DNA of 45,816 bases, from the NCBI RefSeq assembly GCF_014705615.1, contig NZ_JACXJA010000060.1, positions 1 through 45,816 of the forward strand. The letters are read 5' to 3'. The notes beneath the pieces are model-generated. The model did no database searches and was not told where the DNA came from. It worked only from the letters and a program-made list of their open reading frames with translations. The translations under genes and the position numbers were made by a program. The DNA is from Paenibacillus oceani (GTDB lineage Bacteria; Bacillota; Bacilli; Paenibacillales; NBRC-103111). This document shows positions 1-45,816 of this stretch, piece after piece (position 1 is the stretch's first letter; every line of letters begins with the position of its first letter).

Positions 1-321
1 TTTTAATAGGTTGCATCTATGGATTCCTCTTTTTGGCACAACTATACCATATTCATCCAACCTATACTATTAGATTTGAGAGAGTACTAGGAGTACTTTA
101 GGTAATATGTGACTTAAGCGGCGTGTGCTTGGGTGGCAAATTCGTACAAGCCCCGATGTTCAGATATTAAATCTCCAATATTATATATTTTACTCTACAT
201 CCACAAAACTGGACGCATCTTTGTCGTACATCGGCTCCGTAGTGTGCTTGTGTCGGGATGATCGCAAATCGATTCTAACAGATATTACCATTAGCGCACC
301 TGCTCTCTCGGCTACAGCATC
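1..321. other. Intergenic, no gene recognised
   Basis: AT-rich DNA without a convincing coding region. A 73-codon open frame starts at 125, but it has no ribosome-binding site, its composition is not protein-like and it runs into the palindrome array that begins at 322. I see no tRNA, terminator or clear promoter here. Confidence 0.5.
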
Positions 322-513
322 ATTAAGAGCTTTTTGCACCTCTTAATTTCAACAAACTTGGGCGCCAGACAAGAATAGCGGATGTTTGAAACTCTTATTT
401 TCACATATATTAAGTTTTAAGCCGATTAGGCTGTCAATAAGAGCTTCTATCGACTTCTATTCTCCTCCATCGGCCGAAAACGTGGCAAATAGCGGCTTCT
501 AGAGACTTTTATT
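322..513. repeat. Four-palindrome spaced array A (AATAAGAG type)
   Basis: Four 26-bp blocks, each an 8-bp arm, 10-bp centre and 8-bp arm, start at 322, 374, 436 and 488 (spacing 52, 62, 52). Block 1 is ATTAAGAG/CTCTTAAT, block 2 AATAGCGG/CTCTTATT, block 3 AATAAGAG/CTTCTATT and block 4 AATAGCGG/CTTTTATT. Block 1 is a perfect palindrome; the others are imperfect but keep AATA at the left edge and TATT at the right. Array D at 45549-45741 has the same block family and spacing, and arrays B and C (4877-5309) have the same geometry with another palindrome. No cas genes are near. The function is unknown. Confidence 0.7.
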
Positions 514-630
514 CTTATCTTGCTTCCCTGTGCCGAGGGGGGTTATGAGTTTCTGGGAGGATGGGAGTCTCGGGTTGCTTGGGTTGCTCAGGGTTGCTCG
601 GACTTCTCGGGGTTCAGCAGTTTCAGCGGA

Positions 631-819
631 TTTCAGCAGTTCCAGCCGTTCCAGGGGTTCCAGGGGTTTCAGCAGTTTCAGCAGTTTCAGCAGTTTCAGC
701 AGTTTCAGCAGTTTCAGCCCTTTCAGCCCTTCCAGCCCTTCCAGCCCTTCCAGCCCTTCCAGCCCTTCCAGCCCTTCCAGCCCTTCCAGCCCTTCCAGCC
801 CTTCCAGCCCTTCCATCGG
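631..819. repeat. 9-bp minisatellite, about 21 units
   Basis: Uninterrupted 9-bp periodicity from 631 to 819. A degenerate start (631-666) leads into five TTTCAGCAG units (667-711), two TTTCAGCCC units (712-729), nine TTCCAGCCC units (730-810) and one decayed unit (811-819). Because the period is a multiple of three, several frames on both strands stay open and spell Phe-Gln-Pro or Leu-Glu-Gly repeats; none has a ribosome-binding site. The tract ends about 90 bp upstream of the catalase start codon, so it lies in the promoter or leader region of that gene. Such tracts change length by slippage. Confidence 0.9.
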
Positions 820-910
820 TTCAACGGTTCGCCGCCCGCGTCATGCATAATCCTCGGCGTCTAGGCAGAAAATGGGTAGGATTAATGATTTTACCCAGGA
901 GGATTGGAGC

Positions 911-2542
911 ATGAACTCGGATCAGACGACACACGGAACGCATGTCAGCGGTGCAGGAGGCCCAACCGACCGGCGGTTCGCCCCGCAGGAAGACGGGATG
1001 ACGCTTACCGACCGGCAAGGCCATCCCATTACGGATAACCAGAACATCCGGACGATTGGCGACCGCGGACCTTCCACGCTGGAGAACTACCATTTTCTCG
1101 AGAAAATCTCCCACTTCGACCGGGAACGCATCCCCGAGCGGGTCGTGCATGCCCGGGGCGCCGGCGCCCACGGTTACTTCGAAGCATATGGCACCGCCGG
1201 CGGCGAGCCGGTGTCCAAGTACACCCGGGCCAAGCTGTTCCAGAAGGCGGGGACTCGCACGCCGGTATTCGTCCGCTTTTCCACCGTCGTTCACGGCGGC
1301 CATTCTCCGGAGACGCTGCGCGATCCGCGAGGCTTTGCCGTCAAATTTTATACCGAGGACGGAAACTGGGACCTGGTCGGCAACAACCTGAAAATTTTCT
1401 TTATCCGTGATCCGCTGAAGTTTCCGGACATGGTGCATGCGTTCAGGCCCGACCCGGTTACGAACATCAACGATCCAGAACGGATGTTCGACTTCCTGTC
1501 CAATACGCCGGAATCGATCCATATGGTCACCTTCCTCTTCTCGCCTTGGGGCATCCCGGCTAATTACCGGCAGATGCAGGGCTCCGGTGTCAATACATAC
1601 AAGTGGGTGAACGCGGAAGGCACCGGCGTGCTCGTCAAATACCATTGGGAGCCGCTGAACGTGCCGATCCGCAACCTGACCCAGCAGGAAGCCGACGAGA
1701 TTCAGGGGGTAAACTACAGTCACGCCACCCAAGACTTGTACGAAGCGATCGAACGCGGCGAATACCCGGAGTGGGAGCTGAGCGTCCAGATCATGAGCGA
1801 CGATGAGCATCCCGAGCTCAACTTCGATCCGCTCGATCCGACCAAGCTGTGGGACCAGGAACAGTTCCCCTTCCTCCCGGTCGGCAAAATGGTGCTGAAC
1901 CAAAACCCGGAAAACTACTTCGCCGAAGTCGAACAAGCCGCATTCGGCACGGGCGTCCTGGTGGACGGGCTCGATTTCTCGGACGACAAACTGCTGCAGG
2001 GACGGACGTTTTCGTATTCGGATACGCAGCGCCACCGGGTCGGGACGAACTACTTGCAGCTGCCGATCAACGCTCCCAAAAAACATGTGGCGACGAACCA
2101 GCGGGACGGGCAGATGACGCATTTCGTCGACCGGGCCCCGGATCAGGACCCGCACGTGAACTACGAGCCTTCCTCGATCGGCGGGCTTCGCGAAGCGAAA
2201 CCTGCAGGCCAAGAGCACGAGCCGGCGTACAACGAGAAGCTCGTACGACGCAAAATCGAACGTGCGAACGACTTCAAGCAAGCGGGCGAAACGTACCGCA
2301 GCTTCGAGGATTGGGAGCGGGACGAGTTGATCCGCAACTTGACGGGCGCCCTGCTCGTATGCCGACCGGCGGTTCGCGACAAGATGATCGAGCATTTCCG
2401 GCAGGCCGACCCGGAGTATGGCCACAGAGTGGCCGAATCGCTGGCAAAGGCTTCCCCCGAGCCGGGCCGCCTCGGGTCTGTGTCTGAACAGCAGGGCGTG
2501 GAGATGGCTGAGGAAATGGGCCGCACGACCGACGGGTACTAA
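911..2542 (+). CDS. Monofunctional haem catalase
   Basis: Converts hydrogen peroxide to water and oxygen; cytoplasmic, or possibly spore-associated. The 543-aa product is near the usual length of small-subunit catalases. The distal active-site segment [11 protein letters not shown] carries the essential His80. The segment around [18 protein letters not shown] is a typical catalase core. The proximal haem-ligand signature [16 protein letters not shown] places the Tyr ligand at residue 369. I chose ATG 911 because AGGAGG (897-902) lies 8 bases upstream; an in-frame ATG at 872 would add 13 residues but has no such site. The usual core sequence FSTVAGxxGS is [10 protein letters not shown] here, so it is a somewhat divergent member. 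It stands alone, with a minisatellite upstream and a terminator downstream. Subtype (KatA or KatX like) cannot be settled by eye. Confidence 0.95.
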
Positions 2543-2605
2543 GCGCGGTCCAGATCCGGCAGCCGTAAGCGCCGCCTCAGCTTCTCCACGGACCGAATCC
2601 CAACA

Positions 2606-2656
2606 AGAGAGCTTCCACACCCGCAAAGCGGCGAGTGCGAAAGCTCTCTCGTTTTA
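2606..2656 (+). terminator. Rho-independent terminator after catalase
   Basis: Arms AGAGAGCTT (2606-2614) and AAGCTCTCT (2641-2649) pair perfectly around a GC-rich loop and are followed by a T-rich stretch. It sits between the convergent catalase and MutS-like genes. Confidence 0.7.
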
Positions 2657-2683
2657 TTTCCGACATTCCGACAGACCGCCGTC

Positions 2684-4375
2684 CTAGGGGTCGATCGCTT
2701 TGCGCTCCTTCAGCGAGCTTACGATCTGCTCGAAGCTGATCCCGTACAGCTCCGCGATATCCCTCGCAAAGCTGAGTTCGCTCGGAGGTCCGGGATTCAC
2801 GAGGTAGGTCCGTTTCCCTTTGGCTGCCGCAGGCCGGCCATCCCCCGAGCCCAACCGCTCGACACCGGCGACCATACTGATCAGCTTGCTGTCGCCTTCC
2901 ACTTCTTCGTTAATCCGCTCCACGCCCGCGGCCAGCTCCAGCAAATGCGTGGCATATACCGCCCGGCACCCTAACACTCGCATCCCTTTGACCACGTCCC
3001 GGGCCAGATGCATACTGTCCGCATGGCTCGTACTCGACAGCGATTCATTTAATAAAATAAGACTGGTCCGGGTTGCTTCGCCGAAAATTATGCTGATCCG
3101 CTTCGATTCTTCTCCCAATCGGCCGTTGTTGATATTCGGCTTCTCCTCTTCGCTGAAGTGAGTAAAAATCCGGTCAACCGGGCTGATCGCCCCGCTCCGT
3201 CCCGGCACGAAGATACCGGCCTGGAACAGCAGCTGAGCGACTCCGATCGCCCGGGTATAGGTCGTTTTGCCGCCTTGATTGGGGCCTGTCAGCAAAAAAA
3301 TTCTGCCGTCCGGGCCGAACTCGACATCGTTGGCGACGATCGAATGGCTAAGATCCATTCCGGGATATTGGCGGGTCAAGCCGATCGACAAAATCAGGTC
3401 GGCCATTCCTTCGAGCCGGCAGATCCGCTCATCCGGGGCGACCGTTTCCGGCTTACACATCTTTAATCCTGCGGCGTTCATTCTGTGCGTCAACCGGGAG
3501 GCGCCGATATAAAACCCCAGCTCCGCCTCCAGATCGGCAACGATCCGGGTATTAAGATCGATATATTTCTTCAGCGCGTTCCCGATCGGGATAATCGAGT
3601 CGTTAAACAGCTCCACCAAGATTTTGGACATCCCCGCGTCCAATGGCGTGTGGCTCAGCTTGCGGACCGGCTGATGCAAGGAAACGCCTTCGTACGAATC
3701 CTCACCGGACTTCAGTCCCAGCAATCGGGACACCAGGGGACGCTTCTTCACAGTCTTCGATTCGAGCGCGACAATAACCGCGTCGGCCGGCTTAAACTCG
3801 TAATCCAAGTCGATCCGGATCGTCACGCTCGACATGCTTTGCAGCTTGTTCTGGAAATCGGGCAGCTCCTCAACAAGCGCCTGAAACGAATCTCCCTCCA
3901 TCAACTGCGCGGTGAACCGAAGCAAACGCTGAAGCCCCTCGGAACGAATCTCCGACTTGTATTCGGTCATGATCCGGTTCAGCCCGGAGACGCATTCGAC
4001 GTATAGGCCCAATATCTCCAGCTGCCAAGCTATATTGCGCAGCGGCTCGGCATTTTTCATATATTTCGAATGATTGTAAGTACCCAGCTTATGAAGAACG
4101 GGCAGCAATTTCTCGAAGTCGTCGCCAAGTCCGGAGACGGAGCAGAAATCTTCCATAATATCGAGACGGTACGAAATGGTGCCTGAGTCCGCGCACAATT
4201 GCAGCAGTTGCTGCCGGATAAAGTCCGAATAGCTGTAATGAAAGCTTAGTTCCTGGACGATCCGGTCGATTCCCAGATCGGTTATGGCCGATGGGGAAAT
4301 ATGTACGACGTCCCTGTACTGTTCCTTTAAAGCTTCCGACAACCAGAGCAGGCTGACACCTTCGGCATTTGCCAT
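2684..4375 (-). CDS. MutS-like ATPase lacking the mismatch-recognition domain
   Basis: A 563-aa protein related to the core and ATPase part of MutS. The Walker A motif TGPNQGGKTTY is near residue 365 and is followed by a MutS-type segment with the Walker B-like LILLNESLSSTS near residue 440 and a YATHLLEL switch segment near residue 475. Canonical MutS has LLDE at Walker B; here Asp is Asn. The N-terminal half is helical and corresponds to lever/clamp regions, and the mismatch-binding domain I is absent. I chose ATG 4375 because GGAGGTG (4391-4385) lies 9 bases upstream; a TTG at 4429 would add 18 residues with poor spacing. It is probably a MutS paralogue acting on DNA structures rather than the main repair enzyme. 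It is monocistronic, convergent with catalase. Confidence 0.85.
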   Translation of the reverse strand: MANAEGVSLLWLSEALKEQYRDVVHISPSAITDLGIDRIVQELSFHYSYSDFIRQQLLQLCADSGTISYRLDIMEDFCSVSGLGDDFEKLLPVLHKLGTYNHSKYMKNAEPLRNIAWQLEILGLYVECVSGLNRIMTEYKSEIRSEGLQRLLRFTAQLMEGDSFQALVEELPDFQNKLQSMSSVTIRIDLDYEFKPADAVIVALESKTVKKRPLVSRLLGLKSGEDSYEGVSLHQPVRKLSHTPLDAGMSKILVELFNDSIIPIGNALKKYIDLNTRIVADLEAELGFYIGASRLTHRMNAAGLKMCKPETVAPDERICRLEGMADLILSIGLTRQYPGMDLSHSIVANDVEFGPDGRIFLLTGPNQGGKTTYTRAIGVAQLLFQAGIFVPGRSGAISPVDRIFTHFSEEEKPNINNGRLGEESKRISIIFGEATRTSLILLNESLSSTSHADSMHLARDVVKGMRVLGCRAVYATHLLELAAGVERINEEVEGDSKLISMVAGVERLGSGDGRPAAAKGKRTYLVNPGPPSELSFARDIAELYGISFEQIVSSLKERKAIDP

Positions 4376-4597
4376 GAGCTGAAGCACCTCCACATAAACA
4401 GACGGCGGATACCGTCGTTTCGCTTGCAAGCCTTTCCATTCATTATTTCAAATCACTGGAAAATGTCAACGGAAATTCAGGGGTGAATATTATAGGACCC
4501 CAATTTCACTGTAAAGCGGAGGCTGACGACCTTATTCTCAAGCTGCATCCGTTCGAAGAGGGGCTTACACCATCGGAAAAAGATTTGACGATAAATA

Positions 4598-4661
4598 AGA
4601 AAAGCATTTAAACGAAGCCTTTTCCACGATGAATGACCCTGCGTAAGAGGAGGCTTTTCTT
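4598..4661. repeat. Hairpin repeat element, copy 1
   Basis: Arms AGAAAAGC (4598-4605) and GCTTTTCT (4654-4661) enclose a loop whose central stretch, beginning TTTTCCACGATGAATGACCC, recurs almost unchanged in copy 2 at 5385-5447. The two copies lie in the same orientation about 790 bp apart. Confidence 0.75.
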
Positions 4662-4876
4662 GGTACATAAACTCGCATTTTGCTATATTGACGCAAAGCT
4701 TCGATGCTTTACCGTTTAGCAAATTTAAAATTTCTGCAACGATAAGAAAGAACCGTCCGTAAAGCACCTGATGGTTCTTTGACATGCAAACCCATCCGCC
4801 AGCGCGTGGAAGGGAATGGATACCTTCGCTACAACCGCTCGCTCTCAATCGTGTTGCCTTCATGCGGTGGTATGGC

Positions 4877-5057
4877 TAACGAACCCCACATTCGTTATCG
4901 AAGCCGAATGCGGGCGTTTGAATTTGTAACGAACTCTTGAATCGTTATTCCCGCAAATCGGATCGTTTTTTTCCACTTTCGGTTCGATAACGATGCTTGG
5001 ATTCGTTAAGTCTGGAATAACGTCGTTTTTCAGCCATAAGTACGGTCCGATTCGTTA
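4877..5057. repeat. Four-palindrome spaced array B (TAACGAA type)
   Basis: Four 21-bp blocks (7-bp arm, 7-bp centre, 7-bp arm) start at 4877, 4927, 4988 and 5037 (spacing 50, 61, 49). Arms are TAACGAA/TTCGTTA, TAACGAA/ATCGTTA, TAACGAT/TTCGTTA and TAAGTAC/TTCGTTA. The arms of block 3 are the exact reverse complement of those of block 2, so these blocks could also pair with each other. The linkers are 29, 40 and 28 bp. Array C follows 70 bp later. Confidence 0.75.
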
Positions 5058-5127
5058 GTCATCGAACCTGAGTAGTATATGTTCTCTAATCTAACGCCAA
5101 GTAAGGAAACGCGGAGAACAATAACTC

Positions 5128-5309
5128 TTACGGACACAGCGGTCGTTATTACGGTGCATTTCGATCCATTTGATTTCTAACGGACATGAATGCAACTATT
5201 TGGTGAGATATGTTACTTTTAGAGGTGGTTCGGAGTAAATAAGCGCTGTGGTGACCGTTACATTTCAAAAAACTGTTCTTCAGCGAAATAGCCTCCACCA
5301 TGTCCGTTA
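5128..5309. repeat. Four-palindrome spaced array C (TAACGGA type)
   Basis: Four 21-bp blocks start at 5128, 5178, 5240 and 5289 (spacing 50, 62, 49), almost the geometry of array B. Arms are TTACGGA/GTCGTTA, TAACGGA/GCAACTA, TAAGCGC/ACCGTTA and TAGCCTC/TCCGTTA. Individual palindromes are more decayed than in B. Linkers are 29, 41 and 28 bp and the third shares a GTT-TTCAGC core with array B, suggesting the two are diverged copies of one element. Confidence 0.65.
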
Positions 5310-5384
5310 GAGTATGGTTTAGCTTACATTCCGGGCTCATCTTCGCTTTAATACGGTGAAGAACATAAACATTCTGATCTTTTA

Positions 5385-5447
5385 AGAAAAGCTTCTAAAC
5401 GCCCCCCTTTCCACGATGAATGACCCTGCTTAAGCGGAAGCTTTTCT
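5385..5447. repeat. Hairpin repeat element, copy 2
   Basis: Perfect 11-bp arms AGAAAAGCTTC (5385-5395) and GAAGCTTTTCT (5437-5447) enclose the same loop core as copy 1 at 4598-4661. The stem is longer than in copy 1, while the loop sequence is the better conserved part. Confidence 0.75.
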
Positions 5448-5520
5448 GATATGAACGAATGTTTCAATTTACCACTTATCGCTTTATTGAATTTAAACAT
5501 TAAAACATTCTTTAACGTTC

Positions 5521-5568
5521 AAAAAACAAAAACCCCCAACCACGGCCAAAGCGGCCTGTTTGGGGGTT
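5521..5568 (-). terminator. Rho-independent terminator of the Hsp20 gene
   Basis: Read on the minus strand, stem arms ACCCCCAA and TTGGGGGT (5567-5560 and 5539-5532), with a further inner GGCC/GGCC pairing, are followed by a run of T. It lies 26 bp beyond the Hsp20 stop codon. Confidence 0.9.
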
Positions 5569-5593
5569 GCTGCGCTTCTGAGGTTTGCTGCCC

Positions 5594-6031
5594 TTAGTGA
5601 AACTCGATATCGATCTTTTTCTTCGGAGGAGGCTGCAGCTTGGTCATGCGGATCTCGAGCACGCCGTTGCGGTAACTCGCTTTAATCGCCTCTTCGTTCA
5701 CAGCGGCGGGCAGCGTGACCGACCGGTGAAACCGGCCGTAAAACCGCTCCTGCCGATGCATCTGCTCGTCTTTCACCTCGTGAGTCCGGTTGACGGTTCC
5801 GGCAATCGTCAACATATTGCCGTCAACGTCGATATGCACGTCTTCCTTTTTCTCCAGCCCCGGCAAATCGCAGGTAGCCACTACTTCATGCTCGGTCTCG
5901 TGGATGTCGATCCGATGGGCGCCGAACTGCTGATCGCCTTTTACAAAGGCCGGAAAATCGTTAAACAGACGGTCCAGATCGCGTCTCCAGCCTTCCAGAT
6001 TGCGAAACGAATCGTGCGGAATCAAAGCCAT
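5594..6031 (-). CDS. Small heat-shock protein, Hsp20/alpha-crystallin family
   Basis: A 145-aa cytoplasmic ATP-independent chaperone that holds unfolding proteins. A short N-terminal arm (MALIPHDSFRN, RRDLDRLFNDFP) precedes an alpha-crystallin domain of about 90 residues. That domain contains the VVATCDLPGLEKKEDVHIDV strand region and the LPAAVNEEAIKASYRNGVLE segment, in which A-x-x-x-NGVL is the family hallmark. A basic Pro-rich tail follows, ending KKKIDIEFH. I chose ATG 6031 because GGGAGG lies 9 bases upstream; upstream GTG and TTG codons would overlap that site. It is probably monocistronic, with its own terminator at 5521-5568. Length and layout resemble B. subtilis and Paenibacillus Hsp20 paralogues. 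Confidence 0.95.
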   Translation of the reverse strand: MALIPHDSFRNLEGWRRDLDRLFNDFPAFVKGDQQFGAHRIDIHETEHEVVATCDLPGLEKKEDVHIDVDGNMLTIAGTVNRTHEVKDEQMHRQERFYGRFHRSVTLPAAVNEEAIKASYRNGVLEIRMTKLQPPPKKKIDIEFH

Positions 6032-6122
6032 TGCCAACACCCTCCCGGCTTCTTTCTAGAATCGTTTTCCTGAATAGATTTCCTTCCTCCCGGTCCGAAT
6101 ATGCGTCTTCGGCGCCCTGCGG

Positions 6123-7217
6123 TTATTTTTTTACCGGAGACAAGGAGCGGACCCAGGCGCTTCCCAGCATCGCAACCGGAATCAATAACCCGAACGTTGC
6201 GCTGAATGCCCACCACGTGTGCTGAATGAACTGATTGAAGTAAATGCTCGTAGGCACGATAACGAACGAGGACACGACAGTCAGTAACGCAAACGGCAAG
6301 GACAATACCCGGTCGTCCTTCAGCTTCAGCAAACGGGTCGTCCCTAAGACGGCCGCATAAAAGCACAGAAACAACTTTACAAATAATGTAAGGAACCACA
6401 GCGACGCCATAAACACTTCGATCCGTTCCAGAAAATCGGCGATGCTGATTTTTTTGGCCAGTACGAACGAGGTAAACAGCTGCAAGCCCGTAACAGGCGC
6501 TCCCAGCACAAGAAGGCATGTCAGGATGGTGACCGCGAGCACCGAACTGCCGGTCAGCATGCCGATCCGATAAGCTCCTCCGATCGGCCGCCGGGAGCGC
6601 ACGGCTGGGAGCAGCATCATTAAAATAAACGCCTCGCAATAATAACCGACCAGCAAAACGCCGCCTCTCAGCACCGGATTCGCCCCCTTGTCGAACACCG
6701 GCAGCAGCCGTTTCGGCTCCACCTCGGGAATAAGCAGCACGATCAGCACGACAAAGAGAAAGATGACCAGATAAAAAAAGATTTCCGCCGAACGGACGAT
6801 CGTCCCGAGCCCGAGTCGGTATCCCCATACGACAACCGCCATAAACAAAATCAGAAACGACTGAATCGGCGTCTCCGGCATAATATGAGTTACCATAAAA
6901 TCGCCTACCTGCCACAGAACAATGCCGGAATCAAGCGTGAAAAACAACACCGCCGCCCACCCGAGCGCCTGTCCGGCCAGCTTGCCGAACGCCGATCCGT
7001 ACATTTCTAGCAGATGTTGACGCGGATACCATCCGGCAAGGACGCCGTATACCGAAACGATCACCAGGCCGGCGGCAATGCCGAACAAGCCCGACAGCCA
7101 GGCGTTCTGCTGGCTTTCCTGCACGATTTTGGCCGGCAAGTACAGGATCGTGTCTCCGATGACGAACAGGACGACAAGCATTGCGAATTGACGAGCCGTT
7201 ACAATTCCCCGTTCCAT
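6123..7217 (-). CDS. Spore germinant receptor B subunit (GerB-family permease)
   Basis: A 364-aa polytopic membrane protein of the GerAB/GerKB family (amino acid-polyamine transporter superfamily), expected in the spore inner membrane, where B subunits bind germinant. About ten hydrophobic segments are visible. ITARQFAMLVVLFVIGDTIL starts the first, and VLAKKISIADFLERIEV plus LLKLKDDR are strongly similar to the second B subunit at 10367-11536. I chose ATG 7217 because GGGAGGGG lies just upstream; an in-frame ATG at 7259 would add 14 polar residues with weak initiation signals. It is transcribed divergently from the A-C-D-B operon. No A or C gene accompanies it on this strand, so it is probably an alternative B subunit for the same receptor. 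Confidence 0.9.
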   Translation of the reverse strand: MERGIVTARQFAMLVVLFVIGDTILYLPAKIVQESQQNAWLSGLFGIAAGLVIVSVYGVLAGWYPRQHLLEMYGSAFGKLAGQALGWAAVLFFTLDSGIVLWQVGDFMVTHIMPETPIQSFLILFMAVVVWGYRLGLGTIVRSAEIFFYLVIFLFVVLIVLLIPEVEPKRLLPVFDKGANPVLRGGVLLVGYYCEAFILMMLLPAVRSRRPIGGAYRIGMLTGSSVLAVTILTCLLVLGAPVTGLQLFTSFVLAKKISIADFLERIEVFMASLWFLTLFVKLFLCFYAAVLGTTRLLKLKDDRVLSLPFALLTVVSSFVIVPTSIYFNQFIQHTWWAFSATFGLLIPVAMLGSAWVRSLSPVKK

Positions 7218-7374
7218 GCTTCCCCTCCCTGCCGGCGGCGACCGGTCATTCTTTGCCATCCCCGCGCTTTTTATACGGATTAATGTTTTCCAATTGACCG
7301 GCGGATATACACCTGATTATAAAGTGAAACCGTTTGGTCCATAATGGGAATAAAACAACTTCGAGGTAGCCGTC

Positions 7375-8895
7375 ATGAACATTCACCGCTCCCTTGCGCA
7401 AAATCTGGCCCAGCTGAAATCGAACTTTGGTAACAGCAACGACTTGATCGTACGGGAACTGGTGTTAAGTCAAGGATGGGAAGGCAAACTTGCGATTACA
7501 TATATGGACGGGCTGGTCAGCAAAGATATGGTTTTCCGTCTGATGGAATCGATGCTGCTGCACAGCGGCTCGATCGACCCGGACGATTCCGGCAGCATCA
7601 TGCGCCATCTCGCCATAACCGTTGGTGATGTAAGCTGCAAAACCGATTTCGACGCGATTCAAAGGGCTATCTTGTCCGGCGATACCGTCGTCTGGTCCGA
7701 TCGGGCCGATGTGGCCGTCGTCGTGGACACCCGCGGGGGCGATCTGCGCCCGGTATCCCAGCCTGTGTCGCAGACGGTCGTCCGCGGGCCGCAGGACGCG
7801 TTTACCGAAGCGATTCATACGAACATCTCGCTGATCCGCCGAAGGATCAAAGACCCGAACCTTTGGCTCGAGATGAAACAGATCGGCAGCGTCACGAAAA
7901 CCGATGTGGCCGTCATGTACATTAATGGGCTCGTCAAGGAAGACGTGCTGGCGAAGCTGCATGAGCGGCTCGGAGCCATCCAGCTTGACGGCGTGCTGGA
8001 AAGCAACTATATCGAGGAGTTTATTCAGGATACGACGTTCACCGTCTTCCCGACCGTCAACAATTCCGAACGCCCGGATGTCGCGGCGGCGGCGCTGCTG
8101 GAAGGAAGAGTGGCCGTAATCGTCGACGGGACGCCGTTCGTGCTGCTCGTTCCCGGGCTGTTCACCCAATTCATGCAATCCCCGGAAGATTACTACCATC
8201 GGGCCGATTTCGGGATTTTGCGCGCGCTCCGGTATCTCGCCTTGTTTATCTCGCTGCTGGCTCCCGCCTTGTATATTGCGATCACGACCTTCCATCAGGA
8301 GATGCTTCCGACCTCCCTGCTGATCAGTCTGGCCGCTCAGCGGGAGGGCATCCCGTTTCCCGCGTTTATCGAGGCGCTGATGATGGAGATTACGTTCGAG
8401 CTGCTGCGGGAAGCGGGCGTCCGGATGCCCCGGGCCGTCGGAACGGCAATCTCGATCGTAGGCGCTCTCGTGCTCGGACAAGCGTCCGTCGAAGCCGGTC
8501 TCGTCTCTCCGGCGATGGTCATTATCGTATCGATTACAGCGATTACTGGCTTTATTTTTCCCAGCTTCGAGATCGGCATCTCCATCCGTTTGCTGCGGTT
8601 CGCCTTCATGGGGCTGGCGGCGTCGTTCGGCTTCTTCGGGATTATTATCGGGATGATTGCGCTTGTCCTTCATTTGTGCCACCTGCAATCGTTCGGCATT
8701 CCGTACATGAAGCCCTTCGCTCCGTTTAACGCCAAAGACCAGAAAGACAACGTAGTCCGCGTTCCTTGGTGGCAAATGAATCGCCGGAGCGGACCGGCAG
8801 CGGCCGGCAGCGGGGGAATGTCCTCCGGCAACGATAACCAGGCCAACCAGGCGTCCTCCTCTCCTTCGGGAGTACAAGGACATCAACCAGAATAA
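7375..8895 (+). CDS. Spore germinant receptor A subunit (GerA family)
   Basis: A 506-aa GerAA/GerKA-type protein of the spore inner membrane; A subunits assemble with B and C subunits into the germinant-gated receptor complex. A hydrophilic N-terminal region of about 270 residues contains two related halves (TYMDGLVSKDM near 45 and MYINGLVKEDV near 180). A membrane region with four to five helices (about 280-440) follows, including the family hallmark FELLREAGVRMPRAVG and ALVLGQASVEAGLVSPAM. The C-terminal tail is Gly/Ser/Asn-rich. The start ATG 7375 has GAGGT upstream. It is the first gene of a four-gene operon; the next gene starts 19 bp after its stop. Confidence 0.95.
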   Translation: MNIHRSLAQNLAQLKSNFGNSNDLIVRELVLSQGWEGKLAITYMDGLVSKDMVFRLMESMLLHSGSIDPDDSGSIMRHLAITVGDVSCKTDFDAIQRAILSGDTVVWSDRADVAVVVDTRGGDLRPVSQPVSQTVVRGPQDAFTEAIHTNISLIRRRIKDPNLWLEMKQIGSVTKTDVAVMYINGLVKEDVLAKLHERLGAIQLDGVLESNYIEEFIQDTTFTVFPTVNNSERPDVAAAALLEGRVAVIVDGTPFVLLVPGLFTQFMQSPEDYYHRADFGILRALRYLALFISLLAPALYIAITTFHQEMLPTSLLISLAAQREGIPFPAFIEALMMEITFELLREAGVRMPRAVGTAISIVGALVLGQASVEAGLVSPAMVIIVSITAITGFIFPSFEIGISIRLLRFAFMGLAASFGFFGIIIGMIALVLHLCHLQSFGIPYMKPFAPFNAKDQKDNVVRVPWWQMNRRSGPAAAGSGGMSSGNDNQANQASSSPSGVQGHQPE

Positions 8896-8914
8896 AGCAT
8901 AAGCGGGGGCGCAT

Positions 8915-10114
8915 ATGAAACGGATAACGGCAACCTTTGCAATCAGCATATTGACGATCGCGCTGCTGTCGGGCTGCTGGAACCGCAGGGAGCTGAACGA
9001 TCTGTCCATCGCCCTCGGAGTCGGCATCGATAAGCAAGGGGAGAAATACCAGATATCGATCCAAATCGTAAATCCGCAGGAGATCGCCGCCCGAAAAGGA
9101 GGGGGTGACAATTCTCCCGTGACGATCTACGATGAAACGGGAAAGACGATGTTTGAGATTTTTCGGCGGATGACGACGCATACTCCCCGCAAAATCTACA
9201 TGTCCCATCTGCGGATGCTGATCATCAGCGAGGAAGTGGCCAAGGAAGGCATCCAGAACATATTGGACGTATTCGCCCGGGACCACGAGATGCGCACCGA
9301 TTTTTACGTCATCATCGCCCGGGATACCGAAGCGAAGCAGGTGCTCAGCATCTTGCAGCCGCTCGAGAAAGTGCCAGCCAACTTTTTATACAAGACGCTG
9401 CAAACGTCGGAGAGCGTATGGGCGCCGACAGTCGGGGTATTTCTGGACGAGCTGATGACGGATCTGATGACTACGGGCAAGGAAGCAACGTTAACCGGGG
9501 TCCGGGTAATGGGAGAAGCGGAGGGCGGCATCACGGTCGATAATTTAAAGACGACGCAAACGAACGCTTTCCTCAAATATTCGACGATCGGGGTATTCCG
9601 CAAGGACAAGCTGGTCGGCTGGTTAAACGAAGAAGAGAGCAAAGGATACAACTACATTGTAAACCGGGTGAAAAGCACGGTCGGCGTTCTCCCTTGTCCG
9701 GGAGGAGGACAAATGGACGTAGAGGTAATCCGGACCAAAACGAAGCTGTCGGGCAAACTGGTGAATGGGAAGCCCGAGATAACTCTCGATATCCGCATCG
9801 ACCAAAATGTCGGGGAAGTTGCGTGCAATATCGATATATCGGATCTGGACACCTTAAACCGAATGGACCGGGAAGGGGAAAAAAAGATAAAGTCGATCGT
9901 GGAGAAAACCGTGCAGCGGGCCCAGAAGAAGTACAAAGCGGATATTTTCGGATTCGGCGAAGCGATCCGCCGCAGCAATCCGAAAGAGTGGGAACGTCTG
10001 CAGAAAGACTGGGAACAAATATTCCCGAAGGTGCCCGTCCATTATAACATTCAGGTAACCACGCTCGGAACCGGCACACAGAGCAATTCTTTCATTAACA
10101 AGATGGAGCGGTGA
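8915..10114 (+). CDS. Spore germinant receptor C subunit, Ger(x)C lipoprotein
   Basis: A 399-aa lipoprotein anchored on the outer face of the spore inner membrane. The N-terminal signal peptide ends in the lipobox LLSGC, with Cys about residue 21, followed by WNRRELNDLSIALGVGIDK, the conserved beginning of Ger(x)C proteins. The fold is hydrophilic with three expected domains and ends in the family-typical helix and strand region around NPKEWERLQKDWEQIFP. GGGGG upstream of ATG 8915 acts as the ribosome-binding site. Its stop overlaps the next start (GTGA at 10111-10114), which indicates translational coupling. Confidence 0.95.
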   Translation: MKRITATFAISILTIALLSGCWNRRELNDLSIALGVGIDKQGEKYQISIQIVNPQEIAARKGGGDNSPVTIYDETGKTMFEIFRRMTTHTPRKIYMSHLRMLIISEEVAKEGIQNILDVFARDHEMRTDFYVIIARDTEAKQVLSILQPLEKVPANFLYKTLQTSESVWAPTVGVFLDELMTDLMTTGKEATLTGVRVMGEAEGGITVDNLKTTQTNAFLKYSTIGVFRKDKLVGWLNEEESKGYNYIVNRVKSTVGVLPCPGGGQMDVEVIRTKTKLSGKLVNGKPEITLDIRIDQNVGEVACNIDISDLDTLNRMDREGEKKIKSIVEKTVQRAQKKYKADIFGFGEAIRRSNPKEWERLQKDWEQIFPKVPVHYNIQVTTLGTGTQSNSFINKMER

Positions 10115-10350
10115 CACTCATGCTGGCAGTTCTCGGAGTTTTGGCGGCTGGAGTAGCGATTGTCTGGTTGGAGCTTCCGAAGCTAAGAAAACTGGGCACA
10201 CGGGAAAAAGCGGCGTTTTATGCGTTTCTGGCGTTCTCGCTCGGCCTCGGCCTTGCAAAAAGCCTTCGTCTTCCGGTACCCAATCCGCTGGACTGGATCG
10301 CCTACGCGTACAAGCCGTTCAGCGATTTTCTGTTCGGTTTGCTGAAATAA
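10111..10350 (+). CDS. Small two-helix protein, probable germinant receptor D subunit
   Basis: A 79-aa protein with two predicted membrane helices (about residues 4-22 and 33-52) and a hydrophobic C-terminal amphipathic stretch (WIAYAYKPFSDFLFGLLK). Small two-helix proteins of this size occur in many germinant receptor operons and have been described as D subunits that modulate the receptor; membership here is inferred from size, topology and position. The frame opens with GTG at 10111, overlapping the C-subunit stop by 4 bp; ATG 10120 is an alternative that removes three residues. It sits between the C and B subunit genes. Confidence 0.8.
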   Translation: MTLMLAVLGVLAAGVAIVWLELPKLRKLGTREKAAFYAFLAFSLGLGLAKSLRLPVPNPLDWIAYAYKPFSDFLFGLLK

Positions 10351-10366
10351 CCGGGAGGAGAGACCG

Positions 10367-11536
10367 ATGAATCAACGGAAAATAACCGCTCGCCAGCTGA
10401 AGCATCTGGTTACTCTTTTTACGATCGGCAGCTCGATTTTGTTCATCCCGCTGAGTACGGCCTCCCAAGTTAGGCAGGATGCCTGGATCCCGATCCTGCT
10501 CGGCATGGCGTTCAGCCTGGGGCTGATCGCGCTGTACAGCGCGATCAGCCGGCTGGCGCCGGACTGCACCCTCGTAGAGATGAACCGCAAATGGCTGGGC
10601 AAATGGTTCGGCTCAGCGGTATCCGTCCTGTATATATTCACCGCCCTCGTGGTAGGGGCCGCCTCGCTGATCAGCTATTTGGGCGACTTTTTTATTACTC
10701 AAATCATAGCCGATACCCCTGCTCCCATCGTTCACACTTTATTTGCGCTTGTCGTCTTGATGGGGATGCGGTTAGGAATCGGAACGCTGGCCCGCGCCTC
10801 CGAAATAATGTATCCGGCTTTCTTTATTTTGTACGTCGCCTTAATCGTAATGGTACTGCCTAATATGAAACTGGAACATCTGCAGCCTGCTTTTACCAGC
10901 GGGATGAAGCCGGTTTTAAGCGGAATGCTGGACTATGTCAGCTTTTCAACCATGCCGCTCGTCTTTTTTTTGATGATCTTTCCCAGCCGGGTCGACGCGC
11001 CGCGCCAAGAAGTCGTCAAAGCGCTTTACACCGGGAGCTTGATTGGAGGCGTCTACCTGTTGATCATTACAGTCGTATGCATCTCCGTGCTCGGATTGGG
11101 AAATACGCTGCAGCAAGTATATCCCAGCTATGCCCTTGCCAAAAAAATTAATATCGCCGACTTTCTGACACGGATCGAGGTCATTATGGCTACGCTGTGG
11201 ATCATTTCCTTGTTTTATAAATTAATCGTTTATTTTTATGCGGGACTCAAAGGAATCGGCCAACTGCTTAAGCTGAAGGACGATACGATGCTGGTCGCTC
11301 CCCTTAGCATGCTGCTTGTCGTGATATCGCTGTTGATGTACCCGAATACCGCCTACGTAAAAATGTGGGACGGCAAAATATGGCCGCCTTATATTCTAAC
11401 GTTCGGGCTGTTCATTCCCTTGCTGTTGTGGAGCGTCGGATCGGTGCGTACGAGGCGAGGAAAAGCCCGGCAGGATTCTCCGAATCCCGCTGGAAATCCC
11501 TATCCGGAAACGTCTCCTTCGGGCGGCGGACAATAA
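10367..11536 (+). CDS. Spore germinant receptor B subunit (GerB-family permease)
   Basis: A 389-aa polytopic membrane protein of the GerAB/GerKB family with about ten hydrophobic segments. ITARQLKHLVTLFTIGSSIL and ALAKKINIADFLTRIEV match the divergent B subunit at 6123-7217, so the locus has two B paralogues. The start ATG 10367 is preceded by GGGAGGAG at good spacing. The hydrophilic C-terminal tail (RTRRGKARQDSPNPAG) is longer than in the paralogue. It is the last gene of the A-C-D-B operon, followed at once by a strong terminator. Confidence 0.95.
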   Translation: MNQRKITARQLKHLVTLFTIGSSILFIPLSTASQVRQDAWIPILLGMAFSLGLIALYSAISRLAPDCTLVEMNRKWLGKWFGSAVSVLYIFTALVVGAASLISYLGDFFITQIIADTPAPIVHTLFALVVLMGMRLGIGTLARASEIMYPAFFILYVALIVMVLPNMKLEHLQPAFTSGMKPVLSGMLDYVSFSTMPLVFFLMIFPSRVDAPRQEVVKALYTGSLIGGVYLLIITVVCISVLGLGNTLQQVYPSYALAKKINIADFLTRIEVIMATLWIISLFYKLIVYFYAGLKGIGQLLKLKDDTMLVAPLSMLLVVISLLMYPNTAYVKMWDGKIWPPYILTFGLFIPLLLWSVGSVRTRRGKARQDSPNPAGNPYPETSPSGGGQ

Positions 11537-11567
11537 ACGCCCCGGCCATGGCCGGGGCGTTATTTTG
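11536..11567 (+). terminator. Strong terminator after the germination operon
   Basis: A perfect 13-bp-arm palindrome (11536-11561, centre CCATGG) starts within the stop codon and is followed by TATTTT. Because the convergent ABC exporter gene ends 33 bp away, it may stop transcription from both sides. Confidence 0.9.
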
Positions 11568-11593
11568 GTATCGGTTGGTTGTAAGAACCGACT

Positions 11594-13678
11594 TTAGCCG
11601 ATACCGGCCGGAGCCAAGTCCCCATGCTGGATCTGGACCATCTGATAATATTTGCCCTGCCGCTTCATCAGCTCGTCGTGATTGCCGCGCTCGACGATCC
11701 GGCCCCGGTCGAGGACCAGAATCAGATCGGCGCTGCGGATCGTGGACAGCCGGTGCGCGATGACGAACGTCGTCCGCCCCTTCTTGACGACCTCGAGCGC
11801 TTTCTGGATCAGCGCCTCTGTCTCGGTGTCGATATTGGACGTCGCTTCGTCCAGAATCAGGATCGCCGGATCGAACGCCAGCGCGCGGGCGAACGAAATC
11901 AGCTGCCGCTGGCCGGCGGACAACGTACTCCCCTTCTCGATCACCGGCTCGTCGATGCCTTTGGGCAGATGCTCCAGCAGTCGGTCCGCACCGACGTCGG
12001 CAAGTACCTTCAGGATACGCTCGCGTGTGATTGAAGGGTCGTCAAGCGATACATTCGAGCCGATCGTGCCAGTGAACAGGAACGGGTCCTGCAGCACGAT
12101 GCCCATATGCTGGCGCAGCGTCTGCTTCGGCACGTCGCGGATGTCGGTGCCGTCGATCGAGATCGTTCCCCGCTTCGAGTCGTAGAACCGGAACAGCAGG
12201 TTCAGGATCGAGCTTTTGCCCGAACCCGTATGGCCGACCAGCGCCACCGTCTGCCCCTGCTTCGCCTCGAAGCCGATTCCTTTCAGCACGTACTCTTCTT
12301 CCTTGTAAGCAAACCATACGTCGTCGAACTTGACGTCACCCTTGAACCGGTCCATCCTCCGGTCCGACACGTCCTCGCCTTCCTCGTCCAGCAGCACGAA
12401 TACCCGCTCCGCGGAGACGAGCGCCGTCTCCAGATTCGGCAGTTGATTGACGATGTTGACGATCGGATTGAACAGCCGGTTCAAATAATCGACGAACGCG
12501 TACAAGACGCCCAGCGTCACGATCGCCCCCGGTCCCGACAAGGCGGTGCCGCCGAAATACCAGATGACGGCGACGAAGGCGATGTTCCGGATAACCCCGA
12601 CCAGGTTGTGACCGGTGAACGAATTCAAGTTCAGCAGCTTGTTGCGGAACGTAAACAGTCTGGAATTAATCGCTTCGAACTCCGCCTCGATCCGTTTCTC
12701 GCCTCCGAACGCCTGAACGACCGGCATTCCTTGGATCGATTCGTTGATCACACCGTTGATTTCGCCGACGGCGGACCGGATCGTCCGGTTGTAGCGTTTG
12801 GCCTTGCGGCCGTATACGTAAATCCAGACGGCCAGCACAGGCAGGATGAAGAGGCAAATGGCAGCAAGCTTCACATCGAGAATAAATAAAGCTACAAAGA
12901 TGCCGGCCATATACAAGGCCCCGGTAAAAAAGTTCGCCAGCACCGTTACGTACAGCTCGCGGATCGTCTCCGTATCGTTCGTTACCCGGGAGACGACCTT
13001 GCCTGCCGGCAAATTGTCGAAGTAGCGGACCGGCATCCGGTTCAGTTGCCCGAATACGTCTGTCCGCATATCCCGGATAATCCGGTTCGCCGAAGACTGC
13101 AGGAAGTAGCGCTGGCCGTAGGAGAACAGCGCGGATACAGCCAGCAGGCCGAAGTAAAACCAGCAAAGCCGGATCATGCCGGCAATCTCAGGGCGGAAAA
13201 AGCTGAACGTTTCTTGCACCGTCAACTGACGCGCTTCGTACGTGCGGGATTCGGCACCGGACTGAATCCGTACCTCCCCCCGCTCCGTCACGGAGCGCGA
13301 GCCGTCGAAGGGGATGCTGCCATCTATAAAGTAGTAGGCGGTGCCCGCCTGAACAATCCGGACTTCCGCTCCTTTCGGCTCCCCTTCCCCGAACCGGTCC
13401 TCCCGCTTGTAGGCCACCCCGTCGAATATGACGGCAGCGGTGCCGGCCGATTCCGCGCGGAACCAGGGCTTCTCGATTCCGGAAATGTGCAGGTCGATCA
13501 TCCGCTTCGCGACGAACGGACCGGCCAATTCAGCAGTCACCGCGACGGCCAGCATTAGCAGCGCCAGCAGCAGCTGCGTCTTGAAGCCGAGCGCGTACTT
13601 GATCAGCCGCGCCAGCGTCTGCTTCTTGCTGCCCGCCGACCGGTCGATATCCAAATCATAATGCTCCGTATCGCTCAT
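11594..13678 (-). CDS. ABC exporter half-transporter, YheH type
   Basis: A 694-aa fused membrane and ATPase subunit. It has six membrane helices, with an insertion of about 90 hydrophilic residues between helices 1 and 2 (about residues 72-160). The nucleotide-binding domain shows Walker A GHTGSGKSS, the signature LSAGQRQ (Ala instead of the usual Gly) and Walker B ILILDEATSNID with the catalytic Glu present. It pairs with the 585-aa subunit encoded immediately upstream, whose ATPase site is degenerate. Sizes and asymmetry match the B. subtilis YheH/YheI heterodimer, a multidrug-type exporter that has also been linked to sporulation signalling. It starts 8 bp after the partner's stop, with its ribosome-binding site inside the end of the partner gene. 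Confidence 0.9.
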   Translation of the reverse strand: MSDTEHYDLDIDRSAGSKKQTLARLIKYALGFKTQLLLALLMLAVAVTAELAGPFVAKRMIDLHISGIEKPWFRAESAGTAAVIFDGVAYKREDRFGEGEPKGAEVRIVQAGTAYYFIDGSIPFDGSRSVTERGEVRIQSGAESRTYEARQLTVQETFSFFRPEIAGMIRLCWFYFGLLAVSALFSYGQRYFLQSSANRIIRDMRTDVFGQLNRMPVRYFDNLPAGKVVSRVTNDTETIRELYVTVLANFFTGALYMAGIFVALFILDVKLAAICLFILPVLAVWIYVYGRKAKRYNRTIRSAVGEINGVINESIQGMPVVQAFGGEKRIEAEFEAINSRLFTFRNKLLNLNSFTGHNLVGVIRNIAFVAVIWYFGGTALSGPGAIVTLGVLYAFVDYLNRLFNPIVNIVNQLPNLETALVSAERVFVLLDEEGEDVSDRRMDRFKGDVKFDDVWFAYKEEEYVLKGIGFEAKQGQTVALVGHTGSGKSSILNLLFRFYDSKRGTISIDGTDIRDVPKQTLRQHMGIVLQDPFLFTGTIGSNVSLDDPSITRERILKVLADVGADRLLEHLPKGIDEPVIEKGSTLSAGQRQLISFARALAFDPAILILDEATSNIDTETEALIQKALEVVKKGRTTFVIAHRLSTIRSADLILVLDRGRIVERGNHDELMKRQGKYYQMVQIQHGDLAPAGIG

Positions 13679-13686
13679 CTATCGTT

Positions 13687-15444
13687 TCACTCCCCTCCGG
13701 TCCGTTTCATCTCCAACTGCTGCACTTCATACTGCTCCTTGTACCAGCCGCCGAGCCGGATGAGATCGTTGTGCGTTCCTTGCTCGGCGATCCGTCCCCC
13801 ATCCATAACGACGATCCAGTCCGCATGCTGAATGGCAGACAGCCGGTGTGTGGCGATCAGCGTCGTCTTGCCGGCTCTCGCCGTGCGGATGTTCGCCACG
13901 ATCTCCGCCTCGGTGCGCGAATCGACAGCGGACAGCGCGTCGTCCAGCATCAGAATCGGCGGATCGGATACGAGCGCCCGGGCAATCGAGGCGCGCTGCT
14001 TCTGGCCTCCGGACAGCGATACGCCTTTCTCCCCGACCATCGTCTCCAGCCCTTTCGGCAGGAAGCTCATATCTTTGCGCAGCGCTGACACGGAGATCGC
14101 CTTCTCCAGTTCCTCCGTCGAGGCACCGCTGGTCCGGCTGCCGAATGCGATGTTCGCGCGTACCGTGCGGGAGAACAGGAAGTGCTCTTGCGGCACGTAG
14201 CCGTACCACGACTTCAGCTGTTCAGGCGCGATCGCTTCGATCGGCGTGCCGGAGATGGATACCGTCCCTTCTCCCGGCGGATATTCCCGCAGCAATTGCT
14301 TGATCAGCGTCGTCTTGCCGCTACCCGTCCGGCCCACGATGCCGAGCGTCATGCCCGGCTCGAGCGTAATCGTCACATCGCGCAAATTATCGACCGGCGA
14401 GGACGGGTAACGGAACGTAACGTTGTTGAACTCGATTCTCTCGGGTGCATCGACCGTTACCGGAACCGCAGGAGGCGGAACGTCCTGCTTCGAGCCCAGC
14501 GCCGCCCCGACCCGGTCCAGCGAGGCGCTTCCCCGCTGCATAATATTGATCAGCTCGCCGATCGCGAACATCGGCCAGATCAGCATGCCCAAGTAGACGT
14601 TAAACGCGACGAGTCCGCCAATGGTAAGTTCGCTGTTATAGACGAGGTAGGCGCCATAACCGAGACCGATCAGGTAGCTCGCGCCGGTTAATATTTTCAT
14701 CGTCGGTTCGAATAAAGCGTCGATACGGACGACCGCGATATTTTTGTCCAGCACATCCCGGGTGACGGCGGCAAACCGCTTTTCCGCCTCCCGTTCCTGT
14801 ACGTAAGCCCGGATGACGCGAATGCCGGATATGGTCTCCAGCACGCCGTCGTTCATATGGCCGAAGGCGTCCTGGGCGTCCATGAACCGCTTATGAATCC
14901 ATTTGCCGTATAGGCTGACCAGCACCGCCATGATCGGCAGCGGCAGGATCGCCGCCAGCGTAAGCTTCCATGAGACGAAAAACACCATCGTGACGAGCAG
15001 CGTCGCCATCCAGATCGTCGAATCCAGAAAGGTCAGGATGCCGAAGCCCGCCGTTTGCGACACCGCCTGCAAGTCGTTGGTCGCCAGCGCCATCAGATCG
15101 CCGGTCCGGTTCCGTGCATAGAAGGAAGGCGTCATCTTCAATAAGTGTCTCATGAGCAAGGAACGCTGCATCCGCTCCAGCACAAACGCCCCGCCGAACA
15201 GTTTGTATTGCCAATAATAGTTCGTAATGTACGCAACGAGCGTAATGCCCAGCATAATCAGCAGCGTGACCGTAATCTTCTCCCAGGTCAGCGCGCCGCT
15301 CTGAATCGCGTCGATCGATTGCCCGACGATCATCGGCGGTACAATCTCCAGAATCCCCGCTATGATCAGCAGCGCGATCGCGAAAATATACCTCTTCCGT
15401 TCCAATTTGAAAAACCAGCCTAGCTTGTGCAGTACCGACAGCAT
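13687..15444 (-). CDS. ABC exporter half-transporter, YheI type
   Basis: A 585-aa subunit: six membrane helices (about residues 15-300) and an ATPase domain (about 335-570). Walker A is GRTGSGKTTL and the signature is canonical SLSGGQKQR. Walker B is ILMLDDALSAVD, so the catalytic Glu is replaced by Asp, as in the degenerate-site partner of heterodimeric exporters. The substrate cannot be read from the sequence. It is the first gene of a two-gene operon with the 694-aa subunit. ATG 15444 is preceded by AGGAGAGG. The operon begins just beyond the terminator at 15527-15556. Confidence 0.9.
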   Translation of the reverse strand: MLSVLHKLGWFFKLERKRYIFAIALLIIAGILEIVPPMIVGQSIDAIQSGALTWEKITVTLLIMLGITLVAYITNYYWQYKLFGGAFVLERMQRSLLMRHLLKMTPSFYARNRTGDLMALATNDLQAVSQTAGFGILTFLDSTIWMATLLVTMVFFVSWKLTLAAILPLPIMAVLVSLYGKWIHKRFMDAQDAFGHMNDGVLETISGIRVIRAYVQEREAEKRFAAVTRDVLDKNIAVVRIDALFEPTMKILTGASYLIGLGYGAYLVYNSELTIGGLVAFNVYLGMLIWPMFAIGELINIMQRGSASLDRVGAALGSKQDVPPPAVPVTVDAPERIEFNNVTFRYPSSPVDNLRDVTITLEPGMTLGIVGRTGSGKTTLIKQLLREYPPGEGTVSISGTPIEAIAPEQLKSWYGYVPQEHFLFSRTVRANIAFGSRTSGASTEELEKAISVSALRKDMSFLPKGLETMVGEKGVSLSGGQKQRASIARALVSDPPILMLDDALSAVDSRTEAEIVANIRTARAGKTTLIATHRLSAIQHADWIVVMDGGRIAEQGTHNDLIRLGGWYKEQYEVQQLEMKRTGGE

Positions 15445-15526
15445 CTCTCTCTACGCTCCTCTCCTTAGGGCTCGCCTGAGCCGGTCCAGTGCCGGCTTCG
15501 CGTATGCCTCCCTTCTACATCAACCC

Positions 15527-15556
15527 AAAAAAACACACCGCCCGAAAAGCGATGTG
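15527..15556 (-). terminator. Rho-independent terminator of a small unit
   Basis: Read on the minus strand, arms CACATCGC and GCGGTGTG (with G-T pairs) enclose a 7-base loop and run into seven T. It lies 5 bp past the stop of the 61-codon frame at 15562-15747. Confidence 0.75.
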
Positions 15557-15561
15557 CTCCG

Positions 15562-15747
15562 TTATAGAAAACGAAAGGCGCACGCCACGAGCCTAAACGT
15601 GACCTGCGCCTTGAATACGGCAGAGCAGCGGACCGCGATTAACGCGTCCGACACGATCTCCCGGCTGCCAAGGAAGCCACGCCATACGTAATGAAATTCC
15701 GGATATTGCGTTGTTGATCTGCGCGTTGGCGGAATTCCATACCGGGC
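15562..15747 (-). CDS. Possible small protein, 61 aa, unknown
   Basis: I do not recognise this product. It begins MPGMEFRQRRSTTQYPEF and ends VACAFRFL, with aromatic and basic residues and no clear membrane helix. The case for it is contextual. AAAGGAG stands 8 bases before ATG 15747, a TTGACA-type promoter lies at 15825-15796, and a terminator follows the stop within 6 bp. Against it, all three frames are fairly open here and one overlapping frame (15775-15593) is nearly as long. It could instead be a small RNA. Confidence 0.35.
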   Translation of the reverse strand, partial: ARYGIPPTRRSTTQYPEFHYVWRGFLGSREIVSDALIAVRCSAVFKAQVTFRLVACAFRFL

Positions 15748-15795
15748 ATATTGGCTTCTCCTTTCCGGGACTCAAGTAATTCGAACCTATCTGTT

Positions 15796-15825
15796 ACGTT
15801 ATCACGGCCGGATTTCGTCTGTCAA
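15796..15825 (-). promoter_or_regulatory. Candidate sigma-A promoter for the small unit
   Basis: On the minus strand, TTGACA (15825-15820) is a perfect -35 element; TAACGT (15801-15796) is a weak -10 element after 18 bp. It would start transcription about 45 bp before ATG 15747. Confidence 0.4.
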
Positions 15826-15893
15826 TCGTTCTTCCTAAGAAAAAACAACTATAATCAATGTAGACCTGCATCACCCGCGATACGGGTGTACGT

Positions 15894-16811
15894 TCAGTAC
15901 TTCAATTGGCGGCGGGATATGTTCGCGGTCACCCGGTGTCCGCCGGCTGTATTCACATGGCCGCAATCGATCGGAGCCGGTCCGACAAATCCGCTTTCCT
16001 TGCCTTCGATGGTCAGTAGCCCCGGTTCGAGCGTAACGATCGCATAAAGCGGGTCCTCATAGGGCGCTGACTGCGCAAGAATCGGATACTTTCTCGTAAG
16101 CGCTTCGGAATAGCGAATTACGTTGAACGTAGGACCCATGTAGTAGTATGACATGCTGTTGATATGAATGTAATATATATCGTCGATGACTTTGACGCCG
16201 TCCAGATGATTGTGGCCGTTCAGGCAGGCGACCACTTTGCGAAAACCGGCGGCTTCATTGGCAGTACGAAGAATCGCCCTCACCTGTTCCCCGTTCTTAA
16301 TGCCGAGCTCCGAATCGTCCAGGTTTTGGTGACTGAAGATGAACGTAGGTTTGTTCGTCCCCGCCAGATCCTGCCCCAGCCATTCCAGCTGTTCGGCCGA
16401 TATATGGTCAATATGACCCGGATGCCGGACGTAATTGCCGAATTCGTAATCGATCTCCCGATCTTCAAGCTTGATATAGTTGGCGTCCAGAACGACGAAA
16501 TGATACGGGCCCCGGTCAAAGGAATAATAGCTCCGATCCATGCCGATAAAGCTCATGACGGTCTTTTTATCGTTTTTATCCATATCGTGATTGCCGAGCA
16601 CGTGATAGCGCGGTCCGTTAAACTCATTCCATATCGACAGAAAGGAACCGTTTTCCGGAATCGGATGGCAAAAATCGCCCAATTGGATAATAAAGTCTAC
16701 CCTCTCCGCATTCATGCGGAGGATGAATTCCTGTAGCCGTTTCTCGGCGTTAAACATCAGATCTTGATGAACATCGGCCATAATGCCGAATCGGATAACC
16801 GGCTTCGCCAA
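15894..16811 (-). CDS. Calcineurin-like metallophosphoesterase
   Basis: A protein of about 305 aa with all motifs of the two-metal phosphoesterase fold. These are DVH near residue 12, QLGDFCHP near 46, GNHD near 76, SHQN near 168 and GHNH near 201. Such enzymes cleave phosphate monoesters or diesters; no signal peptide is seen, so it is cytoplasmic. A TTG at 16811 follows AAGGTGGGG at good spacing and is my choice; a GTG at 16823 would add four residues. It is the last gene of the phosphonatase-importer operon, 41 bp after the second permease. A diesterase releasing a phosphonate or phosphate from an imported sugar ester would fit; this is inference. Confidence 0.85.
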   Translation of the reverse strand: MAKPVIRFGIMADVHQDLMFNAEKRLQEFILRMNAERVDFIIQLGDFCHPIPENGSFLSIWNEFNGPRYHVLGNHDMDKNDKKTVMSFIGMDRSYYSFDRGPYHFVVLDANYIKLEDREIDYEFGNYVRHPGHIDHISAEQLEWLGQDLAGTNKPTFIFSHQNLDDSELGIKNGEQVRAILRTANEAAGFRKVVACLNGHNHLDGVKVIDDIYYIHINSMSYYYMGPTFNVIRYSEALTRKYPILAQSAPYEDPLYAIVTLEPGLLTIEGKESGFVGPAPIDCGHVNTAGGHRVTANISRRQLKY

Positions 16812-16852
16812 CCTGCACCCCACCTTATCTTCACCGTCCTCCCCGAGGATCG

Positions 16853-17743
16853 TTATTCTTTTACCGAACCAAGTACGATACCATGTATAAAATACCGCTG
16901 CAGCAACGGATAGATGAGTAGGATCGGAATCATGCTGACCATGACTTTAGCGGCATTCAGTCCTTGGTCGGACGTTTGCATCATAATCTTCAACTGCTCC
17001 GGATCAAGCCCTTCCAACTGAGCCGGCTGAAGCAGGAAGGAGTTGATATACGTTTGCAGCGGCATTTTTTCCGGAGAATGGATCAGCAGCAGGCCGTCGA
17101 AAAAAGCGTTCCAATGCCCGACGACACTGAACAAAGTCACGGTCGCAAGTGCCGGAAGCGAGAGAGGAATGTAGATGTTCAGCAGCAAGTACCACGGTCC
17201 GGCTCCGTCCATCGCCGAAGCTTCATCCAGTTCTTTGGGCAAGCTGCGAAAAAAGTTCATCAGCAGGATGACATTAAACACTGGAACCGCTCCTGGCAAA
17301 ACAAGAGCCCAGATCGTGTCGATCAATCCGACCGCTTTTACCGTCAAATACCATGGGATCAGGCCACCGGAAAAGATCATCGCAAACACAACCGCCCACA
17401 TGTACACGTTCCGTCCTCTAAACTTGCTGCTGTCCCTCGATAAAGGAAAAGCCATGAGCACCGTGATCAGAAACTGCAAAGCTCCGCCCAGCAATACTCT
17501 CTGCAGGGAAACGATGAACGATTGAAAAAACTGCGTATCCTGCATCAAAGTTTGATAGTTATAAAAGCTGAACCCAATCGGAAATAAAGTCACTGCGCCC
17601 GAAGTGACGGCGGCCTTATCGCTTAAGGATACCGACACCGTATTTAAGATCGGAAATAACGACAGAAACGCAATAAGAACTACGATAATGATAATGGCCG
17701 TATCCGTGATTTTTGTGCCTAGCCTATTGCCGTGGACAATCAA
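16853..17743 (-). CDS. ABC importer permease, LplC/YtcP type
   Basis: A protein of about 296 aa with six membrane helices of the carbohydrate-importer permease family. The cytoplasmic EAA loop appears as ELDEASAMDGAGPWYLLLNI about 110 residues before the end, where it would contact the ATPase. I favour TTG 17743, preceded by GGGGAG, because it avoids a 23-bp overlap with the preceding gene; a TTG at 17782 would add 13 residues. It forms the importer with the permease at 17760-18650 and the lipoprotein at 18670-20325. No ATPase gene is in the operon, which is common for this family because a shared MsmX-type ATPase serves many importers. Confidence 0.9.
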   Translation of the reverse strand: MIVHGNRLGTKITDTAIIIIVVLIAFLSLFPILNTVSVSLSDKAAVTSGAVTLFPIGFSFYNYQTLMQDTQFFQSFIVSLQRVLLGGALQFLITVLMAFPLSRDSSKFRGRNVYMWAVVFAMIFSGGLIPWYLTVKAVGLIDTIWALVLPGAVPVFNVILLMNFFRSLPKELDEASAMDGAGPWYLLLNIYIPLSLPALATVTLFSVVGHWNAFFDGLLLIHSPEKMPLQTYINSFLLQPAQLEGLDPEQLKIMMQTSDQGLNAAKVMVSMIPILLIYPLLQRYFIHGIVLGSVKE

Positions 17744-17759
17744 AGGATCTCCCCGCTCT

Positions 17760-18650
17760 CTAGAATATCCGGTAGTTTGCAAAACGAGCAGCCAACAAAT
17801 AGGACATCACGATGAGTACAAAGCTGACCAGCGATTTCATCAGACCGACTGCGCTGGCGATTCCGTACTGCATCTGAACCAAACCGACCCGGTACACATA
17901 CGTGTCGATTACATCACCTGAAGCATAGACTAGCGGATTGTACATGTTCAGGATTTGCTCGAATCCGGCGTTCAGGACGTTCCCTAACGACAGTGTGGTC
18001 AGCAGAACTATCGTGGGGGTAATCGACGGTAACGTCACATGGACCAGCTTGTCCCATCGGGTGGCGCCGTCGATATCCGCCGCCTCATACAGCGCCGGAT
18101 TAATCGCAGTAAGAGCGGCCAAATACACGATGGCCGAGAACCCGAAATCTTTCCATACGTCACTGCCGACTAGAACGAGCGGGAACCACGTATTGCTGCC
18201 GAAAAACAGGATCGGTTCGAAGCCGAAAAACGCGATCACTTGATTGACGATACCCTTGAGCGACAACAGGTTAAGCAAAATGACGGATAACAGCACCCAC
18301 GACATGAAATGCGGCAAGTAAACGATCGTTTGAACCCAGCGTTTCAAGTGGCGGTTCCGGATTTCATTCAATAGGAGCGCAAACAGGATAGGCACAATCA
18401 GACCGGCAATGATTTTCATAACGGCAATATAGATCGTGTTGAAGAAAATGATCTTGCTGTCCGATATTTGGAACATGAATAAAATATTGTCCAGACCGAC
18501 CCAAGGGGATCCCCAAATCCCCTTGGCCGGAAGAAACTTTTTGAACGCGATCACCGCGCCGAACATCGGATAAAAGCTGAATACCGCCAGTATCGCCATG
18601 CCCGGGAGCAGCATCGCATGATAATTCCATTGTACGTTCCAGTTTCTCAT
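17760..18650 (-). CDS. ABC importer permease, LplB/YteP type
   Basis: A 296-aa permease with six membrane helices. The first segment (MLLPGMAILAVFSFYPMFGA) is typical of the LplB family and the EAA loop reads YEAADIDGATRWDKLVHVTL. It starts 19 bp after the stop of the lipoprotein gene and is probably the partner of the LplC-type permease downstream. LplB/LplC systems usually carry oligosaccharides; the phosphonatase genes in the same operon suggest a phosphonate-bearing ligand. Confidence 0.92.
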   Translation of the reverse strand: MRNWNVQWNYHAMLLPGMAILAVFSFYPMFGAVIAFKKFLPAKGIWGSPWVGLDNILFMFQISDSKIIFFNTIYIAVMKIIAGLIVPILFALLLNEIRNRHLKRWVQTIVYLPHFMSWVLLSVILLNLLSLKGIVNQVIAFFGFEPILFFGSNTWFPLVLVGSDVWKDFGFSAIVYLAALTAINPALYEAADIDGATRWDKLVHVTLPSITPTIVLLTTLSLGNVLNAGFEQILNMYNPLVYASGDVIDTYVYRVGLVQMQYGIASAVGLMKSLVSFVLIVMSYLLAARFANYRIF

Positions 18651-18669
18651 CCGCGTTCACCGCCCCGCA

Positions 18670-20325
18670 TCAAGTGCCCGAGCCTTTCGCCGCTTTCCGG
18701 ACTTCTTGCGTAATCTCGTCTCCGCCTTGTTTGTTCCATTCCGAGACGAAGGTGTCGAAGTACTCAAGCGGCTTGTTGCCGGTAATGATCTGGGCAAAGG
18801 CTTCATTCTCCAGCTTGGTCAAATTCGCCCACTTCAGTTCCATCGTTTTGGTGCTGCCGTAAAATTGGCTGTACACTTCCTTATTGCGTGGATCCAGTAC
18901 AATTTGACCGCCTAAGAACTGGTAAGCGGTGTAAGCCCAATCCTGCGGAACGCTTTTAATAGCATCCCAGCCTTTGCTGTAATTGTCGAATATGCTGACA
19001 TCGGCCGGAGGGAGATCCGCTTTTTTCAGCTTTCCGGCCGCTGTATCTTGAAACCTTTGAAAACGATCTTTAAGCGTTGTTTTCAGCCGGTAGGTCGCCT
19101 GCATCGGGCGCACGTTCCAGTTCGTACCGGGACTGTCCGCATACAGCTGCGGGGAATTCGGCCGGTTGTTATCAATCTCGGCGGCTACATTGATCATTTT
19201 CAGCAGCGCTTCCGGATGTTTGGCGCCTTTTTTGACGACATAGATCGTACCTAGCGGGTCGGGCTGCCTCGGATAATAGTTGCCGTCCTGCGACAAGATC
19301 ATATGCGCTTTCCATTCCGCTTTCGGATCGTTCTTGACCGAGTCGGCCAATGCGCTCATCGGCGACCAGGTAGCTCCCGTCGAGATACCCGCTTTACCCG
19401 CACTGTTTCCTTTGGCAAACTGGTCGGGTTTGATCGTTCCGAATTCTTTGTCGATCAGCCCTGCCGCATACCATTCGCGCATTTTACCCAGTGCCTGCTT
19501 CGTCTCGCTAGTCGTCGAACCGTAGACAATATCGCCGTTTTTGTCCTTCGTCCAAAATTTCGGATAAGCCCGGAGAGAAGTGAAGTAGGCGTCCAGCGAA
19601 TTATTGCCGGTAGAATTCGTCACAAAATTCGAGGTACTTATGATACCGTACGTATCTTTTACTCCGTTTTGATCCGGATCTTGTTCGATAAACGCTTTTG
19701 CAACTTTCTCGACGTCATCGATCGTGATGCCGAGCGGCAGGTTGATTCCGACTTTGTCCAGCCAGTCTTTGCGGATCCATACGACCGGGTCGCTGTCGTG
19801 GGCCGGAATGGTTGAAGGAATGCCGAGCAGCTTGCCGTTAGAAGACACCCGGTTCGTCAGTTGGTTGCCGAATCCGCCGATCACTTCTTTTAGAAGCGGC
19901 GAAGCATAGCTCTCGTACACGTTCGTCAAATCTTCCAGCATGTCCGATTCTGCGAGCAGCTTGAATTGCGCCTCGTTCACGCGCATAAAATCGGGGATGT
20001 CGTTGCCCGAGATGAGCAGATTGACTTTCTGCTCGTAACCTCCACCCGGAATTTGAAACGCATAGTTGAACTTGATGTTCAAATTCTCCTCAAACCAGCG
20101 GGTATAGCGATTGTCCGTAAACGAATCGTTTGAGCCTGACGGCCATTTGCTGTCCTGATTCATCACGTAGCCGATGTTCATCGTTACGGGCTCTTCATAC
20201 TTGCCCAGGTTGACCGGTTTCGTATCCTTGCCGCTATCCGGACCTCCTGTCTTGCTGCTGCAAGCAGCAGTAAATACAAGAGATGACAACACCAACAGGG
20301 AAACGCTCTTTTTGACCGTTTTCAT
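18670..20325 (-). CDS. Solute-binding lipoprotein of the importer
   Basis: A 551-aa extracellular binding protein of the LplA/LipO type. The signal peptide ends in VFTAAC, placing the lipidated Cys at residue 22, followed by a Ser/Gly/Asp-rich linker. The mature part has the two-lobe layout of large sugar-binding proteins, with DFMRVNEAQFKLLAESDMLE near the first-lobe binding region. I chose ATG 20325 because GGGAGG lies 8 bases upstream; an ATG at 20340 overlaps that site. It is 42 bp behind the dehydrogenase gene in the same operon. The ligand is unknown. Confidence 0.92.
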   Translation of the reverse strand: MKTVKKSVSLLVLSSLVFTAACSSKTGGPDSGKDTKPVNLGKYEEPVTMNIGYVMNQDSKWPSGSNDSFTDNRYTRWFEENLNIKFNYAFQIPGGGYEQKVNLLISGNDIPDFMRVNEAQFKLLAESDMLEDLTNVYESYASPLLKEVIGGFGNQLTNRVSSNGKLLGIPSTIPAHDSDPVVWIRKDWLDKVGINLPLGITIDDVEKVAKAFIEQDPDQNGVKDTYGIISTSNFVTNSTGNNSLDAYFTSLRAYPKFWTKDKNGDIVYGSTTSETKQALGKMREWYAAGLIDKEFGTIKPDQFAKGNSAGKAGISTGATWSPMSALADSVKNDPKAEWKAHMILSQDGNYYPRQPDPLGTIYVVKKGAKHPEALLKMINVAAEIDNNRPNSPQLYADSPGTNWNVRPMQATYRLKTTLKDRFQRFQDTAAGKLKKADLPPADVSIFDNYSKGWDAIKSVPQDWAYTAYQFLGGQIVLDPRNKEVYSQFYGSTKTMELKWANLTKLENEAFAQIITGNKPLEYFDTFVSEWNKQGGDEITQEVRKAAKGSGT

Positions 20326-20367
20326 TTCGAATCCTCCCATTATAGGTACAGTGAATTGGAATCAGCT

Positions 20368-21510
20368 TTACAACAGCGATTGAAGCACATCATGTACGTC
20401 CTGTTCGGTCATTTCGATCGGATTGTTGTCCATTCGTCCTTTTGTGTACGCCCGCTTCACAATCTCACCGGTGCTTTCGGCAGTTATGCCGTAATCCCGA
20501 AGGCGGGTTGGAATCCCATAAAGCTTATAGATATCGAAAATAATGTGTTGAACGTCCTCCACGGAATCCGCGCAAAACGCCTTAAGCAGTCTGTAAGGTT
20601 CTATCAATCTTTCCTTATTGAGGGATAATATGGAACCTATCGTAATACTCGTTGCTATACCATGCTCAATTCCATACAGCATCGTCAAAGGGTATGAGAT
20701 GGAGTGACAAGCCGTCGTTCTCGTATTGCTGAATGCCAATCCGGCGTACAGGCTCGCATACGCCAGCTGCTCCCTCAGCTTTTCACTAGCGGGATCTTCC
20801 TTCAACTGCGGGAGCGCCTCCATGATCCGTTCGATCGCTTGCAGCGAGTAAAGCCTTGTAATCGGGTTCGTGCGAACCGACCAGTACGCTTCCACCGCAT
20901 GACTAAGCGCATCGAGAGCGGTAGACACGCTTAGCTTCAGCGGCATAGAAGCGGCAAGCTCGGGCAAAATTATGGCTGCACAGGCGTACAACCGCGGATC
21001 GTCAACGGAGTACTTCACTCCCCTTTCTTCATCCCAGATGGTAGCCCAGCTTGTTACTTCCGAGCCCGTCCCCGATGTGGTCGGTATGCCGATCCAGGGT
21101 GCATAACGTTCCTGTTTTCGATAGCTTTTGTCGATGACCGCTTCCCTAAGCACATCCTTCGTCTCCAGTGAGATGCCTTGAAAAGCGGAAAGTACCTTCG
21201 CGACGTCCATGACACTGCCGCCGCCGATGGCGATCACGAGCTGATAATCCGTTCCCTCCAGCCGGTTCTTTAACTCCCAGATGTCAGTAACGTCAGGGTT
21301 GGCGATCTGGATTTCTATGCTCGTCACGTTGTATCCTTGCAGCCAGTTGTATAGAGAAGCAACACAGGGGCTGCCTTCGACGCCGCCACCTCGAGTCAAC
21401 AGCAGGATCCGGTCTGCCCCCGGTGCAAGCCGCTTGGTAAGATCCGTTAAAAACGGCGCCACAGACTCGTTGCCGCAATAAACCGCGACCGGGTTATAAA
21501 ACGTACTCAC
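20368..21510 (-). CDS. Iron-type alcohol dehydrogenase, probable phosphonoacetaldehyde/2-hydroxyethylphosphonate enzyme
   Basis: A 380-aa group III metal-dependent alcohol dehydrogenase. The nucleotide-binding GGGSVMDVAK motif is near residue 97 and the substrate loop is IPTTSGTGSEVT. The metal ligands are visible as Asp and His in STALDALSHAVEAYW and His in TTACHSISYP and GIEHGIATSI. The gene overlaps phnX by 4 bp (GTGA), a strong sign of a shared pathway. Enzymes of this family reduce phosphonoacetaldehyde to 2-hydroxyethylphosphonate in antibiotic biosynthesis (PhpC/FomC). Next to a phosphonatase the reverse oxidation is more likely. The substrate assignment is inference. Confidence 0.85.
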   Translation of the reverse strand: MSTFYNPVAVYCGNESVAPFLTDLTKRLAPGADRILLLTRGGGVEGSPCVASLYNWLQGYNVTSIEIQIANPDVTDIWELKNRLEGTDYQLVIAIGGGSVMDVAKVLSAFQGISLETKDVLREAVIDKSYRKQERYAPWIGIPTTSGTGSEVTSWATIWDEERGVKYSVDDPRLYACAAIILPELAASMPLKLSVSTALDALSHAVEAYWSVRTNPITRLYSLQAIERIMEALPQLKEDPASEKLREQLAYASLYAGLAFSNTRTTACHSISYPLTMLYGIEHGIATSITIGSILSLNKERLIEPYRLLKAFCADSVEDVQHIIFDIYKLYGIPTRLRDYGITAESTGEIVKRAYTKGRMDNNPIEMTEQDVHDVLQSLL

Positions 21511-22316
21511 GCGTGCAACCCCTCTTCCTTCAATCGAAGATTCAATTTCTCGACGATGTCCGGAAGCTCTGCGATCGAGTCGACTACAGCATCCGCACCC
21601 GCTTGTTCGAATCTGCCGCGCACTTCCTCCATCCGAATTGCCAGCTCCGACGGTTCCATCGTCCGGACCTCCTCTTGCGTGAGTCCAAGCTCGCTGCTCC
21701 CTTTAACGACGGCAACCGTCCATACGCCCGCATGTTTTCCCTCCAGCACATCCGCTACCGTATCTCCAACCTTGACGACGGTTCGAACCGACATCACGCC
21801 GAGCTCCTCCATATTTCGATAGATCATGTAGGGATACGGTCTCGCCGCTTTGACTTCATCGGAGGCGATGCGAAAGTCCGGCTCGTATCCTTTGCTTTTG
21901 GCTTGCGGCGCCACCACTTGCATCATCGTCTTCGTATAACCCGTGGAAGACCCGATTTGGATGCCCGAGCTTCTAAGTCTGGCAATCGTTTCAACGACTC
22001 CGGGGATGGGGTCGGTGAAATTCGCCAAAGATTTCATCAGCAGAGATTCGAAAGACTCGTACAGCCGCTCGACATCGGACAAGGTCGCCTCTCCGCCATA
22101 TTGACGAATCCATGCTTGCTTGACCCGTTCCATACTTAACAGGGCTTGAATGTGATCCCGCTTCTTCAATCCCATCGGAGCTCTCGCTTCTTCTACCCGT
22201 ATGGGAACCCCCGCACTCTCGAACGAATTCATAAAAGCTTCCATCGGCGCAAAACAACCATAATCGATTACCGTTCCCGCCCAATCCAATACTACGGCCC
22301 GGATTTTACTAGTCAT
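21507..22316 (-). CDS. phnX: Phosphonoacetaldehyde hydrolase (phosphonatase)
   Basis: A 269-aa HAD-superfamily enzyme that cleaves the C-P bond of phosphonoacetaldehyde to acetaldehyde and phosphate. The nucleophile motif is LDWAGT with Asp11. The phosphonatase-specific Schiff-base Lys lies in MGLKKRDH at Lys52, matching Lys53 of the B. cereus enzyme. The GSSTGYT motif and KVGDTVADVLEGKHAGVWTV complete the active site. Length equals the family norm (about 267-270). ATG 22316 is preceded by AGAGGAG. It is the first gene of the operon running to 15894. The usual partner PhnW (aminoethylphosphonate transaminase) is absent here; an alcohol dehydrogenase stands in its place. Confidence 0.95.
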   Translation of the reverse strand: MTSKIRAVVLDWAGTVIDYGCFAPMEAFMNSFESAGVPIRVEEARAPMGLKKRDHIQALLSMERVKQAWIRQYGGEATLSDVERLYESFESLLMKSLANFTDPIPGVVETIARLRSSGIQIGSSTGYTKTMMQVVAPQAKSKGYEPDFRIASDEVKAARPYPYMIYRNMEELGVMSVRTVVKVGDTVADVLEGKHAGVWTVAVVKGSSELGLTQEEVRTMEPSELAIRMEEVRGRFEQAGADAVVDSIAELPDIVEKLNLRLKEEGLHA

Positions 22317-22357
22317 TTTAATAACTCCTCTTGTCTGTTTGGGTGAGTTGCAGCTTG

Positions 22358-22402
22358 AGTATAAGCTCTATTCTTTGACGATTCAATAACTTTTGCGTTA
22401 TT
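22358..22402 (-). promoter_or_regulatory. Promoter and candidate DeoR operator of the phnX operon
   Basis: On the minus strand, -35 TTGAAT (22386-22381) and -10 TATACT (22363-22358) are separated by exactly 17 bp. An inverted repeat, AATAAC and GTTATT around 6 bp (22402-22385), overlaps the -35 element. Its position and the neighbouring deoR-type gene make it a likely operator; the binding claim is inference. Confidence 0.6.
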
Positions 22403-22460
22403 TTACAAATAATTTACATGATATTGCTTTATTTTGCTGTTTTATCAAGTGAACAAAGCA

Positions 22461-22493
22461 TAAAAAAACGCTTATCCGTTTGGATAAGCGTTC
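22461..22493 (-). terminator. Terminator of the DeoR gene, containing its stop codon
   Basis: Arms AACGCTTATCC and GGATAAGCGTT (22493-22483 and 22478-22468) around a 4-base loop, followed by seven T on the minus strand. The last codons and the TAA of the regulator lie inside the stem. This separates regulator transcription from the phnX operon. Confidence 0.9.
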
Positions 22494-23248
22494 ACGATCG
22501 AAACCCCGTTTTCTATATACTGCTCGCGCAGCGTATCATCCATCTGACTGTCCGTAACGATGGCATCGATCTGCTTCAGGCTGCAAATATTCAGGTACGA
22601 TACCGTTTCAAACTTGCTGGAATCGGCCACCACGACCGATTGTCTGGAGCTGCGGATCATCGCATTGATCACATCCGACTCCCCTTGCCTGAAATCCGTC
22701 AGCCCTTTTTCCAGCGAGATGGCATTGATGCTAATGAACGATACGTCGATATTGAAGCCCGCGATTTCGTTTTCAATCGACCTTCCGTACAGCGAATATT
22801 CGTCGTGATTCAGAATTCCGCCGAGCAGGATGACCGTAAATCCCTTCTTATGTGCGAGACATTCCACTACTTTCAAGGAGTTGCTTATGATCGTCAATCG
22901 TTCGAACCGGGCCGCCAGCTTTTTGGCCACTTCTATATTGGTCGTTCCCGCATTGAGGCAGACCGCTTGATTTTCCTTAATCCGTTCAACGGCATATCCG
23001 GCCAGTTCCTGTTTTCTGTCGATTAGGGAGATTTTCCTTTGAAGATACGCTTGATTGGTTACCACATTATTTTTGGATGTCGCACCGCCGTGCACCCTTT
23101 GAAGCTTTCCGAGGCTTTCCAATTGGGCCAAGTCTCTGCGGACGGTATCGAGCGAAACCTGCAAGAGCGATTTCAATTCGGTTACCGATACGTTGCCTTT
23201 GGACTCCAACTCCATAATGATTAATTTATGTCTTTCCTGAACTAACAT
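22472..23248 (-). CDS. DeoR/GlpR-family transcriptional repressor
   Basis: A 258-aa regulator. The N-terminal winged helix (residues 1-57) contains the family signature ending SLDTVRRDLAQLESLGKL, followed by RVHGGA. The C-terminal sugar-phosphate-isomerase-like effector domain shows NAGTTNIEVAKKL, TIISNSLKVVECL, LLGGIL and VVADSSKF. Regulators of this family usually respond to a phosphorylated sugar or related phospho-compound. ATG 23248 has GGAGG 8 bases upstream. The gene ends in its own terminator 155 bp before phnX, whose promoter carries a palindrome suited to such a repressor. Confidence 0.95.
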   Translation of the reverse strand: MLVQERHKLIIMELESKGNVSVTELKSLLQVSLDTVRRDLAQLESLGKLQRVHGGATSKNNVVTNQAYLQRKISLIDRKQELAGYAVERIKENQAVCLNAGTTNIEVAKKLAARFERLTIISNSLKVVECLAHKKGFTVILLGGILNHDEYSLYGRSIENEIAGFNIDVSFISINAISLEKGLTDFRQGESDVINAMIRSSRQSVVVADSSKFETVSYLNICSLKQIDAIVTDSQMDDTLREQYIENGVSIVNAYPNG

Positions 23249-23380
23249 CCAAGGAGCCTCCCTGCCGTTTATTGCGGCTTTTTGCTTGTTTCACGCCTAA
23301 ATCGTATCAAAAAACGCTGCTTACGTAAACGTTCCGGTGGACAATCATACAATAAATCAACAATTGGCGGCATGAAATAT

Positions 23381-23428
23381 AAAAAGAGAGCTCCGCCCGT
23401 CCGGCGTCGCCGCTGGCGGAAGCTCTCT
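23381..23428 (-). terminator. Terminator of the M20 amidohydrolase gene
   Basis: On the minus strand, AGAGAGCTT and CCGCC pair with GGCGG and AGCTCTCT, followed by TTTTTAT. It lies about 60 bp past the amidohydrolase stop codon. Confidence 0.85.
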
Positions 23429-23488
23429 TAGATGATTGGCAGGGAAGGGATTGGCTTCCCGCTTATGCCTGTTTGACGATTTCGCGGA

Positions 23489-24670
23489 TCAGGACGACAA
23501 CCGCTGCAGCGCAATATCCGCCAGCATGGCCGCACCGAGGGCGATGCAGCTCTCGTCCGGATTAAATCTCGGACTGTGGAGTCCCGCCGCCTCGTCCGCG
23601 CCGGACCGGGGACCCGAGCCCAGCCAAAAGAAGCAACCGTTGGCGAACTCGGTATATTCCGCGAAATCTTCCCCGTACGTCATCGGATCCGGCTCGAAGC
23701 GATTCTCTCTGCCGATCAGCCGGTCGGCGGCCTCCACGACATGCCGGGTGCACGTCTCGTCGTTCATCACCGGCGGAACTTGCCGGATATACGTTACTTT
23801 CGCTTCGCACCGGTAAGCTTTGCAAGTATCTGCGACAATACGCTCGACGATCCCCGGCATCTTCTCTCTCCACTCGTTGTCGAGGTTGCGCACCGTGCCG
23901 GTCAGCTCCACCGTATCCGGAATAATATTGTTGGCCGTACCGGCATGAATCGTACCGATCGTGACGACCGCCCCCCGGGTAGGTGGAATCTCCCGGCTTA
24001 CCGCTGTCTGCAGTGCCATCACGACAGCCGATGCGGCGACAATCGGGTCGATACAGGCATGCGGGTAGCCGCCGTGCCCGCCCTTGCCTTCGATCCGGAT
24101 CTCCAGACGATCGATGGAGCCCATCAGCACCCCCGGCTTGACCGATACGGTTCCGGCAGGCAGCGAGGGCAGATTGTGGAGCCCGTAGATCTCATCGACC
24201 CCGTCCATAACTCCTTGCTCGATCATAGCCTTAGCCCCGGCCAGTATTTCCTCGGCGGACTGGAAAATAAACCGCACCGTACCGCTCAGTCCGGCCCGGT
24301 GTTCCGTTAAAATCCTCGCAGCTCCAATGAGAACCGACGTATGGACATCGTGGCCGCATGCATGCATAACGCCGGGATGTTCGGAGCTGAACGGCAGCCC
24401 GGTCTCCTCCGTCACCGGCAAAGCGTCCATATCCGCGCGCAAGGCGATCAGCGGCCCTTCCCGTCCGCCCTTCAGGTCGGCAACGACGCCATAACCGCCG
24501 ACGCCGGTTCTCGGTTCCAGGCCGAGCCGGGTCAGCTCCGCCGCTACCGCGGCGGCTGTCCGGGATTCCTCGAAGCTCAGCTCGGGAAACCGGTGCAGCT
24601 CGCGCCTAATGGCGATCAAATCGGTTTCGATCCGCCGTGCTTGCTCCATAACAAGTTCGGATGTGCCCAT
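23489..24670 (-). CDS. M20-family amidohydrolase
   Basis: A 393-aa cytoplasmic metalloenzyme of the M20D group (IAA-amino acid/hippurate hydrolase and N-acyl-amino acid deacetylase relatives). It has the HRFPELSFEE N-terminus, ALRADMDALPV, the metal-binding MHACGHDVHTS, QSAEEILAGAKAMIEQG and the dimerisation domain beginning KGGHGGYPH. The ligand set appears complete. It removes an acyl group from an amide; the substrate is unknown. I chose ATG 24670 because GGAGGG lies about 8 bases upstream; an ATG at 24706 lacks a site. The gene follows the SGNH hydrolase by 58 bp on the same strand and the pair probably forms an operon with the terminator at 23381-23428. Confidence 0.93.
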   Translation of the reverse strand: MGTSELVMEQARRIETDLIAIRRELHRFPELSFEESRTAAAVAAELTRLGLEPRTGVGGYGVVADLKGGREGPLIALRADMDALPVTEETGLPFSSEHPGVMHACGHDVHTSVLIGAARILTEHRAGLSGTVRFIFQSAEEILAGAKAMIEQGVMDGVDEIYGLHNLPSLPAGTVSVKPGVLMGSIDRLEIRIEGKGGHGGYPHACIDPIVAASAVVMALQTAVSREIPPTRGAVVTIGTIHAGTANNIIPDTVELTGTVRNLDNEWREKMPGIVERIVADTCKAYRCEAKVTYIRQVPPVMNDETCTRHVVEAADRLIGRENRFEPDPMTYGEDFAEYTEFANGCFFWLGSGPRSGADEAAGLHSPRFNPDESCIALGAAMLADIALQRLSS

Positions 24671-24728
24671 CGGTACGTCCCTCCATGTCCGGTTGACGGA
24701 CGGCATGATCTTGATTGCCCCAACAACG

Positions 24729-25760
24729 TTACGGCTTTACGGCCTCCTGGCCGCGTAACAGTCCGTAACGGGCCAGCAGCGGCTCCATGACGGTCGTTCC
24801 GTAGTTTTCTCCCATGATCGCATATCCTTTACCGTTCGGATGAAGCTGATCGGGCAGATGCTCGGCCAATTGATCGTCGAATATGGTCAACCCGTCCACA
24901 TAATGCAGCCGGTCGTCTCCCAGCGACGCCATAAACCCGACCGCCTCCTTGATCTGCTCCCGCATCTCGCAAAGCGTAAACCCGGCCGTATTTTTCGCAG
25001 TTTCTCTCGGCGGCGACCAGATCGGCGACATGACGGCGATCGGCTTGTCCGGATGCTTCTCGCGAATGAGCTGCACAAAGCCGATCGCCGCCGCCTGGAA
25101 CGTCCGGCTGTTCAAGCTGCTTCCGCCATAAACGTTAATGCCGAGACACAACGAGATGATGTCTGCGTCCAGATCCCGGATCAGGCGGGCGACCATCGGC
25201 TCCAGGTGACAGTTGCCGGAGAAGCCGAGGCTGGTCAGATGCAGGCCGAAACGGCGCGCGACGATAGCCGGCCATGTCTGCGCCGGGCTGAACGCCCCGT
25301 TGCACTGCGTAATCGAGCTGCCGTACGCGATCCATTTGGGGCGGGTGTCCCCGGGAATGAGGAAATCCGCTCCTTCCTCGATCGCAACCGCTTTCACGAT
25401 CGTCGTCGTTTTTTGCGGCACATACACCTCGACAACTTTGTCTTGCCCCGGCAGCCCTTCAAAAACCGCGAGCGAATCCCCCTGCGCCAGCTTGCACGTC
25501 TGTATTATCGTTCCGTCGATGACGAGGTCCAGCTCGACGGCCGCCGGCACAGGTGCCAGCTCGATCCGGATCACGGCCGAATCGGTGGCGAACCGCAAGC
25601 GGACCCCCGCCGATATTTCCGACGTTTTGTTAATTCCGTTCGGGGGATACAACACATAATCCTTGTACGGGATTCTCCACGGCTTGATCCCGCCTTCTAC
25701 AGGCTCCAAAGATACCGCGCCCTGAAACAGCGCATGTTGAAGTTCAATCGTTCGCAGCAT
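24729..25760 (-). CDS. SGNH/GDSL-type esterase with N-terminal beta-sandwich
   Basis: A 343-aa hydrolase. An N-terminal beta-rich domain of about 130 residues precedes an SGNH catalytic domain with IAYGSSITQC (nucleophile Ser), GFSGNCHLEP (oxyanion Gly), GINVYGGSS (Asn block) and DQLHPNGKGY (Asp-His pair). The arrangement resembles two-domain carbohydrate esterases. No signal peptide is seen, so it probably acts in the cytoplasm on imported acylated sugars. I chose ATG 25760 because GAGAGGGG lies upstream; an ATG at 25787 has only a weak site. It probably forms a two-gene operon with the amidohydrolase. Confidence 0.9.
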   Translation of the reverse strand: MLRTIELQHALFQGAVSLEPVEGGIKPWRIPYKDYVLYPPNGINKTSEISAGVRLRFATDSAVIRIELAPVPAAVELDLVIDGTIIQTCKLAQGDSLAVFEGLPGQDKVVEVYVPQKTTTIVKAVAIEEGADFLIPGDTRPKWIAYGSSITQCNGAFSPAQTWPAIVARRFGLHLTSLGFSGNCHLEPMVARLIRDLDADIISLCLGINVYGGSSLNSRTFQAAAIGFVQLIREKHPDKPIAVMSPIWSPPRETAKNTAGFTLCEMREQIKEAVGFMASLGDDRLHYVDGLTIFDDQLAEHLPDQLHPNGKGYAIMGENYGTTVMEPLLARYGLLRGQEAVKP

Positions 25761-25948
25761 TCGTATTTGTCCCCTCTCCATCGTCAATTCCCACTATTAA
25801 ATGTACAGACTAAGGGGCGCATGCGCAACCAATAATTTTCCTCTGCTGGAATCAGTCTGTGTTTTCCGGCACCGTCTTCCCATGCCGGCTCGTATGCGCG
25901 GACGCTAACAGCCCTAGACAATTATCCGCGTTCCAGTACGACGAATAG

Positions 25949-25994
25949 CAAAAAAAGAGGCGACTGACCGGCTGTCCGCCAAGTCAATCGCCTC
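25949..25994 (-). terminator. Terminator of the 1956-aa lyase gene
   Basis: Arms GAGGCGATTGAC and GTCAGTCGCCTC (25994-25983 and 25968-25957, one mismatch), followed by seven T on the minus strand, 20 bp after the stop codon. Confidence 0.9.
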
Positions 25995-26014
25995 ACTTCA
26001 CATTACCGTCTCAG

Positions 26015-29000
26015 TCAGTTCCCATGAATCCAGTGCTGGGCGCTGCTGACCAGATCCCCCAGCGCTCTACCGGACAGCAGGCCTTGCTGCTGCACGGACG
26101 GATCGCGTATATAAGCCAGAAAATCGTTCATATAGTCGATCGCCGTCTGCATGGAGCCTTGACTGACGAGCAGTTTAATAATCGAAAGCCTGTAGCTTAG
26201 CTGGGAGGCAAACGTGGCCTGAATATGGCCGCTGCCGGCGTACGAATCTACCTTCGCGCTCATTCCCTCCAGCGTCACTACCTTCACTTCCACCGTTTGC
26301 AGCTGTTCCGAGTTCCCGGCCATATCAACGGAGCGGAATTGGAGCACATGGCTGCCGTCCTGCAGCACAATCGGTCCGGTGTAAGGCTGGAAGCCGCCCT
26401 GCGGCCCGTACGTGCTTCCCGTCACCGACAACGCATACTCCGTCCTTGCTACTCCCGAATGCGCATCGAAGGCCGTCAGCGCCACGGATACCGGCGAAGC
26501 GTACCAGCCTCCGGCACCCGCTTCCGCGCTCGTCTGCGCCTGCGTAACCGGAGCCAGCCGGTCTACAGGGACGGTGACCGATTGGACCGGCTCGTCGTTG
26601 CCCGCAGCGTCCGTCGAACGGAACTGAACGATATGAGTGCCGCTATCGGTTAAGGCGAACGGCGTATGATACGTCTGCCAGCTGGTCCCGCCATCGAGAC
26701 TGTACACCGACGAGCTGACGCTGCCGGCCATGCCGTATACGCTGAGCGATACGGTCGCTTCCGACGTATACCAGCCCTGGTGCTGCTGTCCCGTTACGGC
26801 CGCGACGGTCTGCACTTGATATAACGCCCTCGTCAGCGGAATCCGGAAGGCAGTGCCTTCGGCCATATCGTAGACGTAACCTTTGCTGAAGTCGTATGCA
26901 TCTGCAAACGAGCGGATCGGCGTAATATCACCGATGTCGAGCTTATACCGTCCGGAGCCAAGTGACGCTGCGCCTTGAATCCGATAAGCCGCGTTGCGGA
27001 CGCCATCGTTGACCACATAGATCGTTTTTCCCGTCAATTGCTCCAGAGTTGCGCCCGTCAAGTCCATCTCGACGATGATCTCGTTATGAACGGACGGCGT
27101 CTTCGTGAAGGTAACCACCGTACCCTGCAGCGCTCCGGCAGCGTCTGCCGCATTCTCGCCGACCGGCGCCATATACGAGCCGTCATGCACGTAGCGGTAT
27201 ACCTCTTGGCCGTTCTGTTCGGAATAAACGCCCATAAACCCTTTAAACCGCAGCTTGTCGTCGATCGTATATTCGACAGTCGTATTTAAGGCGCTGACGA
27301 TGTAATCCACGCGGCCGTTTGCCAGCGTCACTTTCACCGCTTTGACGTCGTTGCCGTCTACCGGCTGGCCTCCCGCCTTCACCGTAGCCGGTACGATCGA
27401 AGCGATCGTGCGGTTGTCCTTGTACGGCTCGATCACCGAGGTGAACAGGCTGTCGAGATTGGCGCCGTTCCGGTGGGCGACCATATAACGAAGCGTCTTC
27501 GGATTGCCCGGCTTGTTCTGCGGCGGAACGCCGTCCGCCAGCGCCACATCGTCCACCTGTCCGAGCATCGTCAGGCGCAGATGGATATCGGCCGGGGCCG
27601 GCAGCACCTTCCACGTGTCGACCACTTTCCAGTCGATGCTGAACGTATCCGCCGGACTCGTATCCCGCGATACGTTTTTCAAATAATGAAATCCGCTGCC
27701 CATATAGCCGGGACCTGCCACGTCATCCACCCGCTGCCCGTATTCAACATTCGGACCGGCATAGGTGCCCGTCGGCTGCTGGACGAGCTGAAGCCCCTCG
27801 GCGGTTGCCGTTCCTTCCGCTCCGTGGAAGCTGAAATAGTGGTCGCTGCCGCCCTTCACCCGGAAGAAGTCGACCGCATACGAGTTAGCGTCATCGATCT
27901 TGATCATCGCAGTCGTCCGCTTATACAAATCGGTCTGCGTGTATACTTTCGGCGCTTCGACGTCGATCAGCTTCACCATGCCGCCGTCGTCGAAGTGCTT
28001 CGGTTCGGCTACGAACTGCGGCGACTGTTTCTTTTTGTCGACCACGACCGTATTATGGCTGATCGTATTGACCACCCATTGTGCGCGGTGCATGTCGATG
28101 CTGTCGGCAAATTCGGGATACCCGAGATCCGGGGACAGATCGAGCCCGAATGCGTGAACCCCCAGGTTCAGTGTATCGCGGTGGCCGTGGCCGGTGTTCC
28201 GGCCGTAATACATCCAGAAATCGCGCAGCGTATTCGCCTGGACCCCTGCCTGATCGCGCTGCTGGCGGGCCGATTCGTCAAGCAAGTTCAAGTTGCGGAC
28301 GCCCATCTTGTAGTTGCCGGAGGCGGCGTTTTTGCCGATATTCTCGAAGCGGATCTGATGCGTGCCGACGGACAGCTGCTTCCGGCCGAGCGCGATGAAG
28401 TCGTTCGAGTTGGAACCGTAAAAGTCCATGTCCATCATCGGCTGCCCGTCGACCGAGATGCGGTAGATCCCGTAAGTCGGCGCCTTAAACGGCAGCAGAT
28501 CGATCTCGTAATCGTCCGCCTTCGTCACGGTAAATTCAAACGTAATGTCGGCACCGGGATTGTTCGCTTCCAATTGCACCGTTCCCGAAGCTTCGAACAG
28601 CTTCACGTCGGTATTCTGGTACGCGATATCCATCGAAGGGAATGCGTACGACAGTCCGAAGCTGTTGAACACATTGGCCCCGTCGCGAAGGGCGGCGAAG
28701 CCGTAGCCCGTCAAATTGTCGCTGCCCAGATTAAGCGGGCCGTGCAGGGCGATCACGCTGCGGATCTGCTCCGCTATCGCGTTCGGATCGGCCGAGAATA
28801 CGTCCAGATGGATGCCGTCTGCGCGGTTGTTGTTCAGGAAATAGGCCATCTGCGCATAAACCGGGTCTCCGAACTTGTAGAACGCCTTCACCATGTCGGT
28901 CAGCTTCACCGAGATGCTCGGGTTGCCGGTCGAACCGGTATCCCCGATATTCGCCGTATATTTCTCGCTTAAGATGAGCGGGTAAAAGGCCGAGAACATT

Positions 29001-31885
29001 TTGCGGAACTTGACGTTTTCATACAAATCGGCTTCCGGGTACAGATCGTAGCCTTCCAGAATGTCCGCCGTCAGCTGATGGGTCGACAGCCAGAGCATGT
29101 TGTAGCCCGGCGACGCTTCGTTCCCGTTGCCGTCGCGGTCGACGACACTGATCAGCGAGTTCAGGATGTTGCCGCCCGATACGCCCGGAGGATTCGCCAC
29201 ATTGCCGCCCGACTGGAACGTAAAGTCAAGCCATTCTTTCGTCTGGGGCAGCGTGTCGTACACGACCGCGGCCATCGCCAGCGCGCTTTGGTGCATGCCG
29301 TCGTTGCCGCGGATTCGCGCCGCCTTCACGCCCGGGAACACTTCGCGGAGGATGCCGTCCTCGATGTTCCGTTTGATGCCCGCGCCGGTGCTTTTGCTGT
29401 TGATCAGCTTATACAGATTTCGCTTCCCTTCCAGAAACGAAGTCAGCTGGGTGTCGTTCATCGCCGGGAAAAACGCGTCATAGGCCGATATAAAATCTTT
29501 CACCAGCCCGGTCTCCCAGATCGAGCCGACGGCGTATCCGAGCCCCGTGCCCCCGTGAGAATTGAGGAAGACGGTTTTGTCATGCTTCATCGTATCCATC
29601 TCGGGGTAGACATCGGCCACCCGGTCGAGCAGCACCGATCCGGCCCGCGCGTATTTGACGTCTCCGGTGTACAGGTAAGCGTCGCGGAGTCCTTGCATCG
29701 CATCCTGAATCATGCCGCTCCCGTACCAGACGAACCAGTGATTGTAATAGGCGATAAACGTATAGCGGTGGCCGTTCTCGTCGACCCAGCCGAAACCGTC
29801 GTCGACGCCCCAATCCGGACCTTTCTCCGGATACAGCGTGTTGACCAGCAGGCTGCGGTCGGCCAGACTTGGCTGGAATATGCCGTGATCGTCCAGTCCG
29901 CTCTCATAGTACGCGCCGAAGTCGTTCGTCGGGAATTTGTAGCCGCTGCTCGGATCGACGATTTTCCACGGGTCGTTAATTGGATCGGCCTTGTACGGAT
30001 AGTTGCCGTATTGATCGATCTGCCTGCCGGTAATCGGACTGCCGATCGTCTGATTGACGCCGTAGCTGCGCGGCAGGTTAGGTCCGGTTACGAGGTTCCA
30101 TAGGAAATCGAGCCCTTTGACCGTATATTTGTCGGCCCGGGCGACGGCCCCGTCCTTCAAGGTTGCCGCCCAGTTGTACTGCAACACGTTGCTCCGGGCA
30201 GCCGTCACTTTGGCCGGCGTGTAATAAGTCGTGCGCGTTTTGGCGTTGACGGCCGTATCCGCACGGCGCAGCAGGGCGTCGTCGAAGTAAGCTTCTCCGG
30301 CCTGCGAGGCGTTCATCGTCAGACGGAGCGTCACGCTCTTCGCCCCGGCCGGCGCGATGCCGCCCGCGGTCAGCGGCTCCCACGTTCCGGCGCCCGTGCC
30401 TTCGGCCGCTGCCGAGGCGAGCAGCGTTTCGTCCGCATCCCAATAATCCAGATGAAGCGCCGGAACGCCTGAAGTCGTATAGACATGGATCGTGCCGTCA
30501 TACCGCTCTCCGGGCGTTACGGCTACCGGATGGCTTCGTACGCCGGGGACGGCTCCGCTGCCGGAATACGCGATCTTCGCGCTGTTCACGCCGTCTTTCG
30601 TCTGATCGCCGGACAGTTGAACGTCGCCGTTTACCCCTTTCCAGCCGACCGGCTTATTCTGCACCGCCTGCTCGAAGCTCCCGTTCTGCAGCTGCGGCAC
30701 CGGGACGGCAGGCGACTCGCGGAACGTCGCATCGTCGAAGTATGCCGTTCCGATATTCGCGCTATGCAAATAAAACCGGACGGCCGCCTGAGTCGTTCCT
30801 TCCGGCGCTAGCCCCTCCACCCGGATTTGTTTCCAGGCATTGAGTGTATCGTTGGTTCCGGTCAAAATCGTCGTATAGTTGTTGTTCGCATCCCAAAACT
30901 CCAGGTACAACTGGGACACGCCCTGCAGATTGTACGACCATACGGTCGATTCGTACCGCTGTCCCGCCGTGACGGCGATCCGGTGGCTCCGGACCGTGAC
31001 GCCGGCCGTGCTGGTCGGGTCGTTGATTTTGACGCTGTAGGTGCCGGACCGCTTCTGCTCGGTGGACAATTGGGCCGTAGCCGCCATCTCCCAATATTTC
31101 GGGCGGCCGTTATCGACTTCCTCCAGTCCGCCGTTCAGCAGTCCCAACTGCGGACCGGTCAGCACATGGCTGAAGGTGGCGTCGTCAAAATAGGCGGACC
31201 CGATATTCGCCACATGCAGATATAATCGGAGACTTACGGCAACCGTCCCGGCCGGGGCGACGCCGGACACTTGGATGCGGCCCCACCCGTTCAGCGAAGA
31301 ATTGCTGCCGATATAAATTTGCGTGTAGTTATTGCTAACGTCCCAATATTCCAGATAAAGCTGGGAAACGCCTTCGAGGTTATACGAATACACGCTCGCT
31401 TCATACGTCTGGCCAGCCGTTGCCGGCATTTTGGCGCTGCGCAGCCCGGTCGAGCTGGCCGAGCTGGTATCGGTCAGCTTCACGCTGTAGGCTCCCCCGC
31501 GCACCTGAGCGGTGGAAGATTCGACGCCTCCGCTTATGTAGCTCCACCCGGCTGGCCGCCCGGCCGCGATCTCCTCGAATCCGCCGTTCGGGAGTTCGGG
31601 CGCTTGCTGTATGCTCATCATCTCCCCCGCTTCCTCCATCGTAATCGCTTCAACTTCCGCTTCAATTCCCGTTACTGCTTCTGCTTCAACTTCAGGGTCA
31701 GGTTGAGGTTCAGCTTCAGCTCCAACTTCAACTTGCGTCTCCATTCCCGCTTCCGGTTCCAGTACCGCAATCTCCTCGGCCTTAACCGTCTGTCCCGGAA
31801 CGAACGGCACAGCGCCTAACACCAGGACCGCCGCCATCACCAGCGCGACGGTTCGCAGGACCGACCTGCGAACGAATCGTTTCAT
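26015..31885 (-). CDS. Very large secreted polysaccharide lyase, heparinase II/III-like
   Basis: A 1956-aa secreted protein. A Sec signal peptide (about 1-37) is followed by a Glu/Ala-rich low-complexity linker (38-92). Three homologous beta-sandwich carbohydrate-binding-like domains (about 98-243, 248-395 and 398-545) each begin with an NGG/NGS-F-E motif and contain LYLEYWD-like and AYFDDATF segments. A lyase region (about 570-1640) has a helical toroid-like part and a beta-sandwich part with GHGHRDTLNLG near 1231 and TISHNTVVVDKKKQ near 1278, similar to the 1373-aa lyase in this window. Two OmpL47-like repeats (YSLDGGTSWQTY and related, about 1690-1870) and a C-terminal helical domain (about 1880-1956) end the protein. 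The substrate is probably a uronate-containing polymer, not specified by sequence. AGGTGG precedes ATG 31885. Confidence 0.85.
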   Translation of the reverse strand: MKRFVRRSVLRTVALVMAAVLVLGAVPFVPGQTVKAEEIAVLEPEAGMETQVEVGAEAEPQPDPEVEAEAVTGIEAEVEAITMEEAGEMMSIQQAPELPNGGFEEIAAGRPAGWSYISGGVESSTAQVRGGAYSVKLTDTSSASSTGLRSAKMPATAGQTYEASVYSYNLEGVSQLYLEYWDVSNNYTQIYIGSNSSLNGWGRIQVSGVAPAGTVAVSLRLYLHVANIGSAYFDDATFSHVLTGPQLGLLNGGLEEVDNGRPKYWEMAATAQLSTEQKRSGTYSVKINDPTSTAGVTVRSHRIAVTAGQRYESTVWSYNLQGVSQLYLEFWDANNNYTTILTGTNDTLNAWKQIRVEGLAPEGTTQAAVRFYLHSANIGTAYFDDATFRESPAVPVPQLQNGSFEQAVQNKPVGWKGVNGDVQLSGDQTKDGVNSAKIAYSGSGAVPGVRSHPVAVTPGERYDGTIHVYTTSGVPALHLDYWDADETLLASAAAEGTGAGTWEPLTAGGIAPAGAKSVTLRLTMNASQAGEAYFDDALLRRADTAVNAKTRTTYYTPAKVTAARSNVLQYNWAATLKDGAVARADKYTVKGLDFLWNLVTGPNLPRSYGVNQTIGSPITGRQIDQYGNYPYKADPINDPWKIVDPSSGYKFPTNDFGAYYESGLDDHGIFQPSLADRSLLVNTLYPEKGPDWGVDDGFGWVDENGHRYTFIAYYNHWFVWYGSGMIQDAMQGLRDAYLYTGDVKYARAGSVLLDRVADVYPEMDTMKHDKTVFLNSHGGTGLGYAVGSIWETGLVKDFISAYDAFFPAMNDTQLTSFLEGKRNLYKLINSKSTGAGIKRNIEDGILREVFPGVKAARIRGNDGMHQSALAMAAVVYDTLPQTKEWLDFTFQSGGNVANPPGVSGGNILNSLISVVDRDGNGNEASPGYNMLWLSTHQLTADILEGYDLYPEADLYENVKFRKMFSAFYPLILSEKYTANIGDTGSTGNPSISVKLTDMVKAFYKFGDPVYAQMAYFLNNNRADGIHLDVFSADPNAIAEQIRSVIALHGPLNLGSDNLTGYGFAALRDGANVFNSFGLSYAFPSMDIAYQNTDVKLFEASGTVQLEANNPGADITFEFTVTKADDYEIDLLPFKAPTYGIYRISVDGQPMMDMDFYGSNSNDFIALGRKQLSVGTHQIRFENIGKNAASGNYKMGVRNLNLLDESARQQRDQAGVQANTLRDFWMYYGRNTGHGHRDTLNLGVHAFGLDLSPDLGYPEFADSIDMHRAQWVVNTISHNTVVVDKKKQSPQFVAEPKHFDDGGMVKLIDVEAPKVYTQTDLYKRTTAMIKIDDANSYAVDFFRVKGGSDHYFSFHGAEGTATAEGLQLVQQPTGTYAGPNVEYGQRVDDVAGPGYMGSGFHYLKNVSRDTSPADTFSIDWKVVDTWKVLPAPADIHLRLTMLGQVDDVALADGVPPQNKPGNPKTLRYMVAHRNGANLDSLFTSVIEPYKDNRTIASIVPATVKAGGQPVDGNDVKAVKVTLANGRVDYIVSALNTTVEYTIDDKLRFKGFMGVYSEQNGQEVYRYVHDGSYMAPVGENAADAAGALQGTVVTFTKTPSVHNEIIVEMDLTGATLEQLTGKTIYVVNDGVRNAAYRIQGAASLGSGRYKLDIGDITPIRSFADAYDFSKGYVYDMAEGTAFRIPLTRALYQVQTVAAVTGQQHQGWYTSEATVSLSVYGMAGSVSSSVYSLDGGTSWQTYHTPFALTDSGTHIVQFRSTDAAGNDEPVQSVTVPVDRLAPVTQAQTSAEAGAGGWYASPVSVALTAFDAHSGVARTEYALSVTGSTYGPQGGFQPYTGPIVLQDGSHVLQFRSVDMAGNSEQLQTVEVKVVTLEGMSAKVDSYAGSGHIQATFASQLSYRLSIIKLLVSQGSMQTAIDYMNDFLAYIRDPSVQQQGLLSGRALGDLVSSAQHWIHGN

Positions 31886-32042
31886 ACCCGTACCACCTAA
31901 CCTTTCGTTGTTCAGATGGTTTCCCTGCTTCGTTCCAGTTGCCGTCCTTCTCCGCCTTCCATCTCCGGTTTCCTTCCCCGCCCGTGCAAAGGCTCCCCGG
32001 CCGCAACCTGCGCAGGGAAGCTTGCACGAATCCGGGTGCTGT

Positions 32043-33332
32043 TTATTTCTTGCTCGCCTTGGCCGCCTGAATATCTTTATCAGCCGCCTCCGCCGCTTCG
32101 CGGATCGCCGTATTGACGTCTTTGCCGTCTTTGACGATTTGCGTAAGCGCGGCGTTCAGCTTCTGCGCCGCCACAATTTGATACTCGGTAATGTTGGACA
32201 TTTTCGCATGCGGTTTCGGGAACAGAACCGACATGTTGCGTCCTTGGTACTTCGGCAGATCCTGCCCGTACTTCTCGTGCAGCTTCGTATCTTTCAACGC
32301 CGTCGCTAGTCCGCGCGAGTTCAGCGAGATTTGGAATTCCTCGGAAGCGACATATTTGATTACTTCAAACGCGGCGTCACGCTGCTTGCTCGTAGAGCTC
32401 ATAAACCAGTAGTTCGGGAATACCTGCGGGCCGACATTGCGTTTATCCGGGAAATCCGGAATCCGCACGACGCCCCAGTTTTTGACCGCCTCGCCCGGGG
32501 TGAATCCGCAGCAGCCGGTATAGTTGGTCGCCATCGCCACCGTACCCTTCGTATTAAAGCCCGCGACCGTAGCCTGAGCGATATCGACGCCCGGAATGCT
32601 CATAAACTTCGTCATCATCTGCACGACCCGTTTCCACTCGTCGGTATTAAAGCTCGCTTTGTGCGTTTTCGGATCGACGAGATCAAGAGACAGCTGATTT
32701 ACCTGTATATAGGAATAATTGTCGTTGGCAAAACCGTAGTATTGCGTCCCCCCGTCCTGCCTTGTCAGCTTCACCGCCAAATCGTACACTTCGTCCCAGG
32801 TCATGCCGTCCTTCGGATACGGCACGGCGAATTTGTCGAACAGATCCTTGTTGTAATACAACCCCGACGTGCCGATGAAAGCAGGCAGCCCGTAAATGCC
32901 GCCGCCTGCCAGCTGGCGCTGGAGCTCGACGACGGTCGGCTCTAGCTTGTTCAGATCGTATTTGTCACGTTTGATCAGATCGGAGATGTCGTTTTGCAGA
33001 TTCATGTTCAGAATCGAAGTATGGAAGGTCGTATAAGCCCCGAATACGATATCGAGCGGATCTTTGGAGGTGGCGACGTAGTCTGCGATGGAAATGTCGG
33101 TCGGGTAAGACACTTTAAACGTAATATGCGGGAACTTCTCGCGAAGAAATTTGCCGTACGTATTTTCGAACCATTCGGCTCCTCCGCCGCTGGCGCTGAA
33201 CATATGCATGTCGATCGGCTTTTTCTCGGTTGCCGCCGGTTCGTTCGTTTTGCCGGAACAGCTTGCGGCGAGCAGCATGACGGATACGGACACCATCATC
33301 CAGGCGTATTTTTTTCTTCCCGTTGCGAACAT
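32043..33332 (-). CDS. Solute-binding lipoprotein, sugar type (family 1)
   Basis: A 429-aa extracellular binding protein. The signal peptide ends in the lipobox LAASC with Cys near residue 25, followed by SGKTNEPAATEKK. The mature chain has the sugar-binding family 1 layout (IYGLPAFIGTSGLYYNKDLF and the TWDEVYDLAVKL segment). ATG 33332 is chosen because AAGGGGG lies upstream; an ATG at 33353 would overlap the response-regulator gene. It starts 13 bp after that regulator's stop codon. No permease gene is nearby, so it either uses distant permeases or feeds signals to the YesM-type kinase. Confidence 0.9.
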   Translation of the reverse strand: MFATGRKKYAWMMVSVSVMLLAASCSGKTNEPAATEKKPIDMHMFSASGGGAEWFENTYGKFLREKFPHITFKVSYPTDISIADYVATSKDPLDIVFGAYTTFHTSILNMNLQNDISDLIKRDKYDLNKLEPTVVELQRQLAGGGIYGLPAFIGTSGLYYNKDLFDKFAVPYPKDGMTWDEVYDLAVKLTRQDGGTQYYGFANDNYSYIQVNQLSLDLVDPKTHKASFNTDEWKRVVQMMTKFMSIPGVDIAQATVAGFNTKGTVAMATNYTGCCGFTPGEAVKNWGVVRIPDFPDKRNVGPQVFPNYWFMSSTSKQRDAAFEVIKYVASEEFQISLNSRGLATALKDTKLHEKYGQDLPKYQGRNMSVLFPKPHAKMSNITEYQIVAAQKLNAALTQIVKDGKDVNTAIREAAEAADKDIQAAKASKK

Positions 33333-33345
33333 CGGTATGTCCCCC

Positions 33346-34965
33346 TTAACCATTCGTTTTTTTGATTTCCCCGGGCGTCATGCCCCAATGCTTGCGGAAC
33401 ACTTTCGTAAAATAACTGACGTCGCGGTAGCCGATCGCGGCCGACGTCTCTAGCACTTTCGCCCCGCTTTCAAGCAGCTCCATGGCGCGTTTCATCTTTC
33501 TCTCCAGCACATAGTCGGAGAACGCCTGCCCCGTATGCTGCTTGAACAGCCGGGACAAATAAGACGGGGTCAAAAACAGCTTCCTCGCCAGAACGTGCAG
33601 CGTCAGGTCGCGATGAATGTCATTCTCGACCGCCTCCAGCATCAACCGGACGATATCGTGCAGCTTGACGCTGTTGCGCGTGCTGGCATAGTCGGTTATC
33701 GCGCGGATCGTGCCGTGCAGCCATTGCCGGATCTGCTCCTTCGTATGCAGCGAGCGCAAATCCTGAAACGTATCATACGTGTCGCCTACCACCTCCTTCA
33801 TCGGCCATCCTTGGGCATGAACGGTGCGGATGAGCAGACTGCTGAAATAGAGCACGTTCTCGTGCACCTCCTCGACAGTCGCAGCCTGACCGATTCCTTC
33901 CTCGATCAGCCGGTCGACCGTCTCCAGCGCCTTCTCCCGGTTGCCCGTCTCCAGGGCGTTCTCGAGCTGCTTCTCCAGCGGCGGCGCCGCGGGGATGCAC
34001 AGATGCGACTGCTGCCCTTCGCGGTACGGCACGACCAGGTCGTCGCCGTAGACGATCCTCTCCTGCAGCGCTTTGTTCGCCTGCTGGTACGATTTGCTCA
34101 CGCCTTCCGGGTCCGCGGTAACTAGACCGATCCCGGCGCTGGCCGTCGTTTTTATATACTCTTTAATCATCGTCAGCAATCTGGATGTCAACAATTGAAT
34201 TTCGGCGACAAACTGCTCCTCCGTCCGCTTGCCCCGGTTCAAAAATAGCAGAACGGTCGAGCCGCGGTAGTCGGGGAACACTTTGCAGTCCAGCTGTCCC
34301 GGTTTTTCGGCGAAGTAATCTTTGGCGATGACCGTAACGGAATATTGCAGCAGCGAGCCGTCCCGTTCGCCGTAACGGGTATCGCCTTCCCGCAGCGGGT
34401 CGGGCTCGACTACGGCGGCCGCATACCGGGTGACGCCGGACAGGTCGATCGTCAGATCGGCACTTTGTTTATCCACCTCCCAGCCGGAATAAGTGCCGGC
34501 CACCCAATTTTGATATAACAGCTCCTGGAGCCGCGGAGCGTGCTCGTTCCACTTCCGGCGCAGCTCCTCCAGCGTATGCGTCGACTCGCGGGCTTCTTCG
34601 ATCCGCTTCCTCGCTTCGAGCACCGCGCTTAAAATCTCGGTATCCCGGGCCGGCTTCAGCAAGTATTTGACCACATTTACGTCAATCGCCTTCTGCGCAT
34701 ACCGGAAGTTGTCGTGTCCGCTCAGCAGCACGATTTTGACCCGGGGATTCCGCTCGCTGACCGTCGCCGCGACGACGAGACCGTCCGGCTCGGGAATCCG
34801 GATATCGAGCAGGACGATATCCGGCTTGGTCTCGTCGAACAGTTTCAGCGCTTCGCGTCCGCTTGCGGCGGCGCCTACCACTTCAATGCCGTGCCGCTCC
34901 CACGGGATGCCCGATACGATATTTTCCCTCAGCTTGGCTTCGTCCTCTACGACCATCAGGTTCAT
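33346..34965 (-). CDS. AraC-type response regulator, YesN-like
   Basis: A 539-aa regulator. The receiver domain (1-125) has the acidic pocket VVEDEAK, the phosphoacceptor Asp in DIVLLDIRIPEPDG and the conserved Lys in YLLKPA. A middle region of about 280 residues follows. The C-terminal double helix-turn-helix AraC domain (about 430-530) includes LARKLFLTPSYLSRLFKQHT and IGYRDVSYFTKVFRKHWGMTPGE. ATG 34965 has AAGGAG 10 bases upstream; a GTG at 34974 is too close to that site. With the kinase encoded upstream it forms a YesM/YesN pair that typically controls polysaccharide-use genes nearby. Confidence 0.95.
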   Translation of the reverse strand: MNLMVVEDEAKLRENIVSGIPWERHGIEVVGAAASGREALKLFDETKPDIVLLDIRIPEPDGLVVAATVSERNPRVKIVLLSGHDNFRYAQKAIDVNVVKYLLKPARDTEILSAVLEARKRIEEARESTHTLEELRRKWNEHAPRLQELLYQNWVAGTYSGWEVDKQSADLTIDLSGVTRYAAAVVEPDPLREGDTRYGERDGSLLQYSVTVIAKDYFAEKPGQLDCKVFPDYRGSTVLLFLNRGKRTEEQFVAEIQLLTSRLLTMIKEYIKTTASAGIGLVTADPEGVSKSYQQANKALQERIVYGDDLVVPYREGQQSHLCIPAAPPLEKQLENALETGNREKALETVDRLIEEGIGQAATVEEVHENVLYFSSLLIRTVHAQGWPMKEVVGDTYDTFQDLRSLHTKEQIRQWLHGTIRAITDYASTRNSVKLHDIVRLMLEAVENDIHRDLTLHVLARKLFLTPSYLSRLFKQHTGQAFSDYVLERKMKRAMELLESGAKVLETSAAIGYRDVSYFTKVFRKHWGMTPGEIKKTNG

Positions 34966-35046
34966 CGGCGGCACACTCCTTGTTGTGTCGGACTTTCGTC
35001 CGGATTGGTTCGACCGACGCGGCGGAGGCGGACGTATGAACGCCCG

Positions 35047-36888
35047 CTACATGCCTGCTGCAAGCGCATGCATCTTCTCAAGCGGTATCCAGATCGTCAC
35101 CGCCGTTCCGGCCGCCTCCTGGCTTTCGATGCGAATTCGTGCGTCTTCTCCGTAAAACAGCATGACCCTCGCTTTGACGTTGGATAATCCGTACAGGTCG
35201 ACAGACTCGCTTCCGGCGTTTGTCACCCGTAGCACGTCTTTGTATGTAATCTTATTCAGTTTGCCGTTAATAAACGACAACCGTTCCGGATCAATGCCCA
35301 CCCCGTCATCCCTCACTTCCAGTCTCAAGTAAGCGCCTTCGATCCGGGCGCCGACATACAGCTCCCCCCCCTCCGGTTTTTTCTCCAGACCGTGCAGGAT
35401 GGCGTTTTCGACAAGCGGCTGGAGCAGCAGCTTCAGGATCGGAATTTGCAGCGTTTCCGGATCGACGTCGAACTTCACCGAGAAATGGTTCGTATACCGG
35501 ATCTGCTGCACCTGCAAATAATATTGAAGATGCTCGATCGTTTCCTCGACTGTAAAGATATCCCGCCCCTCCCCCAGACTGAGCCGGAAAAAGTGGGACA
35601 GATGAACGACCATCTCGCTGATTTCTTCGGCATCGTAATTTTTGGCCGTCCAATAGATCGAATCGAGCGTGTTGTACAAAAAATGCGGGTTGATCTGCGA
35701 TTGGAGAAACTTCAGATCCGTCTTTGCCGTATACAGCTGCTGCTTATAAATATTCTCGATCAGGTGCTGCTGTTCTTCGGCCATCTCGTTGAACGAACGG
35801 TTCAAAAACCCGAACTCGTCGGGACGGTTCGCGGACAGCCGGGCGTTCAGATTGCCGAGCCGGATCTGCTTGATCCCGTAAGCCAGCTTGAGCAGCGGAG
35901 CCGCGATGCCGCGGTAAACGCCCCATGAGATAAGCAGCGCCAGCAGCACGCTCACGATCGCGATCAGATAAGTGAACTCTCGCACCTTGTTCGACTTCGC
36001 GTAGATTGCCTTCTCCGGCTGTACGAGCACGAGCGACCAGCCCGAAGTCTTCGACCGCACCCGCATCGATAAGCTGTCTCCGTCGTCGCCGGTCTTGATC
36101 ATCACGCCTTCCCGGTTTTCCGTGGCCCGAATTTCCGCGATACTTTCGTCCCGATCGGAGCCGACGATCCGATTATCGTACCGGTCGAGCAGCAGCACCC
36201 GGCTGGACGGAGTCGATGCGGTCAAATTTTCGATCACGTTCAGAAACTTTTCCTTGCCGATCGTCATCATCAAAATGTTTTGTCTGACCGGACTGTCGAG
36301 CTGATCCATCAGGCGCAGCAGCGTTACGCTGTCCTCGTTGAAGATCGGGTCGACCTCCCGTTCCCCTCCGACATACGTATTGCGGTCGGGAATCATCCAG
36401 ACGCTGTCGCCGCCGGCCTCGACCGTCCGTGCGTACCAAGCCTCGTTGCGGTATTCCTCCAGACGTCGGACGCCGTACCGGGACGAGAAGATGAGCCCGG
36501 ACCTCGCATGGTAGATCGAGATTTGCGTCAGCATCGTGTTCACCGAATTCATATTGGTCAAGCTGAATAGCACTTTCTGAAAATCGATCGTCGCTTCGGC
36601 CGGCGAATCGACGTCCTGGTGCCGGAGCTGCTGATTCATGTTGTAGTCGGTGGCGGTCAGAACCGACAGCTCCTCGATGTTTTGCAGCGTAAGATCAATG
36701 TGGGCCATCGTCGAGCGCAGCGCCGCCAGCGTCCGTTCGCCTACCTGCTCGTTGAGGATACGCTGGGACTGGACATTGGCGTAGAGACTCACCGCGACCA
36801 GCGGAATCAGGATCGCCATGAAATAAGAGGTCAGCCTCAGCTGGGTCGACTTCCGATAGGCATCGCGTATTGCGTACAACAGTCTCAT
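35047..36888 (-). CDS. Sensor histidine kinase, YesM-like
   Basis: A 613-aa membrane kinase. Helix 1 (about 18-38) and helix 2 (about 295-318, YLIAIVSVLLALLISWGVYRG) flank an extracellular Cache-like sensor domain, followed by HAMP. The histidine-kinase box is LQSQINPHFLYNTLD, the N box is LVENAILHGLEKK and the G1 box is DDGVGIDPE. I chose ATG 36888 because GGGAGG lies 9 bases upstream; a TTG at 36921 is less likely. It lies 62 bp behind a solute-binding lipoprotein gene and 81 bp before the response regulator, so the signal may be an oligosaccharide presented by the lipoprotein. Confidence 0.95.
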   Translation of the reverse strand: MRLLYAIRDAYRKSTQLRLTSYFMAILIPLVAVSLYANVQSQRILNEQVGERTLAALRSTMAHIDLTLQNIEELSVLTATDYNMNQQLRHQDVDSPAEATIDFQKVLFSLTNMNSVNTMLTQISIYHARSGLIFSSRYGVRRLEEYRNEAWYARTVEAGGDSVWMIPDRNTYVGGEREVDPIFNEDSVTLLRLMDQLDSPVRQNILMMTIGKEKFLNVIENLTASTPSSRVLLLDRYDNRIVGSDRDESIAEIRATENREGVMIKTGDDGDSLSMRVRSKTSGWSLVLVQPEKAIYAKSNKVREFTYLIAIVSVLLALLISWGVYRGIAAPLLKLAYGIKQIRLGNLNARLSANRPDEFGFLNRSFNEMAEEQQHLIENIYKQQLYTAKTDLKFLQSQINPHFLYNTLDSIYWTAKNYDAEEISEMVVHLSHFFRLSLGEGRDIFTVEETIEHLQYYLQVQQIRYTNHFSVKFDVDPETLQIPILKLLLQPLVENAILHGLEKKPEGGELYVGARIEGAYLRLEVRDDGVGIDPERLSFINGKLNKITYKDVLRVTNAGSESVDLYGLSNVKARVMLFYGEDARIRIESQEAAGTAVTIWIPLEKMHALAAGM

Positions 36889-36950
36889 GTGCGCCCGCCT
36901 CCCGTTAAGGTGTGTCTGCAAGTGCGATTATCGGGGTAACGGCGCGGCCG

Positions 36951-38585
36951 TCACGGCTCCGCCCGGAAACCGATCGTACGGCCAAAAGCTTCGCTCATTT
37001 GCCGGGCGTAGGCTTCGAATATGTCTTTGCCTCGGTGTGTCGTCATCAGCTCCTGGCGGTATTTCGGCCAGTTCGCCGCACTTTTGTCCTCGAACAGCAC
37101 CCTGGCCTGATACCTCCACATCTCCTTGCGGAACGAGCTGATATCGAGCCCGGTCGGCGGGGCTACGTTCGTGCCGATCGACGGTTTGAATACGTACGAC
37201 GATATTTTCTCGAAAATTTTCCGGTCGCGCTCGGTCTCATCCGGCTGAAACACCTCGAGGCCCAAAGTCTGCACATCGCCCTGCGAGAAAAAGCCGTACA
37301 CGGCTAAAAAGTATCCGTTGTCGGCAATGTCCCGTTTGGTCGCGACCGGATCAATCGTGATTTTTTTGCCGTCTCTCGTATAATGGACGCCCTCGATTCC
37401 GAATCGCGTCAGCATGAACCCTTCCTCGCTTGCGAGCCAATCGAGAATTTGAATCGACCGCTTCGCTTTTTCGACCGTCGTTTTGGAGCTGAATAAAAAC
37501 GGGGCTCCGGGCAAGGTCGTCGTCGCCACTCCCGTATCGGCCCACGGATGGAACGGCTGCCAATCAACCTTGGCCGCTTCCTCCGGTTTGCCGGCTTGCC
37601 TCAGCACTTCCTTCGTCCGGTACTGGATGGACCAGGTCGCATGGTCATACGCCGCCATGGCGCCGCCGGAGATCACGATGCCGACTTTTCCCTGAACCGC
37701 TTTGTTGATGTCTTCGCCGGACTTTTGCAGAAACCAGTCTTTGTCGATCACCCCAAGCCGGAGCGTCTCCAGCAGATCGGTAAACACCTGCTCGATCCGC
37801 GGGTCCGTCGTGCCGTCCACGAACATATCGTCGTCCAGCATAAGGCCGCCATAAATTCCGTTTTTGTAAAACTCGGGAAACACAATCGGAACCGAATACC
37901 CGCTGCCCGCCGTAGTAAAGCCGTACGTGTCCTGTTTGCCGTTGCCGTCCGGATCTTTGAACGTAAACGCCTTCATCGTCTCGATCATATCCTCGTACGT
38001 CTTCGGGATCGGCAATCCGAGCTTATCGAGCCAGTCTTTGCGTACGTAATAGGATATGTAAGCCCGCTTCGGATAGGGGACCGGCGCACGGCGGAACATA
38101 TCTTGCACCTGATACCGCTTCAGCTCCGTCTCCGTGATCCAGTATTTGAAGTAGTTCGGCATCGTCTGCGGCGTCACCAGCTCCGTCAAATCCATCGCGA
38201 CCCGGTCCATAATATATTTGTTCGACACGCCCCCGTCGACCATAAACAGGTCAGGCGCTTTGCTCCCGGCCAGCCGCAGATTCAGCCGGTTCGTATAATC
38301 GTTGCTCATCTGCATATGCTCGACGTTTAATTCGACATTAAACTTGCGTTCGATCGCCTGCCGGACGAAGTCTTTGTCGCGGGACGGCAGCGACGCGCTG
38401 TTGGCCCCGTGGACAAACCAGTTCAATACGAGCTTCTCTTGCGCTGACGCAAGTTCCGCCCCGGTCGCCCGGGCATCAAGCCTGCTCTCCCCGGGTATGC
38501 TGTCCGGGCGCAAGGAAGAAGTGCAGCCGCTGCCCAGAAGGACGATCGTATATATGCCTGCGAGACCGATCTTTATCGTCTTCAT
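36951..38585 (-). CDS. Solute-binding lipoprotein, LplA/LipO type
   Basis: A 544-aa extracellular binding protein. The signal peptide MKTIKIGLAGIYTIVLLGSG precedes the lipobox Cys at residue 21. The mature protein shows motifs of the large oligosaccharide-binding family (NLRLAGSKAPDLFMVDGG, YYVRKDWLDKLGLPIPKTYE, DPDGNGKQDTYGF). The last is an EF-hand-like calcium loop seen in this family. It heads the cluster lipoprotein, kinase, regulator, lipoprotein, lyase. No permeases accompany it. A repeat element lies directly upstream. Confidence 0.9.
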   Translation of the reverse strand: MKTIKIGLAGIYTIVLLGSGCTSSLRPDSIPGESRLDARATGAELASAQEKLVLNWFVHGANSASLPSRDKDFVRQAIERKFNVELNVEHMQMSNDYTNRLNLRLAGSKAPDLFMVDGGVSNKYIMDRVAMDLTELVTPQTMPNYFKYWITETELKRYQVQDMFRRAPVPYPKRAYISYYVRKDWLDKLGLPIPKTYEDMIETMKAFTFKDPDGNGKQDTYGFTTAGSGYSVPIVFPEFYKNGIYGGLMLDDDMFVDGTTDPRIEQVFTDLLETLRLGVIDKDWFLQKSGEDINKAVQGKVGIVISGGAMAAYDHATWSIQYRTKEVLRQAGKPEEAAKVDWQPFHPWADTGVATTTLPGAPFLFSSKTTVEKAKRSIQILDWLASEEGFMLTRFGIEGVHYTRDGKKITIDPVATKRDIADNGYFLAVYGFFSQGDVQTLGLEVFQPDETERDRKIFEKISSYVFKPSIGTNVAPPTGLDISSFRKEMWRYQARVLFEDKSAANWPKYRQELMTTHRGKDIFEAYARQMSEAFGRTIGFRAEP

Positions 38586-38620
38586 CTCATCAGCTCCATT
38601 CCTTTTCGCTTATAGTGCGT

Positions 38621-38784
38621 GTTCAAAAAGTCCGGTTTTCAGCACCGAGAAGTTGGGATGAAGCCAGGAAATGAGGAGCGGAGCGTAGTGGGCTACGTGA
38701 GCACCGGAAGTTCCGGCTGAATTCCATATTCGATGTCGAGTACGCTTCCTGATCTGCTTCGTGATCAAAAGCGGACTTTTTGAG
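38621..38784. repeat. MITE-like structured repeat with inverted ends
   Basis: A 164-bp element bounded by inverted ends: TCAAAAAGTCCG (38623-38634) is the exact reverse complement of CGGACTTTTTGA (38772-38783), and TTTT/AAAA pairing extends inward. Short internal palindromes (GCCGG/CCGGC types, GTAGTGGGCTAC) suggest a folded RNA or DNA. Overlapping short open frames on the minus strand lack ribosome-binding sites. It lies between the 1373-aa lyase gene and the lipoprotein gene at 36951. No transposase is present. Confidence 0.6.
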
Positions 38785-38843
38785 CAACCTCTTATGACGC
38801 CCGGTAAGACTCGCATGAAGGAAGAGGGCGTTCCACCCTCCCT

Positions 38844-41800
38844 TCACCCTCCCGTCCAGATTTGCAGCAAGGCGTCCGTCTGGAGCTCCAGCCAGCTTCT
38901 CGTGCCGCTGCTAATATCGCCGGGGGTGCTGCTCCGGTCGAGATGTTTCCGGAAGTCGCCGATATGTTTGGCCGCCTTCCCCGGGTCCCCCTTCTCCAAC
39001 TGATGCACCGCCTGCTTCAAACTGTTGCGGAGCTTGACGACCAGCGAATGGACGATATCGCCGTCCGCCTCCCCGGCGTTGATGCGCTGGTCGATCACGT
39101 CCGGCCCGGTCGTGACGTGCACAGTCCTGACCGCGGTCGCTTCATTGCCCGACGTATCGGCCACGCGGTACGTCAGCGCGTATGTTCCCGCCGCCTGCGT
39201 GTAAACCGAGCCGGTCACAGTCACCTGCGAGGACAGATCGCCTTCGCGGCCGTCCCAGGCGGAGACGCCGGGTTCGGCGTAAGGCGCCCCGACGGTTACC
39301 GTCAGCGGGTTGTCGCCGAGCAACGTCAGCGCCGGCGGATCGCAGTCCGGCAGCAACAGCTCGGCGCCGCCGCCTACCGATACGATGTTCCAAGCGCCGG
39401 CTTCCGACTTCGCGGCATAGGCGTATGGAACGAGCTTCCATGCTTCTCCGCCAGGGAACGGATAACCGTCCGGCGCTTCATAGGTGACGAACTTCGTTTT
39501 CCCGTCCTGCACAGTAACGCCAAGGACCGGGTACGCCGTCCATACGGTTCCGCGCTTGACATAGACCATGCCGCCGATCCACTGCTCCGCTCCCGCTACC
39601 AGAGCGGTTGCCGTGAAGCCGTCCGTCTGCGCCCCGCCGATCTGCCCTTCCTTCCCTTGCCCGCCGGCGATCGCCAGTCCCGCCCCGTTATACTCGATCC
39701 GCCCTTCTCCGGCCAAATATACCGCATTCATGTTACAGGCTGCTGCGGCTGCGGATGGGTCCGCTCCGAAGGACAACACACCAAGCTGTCCGGCGAACTG
39801 GACGGGGTTCGCGTCTCCGTTCCGGAGCAGCTGCAGCGGCTGAGCGCCTCCGCTGCCGGTCCCGCTGACGACGTAGTCGCGCCAGCCCGCCCCGTATACG
39901 CTTACGCCGACCGGCGTCTGTACGGTTGCCGTCCAGCCTTGCGGCAGAAGCGGCTCCACGTTCGCTACACTAGGCGCCGTTCGGTACGATTCATACAAAG
40001 TCGTGAACGTGCTGCCTTCTGTCGATTGGTCGCGGTGGCGGACAAGATAAGGCAGCTCGGCTCCCGCGTCGTCCTTCCCTCTTTGTCCCCAGCCCTGCCC
40101 GACATAAACGTCCTCTTCGGCCGACGGAACTTGCCATGCTTTCGTCCTGGCTCCGCCCCCGTTGTTCGCCCAGTCGGCCGTCCATACGCCTGCGGTCGCC
40201 GCGGTCGTCACGCCGGTCAGTCCGTAGGCGCTAACCTCGCTCGCTCCACCCAACTGAAGCGGAATTCCGCCCGTCACGACGCCGTCCGTAGGCGCGTGAA
40301 CGATCAGATCGTGCGAAGCGCCGCCGCGGACGCGGAAGAAGTCGACTACATACTCCGGCTTCTCCAGATCATTCTGCCCTTCCTGCCCTTGAACCTGAAC
40401 GACCGTTCTGCGGTACATGTCGGTCTCCGCATAAGCGTTCGATTCCGCCTCCGCCGCATGGACCGGTCCTTCTCCCGTATACAAGCGGATACTTCCGGTC
40501 TTGCCGCTGCTCCGCTGATTTTTCTTGTCGACGATAACGAGATTGTGGGCTGCCGAGCGGACGGTCATCGCCTGCTGCGGATGATCCCACAAATACCCCA
40601 TATCGGATAACGATTCTCCGCCGTTCGCCCAATACGTGAGGTCCAGACTGTCCAGATGGCGGTGTCCGTACCAGTCGCTGGCGTTCAGCAGCGCGACGCT
40701 GTCCAGATTGTCCGGACCCCCGCGCAAGTAGGCGAGCTTCCAGTCCGGCAGCAGCAGATCGGGCAGCTCGATCGGCCCCGCTTCATCCAGTCCGTCCGGG
40801 TAATACAGCAGCGCCTCGACGCCGCCGTACGGGAACTGGCCGCTCTTCAGCATGCTGAGCAGGATCGGAAGTCCCGTTCGCTTGGCCCCGATCAGCAGAA
40901 ACTGGCCGGATGGCGCGCTTGTCGTATACGAATCGCCGATCGGCGGATATTTCAGCGACGGCAGCACGGTATCGCCGAGCGCGCGGAACACCATTTGATA
41001 GTCCGGGCGGTTATACACTTCGTAGTTATCGATCCGCGACTGTCCCGGAAGCGGCACGTAACCGGCCGGATCGGAATATCCGTTTAAGATCTCGCCGAGC
41101 TTCCACATCGTTTGCAGCACCTGGAGCCCGTACGCCGCCGTCTCGGCAGGCGTTCCGTCCGGCTTATACCAGTCGGTCAAAAACTTGTCGAACGCATCGG
41201 CACCGAACCGTACCAACTCCGGCTCCCCGATCAGCACGCCAATTGCGGCTGCAGCCGTACGGTTAAAGATCGACTTGTTGTTGTAAGCCGGATCGGCCAC
41301 GAACAGCGTGGAAGCTTCGAGGAACAGATCCCGTTCGACCGCCAGCCGGTCCGCATCCGATAAAAGCAAGCCCGGACCGGCAGCCGCGTCGCGAATCAGA
41401 TCGTAAGACGTGACGAGCGGCAGAATGAACAAGCCCTCCATCCCGTTGGCCATCCCTCTTCCGGCCATCCAGTAGCCGGCATGGAGCTGCCGGTTCGGCA
41501 CGTTGGGCGGTGCGGTCAGCTCATAGCTGGGCAGCCGGCCGATCGCGAAGGCGGCGTCCTTCGGATCCATATCGGCGTATTCGCCGTACCCGGAGTGAAG
41601 CAGCCAGCGGGGATACACCTCCGCCATCCGCAGCAAAATCTTCTTCGCCTGCTTCGCATAAGCGATATCGCCGGTCAGCCGGTACAGCAGTGCGATTTTG
41701 CCGACCTGATCGGACATGTAGGCGACTTTTTTGGCCCGGATGTACGACGTGAAGCTGGGCGATAATTGAAACCCGGCAAAGTCGTAAGACTGGCGATTGT

Positions 41801-42962
41801 AATACGTAATCGTCTGAACGGTCGAGCCGCCCCAATAAGCGGTCATCACGCCTTCTTCGGGATAAGTCTCGTTCGGAAACGCTACCCCGCCGCAATACGC
41901 CTTATCCGGGTCGAGCGGGCTCCATGTCCACACCCCGTGCGGAAAGCCGTATTCCGGTTGAATCGGGCAAGGCGTGAACAGATCGACCAGCGGCGTCGTC
42001 TCCGGAATCATGTTCACGATCTCGGTCTGACCGTAGCCCATGACGAGCTGCGTCTGGCTGATCAGCGCGTTGATCTGGCTGTCTGCGTAGGTCCGGAACG
42101 CGGCGTCCGACGCATAACGCGCCCGGTACGCGATCCAATCGTTCTCCTTGTAGATCGCCTTCGGAGGCGAAATATCGCCGCGCTGCGCAGGCTCCACCCA
42201 GTTCGGGAACAGCTCCTCCAGGTCGACGGGCGGCTTCGGCATACTGGCCGGCGACGTGTACAGCTGCCAGCGCAGCGGATCGATGCCGTTCTCAAACGTT
42301 TCGGTTAATGTAGTCTGACTATCGGCTTGCACCGATATGTTATCTATGTATACGTAACCGGCCGCCCCTACATCCGTAAAATCGTTGGCCAGGAAAGGCT
42401 GCGTGTAGGTGGCCGCTGCCCCGAAGCCTTTGCCGACGATCAAATACGGCGGCGGTCCGGACTCCGGCGCCGCTGCGGTACGCAGCAAGGCCGGCTCGGT
42501 CCCGGCGGGGCCTCCCCACAGCTTGACGGTACCGTTCTCCCACGTGATGCGGACCCGATATGTCGTTTTTAACGGAGCGGTGCCGATATAACCTCCCGGA
42601 TTCGTATTGTATTTCGCGTTGCCGGAAATCCCAACGGATACCCATTTGGACGTGCTCCAGTACAGAAAAAGCGACGGCGCCCAAGAGCTTCCCGGATTTT
42701 CCATCGGCGTAATGTCCGCTTCGGCGACGATTTGATTCGGTGCGCTCGTCCATTGCAGAGGTGTCACGAGCACATCATGTGCGTTGATCGGCCCGCTGAA
42801 CAGCAGTTGCCCTCCGGCCAGATGCCAGTCGTGGTCTCCTGGCGCGAAAGCGTTTGCTCGTTTTTGCAGCATACCCGGCATTTCTCCTAACATTGTAATC
42901 ACCAGTACCATACACAATAGAACAAGCGATTGCTTCTTCCATGCCATCCTTTGCAAAGCCAT
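38844..42962 (-). CDS. Large secreted polysaccharide lyase, heparinase II/III-like, with Ig-like and C-terminal helical domains
   Basis: A 1372-aa secreted protein. A signal peptide (about 1-38) is followed by a concanavalin-like beta-sandwich (about 40-225). A lyase region (about 250-1150) has a helical part and a beta part containing GHRHLDSLDL near 768 and AAHNLVIVDKKNQR near 800; both align with the 1956-aa lyase. A DUF5011-type Ig-like domain (about 1200-1285, VTVGAPYAEPGVSAWDG) and a C-terminal helical domain similar in pattern to that of the 1956-aa protein end it. ATG 42962 follows AGGAGG; a GTG at 42965 is too close. A hairpin without a T run overlaps the stop codon. The promoter at 43022-43095 is shared in sequence with the beta-helix gene. 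Confidence 0.85.
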   Translation of the reverse strand: MALQRMAWKKQSLVLLCMVLVITMLGEMPGMLQKRANAFAPGDHDWHLAGGQLLFSGPINAHDVLVTPLQWTSAPNQIVAEADITPMENPGSSWAPSLFLYWSTSKWVSVGISGNAKYNTNPGGYIGTAPLKTTYRVRITWENGTVKLWGGPAGTEPALLRTAAAPESGPPPYLIVGKGFGAAATYTQPFLANDFTDVGAAGYVYIDNISVQADSQTTLTETFENGIDPLRWQLYTSPASMPKPPVDLEELFPNWVEPAQRGDISPPKAIYKENDWIAYRARYASDAAFRTYADSQINALISQTQLVMGYGQTEIVNMIPETTPLVDLFTPCPIQPEYGFPHGVWTWSPLDPDKAYCGGVAFPNETYPEEGVMTAYWGGSTVQTITYYNRQSYDFAGFQLSPSFTSYIRAKKVAYMSDQVGKIALLYRLTGDIAYAKQAKKILLRMAEVYPRWLLHSGYGEYADMDPKDAAFAIGRLPSYELTAPPNVPNRQLHAGYWMAGRGMANGMEGLFILPLVTSYDLIRDAAAGPGLLLSDADRLAVERDLFLEASTLFVADPAYNNKSIFNRTAAAAIGVLIGEPELVRFGADAFDKFLTDWYKPDGTPAETAAYGLQVLQTMWKLGEILNGYSDPAGYVPLPGQSRIDNYEVYNRPDYQMVFRALGDTVLPSLKYPPIGDSYTTSAPSGQFLLIGAKRTGLPILLSMLKSGQFPYGGVEALLYYPDGLDEAGPIELPDLLLPDWKLAYLRGGPDNLDSVALLNASDWYGHRHLDSLDLTYWANGGESLSDMGYLWDHPQQAMTVRSAAHNLVIVDKKNQRSSGKTGSIRLYTGEGPVHAAEAESNAYAETDMYRRTVVQVQGQEGQNDLEKPEYVVDFFRVRGGASHDLIVHAPTDGVVTGGIPLQLGGASEVSAYGLTGVTTAATAGVWTADWANNGGGARTKAWQVPSAEEDVYVGQGWGQRGKDDAGAELPYLVRHRDQSTEGSTFTTLYESYRTAPSVANVEPLLPQGWTATVQTPVGVSVYGAGWRDYVVSGTGSGGAQPLQLLRNGDANPVQFAGQLGVLSFGADPSAAAAACNMNAVYLAGEGRIEYNGAGLAIAGGQGKEGQIGGAQTDGFTATALVAGAEQWIGGMVYVKRGTVWTAYPVLGVTVQDGKTKFVTYEAPDGYPFPGGEAWKLVPYAYAAKSEAGAWNIVSVGGGAELLLPDCDPPALTLLGDNPLTVTVGAPYAEPGVSAWDGREGDLSSQVTVTGSVYTQAAGTYALTYRVADTSGNEATAVRTVHVTTGPDVIDQRINAGEADGDIVHSLVVKLRNSLKQAVHQLEKGDPGKAAKHIGDFRKHLDRSSTPGDISSGTRSWLELQTDALLQIWTGG

Positions 42963-43021
42963 CACGACCTCCTATTCGCATCCCAGGCGGTGTTAGGATA
43001 TCTGATAAATCCAGGCTGCAT

Positions 43022-43095
43022 TGAAAGTGCTTACAAATTCTATTATAAAATTATTCGCATCGTAACCAATAGACGAAAACATTTCATCCATTGGT
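43022..43095 (-). promoter_or_regulatory. Promoter, 31-bp palindrome and cre-like site of the 1373-aa lyase gene
   Basis: On the minus strand, a 31-bp inverted repeat (43095-43065; arms ACCAATGGATGAAA and TTTCGTCTATTGGT) overlaps a -35-like ATTGGT. A -10 TATAAT (43047-43042) follows after about 17 bp, and a cre-like TGTAAGCACTTTCA (43035-43022, one mismatch to the CcpA consensus) sits at the likely start of transcription. The same arrangement recurs at 45410-45482. Confidence 0.75.
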
Positions 43096-43152
43096 AATTT
43101 GATGACTTATCGAGCAGGAATCGTAATCGTATGGAGGAGCTCCCGGTATAAC

Positions 43153-43196
43153 TAAAAAAGGAATACCCTCGGCCTTGCCGTTCCCAAAGAGGGAAC
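43153..43196 (-). terminator. Terminator region after the beta-helix gene
   Basis: On the minus strand, a perfect hairpin GTTCCC/GGGAAC (43196-43180) is followed by GGC/GCC and GGAA/TTCC pairing and a TTTTTT run ending near 43154. It lies about 90 bp past the stop codon of the beta-helix gene. Confidence 0.6.
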
Positions 43197-43285
43197 ATTC
43201 ATCTTATCGGATTACGTTCCTCCCGGTCTGGACTAATGTGCTCGTCCGGTTGTAAACCCCATTCATCCGCTCGTTATCTCCCCCT

Positions 43286-44920
43286 CTACTCCAGCGTTCC
43301 GTTAAGGAAGTTTCCGGCTTTAAAGCTTTTGGAAGTAAGCCAAGTCTGGTTGTATCCCTTCATGGCTGACGGCTGGGCGATGAGCGAATCTTCGATATGA
43401 TTACAGATATAGGTAAGCGTTTTTAAACTTCCGTTGTCTACAACGACCACTCCATCGTGACGGTTCGTCTGATGGGTCGATATTTGATTGCCCTGTACGT
43501 TCAACTGCTTACATTGCGGCAAATAGAGCGTATACTCGGTGCATTCCTCGACAAAAGCCTGATTGCCTGAAACATCGACCTTCGTATCTCGATTCCCGGC
43601 TGAGGTGGCCGTAGACAACAGGATCAAATAAGAAATGCGGCCGGCCCGGATCACATTGTTTTTGATCTGCACGTTTCCTTTTTGAAAGTTGAAGTAGCCG
43701 TAAATCGGGTAAGCATCTCCTTCTCCCATCCCGAAATCCGTCAATTGATTGCCTTCAATCAAGTAATTTTCATACTCGTACGGGGTGAGAGCCGTTGAAT
43801 AATGACCGAAACTGATCCCGGTAATCCAGGTGTAGGGAGAAGGGATTCCAATCGTCTGTCTGCGCATGCCGGAAATAAAATTGCCGCGGATCGTCACGTT
43901 GCCCGTCCGTGGCCCTACCGCATAAATCCCGTACAGCCGGTTGCCGTGACAAATATTACCCTCGATGATTGCGTTAAGTCCGGCATGCAGATCGATCCCT
44001 TTGCGGTAATTGTAGTTGGCCCGGTTGCCGATGATCTGAATGTGCATGGGCGTCGCTCCCGAGAATCCGGCGCAGCCGTAGCCGGTTCCTCCATCCAACT
44101 GAGAGCCGTGGTATTCCAGATCGCAATCGACGATGCTGATAAATTCGACATAACCGAACAATACGCCTGCAACACGGTTGTGATGAAGGTAACACTGATG
44201 CACTTTGAACCGTTTGGCATAAGCGGAGCTCGTTCCCGACACATAAATCGCATTGGCATTAAACCCGGAGATATCCACTTTCTCGACAAGCACATCTTCA
44301 CACCGGTTGAAGAGCAGCGCACTCACTTTGCCGTTATAGCTTTCACCGACGTTCGGGAAAAAAGTGCCGGTATAGTGGAGGTTGAGCCTTTTCACCGTAA
44401 TGCCGGTCAATCCGGCTTGGAACGTGAACAAGCTGGCTGTCTGCTCGGTGTCGGCCACCGTCTGCTCGTAGGTGTATACGATTTTCGAGTGGCAGCCTTG
44501 TCCCTCCAGCGTGATACAATTCGTTTGCACGGACAAATTCCCGGTCACCAGATACGTACCGATCGGAAAATAAACAATGCCGCCTTCAGGTACGGCGCTT
44601 ATCGCGCTGCGGATGGCAGCCGTGTCATCCGTCGTCCCGTTGCCGGCTGCGCCGAAATCCCTCACGTTCACGATGGGCCCCGTCATCGAAATCAATGGCT
44701 GCAGCTTCGTTTTTTTCTTGCCGGCTATATTCTCGTACACGGAATCCACGACTTCACCATCCTTGCTTCTCGCATATCCTGGCGTTATTCTGCTCATTAC
44801 CGTGCCTGCGGCCATCGCAGCGCTCACAAGGCCAACCGACGCAAGCAGCTTTCTTCGGCTGATTGACGCTCTCGCCGCCGCTTGCTCCTCAGAACCGTCC
44901 GTCCGGTCCGTTTGCTGCAT
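43286..44920 (-). CDS. Tat-exported right-handed beta-helix protein, pectate-lyase-3 type
   Basis: A 544-aa exported protein. The N-terminus (residues 18-50) is a twin-arginine signal: SISRRKLLASVG, a hydrophobic stretch and a PGYARSK cleavage region. Then comes the pectate-lyase-3 hallmark NVRDFGAAGNGTTDDTAAI near residue 86 and many short parallel beta-helix coils with NNxI/GNxI turns. Proteins of this type cleave or bind acidic polysaccharides; catalytic residues cannot be assigned by eye. ATG 44920 has only a weak GGGG site upstream. The same frame is open further upstream but is interrupted by a TAG at 44938-44936, beyond which a well-initiated ATG lies at 45043. The promoter at 45410-45482 gives a leader of about 500 bases. 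Confidence 0.85.
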   Translation of the reverse strand: MQQTDRTDGSEEQAAARASISRRKLLASVGLVSAAMAAGTVMSRITPGYARSKDGEVVDSVYENIAGKKKTKLQPLISMTGPIVNVRDFGAAGNGTTDDTAAIRSAISAVPEGGIVYFPIGTYLVTGNLSVQTNCITLEGQGCHSKIVYTYEQTVADTEQTASLFTFQAGLTGITVKRLNLHYTGTFFPNVGESYNGKVSALLFNRCEDVLVEKVDISGFNANAIYVSGTSSAYAKRFKVHQCYLHHNRVAGVLFGYVEFISIVDCDLEYHGSQLDGGTGYGCAGFSGATPMHIQIIGNRANYNYRKGIDLHAGLNAIIEGNICHGNRLYGIYAVGPRTGNVTIRGNFISGMRRQTIGIPSPYTWITGISFGHYSTALTPYEYENYLIEGNQLTDFGMGEGDAYPIYGYFNFQKGNVQIKNNVIRAGRISYLILLSTATSAGNRDTKVDVSGNQAFVEECTEYTLYLPQCKQLNVQGNQISTHQTNRHDGVVVVDNGSLKTLTYICNHIEDSLIAQPSAMKGYNQTWLTSKSFKAGNFLNGTLE

Positions 44921-44935
44921 AGTCGGCTGCCCCTG

Positions 44936-45043
44936 CTACCTGCTTCCGTTTTCTTGTTGCCTGTTTCCGTCTTCCTGCAACCTGTTTCCGTTTTCCTGCC
45001 GCTCTGCTCCGATTGCCTCTTCTCTGCGGTTTTGATCGGACAT
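44936..45043 (-). CDS. 35-codon leader frame in phase with the beta-helix gene
   Basis: A 35-aa frame from ATG 45043, preceded by GGAGG at 7-base spacing, ends with TAG at 44938-44936. It begins MSDQNRREEAIGAERQ and continues with three diverged copies of an Arg-Gln-Glu-Asn-Gly-type repeat. It is in the same frame as the beta-helix gene (44920), with only 15 bases between the TAG and the downstream ATG. Either it is the original N-terminus, broken by one nonsense change (CAG to TAG would fit the repeat), or it is a real leader peptide coupled to the gene. Confidence 0.55.
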   Translation of the reverse strand: MSDQNRREEAIGAERQENGNRLQEDGNRQQENGSR

Positions 45044-45282
45044 ATTCATTCCTCCATTATGGATCGTTTATATGACTGTACTATGGATAACCTCGGATAA
45101 GACGCACCTTCCGCTGTTGTCATGGATCATACCGATAAGGCGATATCTCGTCTTCACGATAACGGTCTCGGAGCAACCGTGTGGTCCCAGCTTCGACGTA
45201 ACGATCGGATAGCCGGCAGCACCCCATCAACGAGTTGACTGGACAGTCGGCTGGGAGGCGGCGGTCAGGACTATGTTAGTAG

Positions 45283-45396
45283 AACCGGATTGTAGACCGA
45301 ACCGGACTGCGAATCGAGCCGGATCGTAGATCGAACCGGACTATGGATCGAATCGGACGCGGACTCGTACCGTGAATCGAACTGAACTATGAATTA
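45283..45396. repeat. 17-bp tandem repeat in the leader of the beta-helix gene
   Basis: Five consecutive 17-bp units start at 45283, 45300, 45317, 45334 and 45351 (pattern AACCGGA-N7-TCG), followed by a 12-bp partial unit at 45368 and a decayed unit at 45380. The tract lies between the promoter at 45410-45482 and the start codons on the minus strand, so it would be part of the transcribed leader. No open frame across it looks coding. Confidence 0.8.
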
Positions 45397-45409
45397 AACA
45401 AACCATATT

Positions 45410-45482
45410 TGAAATCGCTTTCATACTCTATTATAAAATCATCGACTCGTTACCAATAGACGAAAACATTTCATCCGCTGGT
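45410..45482 (-). promoter_or_regulatory. Promoter, 31-bp palindrome and cre site of the beta-helix gene
   Basis: On the minus strand, the inverted repeat (45482-45452; arms ACCAGCGGATGAAA and TTTCGTCTATTGGT) overlaps a -35-like ATTGGT. A -10 TATAAT (45435-45430) lies 16 bp further, and TGAAAGCGATTTCA (45423-45410) fully matches the CcpA cre consensus just after the -10. The block is nearly identical to 43022-43095. Confidence 0.75.
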
Positions 45483-45548
45483 AATATGATGACTTCTCCT
45501 CCGGTGGATGAATACAACAGCCTCTCTCCTTTTACGATTTAATGCGGC

Positions 45549-45741
45549 TATAAGAGCGGTTTGCACCCCTTATTGGGCGTGTTTTCTTGAAATGGGAGAA
45601 AATAAGAGCGATTTGCACCTCTTATTCCAGCCAATCTGCCGGAAATTCGCCATTTGACGAAAAATAGAAGCTGCATATCGCTCTTTATTTGCATTTGAAA
45701 CCTGAATACTTACAGAATAAGAGGCTCAAACCGTAACTACT
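45549..45741. repeat. Four-palindrome spaced array D (AATAAGAG type)
   Basis: Blocks start at 45549, 45601, 45663 and 45716 (spacing 52, 62, 53). Arms are TATAAGAG/CCCTTATT, AATAAGAG/CTCTTATT, AATAGAAG/CTCTTTATT and AATAAGAG/TAACTACT. Block 2 is perfect; block 4 has lost its right arm. Blocks 1 and 2 share the centre ending TTTGCAC with block 1 of array A, some 45 kb away. Confidence 0.7.
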
Positions 45742-45754
45742 TAGGTACAAAAAA

Positions 45755-45816
45755 GTGAAAGGTAAAGAAACTGGAATTAAAAGAGGAATTTACCTTGAAG
45801 AGACAAGGAGAGGGAA
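45755..45816 (+). CDS. Possible start of a gene cut by the window edge
   Basis: A frame opens with GTG at 45755 (MKGKETGIKRGIYLEETRRG) and is still open at the end of the window; AGGT lies 8 bases upstream. Only 20 codons are visible, so neither coding status nor function can be judged. A TTG at 45793 preceded by AGAGGA is an alternative start in another frame. Confidence 0.15.
   Translation, partial: MKGKETGIKRGIYLEETRRG

Follow-up and report, generated by a model that had tools for sequence, protein, structure and literature searches.

Symmetric four-block intergenic arrays with near-fixed spacing and exchangeable palindromes in Paenibacillus oceani and its relatives: candidate sites of protein-directed DNA wrapping

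Protein sites that run direct and are then mirrored occur in mobile DNA: the ends of IS21- or Mu-type transposons carry two or more sites that are direct within an end and inverted between ends. MITEs, which have terminal inverted repeats, usually have a target site duplication as well. The bcr1 element and other bacterial MITEs are described as short dispersed non-coding elements (PMC3733652). The BIME-2/REP sequences of enterobacteria are interspersed, spaced palindromic sites in intergenic DNA, some of them bound by DNA-wrapping proteins such as gyrase. In BIMEs the REPs are regularly spaced with alternating orientation (PMC2817692), and a GTAG or CGTC tag lies beside the palindrome of REP/REPIN sequences (PMC3733652). 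The gyrase motif of Escherichia coli is long and degenerate, with nucleosome-like periodic changes of G+C in two arms, a period of 10.75 bp and a length of about 130 bp, and BIME-2 elements are gyrase sites; palindromic half-sites are not mentioned in the portions of that account drawn on here (PMC6379681). Among the proteins of Firmicutes and other bacteria that have been proposed to wrap DNA are RemA and the octamers of LrpC/AsnC. RemA protects 7-bp stretches 3 bp apart, and its repeats, in the sections of the source used here, are AT-rich, direct, modestly conserved and located in regulatory DNA upstream of a promoter (PMC8481266).

The window, by which we mean the whole analysed stretch of 45,816 nucleotides from Paenibacillus oceani, contains four arrays that share some of these traits. 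Three unrelated palindromes define the classes to which we assign arrays of this layout: TAACGGAC (class I), ATAAGAGC (class II, comprising arrays A and D of the window) and CTGCAAA (class III). Arrays B and C share one intergenic stretch. The blocks are as follows.

4877..4897, plus strand: array B, block 1, half-site TAACGAAC on the left, facing outward
4927..4947, plus strand: array B, block 2, half-site on the left
4988..5008, minus strand: array B, block 3, half-site on the right, in reverse orientation
5037..5057, minus strand: array B, block 4, half-site on the right, in reverse orientation
5128..5148, plus strand: array C, block 1, half-site TTACGGAC on the left
5178..5198, plus strand: array C, block 2, half-site TAACGGAC on the left
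5240..5260, minus strand: array C, block 3, half-site on the right
5289..5309, minus strand: array C, block 4, half-site GTCCGTTA on the right
323..512, no strand assigned: array A, class II, blocks 323-346, 375-398, 437-460 and 489-512, with degenerate half-sites, placed by eye
45550..45740, no strand assigned: array D, class II, blocks 45550-45573, 45602-45625, 45664-45688 and 45717-45740, with block 4 degenerate, placed by eye

Block starts are spaced 50/61/49 bp in array B and 50/62/49 bp in array C, and, as placed by eye, 52/62/52 bp in array A and 52/62/53 bp in array D. A scan of the whole window for free palindromes at the array geometry, with 7-mer half-sites, a minimum of 19 matches in 21 and low-complexity words excluded, returned array B as its sole match and nothing at six shifted geometries; arrays C, A and D were missed because they are too degenerate for this threshold. 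The class-II scan scored array D at 25 of 32 and array A at just 22, the latter at a different placement, so the support for array A is the reading by eye together with a 93% copy elsewhere in the window's genome. Class-I blocks are not simple palindromes: each keeps a constant outward half-site, TAACGGAC or TAACGAAC, beside a loose second half. They represent one motif ordered → → ← ←, which makes the whole array an inverted repeat with a central dyad. Other repeats lie close to the class-II arrays of the window: a 9-bp unit (TTCCAGCCC-like) is tandemly repeated at 595-837, adjoining array A, and a repeat with a TTACCAAT/ATTGGTAA hairpin is found at 43021-43111 and 45409-45498, one copy about 50 bp before array D.

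The symmetric layout → → ← ←, with a centre spacing of about 50-52/61-63/50-52 bp, is present in many genomes of the order. Direct pairs of the class-I half-site TAACGGAC at 48-52 bp were found in 54 of 198 genomes of the order and in 19 of 43 genera, against a maximum of 2 per genome for a reversed-pattern control. In genome G122, the direct pairs numbered 143+140 at 48-52 bp from start to start and 143+142 at 35-65 bp, that is, 283 of the 285 pairs of the broader search fall at 48-52 bp. Within about 404 kb of fetched sequence, which was chosen around arrays and in which loci partly overlap, the distribution of direct distances has its peak at 50, and that of direct-to-inverted distances has peaks at 125, 75 and 175, corresponding to a centre spacing of 50/62/50. 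This is also the commonest geometry in a narrow spacing window (69 of 126 distinct sequences, a set that includes a few overlapping registers). Four exact class-I half-sites occur in at least 119 stretches of genome contigs, and the 80 such stretches listed are labelled Paenibacillus, Fontibacillus, Cohnella or Paenibacillaceae. The exact class-I pair is absent from many relatives, including three of the four same-genus genomes, so some lineages can dispense with the site. The four-block arrays at nearly fixed spacing, which a sequence-only reading had picked out in the window, are thus confirmed by block coordinates and by recurrence throughout genomes. Because matches to arrays B and C as well as class-I and class-II pairs recur genome-wide, class I above its control, the spacing is commoner than chance and the four arrays of the window are not the only instances.

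Several aspects of the distribution are worth recording in their own right. Whole arrays are tandemly repeated in G122, in units of about 250-300 bp (for example, C17:583-584 kb). In the single-contig genome G117 (C1), among the matches listed to 4.98 Mb, no class-I array lies between 2.57 and 4.38 Mb, a stretch of 1.8 Mb in mid-chromosome, and G101 has no comparable array-free gap among the 100 places listed. One IMG/VR contig of 27 kb (L429), the sole viral-contig match, carries three class-I half-sites at the right spacing.

The same layout is built with other palindromes. Class II and class III loci were chosen by an exact direct pair and then fitted inside a spacing window. For class II, 13 of 20 loci in the window's genome fit best at 52/62-63/52, and most others come within 1-2 bp; that genome has 33+22 class-II pairs (ATAAGAGC). 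The pair search matched 17 of 147 genomes, a count that overstates class II because the matches in G021 and G108 sit 50 bp apart and look like loose class-I-like halves. Class III was first met in the thiG-thiD gap of G126 and G024, relatives that have no class-I array there and that score 31 and 32 of 36 against at most 29 for their own control geometries; in the same scan, one control geometry reached 33 in a repetitive locus, and scores of 29-30 were seen at the real geometry in several loci. Class-III pairs stand clearly above control in several genomes (14+16 in G108, 12+9 in G165, 14+15 in G199), and one G024 pair sits at the same thiD place. The class-III pattern is short: 111 of 198 genomes match it, most with one to three matches, near the level of a control whose highest counts were 8 (one genome) and 5 (two genomes), and the matches in G000 look like parts of class-II blocks. 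The class-III set holds 20 loci, of which L453 is cut by a contig end and L448 and L456 do not fit, and 17 of the 19 complete loci lie at 50-52/61-62/50-52. Since a control window reaches at least 11 of 14 in 8 of the 20 loci, the 7-mer test is permissive for any single locus, and the evidence is the recurrent distance. At the thiG-thiD region (L399-L404), the array is of class I in some species (G161, G110 and G186) and of class III in others, as though one palindrome had replaced the other in situ. Because class II and class III loci share the class-I spacing, the geometry is kept while the palindrome changes, and the earlier suggestion from two palindromes that spacing is independent of palindrome sequence now extends to three.

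With respect to genes, the arrays show an intergenic bias and favour gene 3' ends and convergent neighbours. We could class 68 of 80 named loci, using ORF calls from a crude script of our own (the other 12 had an ORF missing on one side): 33 lie between codirectional genes, 22 between convergent and 5 between divergent ones, and 8 overlap a called ORF. The excess of convergent over divergent neighbours (22 against 5) has a p value of 0.0015. No recurrent neighbour gene emerged from these loci and nine further ones; the largest cluster held 4 of 268 proteins, and the families were generic. The preference for gene 3' ends and convergent neighbours makes a role in local chromosome architecture or supercoil management likelier than promoter control. 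It also separates the arrays, with their constant inverted half-sites mostly near gene 3' ends, from the RemA repeats.

The spacers carry a signal of their own. Among 65 non-redundant class-I arrays, whose mean identity outside the half-sites is 41%, the spacers with the 21-bp blocks masked have an A+T period of 10.1 bp with a power of 0.999, compared with a mean of 0.006 and a maximum of 0.018 in 300 spacer shuffles and with 0.001-0.004 at 10.1 bp in the flanks. The period is 10.4 bp in class II (power 0.327, shuffled maximum 0.051, 26 arms) and 10.2 bp in class III (power 0.724, shuffled maximum 0.059, 28 arms). Given a measured A+T period of 10.1-10.4 bp, the block spacings amount to about 5, 6 and 5 turns; the 5/6/5 helical turns proposed before from block distances have thereby gained independent support from the spacers alone, in three classes. 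Such A+T phasing is the signature of duplex DNA bending one way over about 18 turns. It is a sign of bendability, not of wrapping, and the continuous helical phasing of bendable steps that is expected of a wrapping site is present in the arrays.

We consider it probable, on geometry, symmetry and phasing together, that an array is a selected site where DNA wraps or strongly bends round a sequence-specific protein complex; protein binding, wrapping and biological role are all what we infer from the DNA. The complex would occupy a DNA site of about 185 bp, with four protein units on the four palindromic blocks, each unit in class I gripping the outward half-site. At intervals of 5, 6 and 5 turns, all blocks would face the same side of the helix, with the halves of the array mirrored about the dyad, and the phased A+T-rich and G+C-rich steps of the spacers would let the DNA curve one way throughout, like nucleosome-positioning DNA. 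The palindrome that is recognized would have changed between lineages, giving three classes, with no change in the scaffold responsible for the geometry.

A topoisomerase could in principle supply such a complex, the arrays being strong sites for gyrase or another enzyme of this kind and functional analogues of E. coli BIME-2, with the palindromes as accessories. Like the arrays, the gyrase motif is long, degenerate and periodic in composition, the motif having nucleosome-like periodicity (PMC6379681), and the preference for gene 3' ends and convergent neighbours would suit gyrase. However, the class-I power, nearly complete at 10.1 bp, is 0.003 at the 10.75 bp of gyrase, the phased region of about 183 bp exceeds the roughly 130 bp of the gyrase motif, and gyrase alone leaves three exchangeable palindromes unexplained. 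As a whole, the arrays have a period of 10.1-10.4 bp over about 185 bp and palindromic half-sites, and we regard the gyrase account as improbable.

The reading as a protein-wrapping site gains weight from the comparison of species. By comparing G161 and G186, we found eight arrays at orthologous places, in which the half-sites differ at 4 of 256 positions, block centres at 29 of 160, loose halves at 35 of 256, spacers at 110 of 790 and flanks at 312 of 2057. Only 1 indel falls inside the arrays (1462 columns), against 49 outside (2057 columns). The conservation of half-sites is inflated, since the ortholog pairs were mostly chosen through an exact half-site pair; counting just the worse half-site pair of each array, which corrects this selection bias only partly and applies to one species pair, still gives 4 of 128 changes against 110 of 790 in spacers (Fisher p 0.0002). 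Leaving out the doubtful L213 pair, the changes are 3 of 224 in half-sites and 95 of 691 in spacers, with 1 indel inside against 33 outside. Two of ten ortholog alignments (L153 at 2971 and L208 at 920) had been dropped as register artefacts of arrays already counted. Because the loose half-sites change as fast as the spacers, the palindrome is only partly conserved. In G102, a genome without an exact class-I pair, the thiD array has lost block 1 through a deletion and its block-4 half-site is further from the consensus, which as a single case fits decay in the absence of a trans-acting factor.

The main rival to the nucleoprotein reading is a non-autonomous minimal transposon with two transposase sites per end (L1 L2 - R2 R1) and a spacing set by the transposition complex, and dispersed copies are where this rival finds its strength. 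The site order of the arrays is that of some transposon ends. Queried with arrays B and C, the 8.05-Mb genome of the window gave 42 matches, the query itself included, which are 79-94% alike. Array B sits in a larger element, and the features around the B-C pair are as follows.

4743..5110, no strand assigned: composite repeated element carrying array B, from the end points of copies and the alignment of 30 copies
4747..4780, plus strand: AAAGAACC/GGTTCTTT, a hairpin resembling a terminator, at the left end of the B element
4596..4660, no strand assigned: 65-bp hairpin repeat to the left of array B, from repeat comparison
5383..5447, no strand assigned: further copy (86%) of this hairpin repeat, on the right side of array C, from repeat comparison

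Matches to the B element start mostly at 4742-4743, a sharp left end, and end mostly at 5110. The 30 aligned copies consist of the left terminator-like hairpin, about 90 bp, the array and a tail, and many copies share a further tail of about 60-80 bp that is absent from the copy in the window. The 65-bp hairpin repeat, present on both sides of the B-C pair, also matches other fetched loci of the genome. Another array family, in G101, is spread all round the chromosome among the 100 places listed. Arrays B and C and this one G101 family are thus dispersed copies, and such families of similar composite copies are more than a purely host-function model requires. Two of 17 tested G101 copies lie between long flanking direct repeats that look like duplicated hairpins (control, 4 of 127), and inverted flank matches were seen in 4 of 64 arrays against 1 of 505 in the control. 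At L377 and L373 of G101 (by eye also at L366 and L368), array copies stand between two similar terminator-like hairpins, as if duplicated on insertion; at L377, the flanking hairpins are identical at 26 of 26 aligned bases.

Against the transposon stand the arrays that occupy the same place in different species, with half-sites and length kept there, and the spacers, which have lost similarity yet keep length and phasing. Direct repeats of 2-8 bp at the edges of the 65 class-I arrays are no commoner than in shuffled pairs. Long flanking direct repeats, the kind covered by our test in regard to larger composite elements with ends elsewhere, were found in none of 64 named arrays, none of 16 from G161/G186 and none of 9 others. 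Among the fetched G122 loci, 56 of 59 distinct direct pairs have an inverted pair at the fixed offset, so long gene-carrying versions are not common there. Compared with IS21- or Mu-type ends, the arrays are short and of fixed length, with no gene between the ends in those seen at fetched loci. Compared with MITEs, they show no target duplication at their edges and are conserved at orthologous places, and the MITE trait of similar copies dispersed through a genome is found in some array families only. We therefore think a transposon unlikely as the explanation of the design, though it deserves to be taken seriously. Both processes could have acted in turn, the element spreading by copying and then being kept for its function.

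Transcription into a structured RNA, with four hairpins or nested pairings, was another thought suggested by blocks that are near-palindromic and could pair as b1:b4 and b2:b3. The hairpin adjoining array B in its element has matched stem changes in two copies (L070 and L088), and single-column and helix covariation scores looked suggestive for b2:b4 and b1:b3. Under within-genome permutation, however, the inter-block z values are scattered and inconsistent between genomes (the largest are 2.5-2.8 for b2-b4, seen in G122 only, and 3.0 for b3-b4, seen only in the other genomes), and we therefore discount them: the aligned arrays have no consistent compensatory change between blocks, and the pairing envisaged from the sequence is not supported. 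By eye, 11 of 30 B copies have the right half of block 1 changed and the left half unchanged, and across class I the loose halves vary while the outward halves, which the selection of the set fixes, are constant. No Rfam family reached its gathering threshold in the window. An A+T period of 10.1 bp is a feature of duplex DNA, and a half-site that is identical in all four blocks and from array to array within a genome suggests a trans-acting factor and not pairing in cis. A structured RNA is accordingly very improbable. Thus, of the three options raised at the outset, a protein-DNA scaffold fits best, a mobile family holds in part (for the B/C and G101 copies), and a structured RNA is not upheld for the blocks.

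Spread as REP/REPIN sequences by a REP-associated tyrosine transposase was also considered, the arrays being intergenic, numerous, palindromic and inverted in arrangement, and is refuted as a general account, with next to no chance left to it, by the patchy presence of Y1_Tnp. A full match is found in 3 of 13 array-rich genomes (G117, G056 and G099, one or two each) and one PF01797 match below the cut-off in G078; PF01797 has no match in the other nine (G122, G118, G135, G101, G160, G029, G032, G094 and G088). Y1_Tnp is also present in some genomes without class-I arrays, and beside the five Y1 matches of the window's own genome, a search for TAACGGA/TAACGAA found one lone TAACGGA. GTAG or CGTC tags occur within 12 nt outside the array at 4 of 130 ends, and the order of the blocks, two direct and then two inverted, is not the alternating one of BIMEs. 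Moreover, the arrays differ from BIME-2/REP in having a fixed, mirror-symmetric set of four sites, near-invariant spacing, exchangeable palindromes and 10.1-bp phasing. No description of such arrays was found in searches of the open-access literature, subscription journals being outside their scope, and the view that the design belongs to no named repeat class stands in that literature, where the nearest kinds differ in the traits that define them. These differences, together with the combination of geometry, exchangeable palindromes and phasing, set the arrays apart from the nearest known kinds; identification of the binder could bring them closer.

Returning to the array as a site of protein-directed wrapping, we tentatively suggest that the order may have a dedicated chromatin-like system, in which half-sites and 10-bp phasing position a core that wraps about 185 bp, and in which palindrome and cognate protein have repeatedly been replaced; we hold this wider proposal with less confidence than the wrapping site itself. 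If it is right, the arrays would be a sequence-specified, nucleosome-like positioning element in bacteria that can be read straight from sequence. The three palindrome variants separate specificity from geometry, which would make protein-driven chromosome folding testable in non-pathogenic Paenibacillus through simple phase-shift and binding assays, and the presence or absence of each class across related genomes offers a route to the cognate proteins through gene content.
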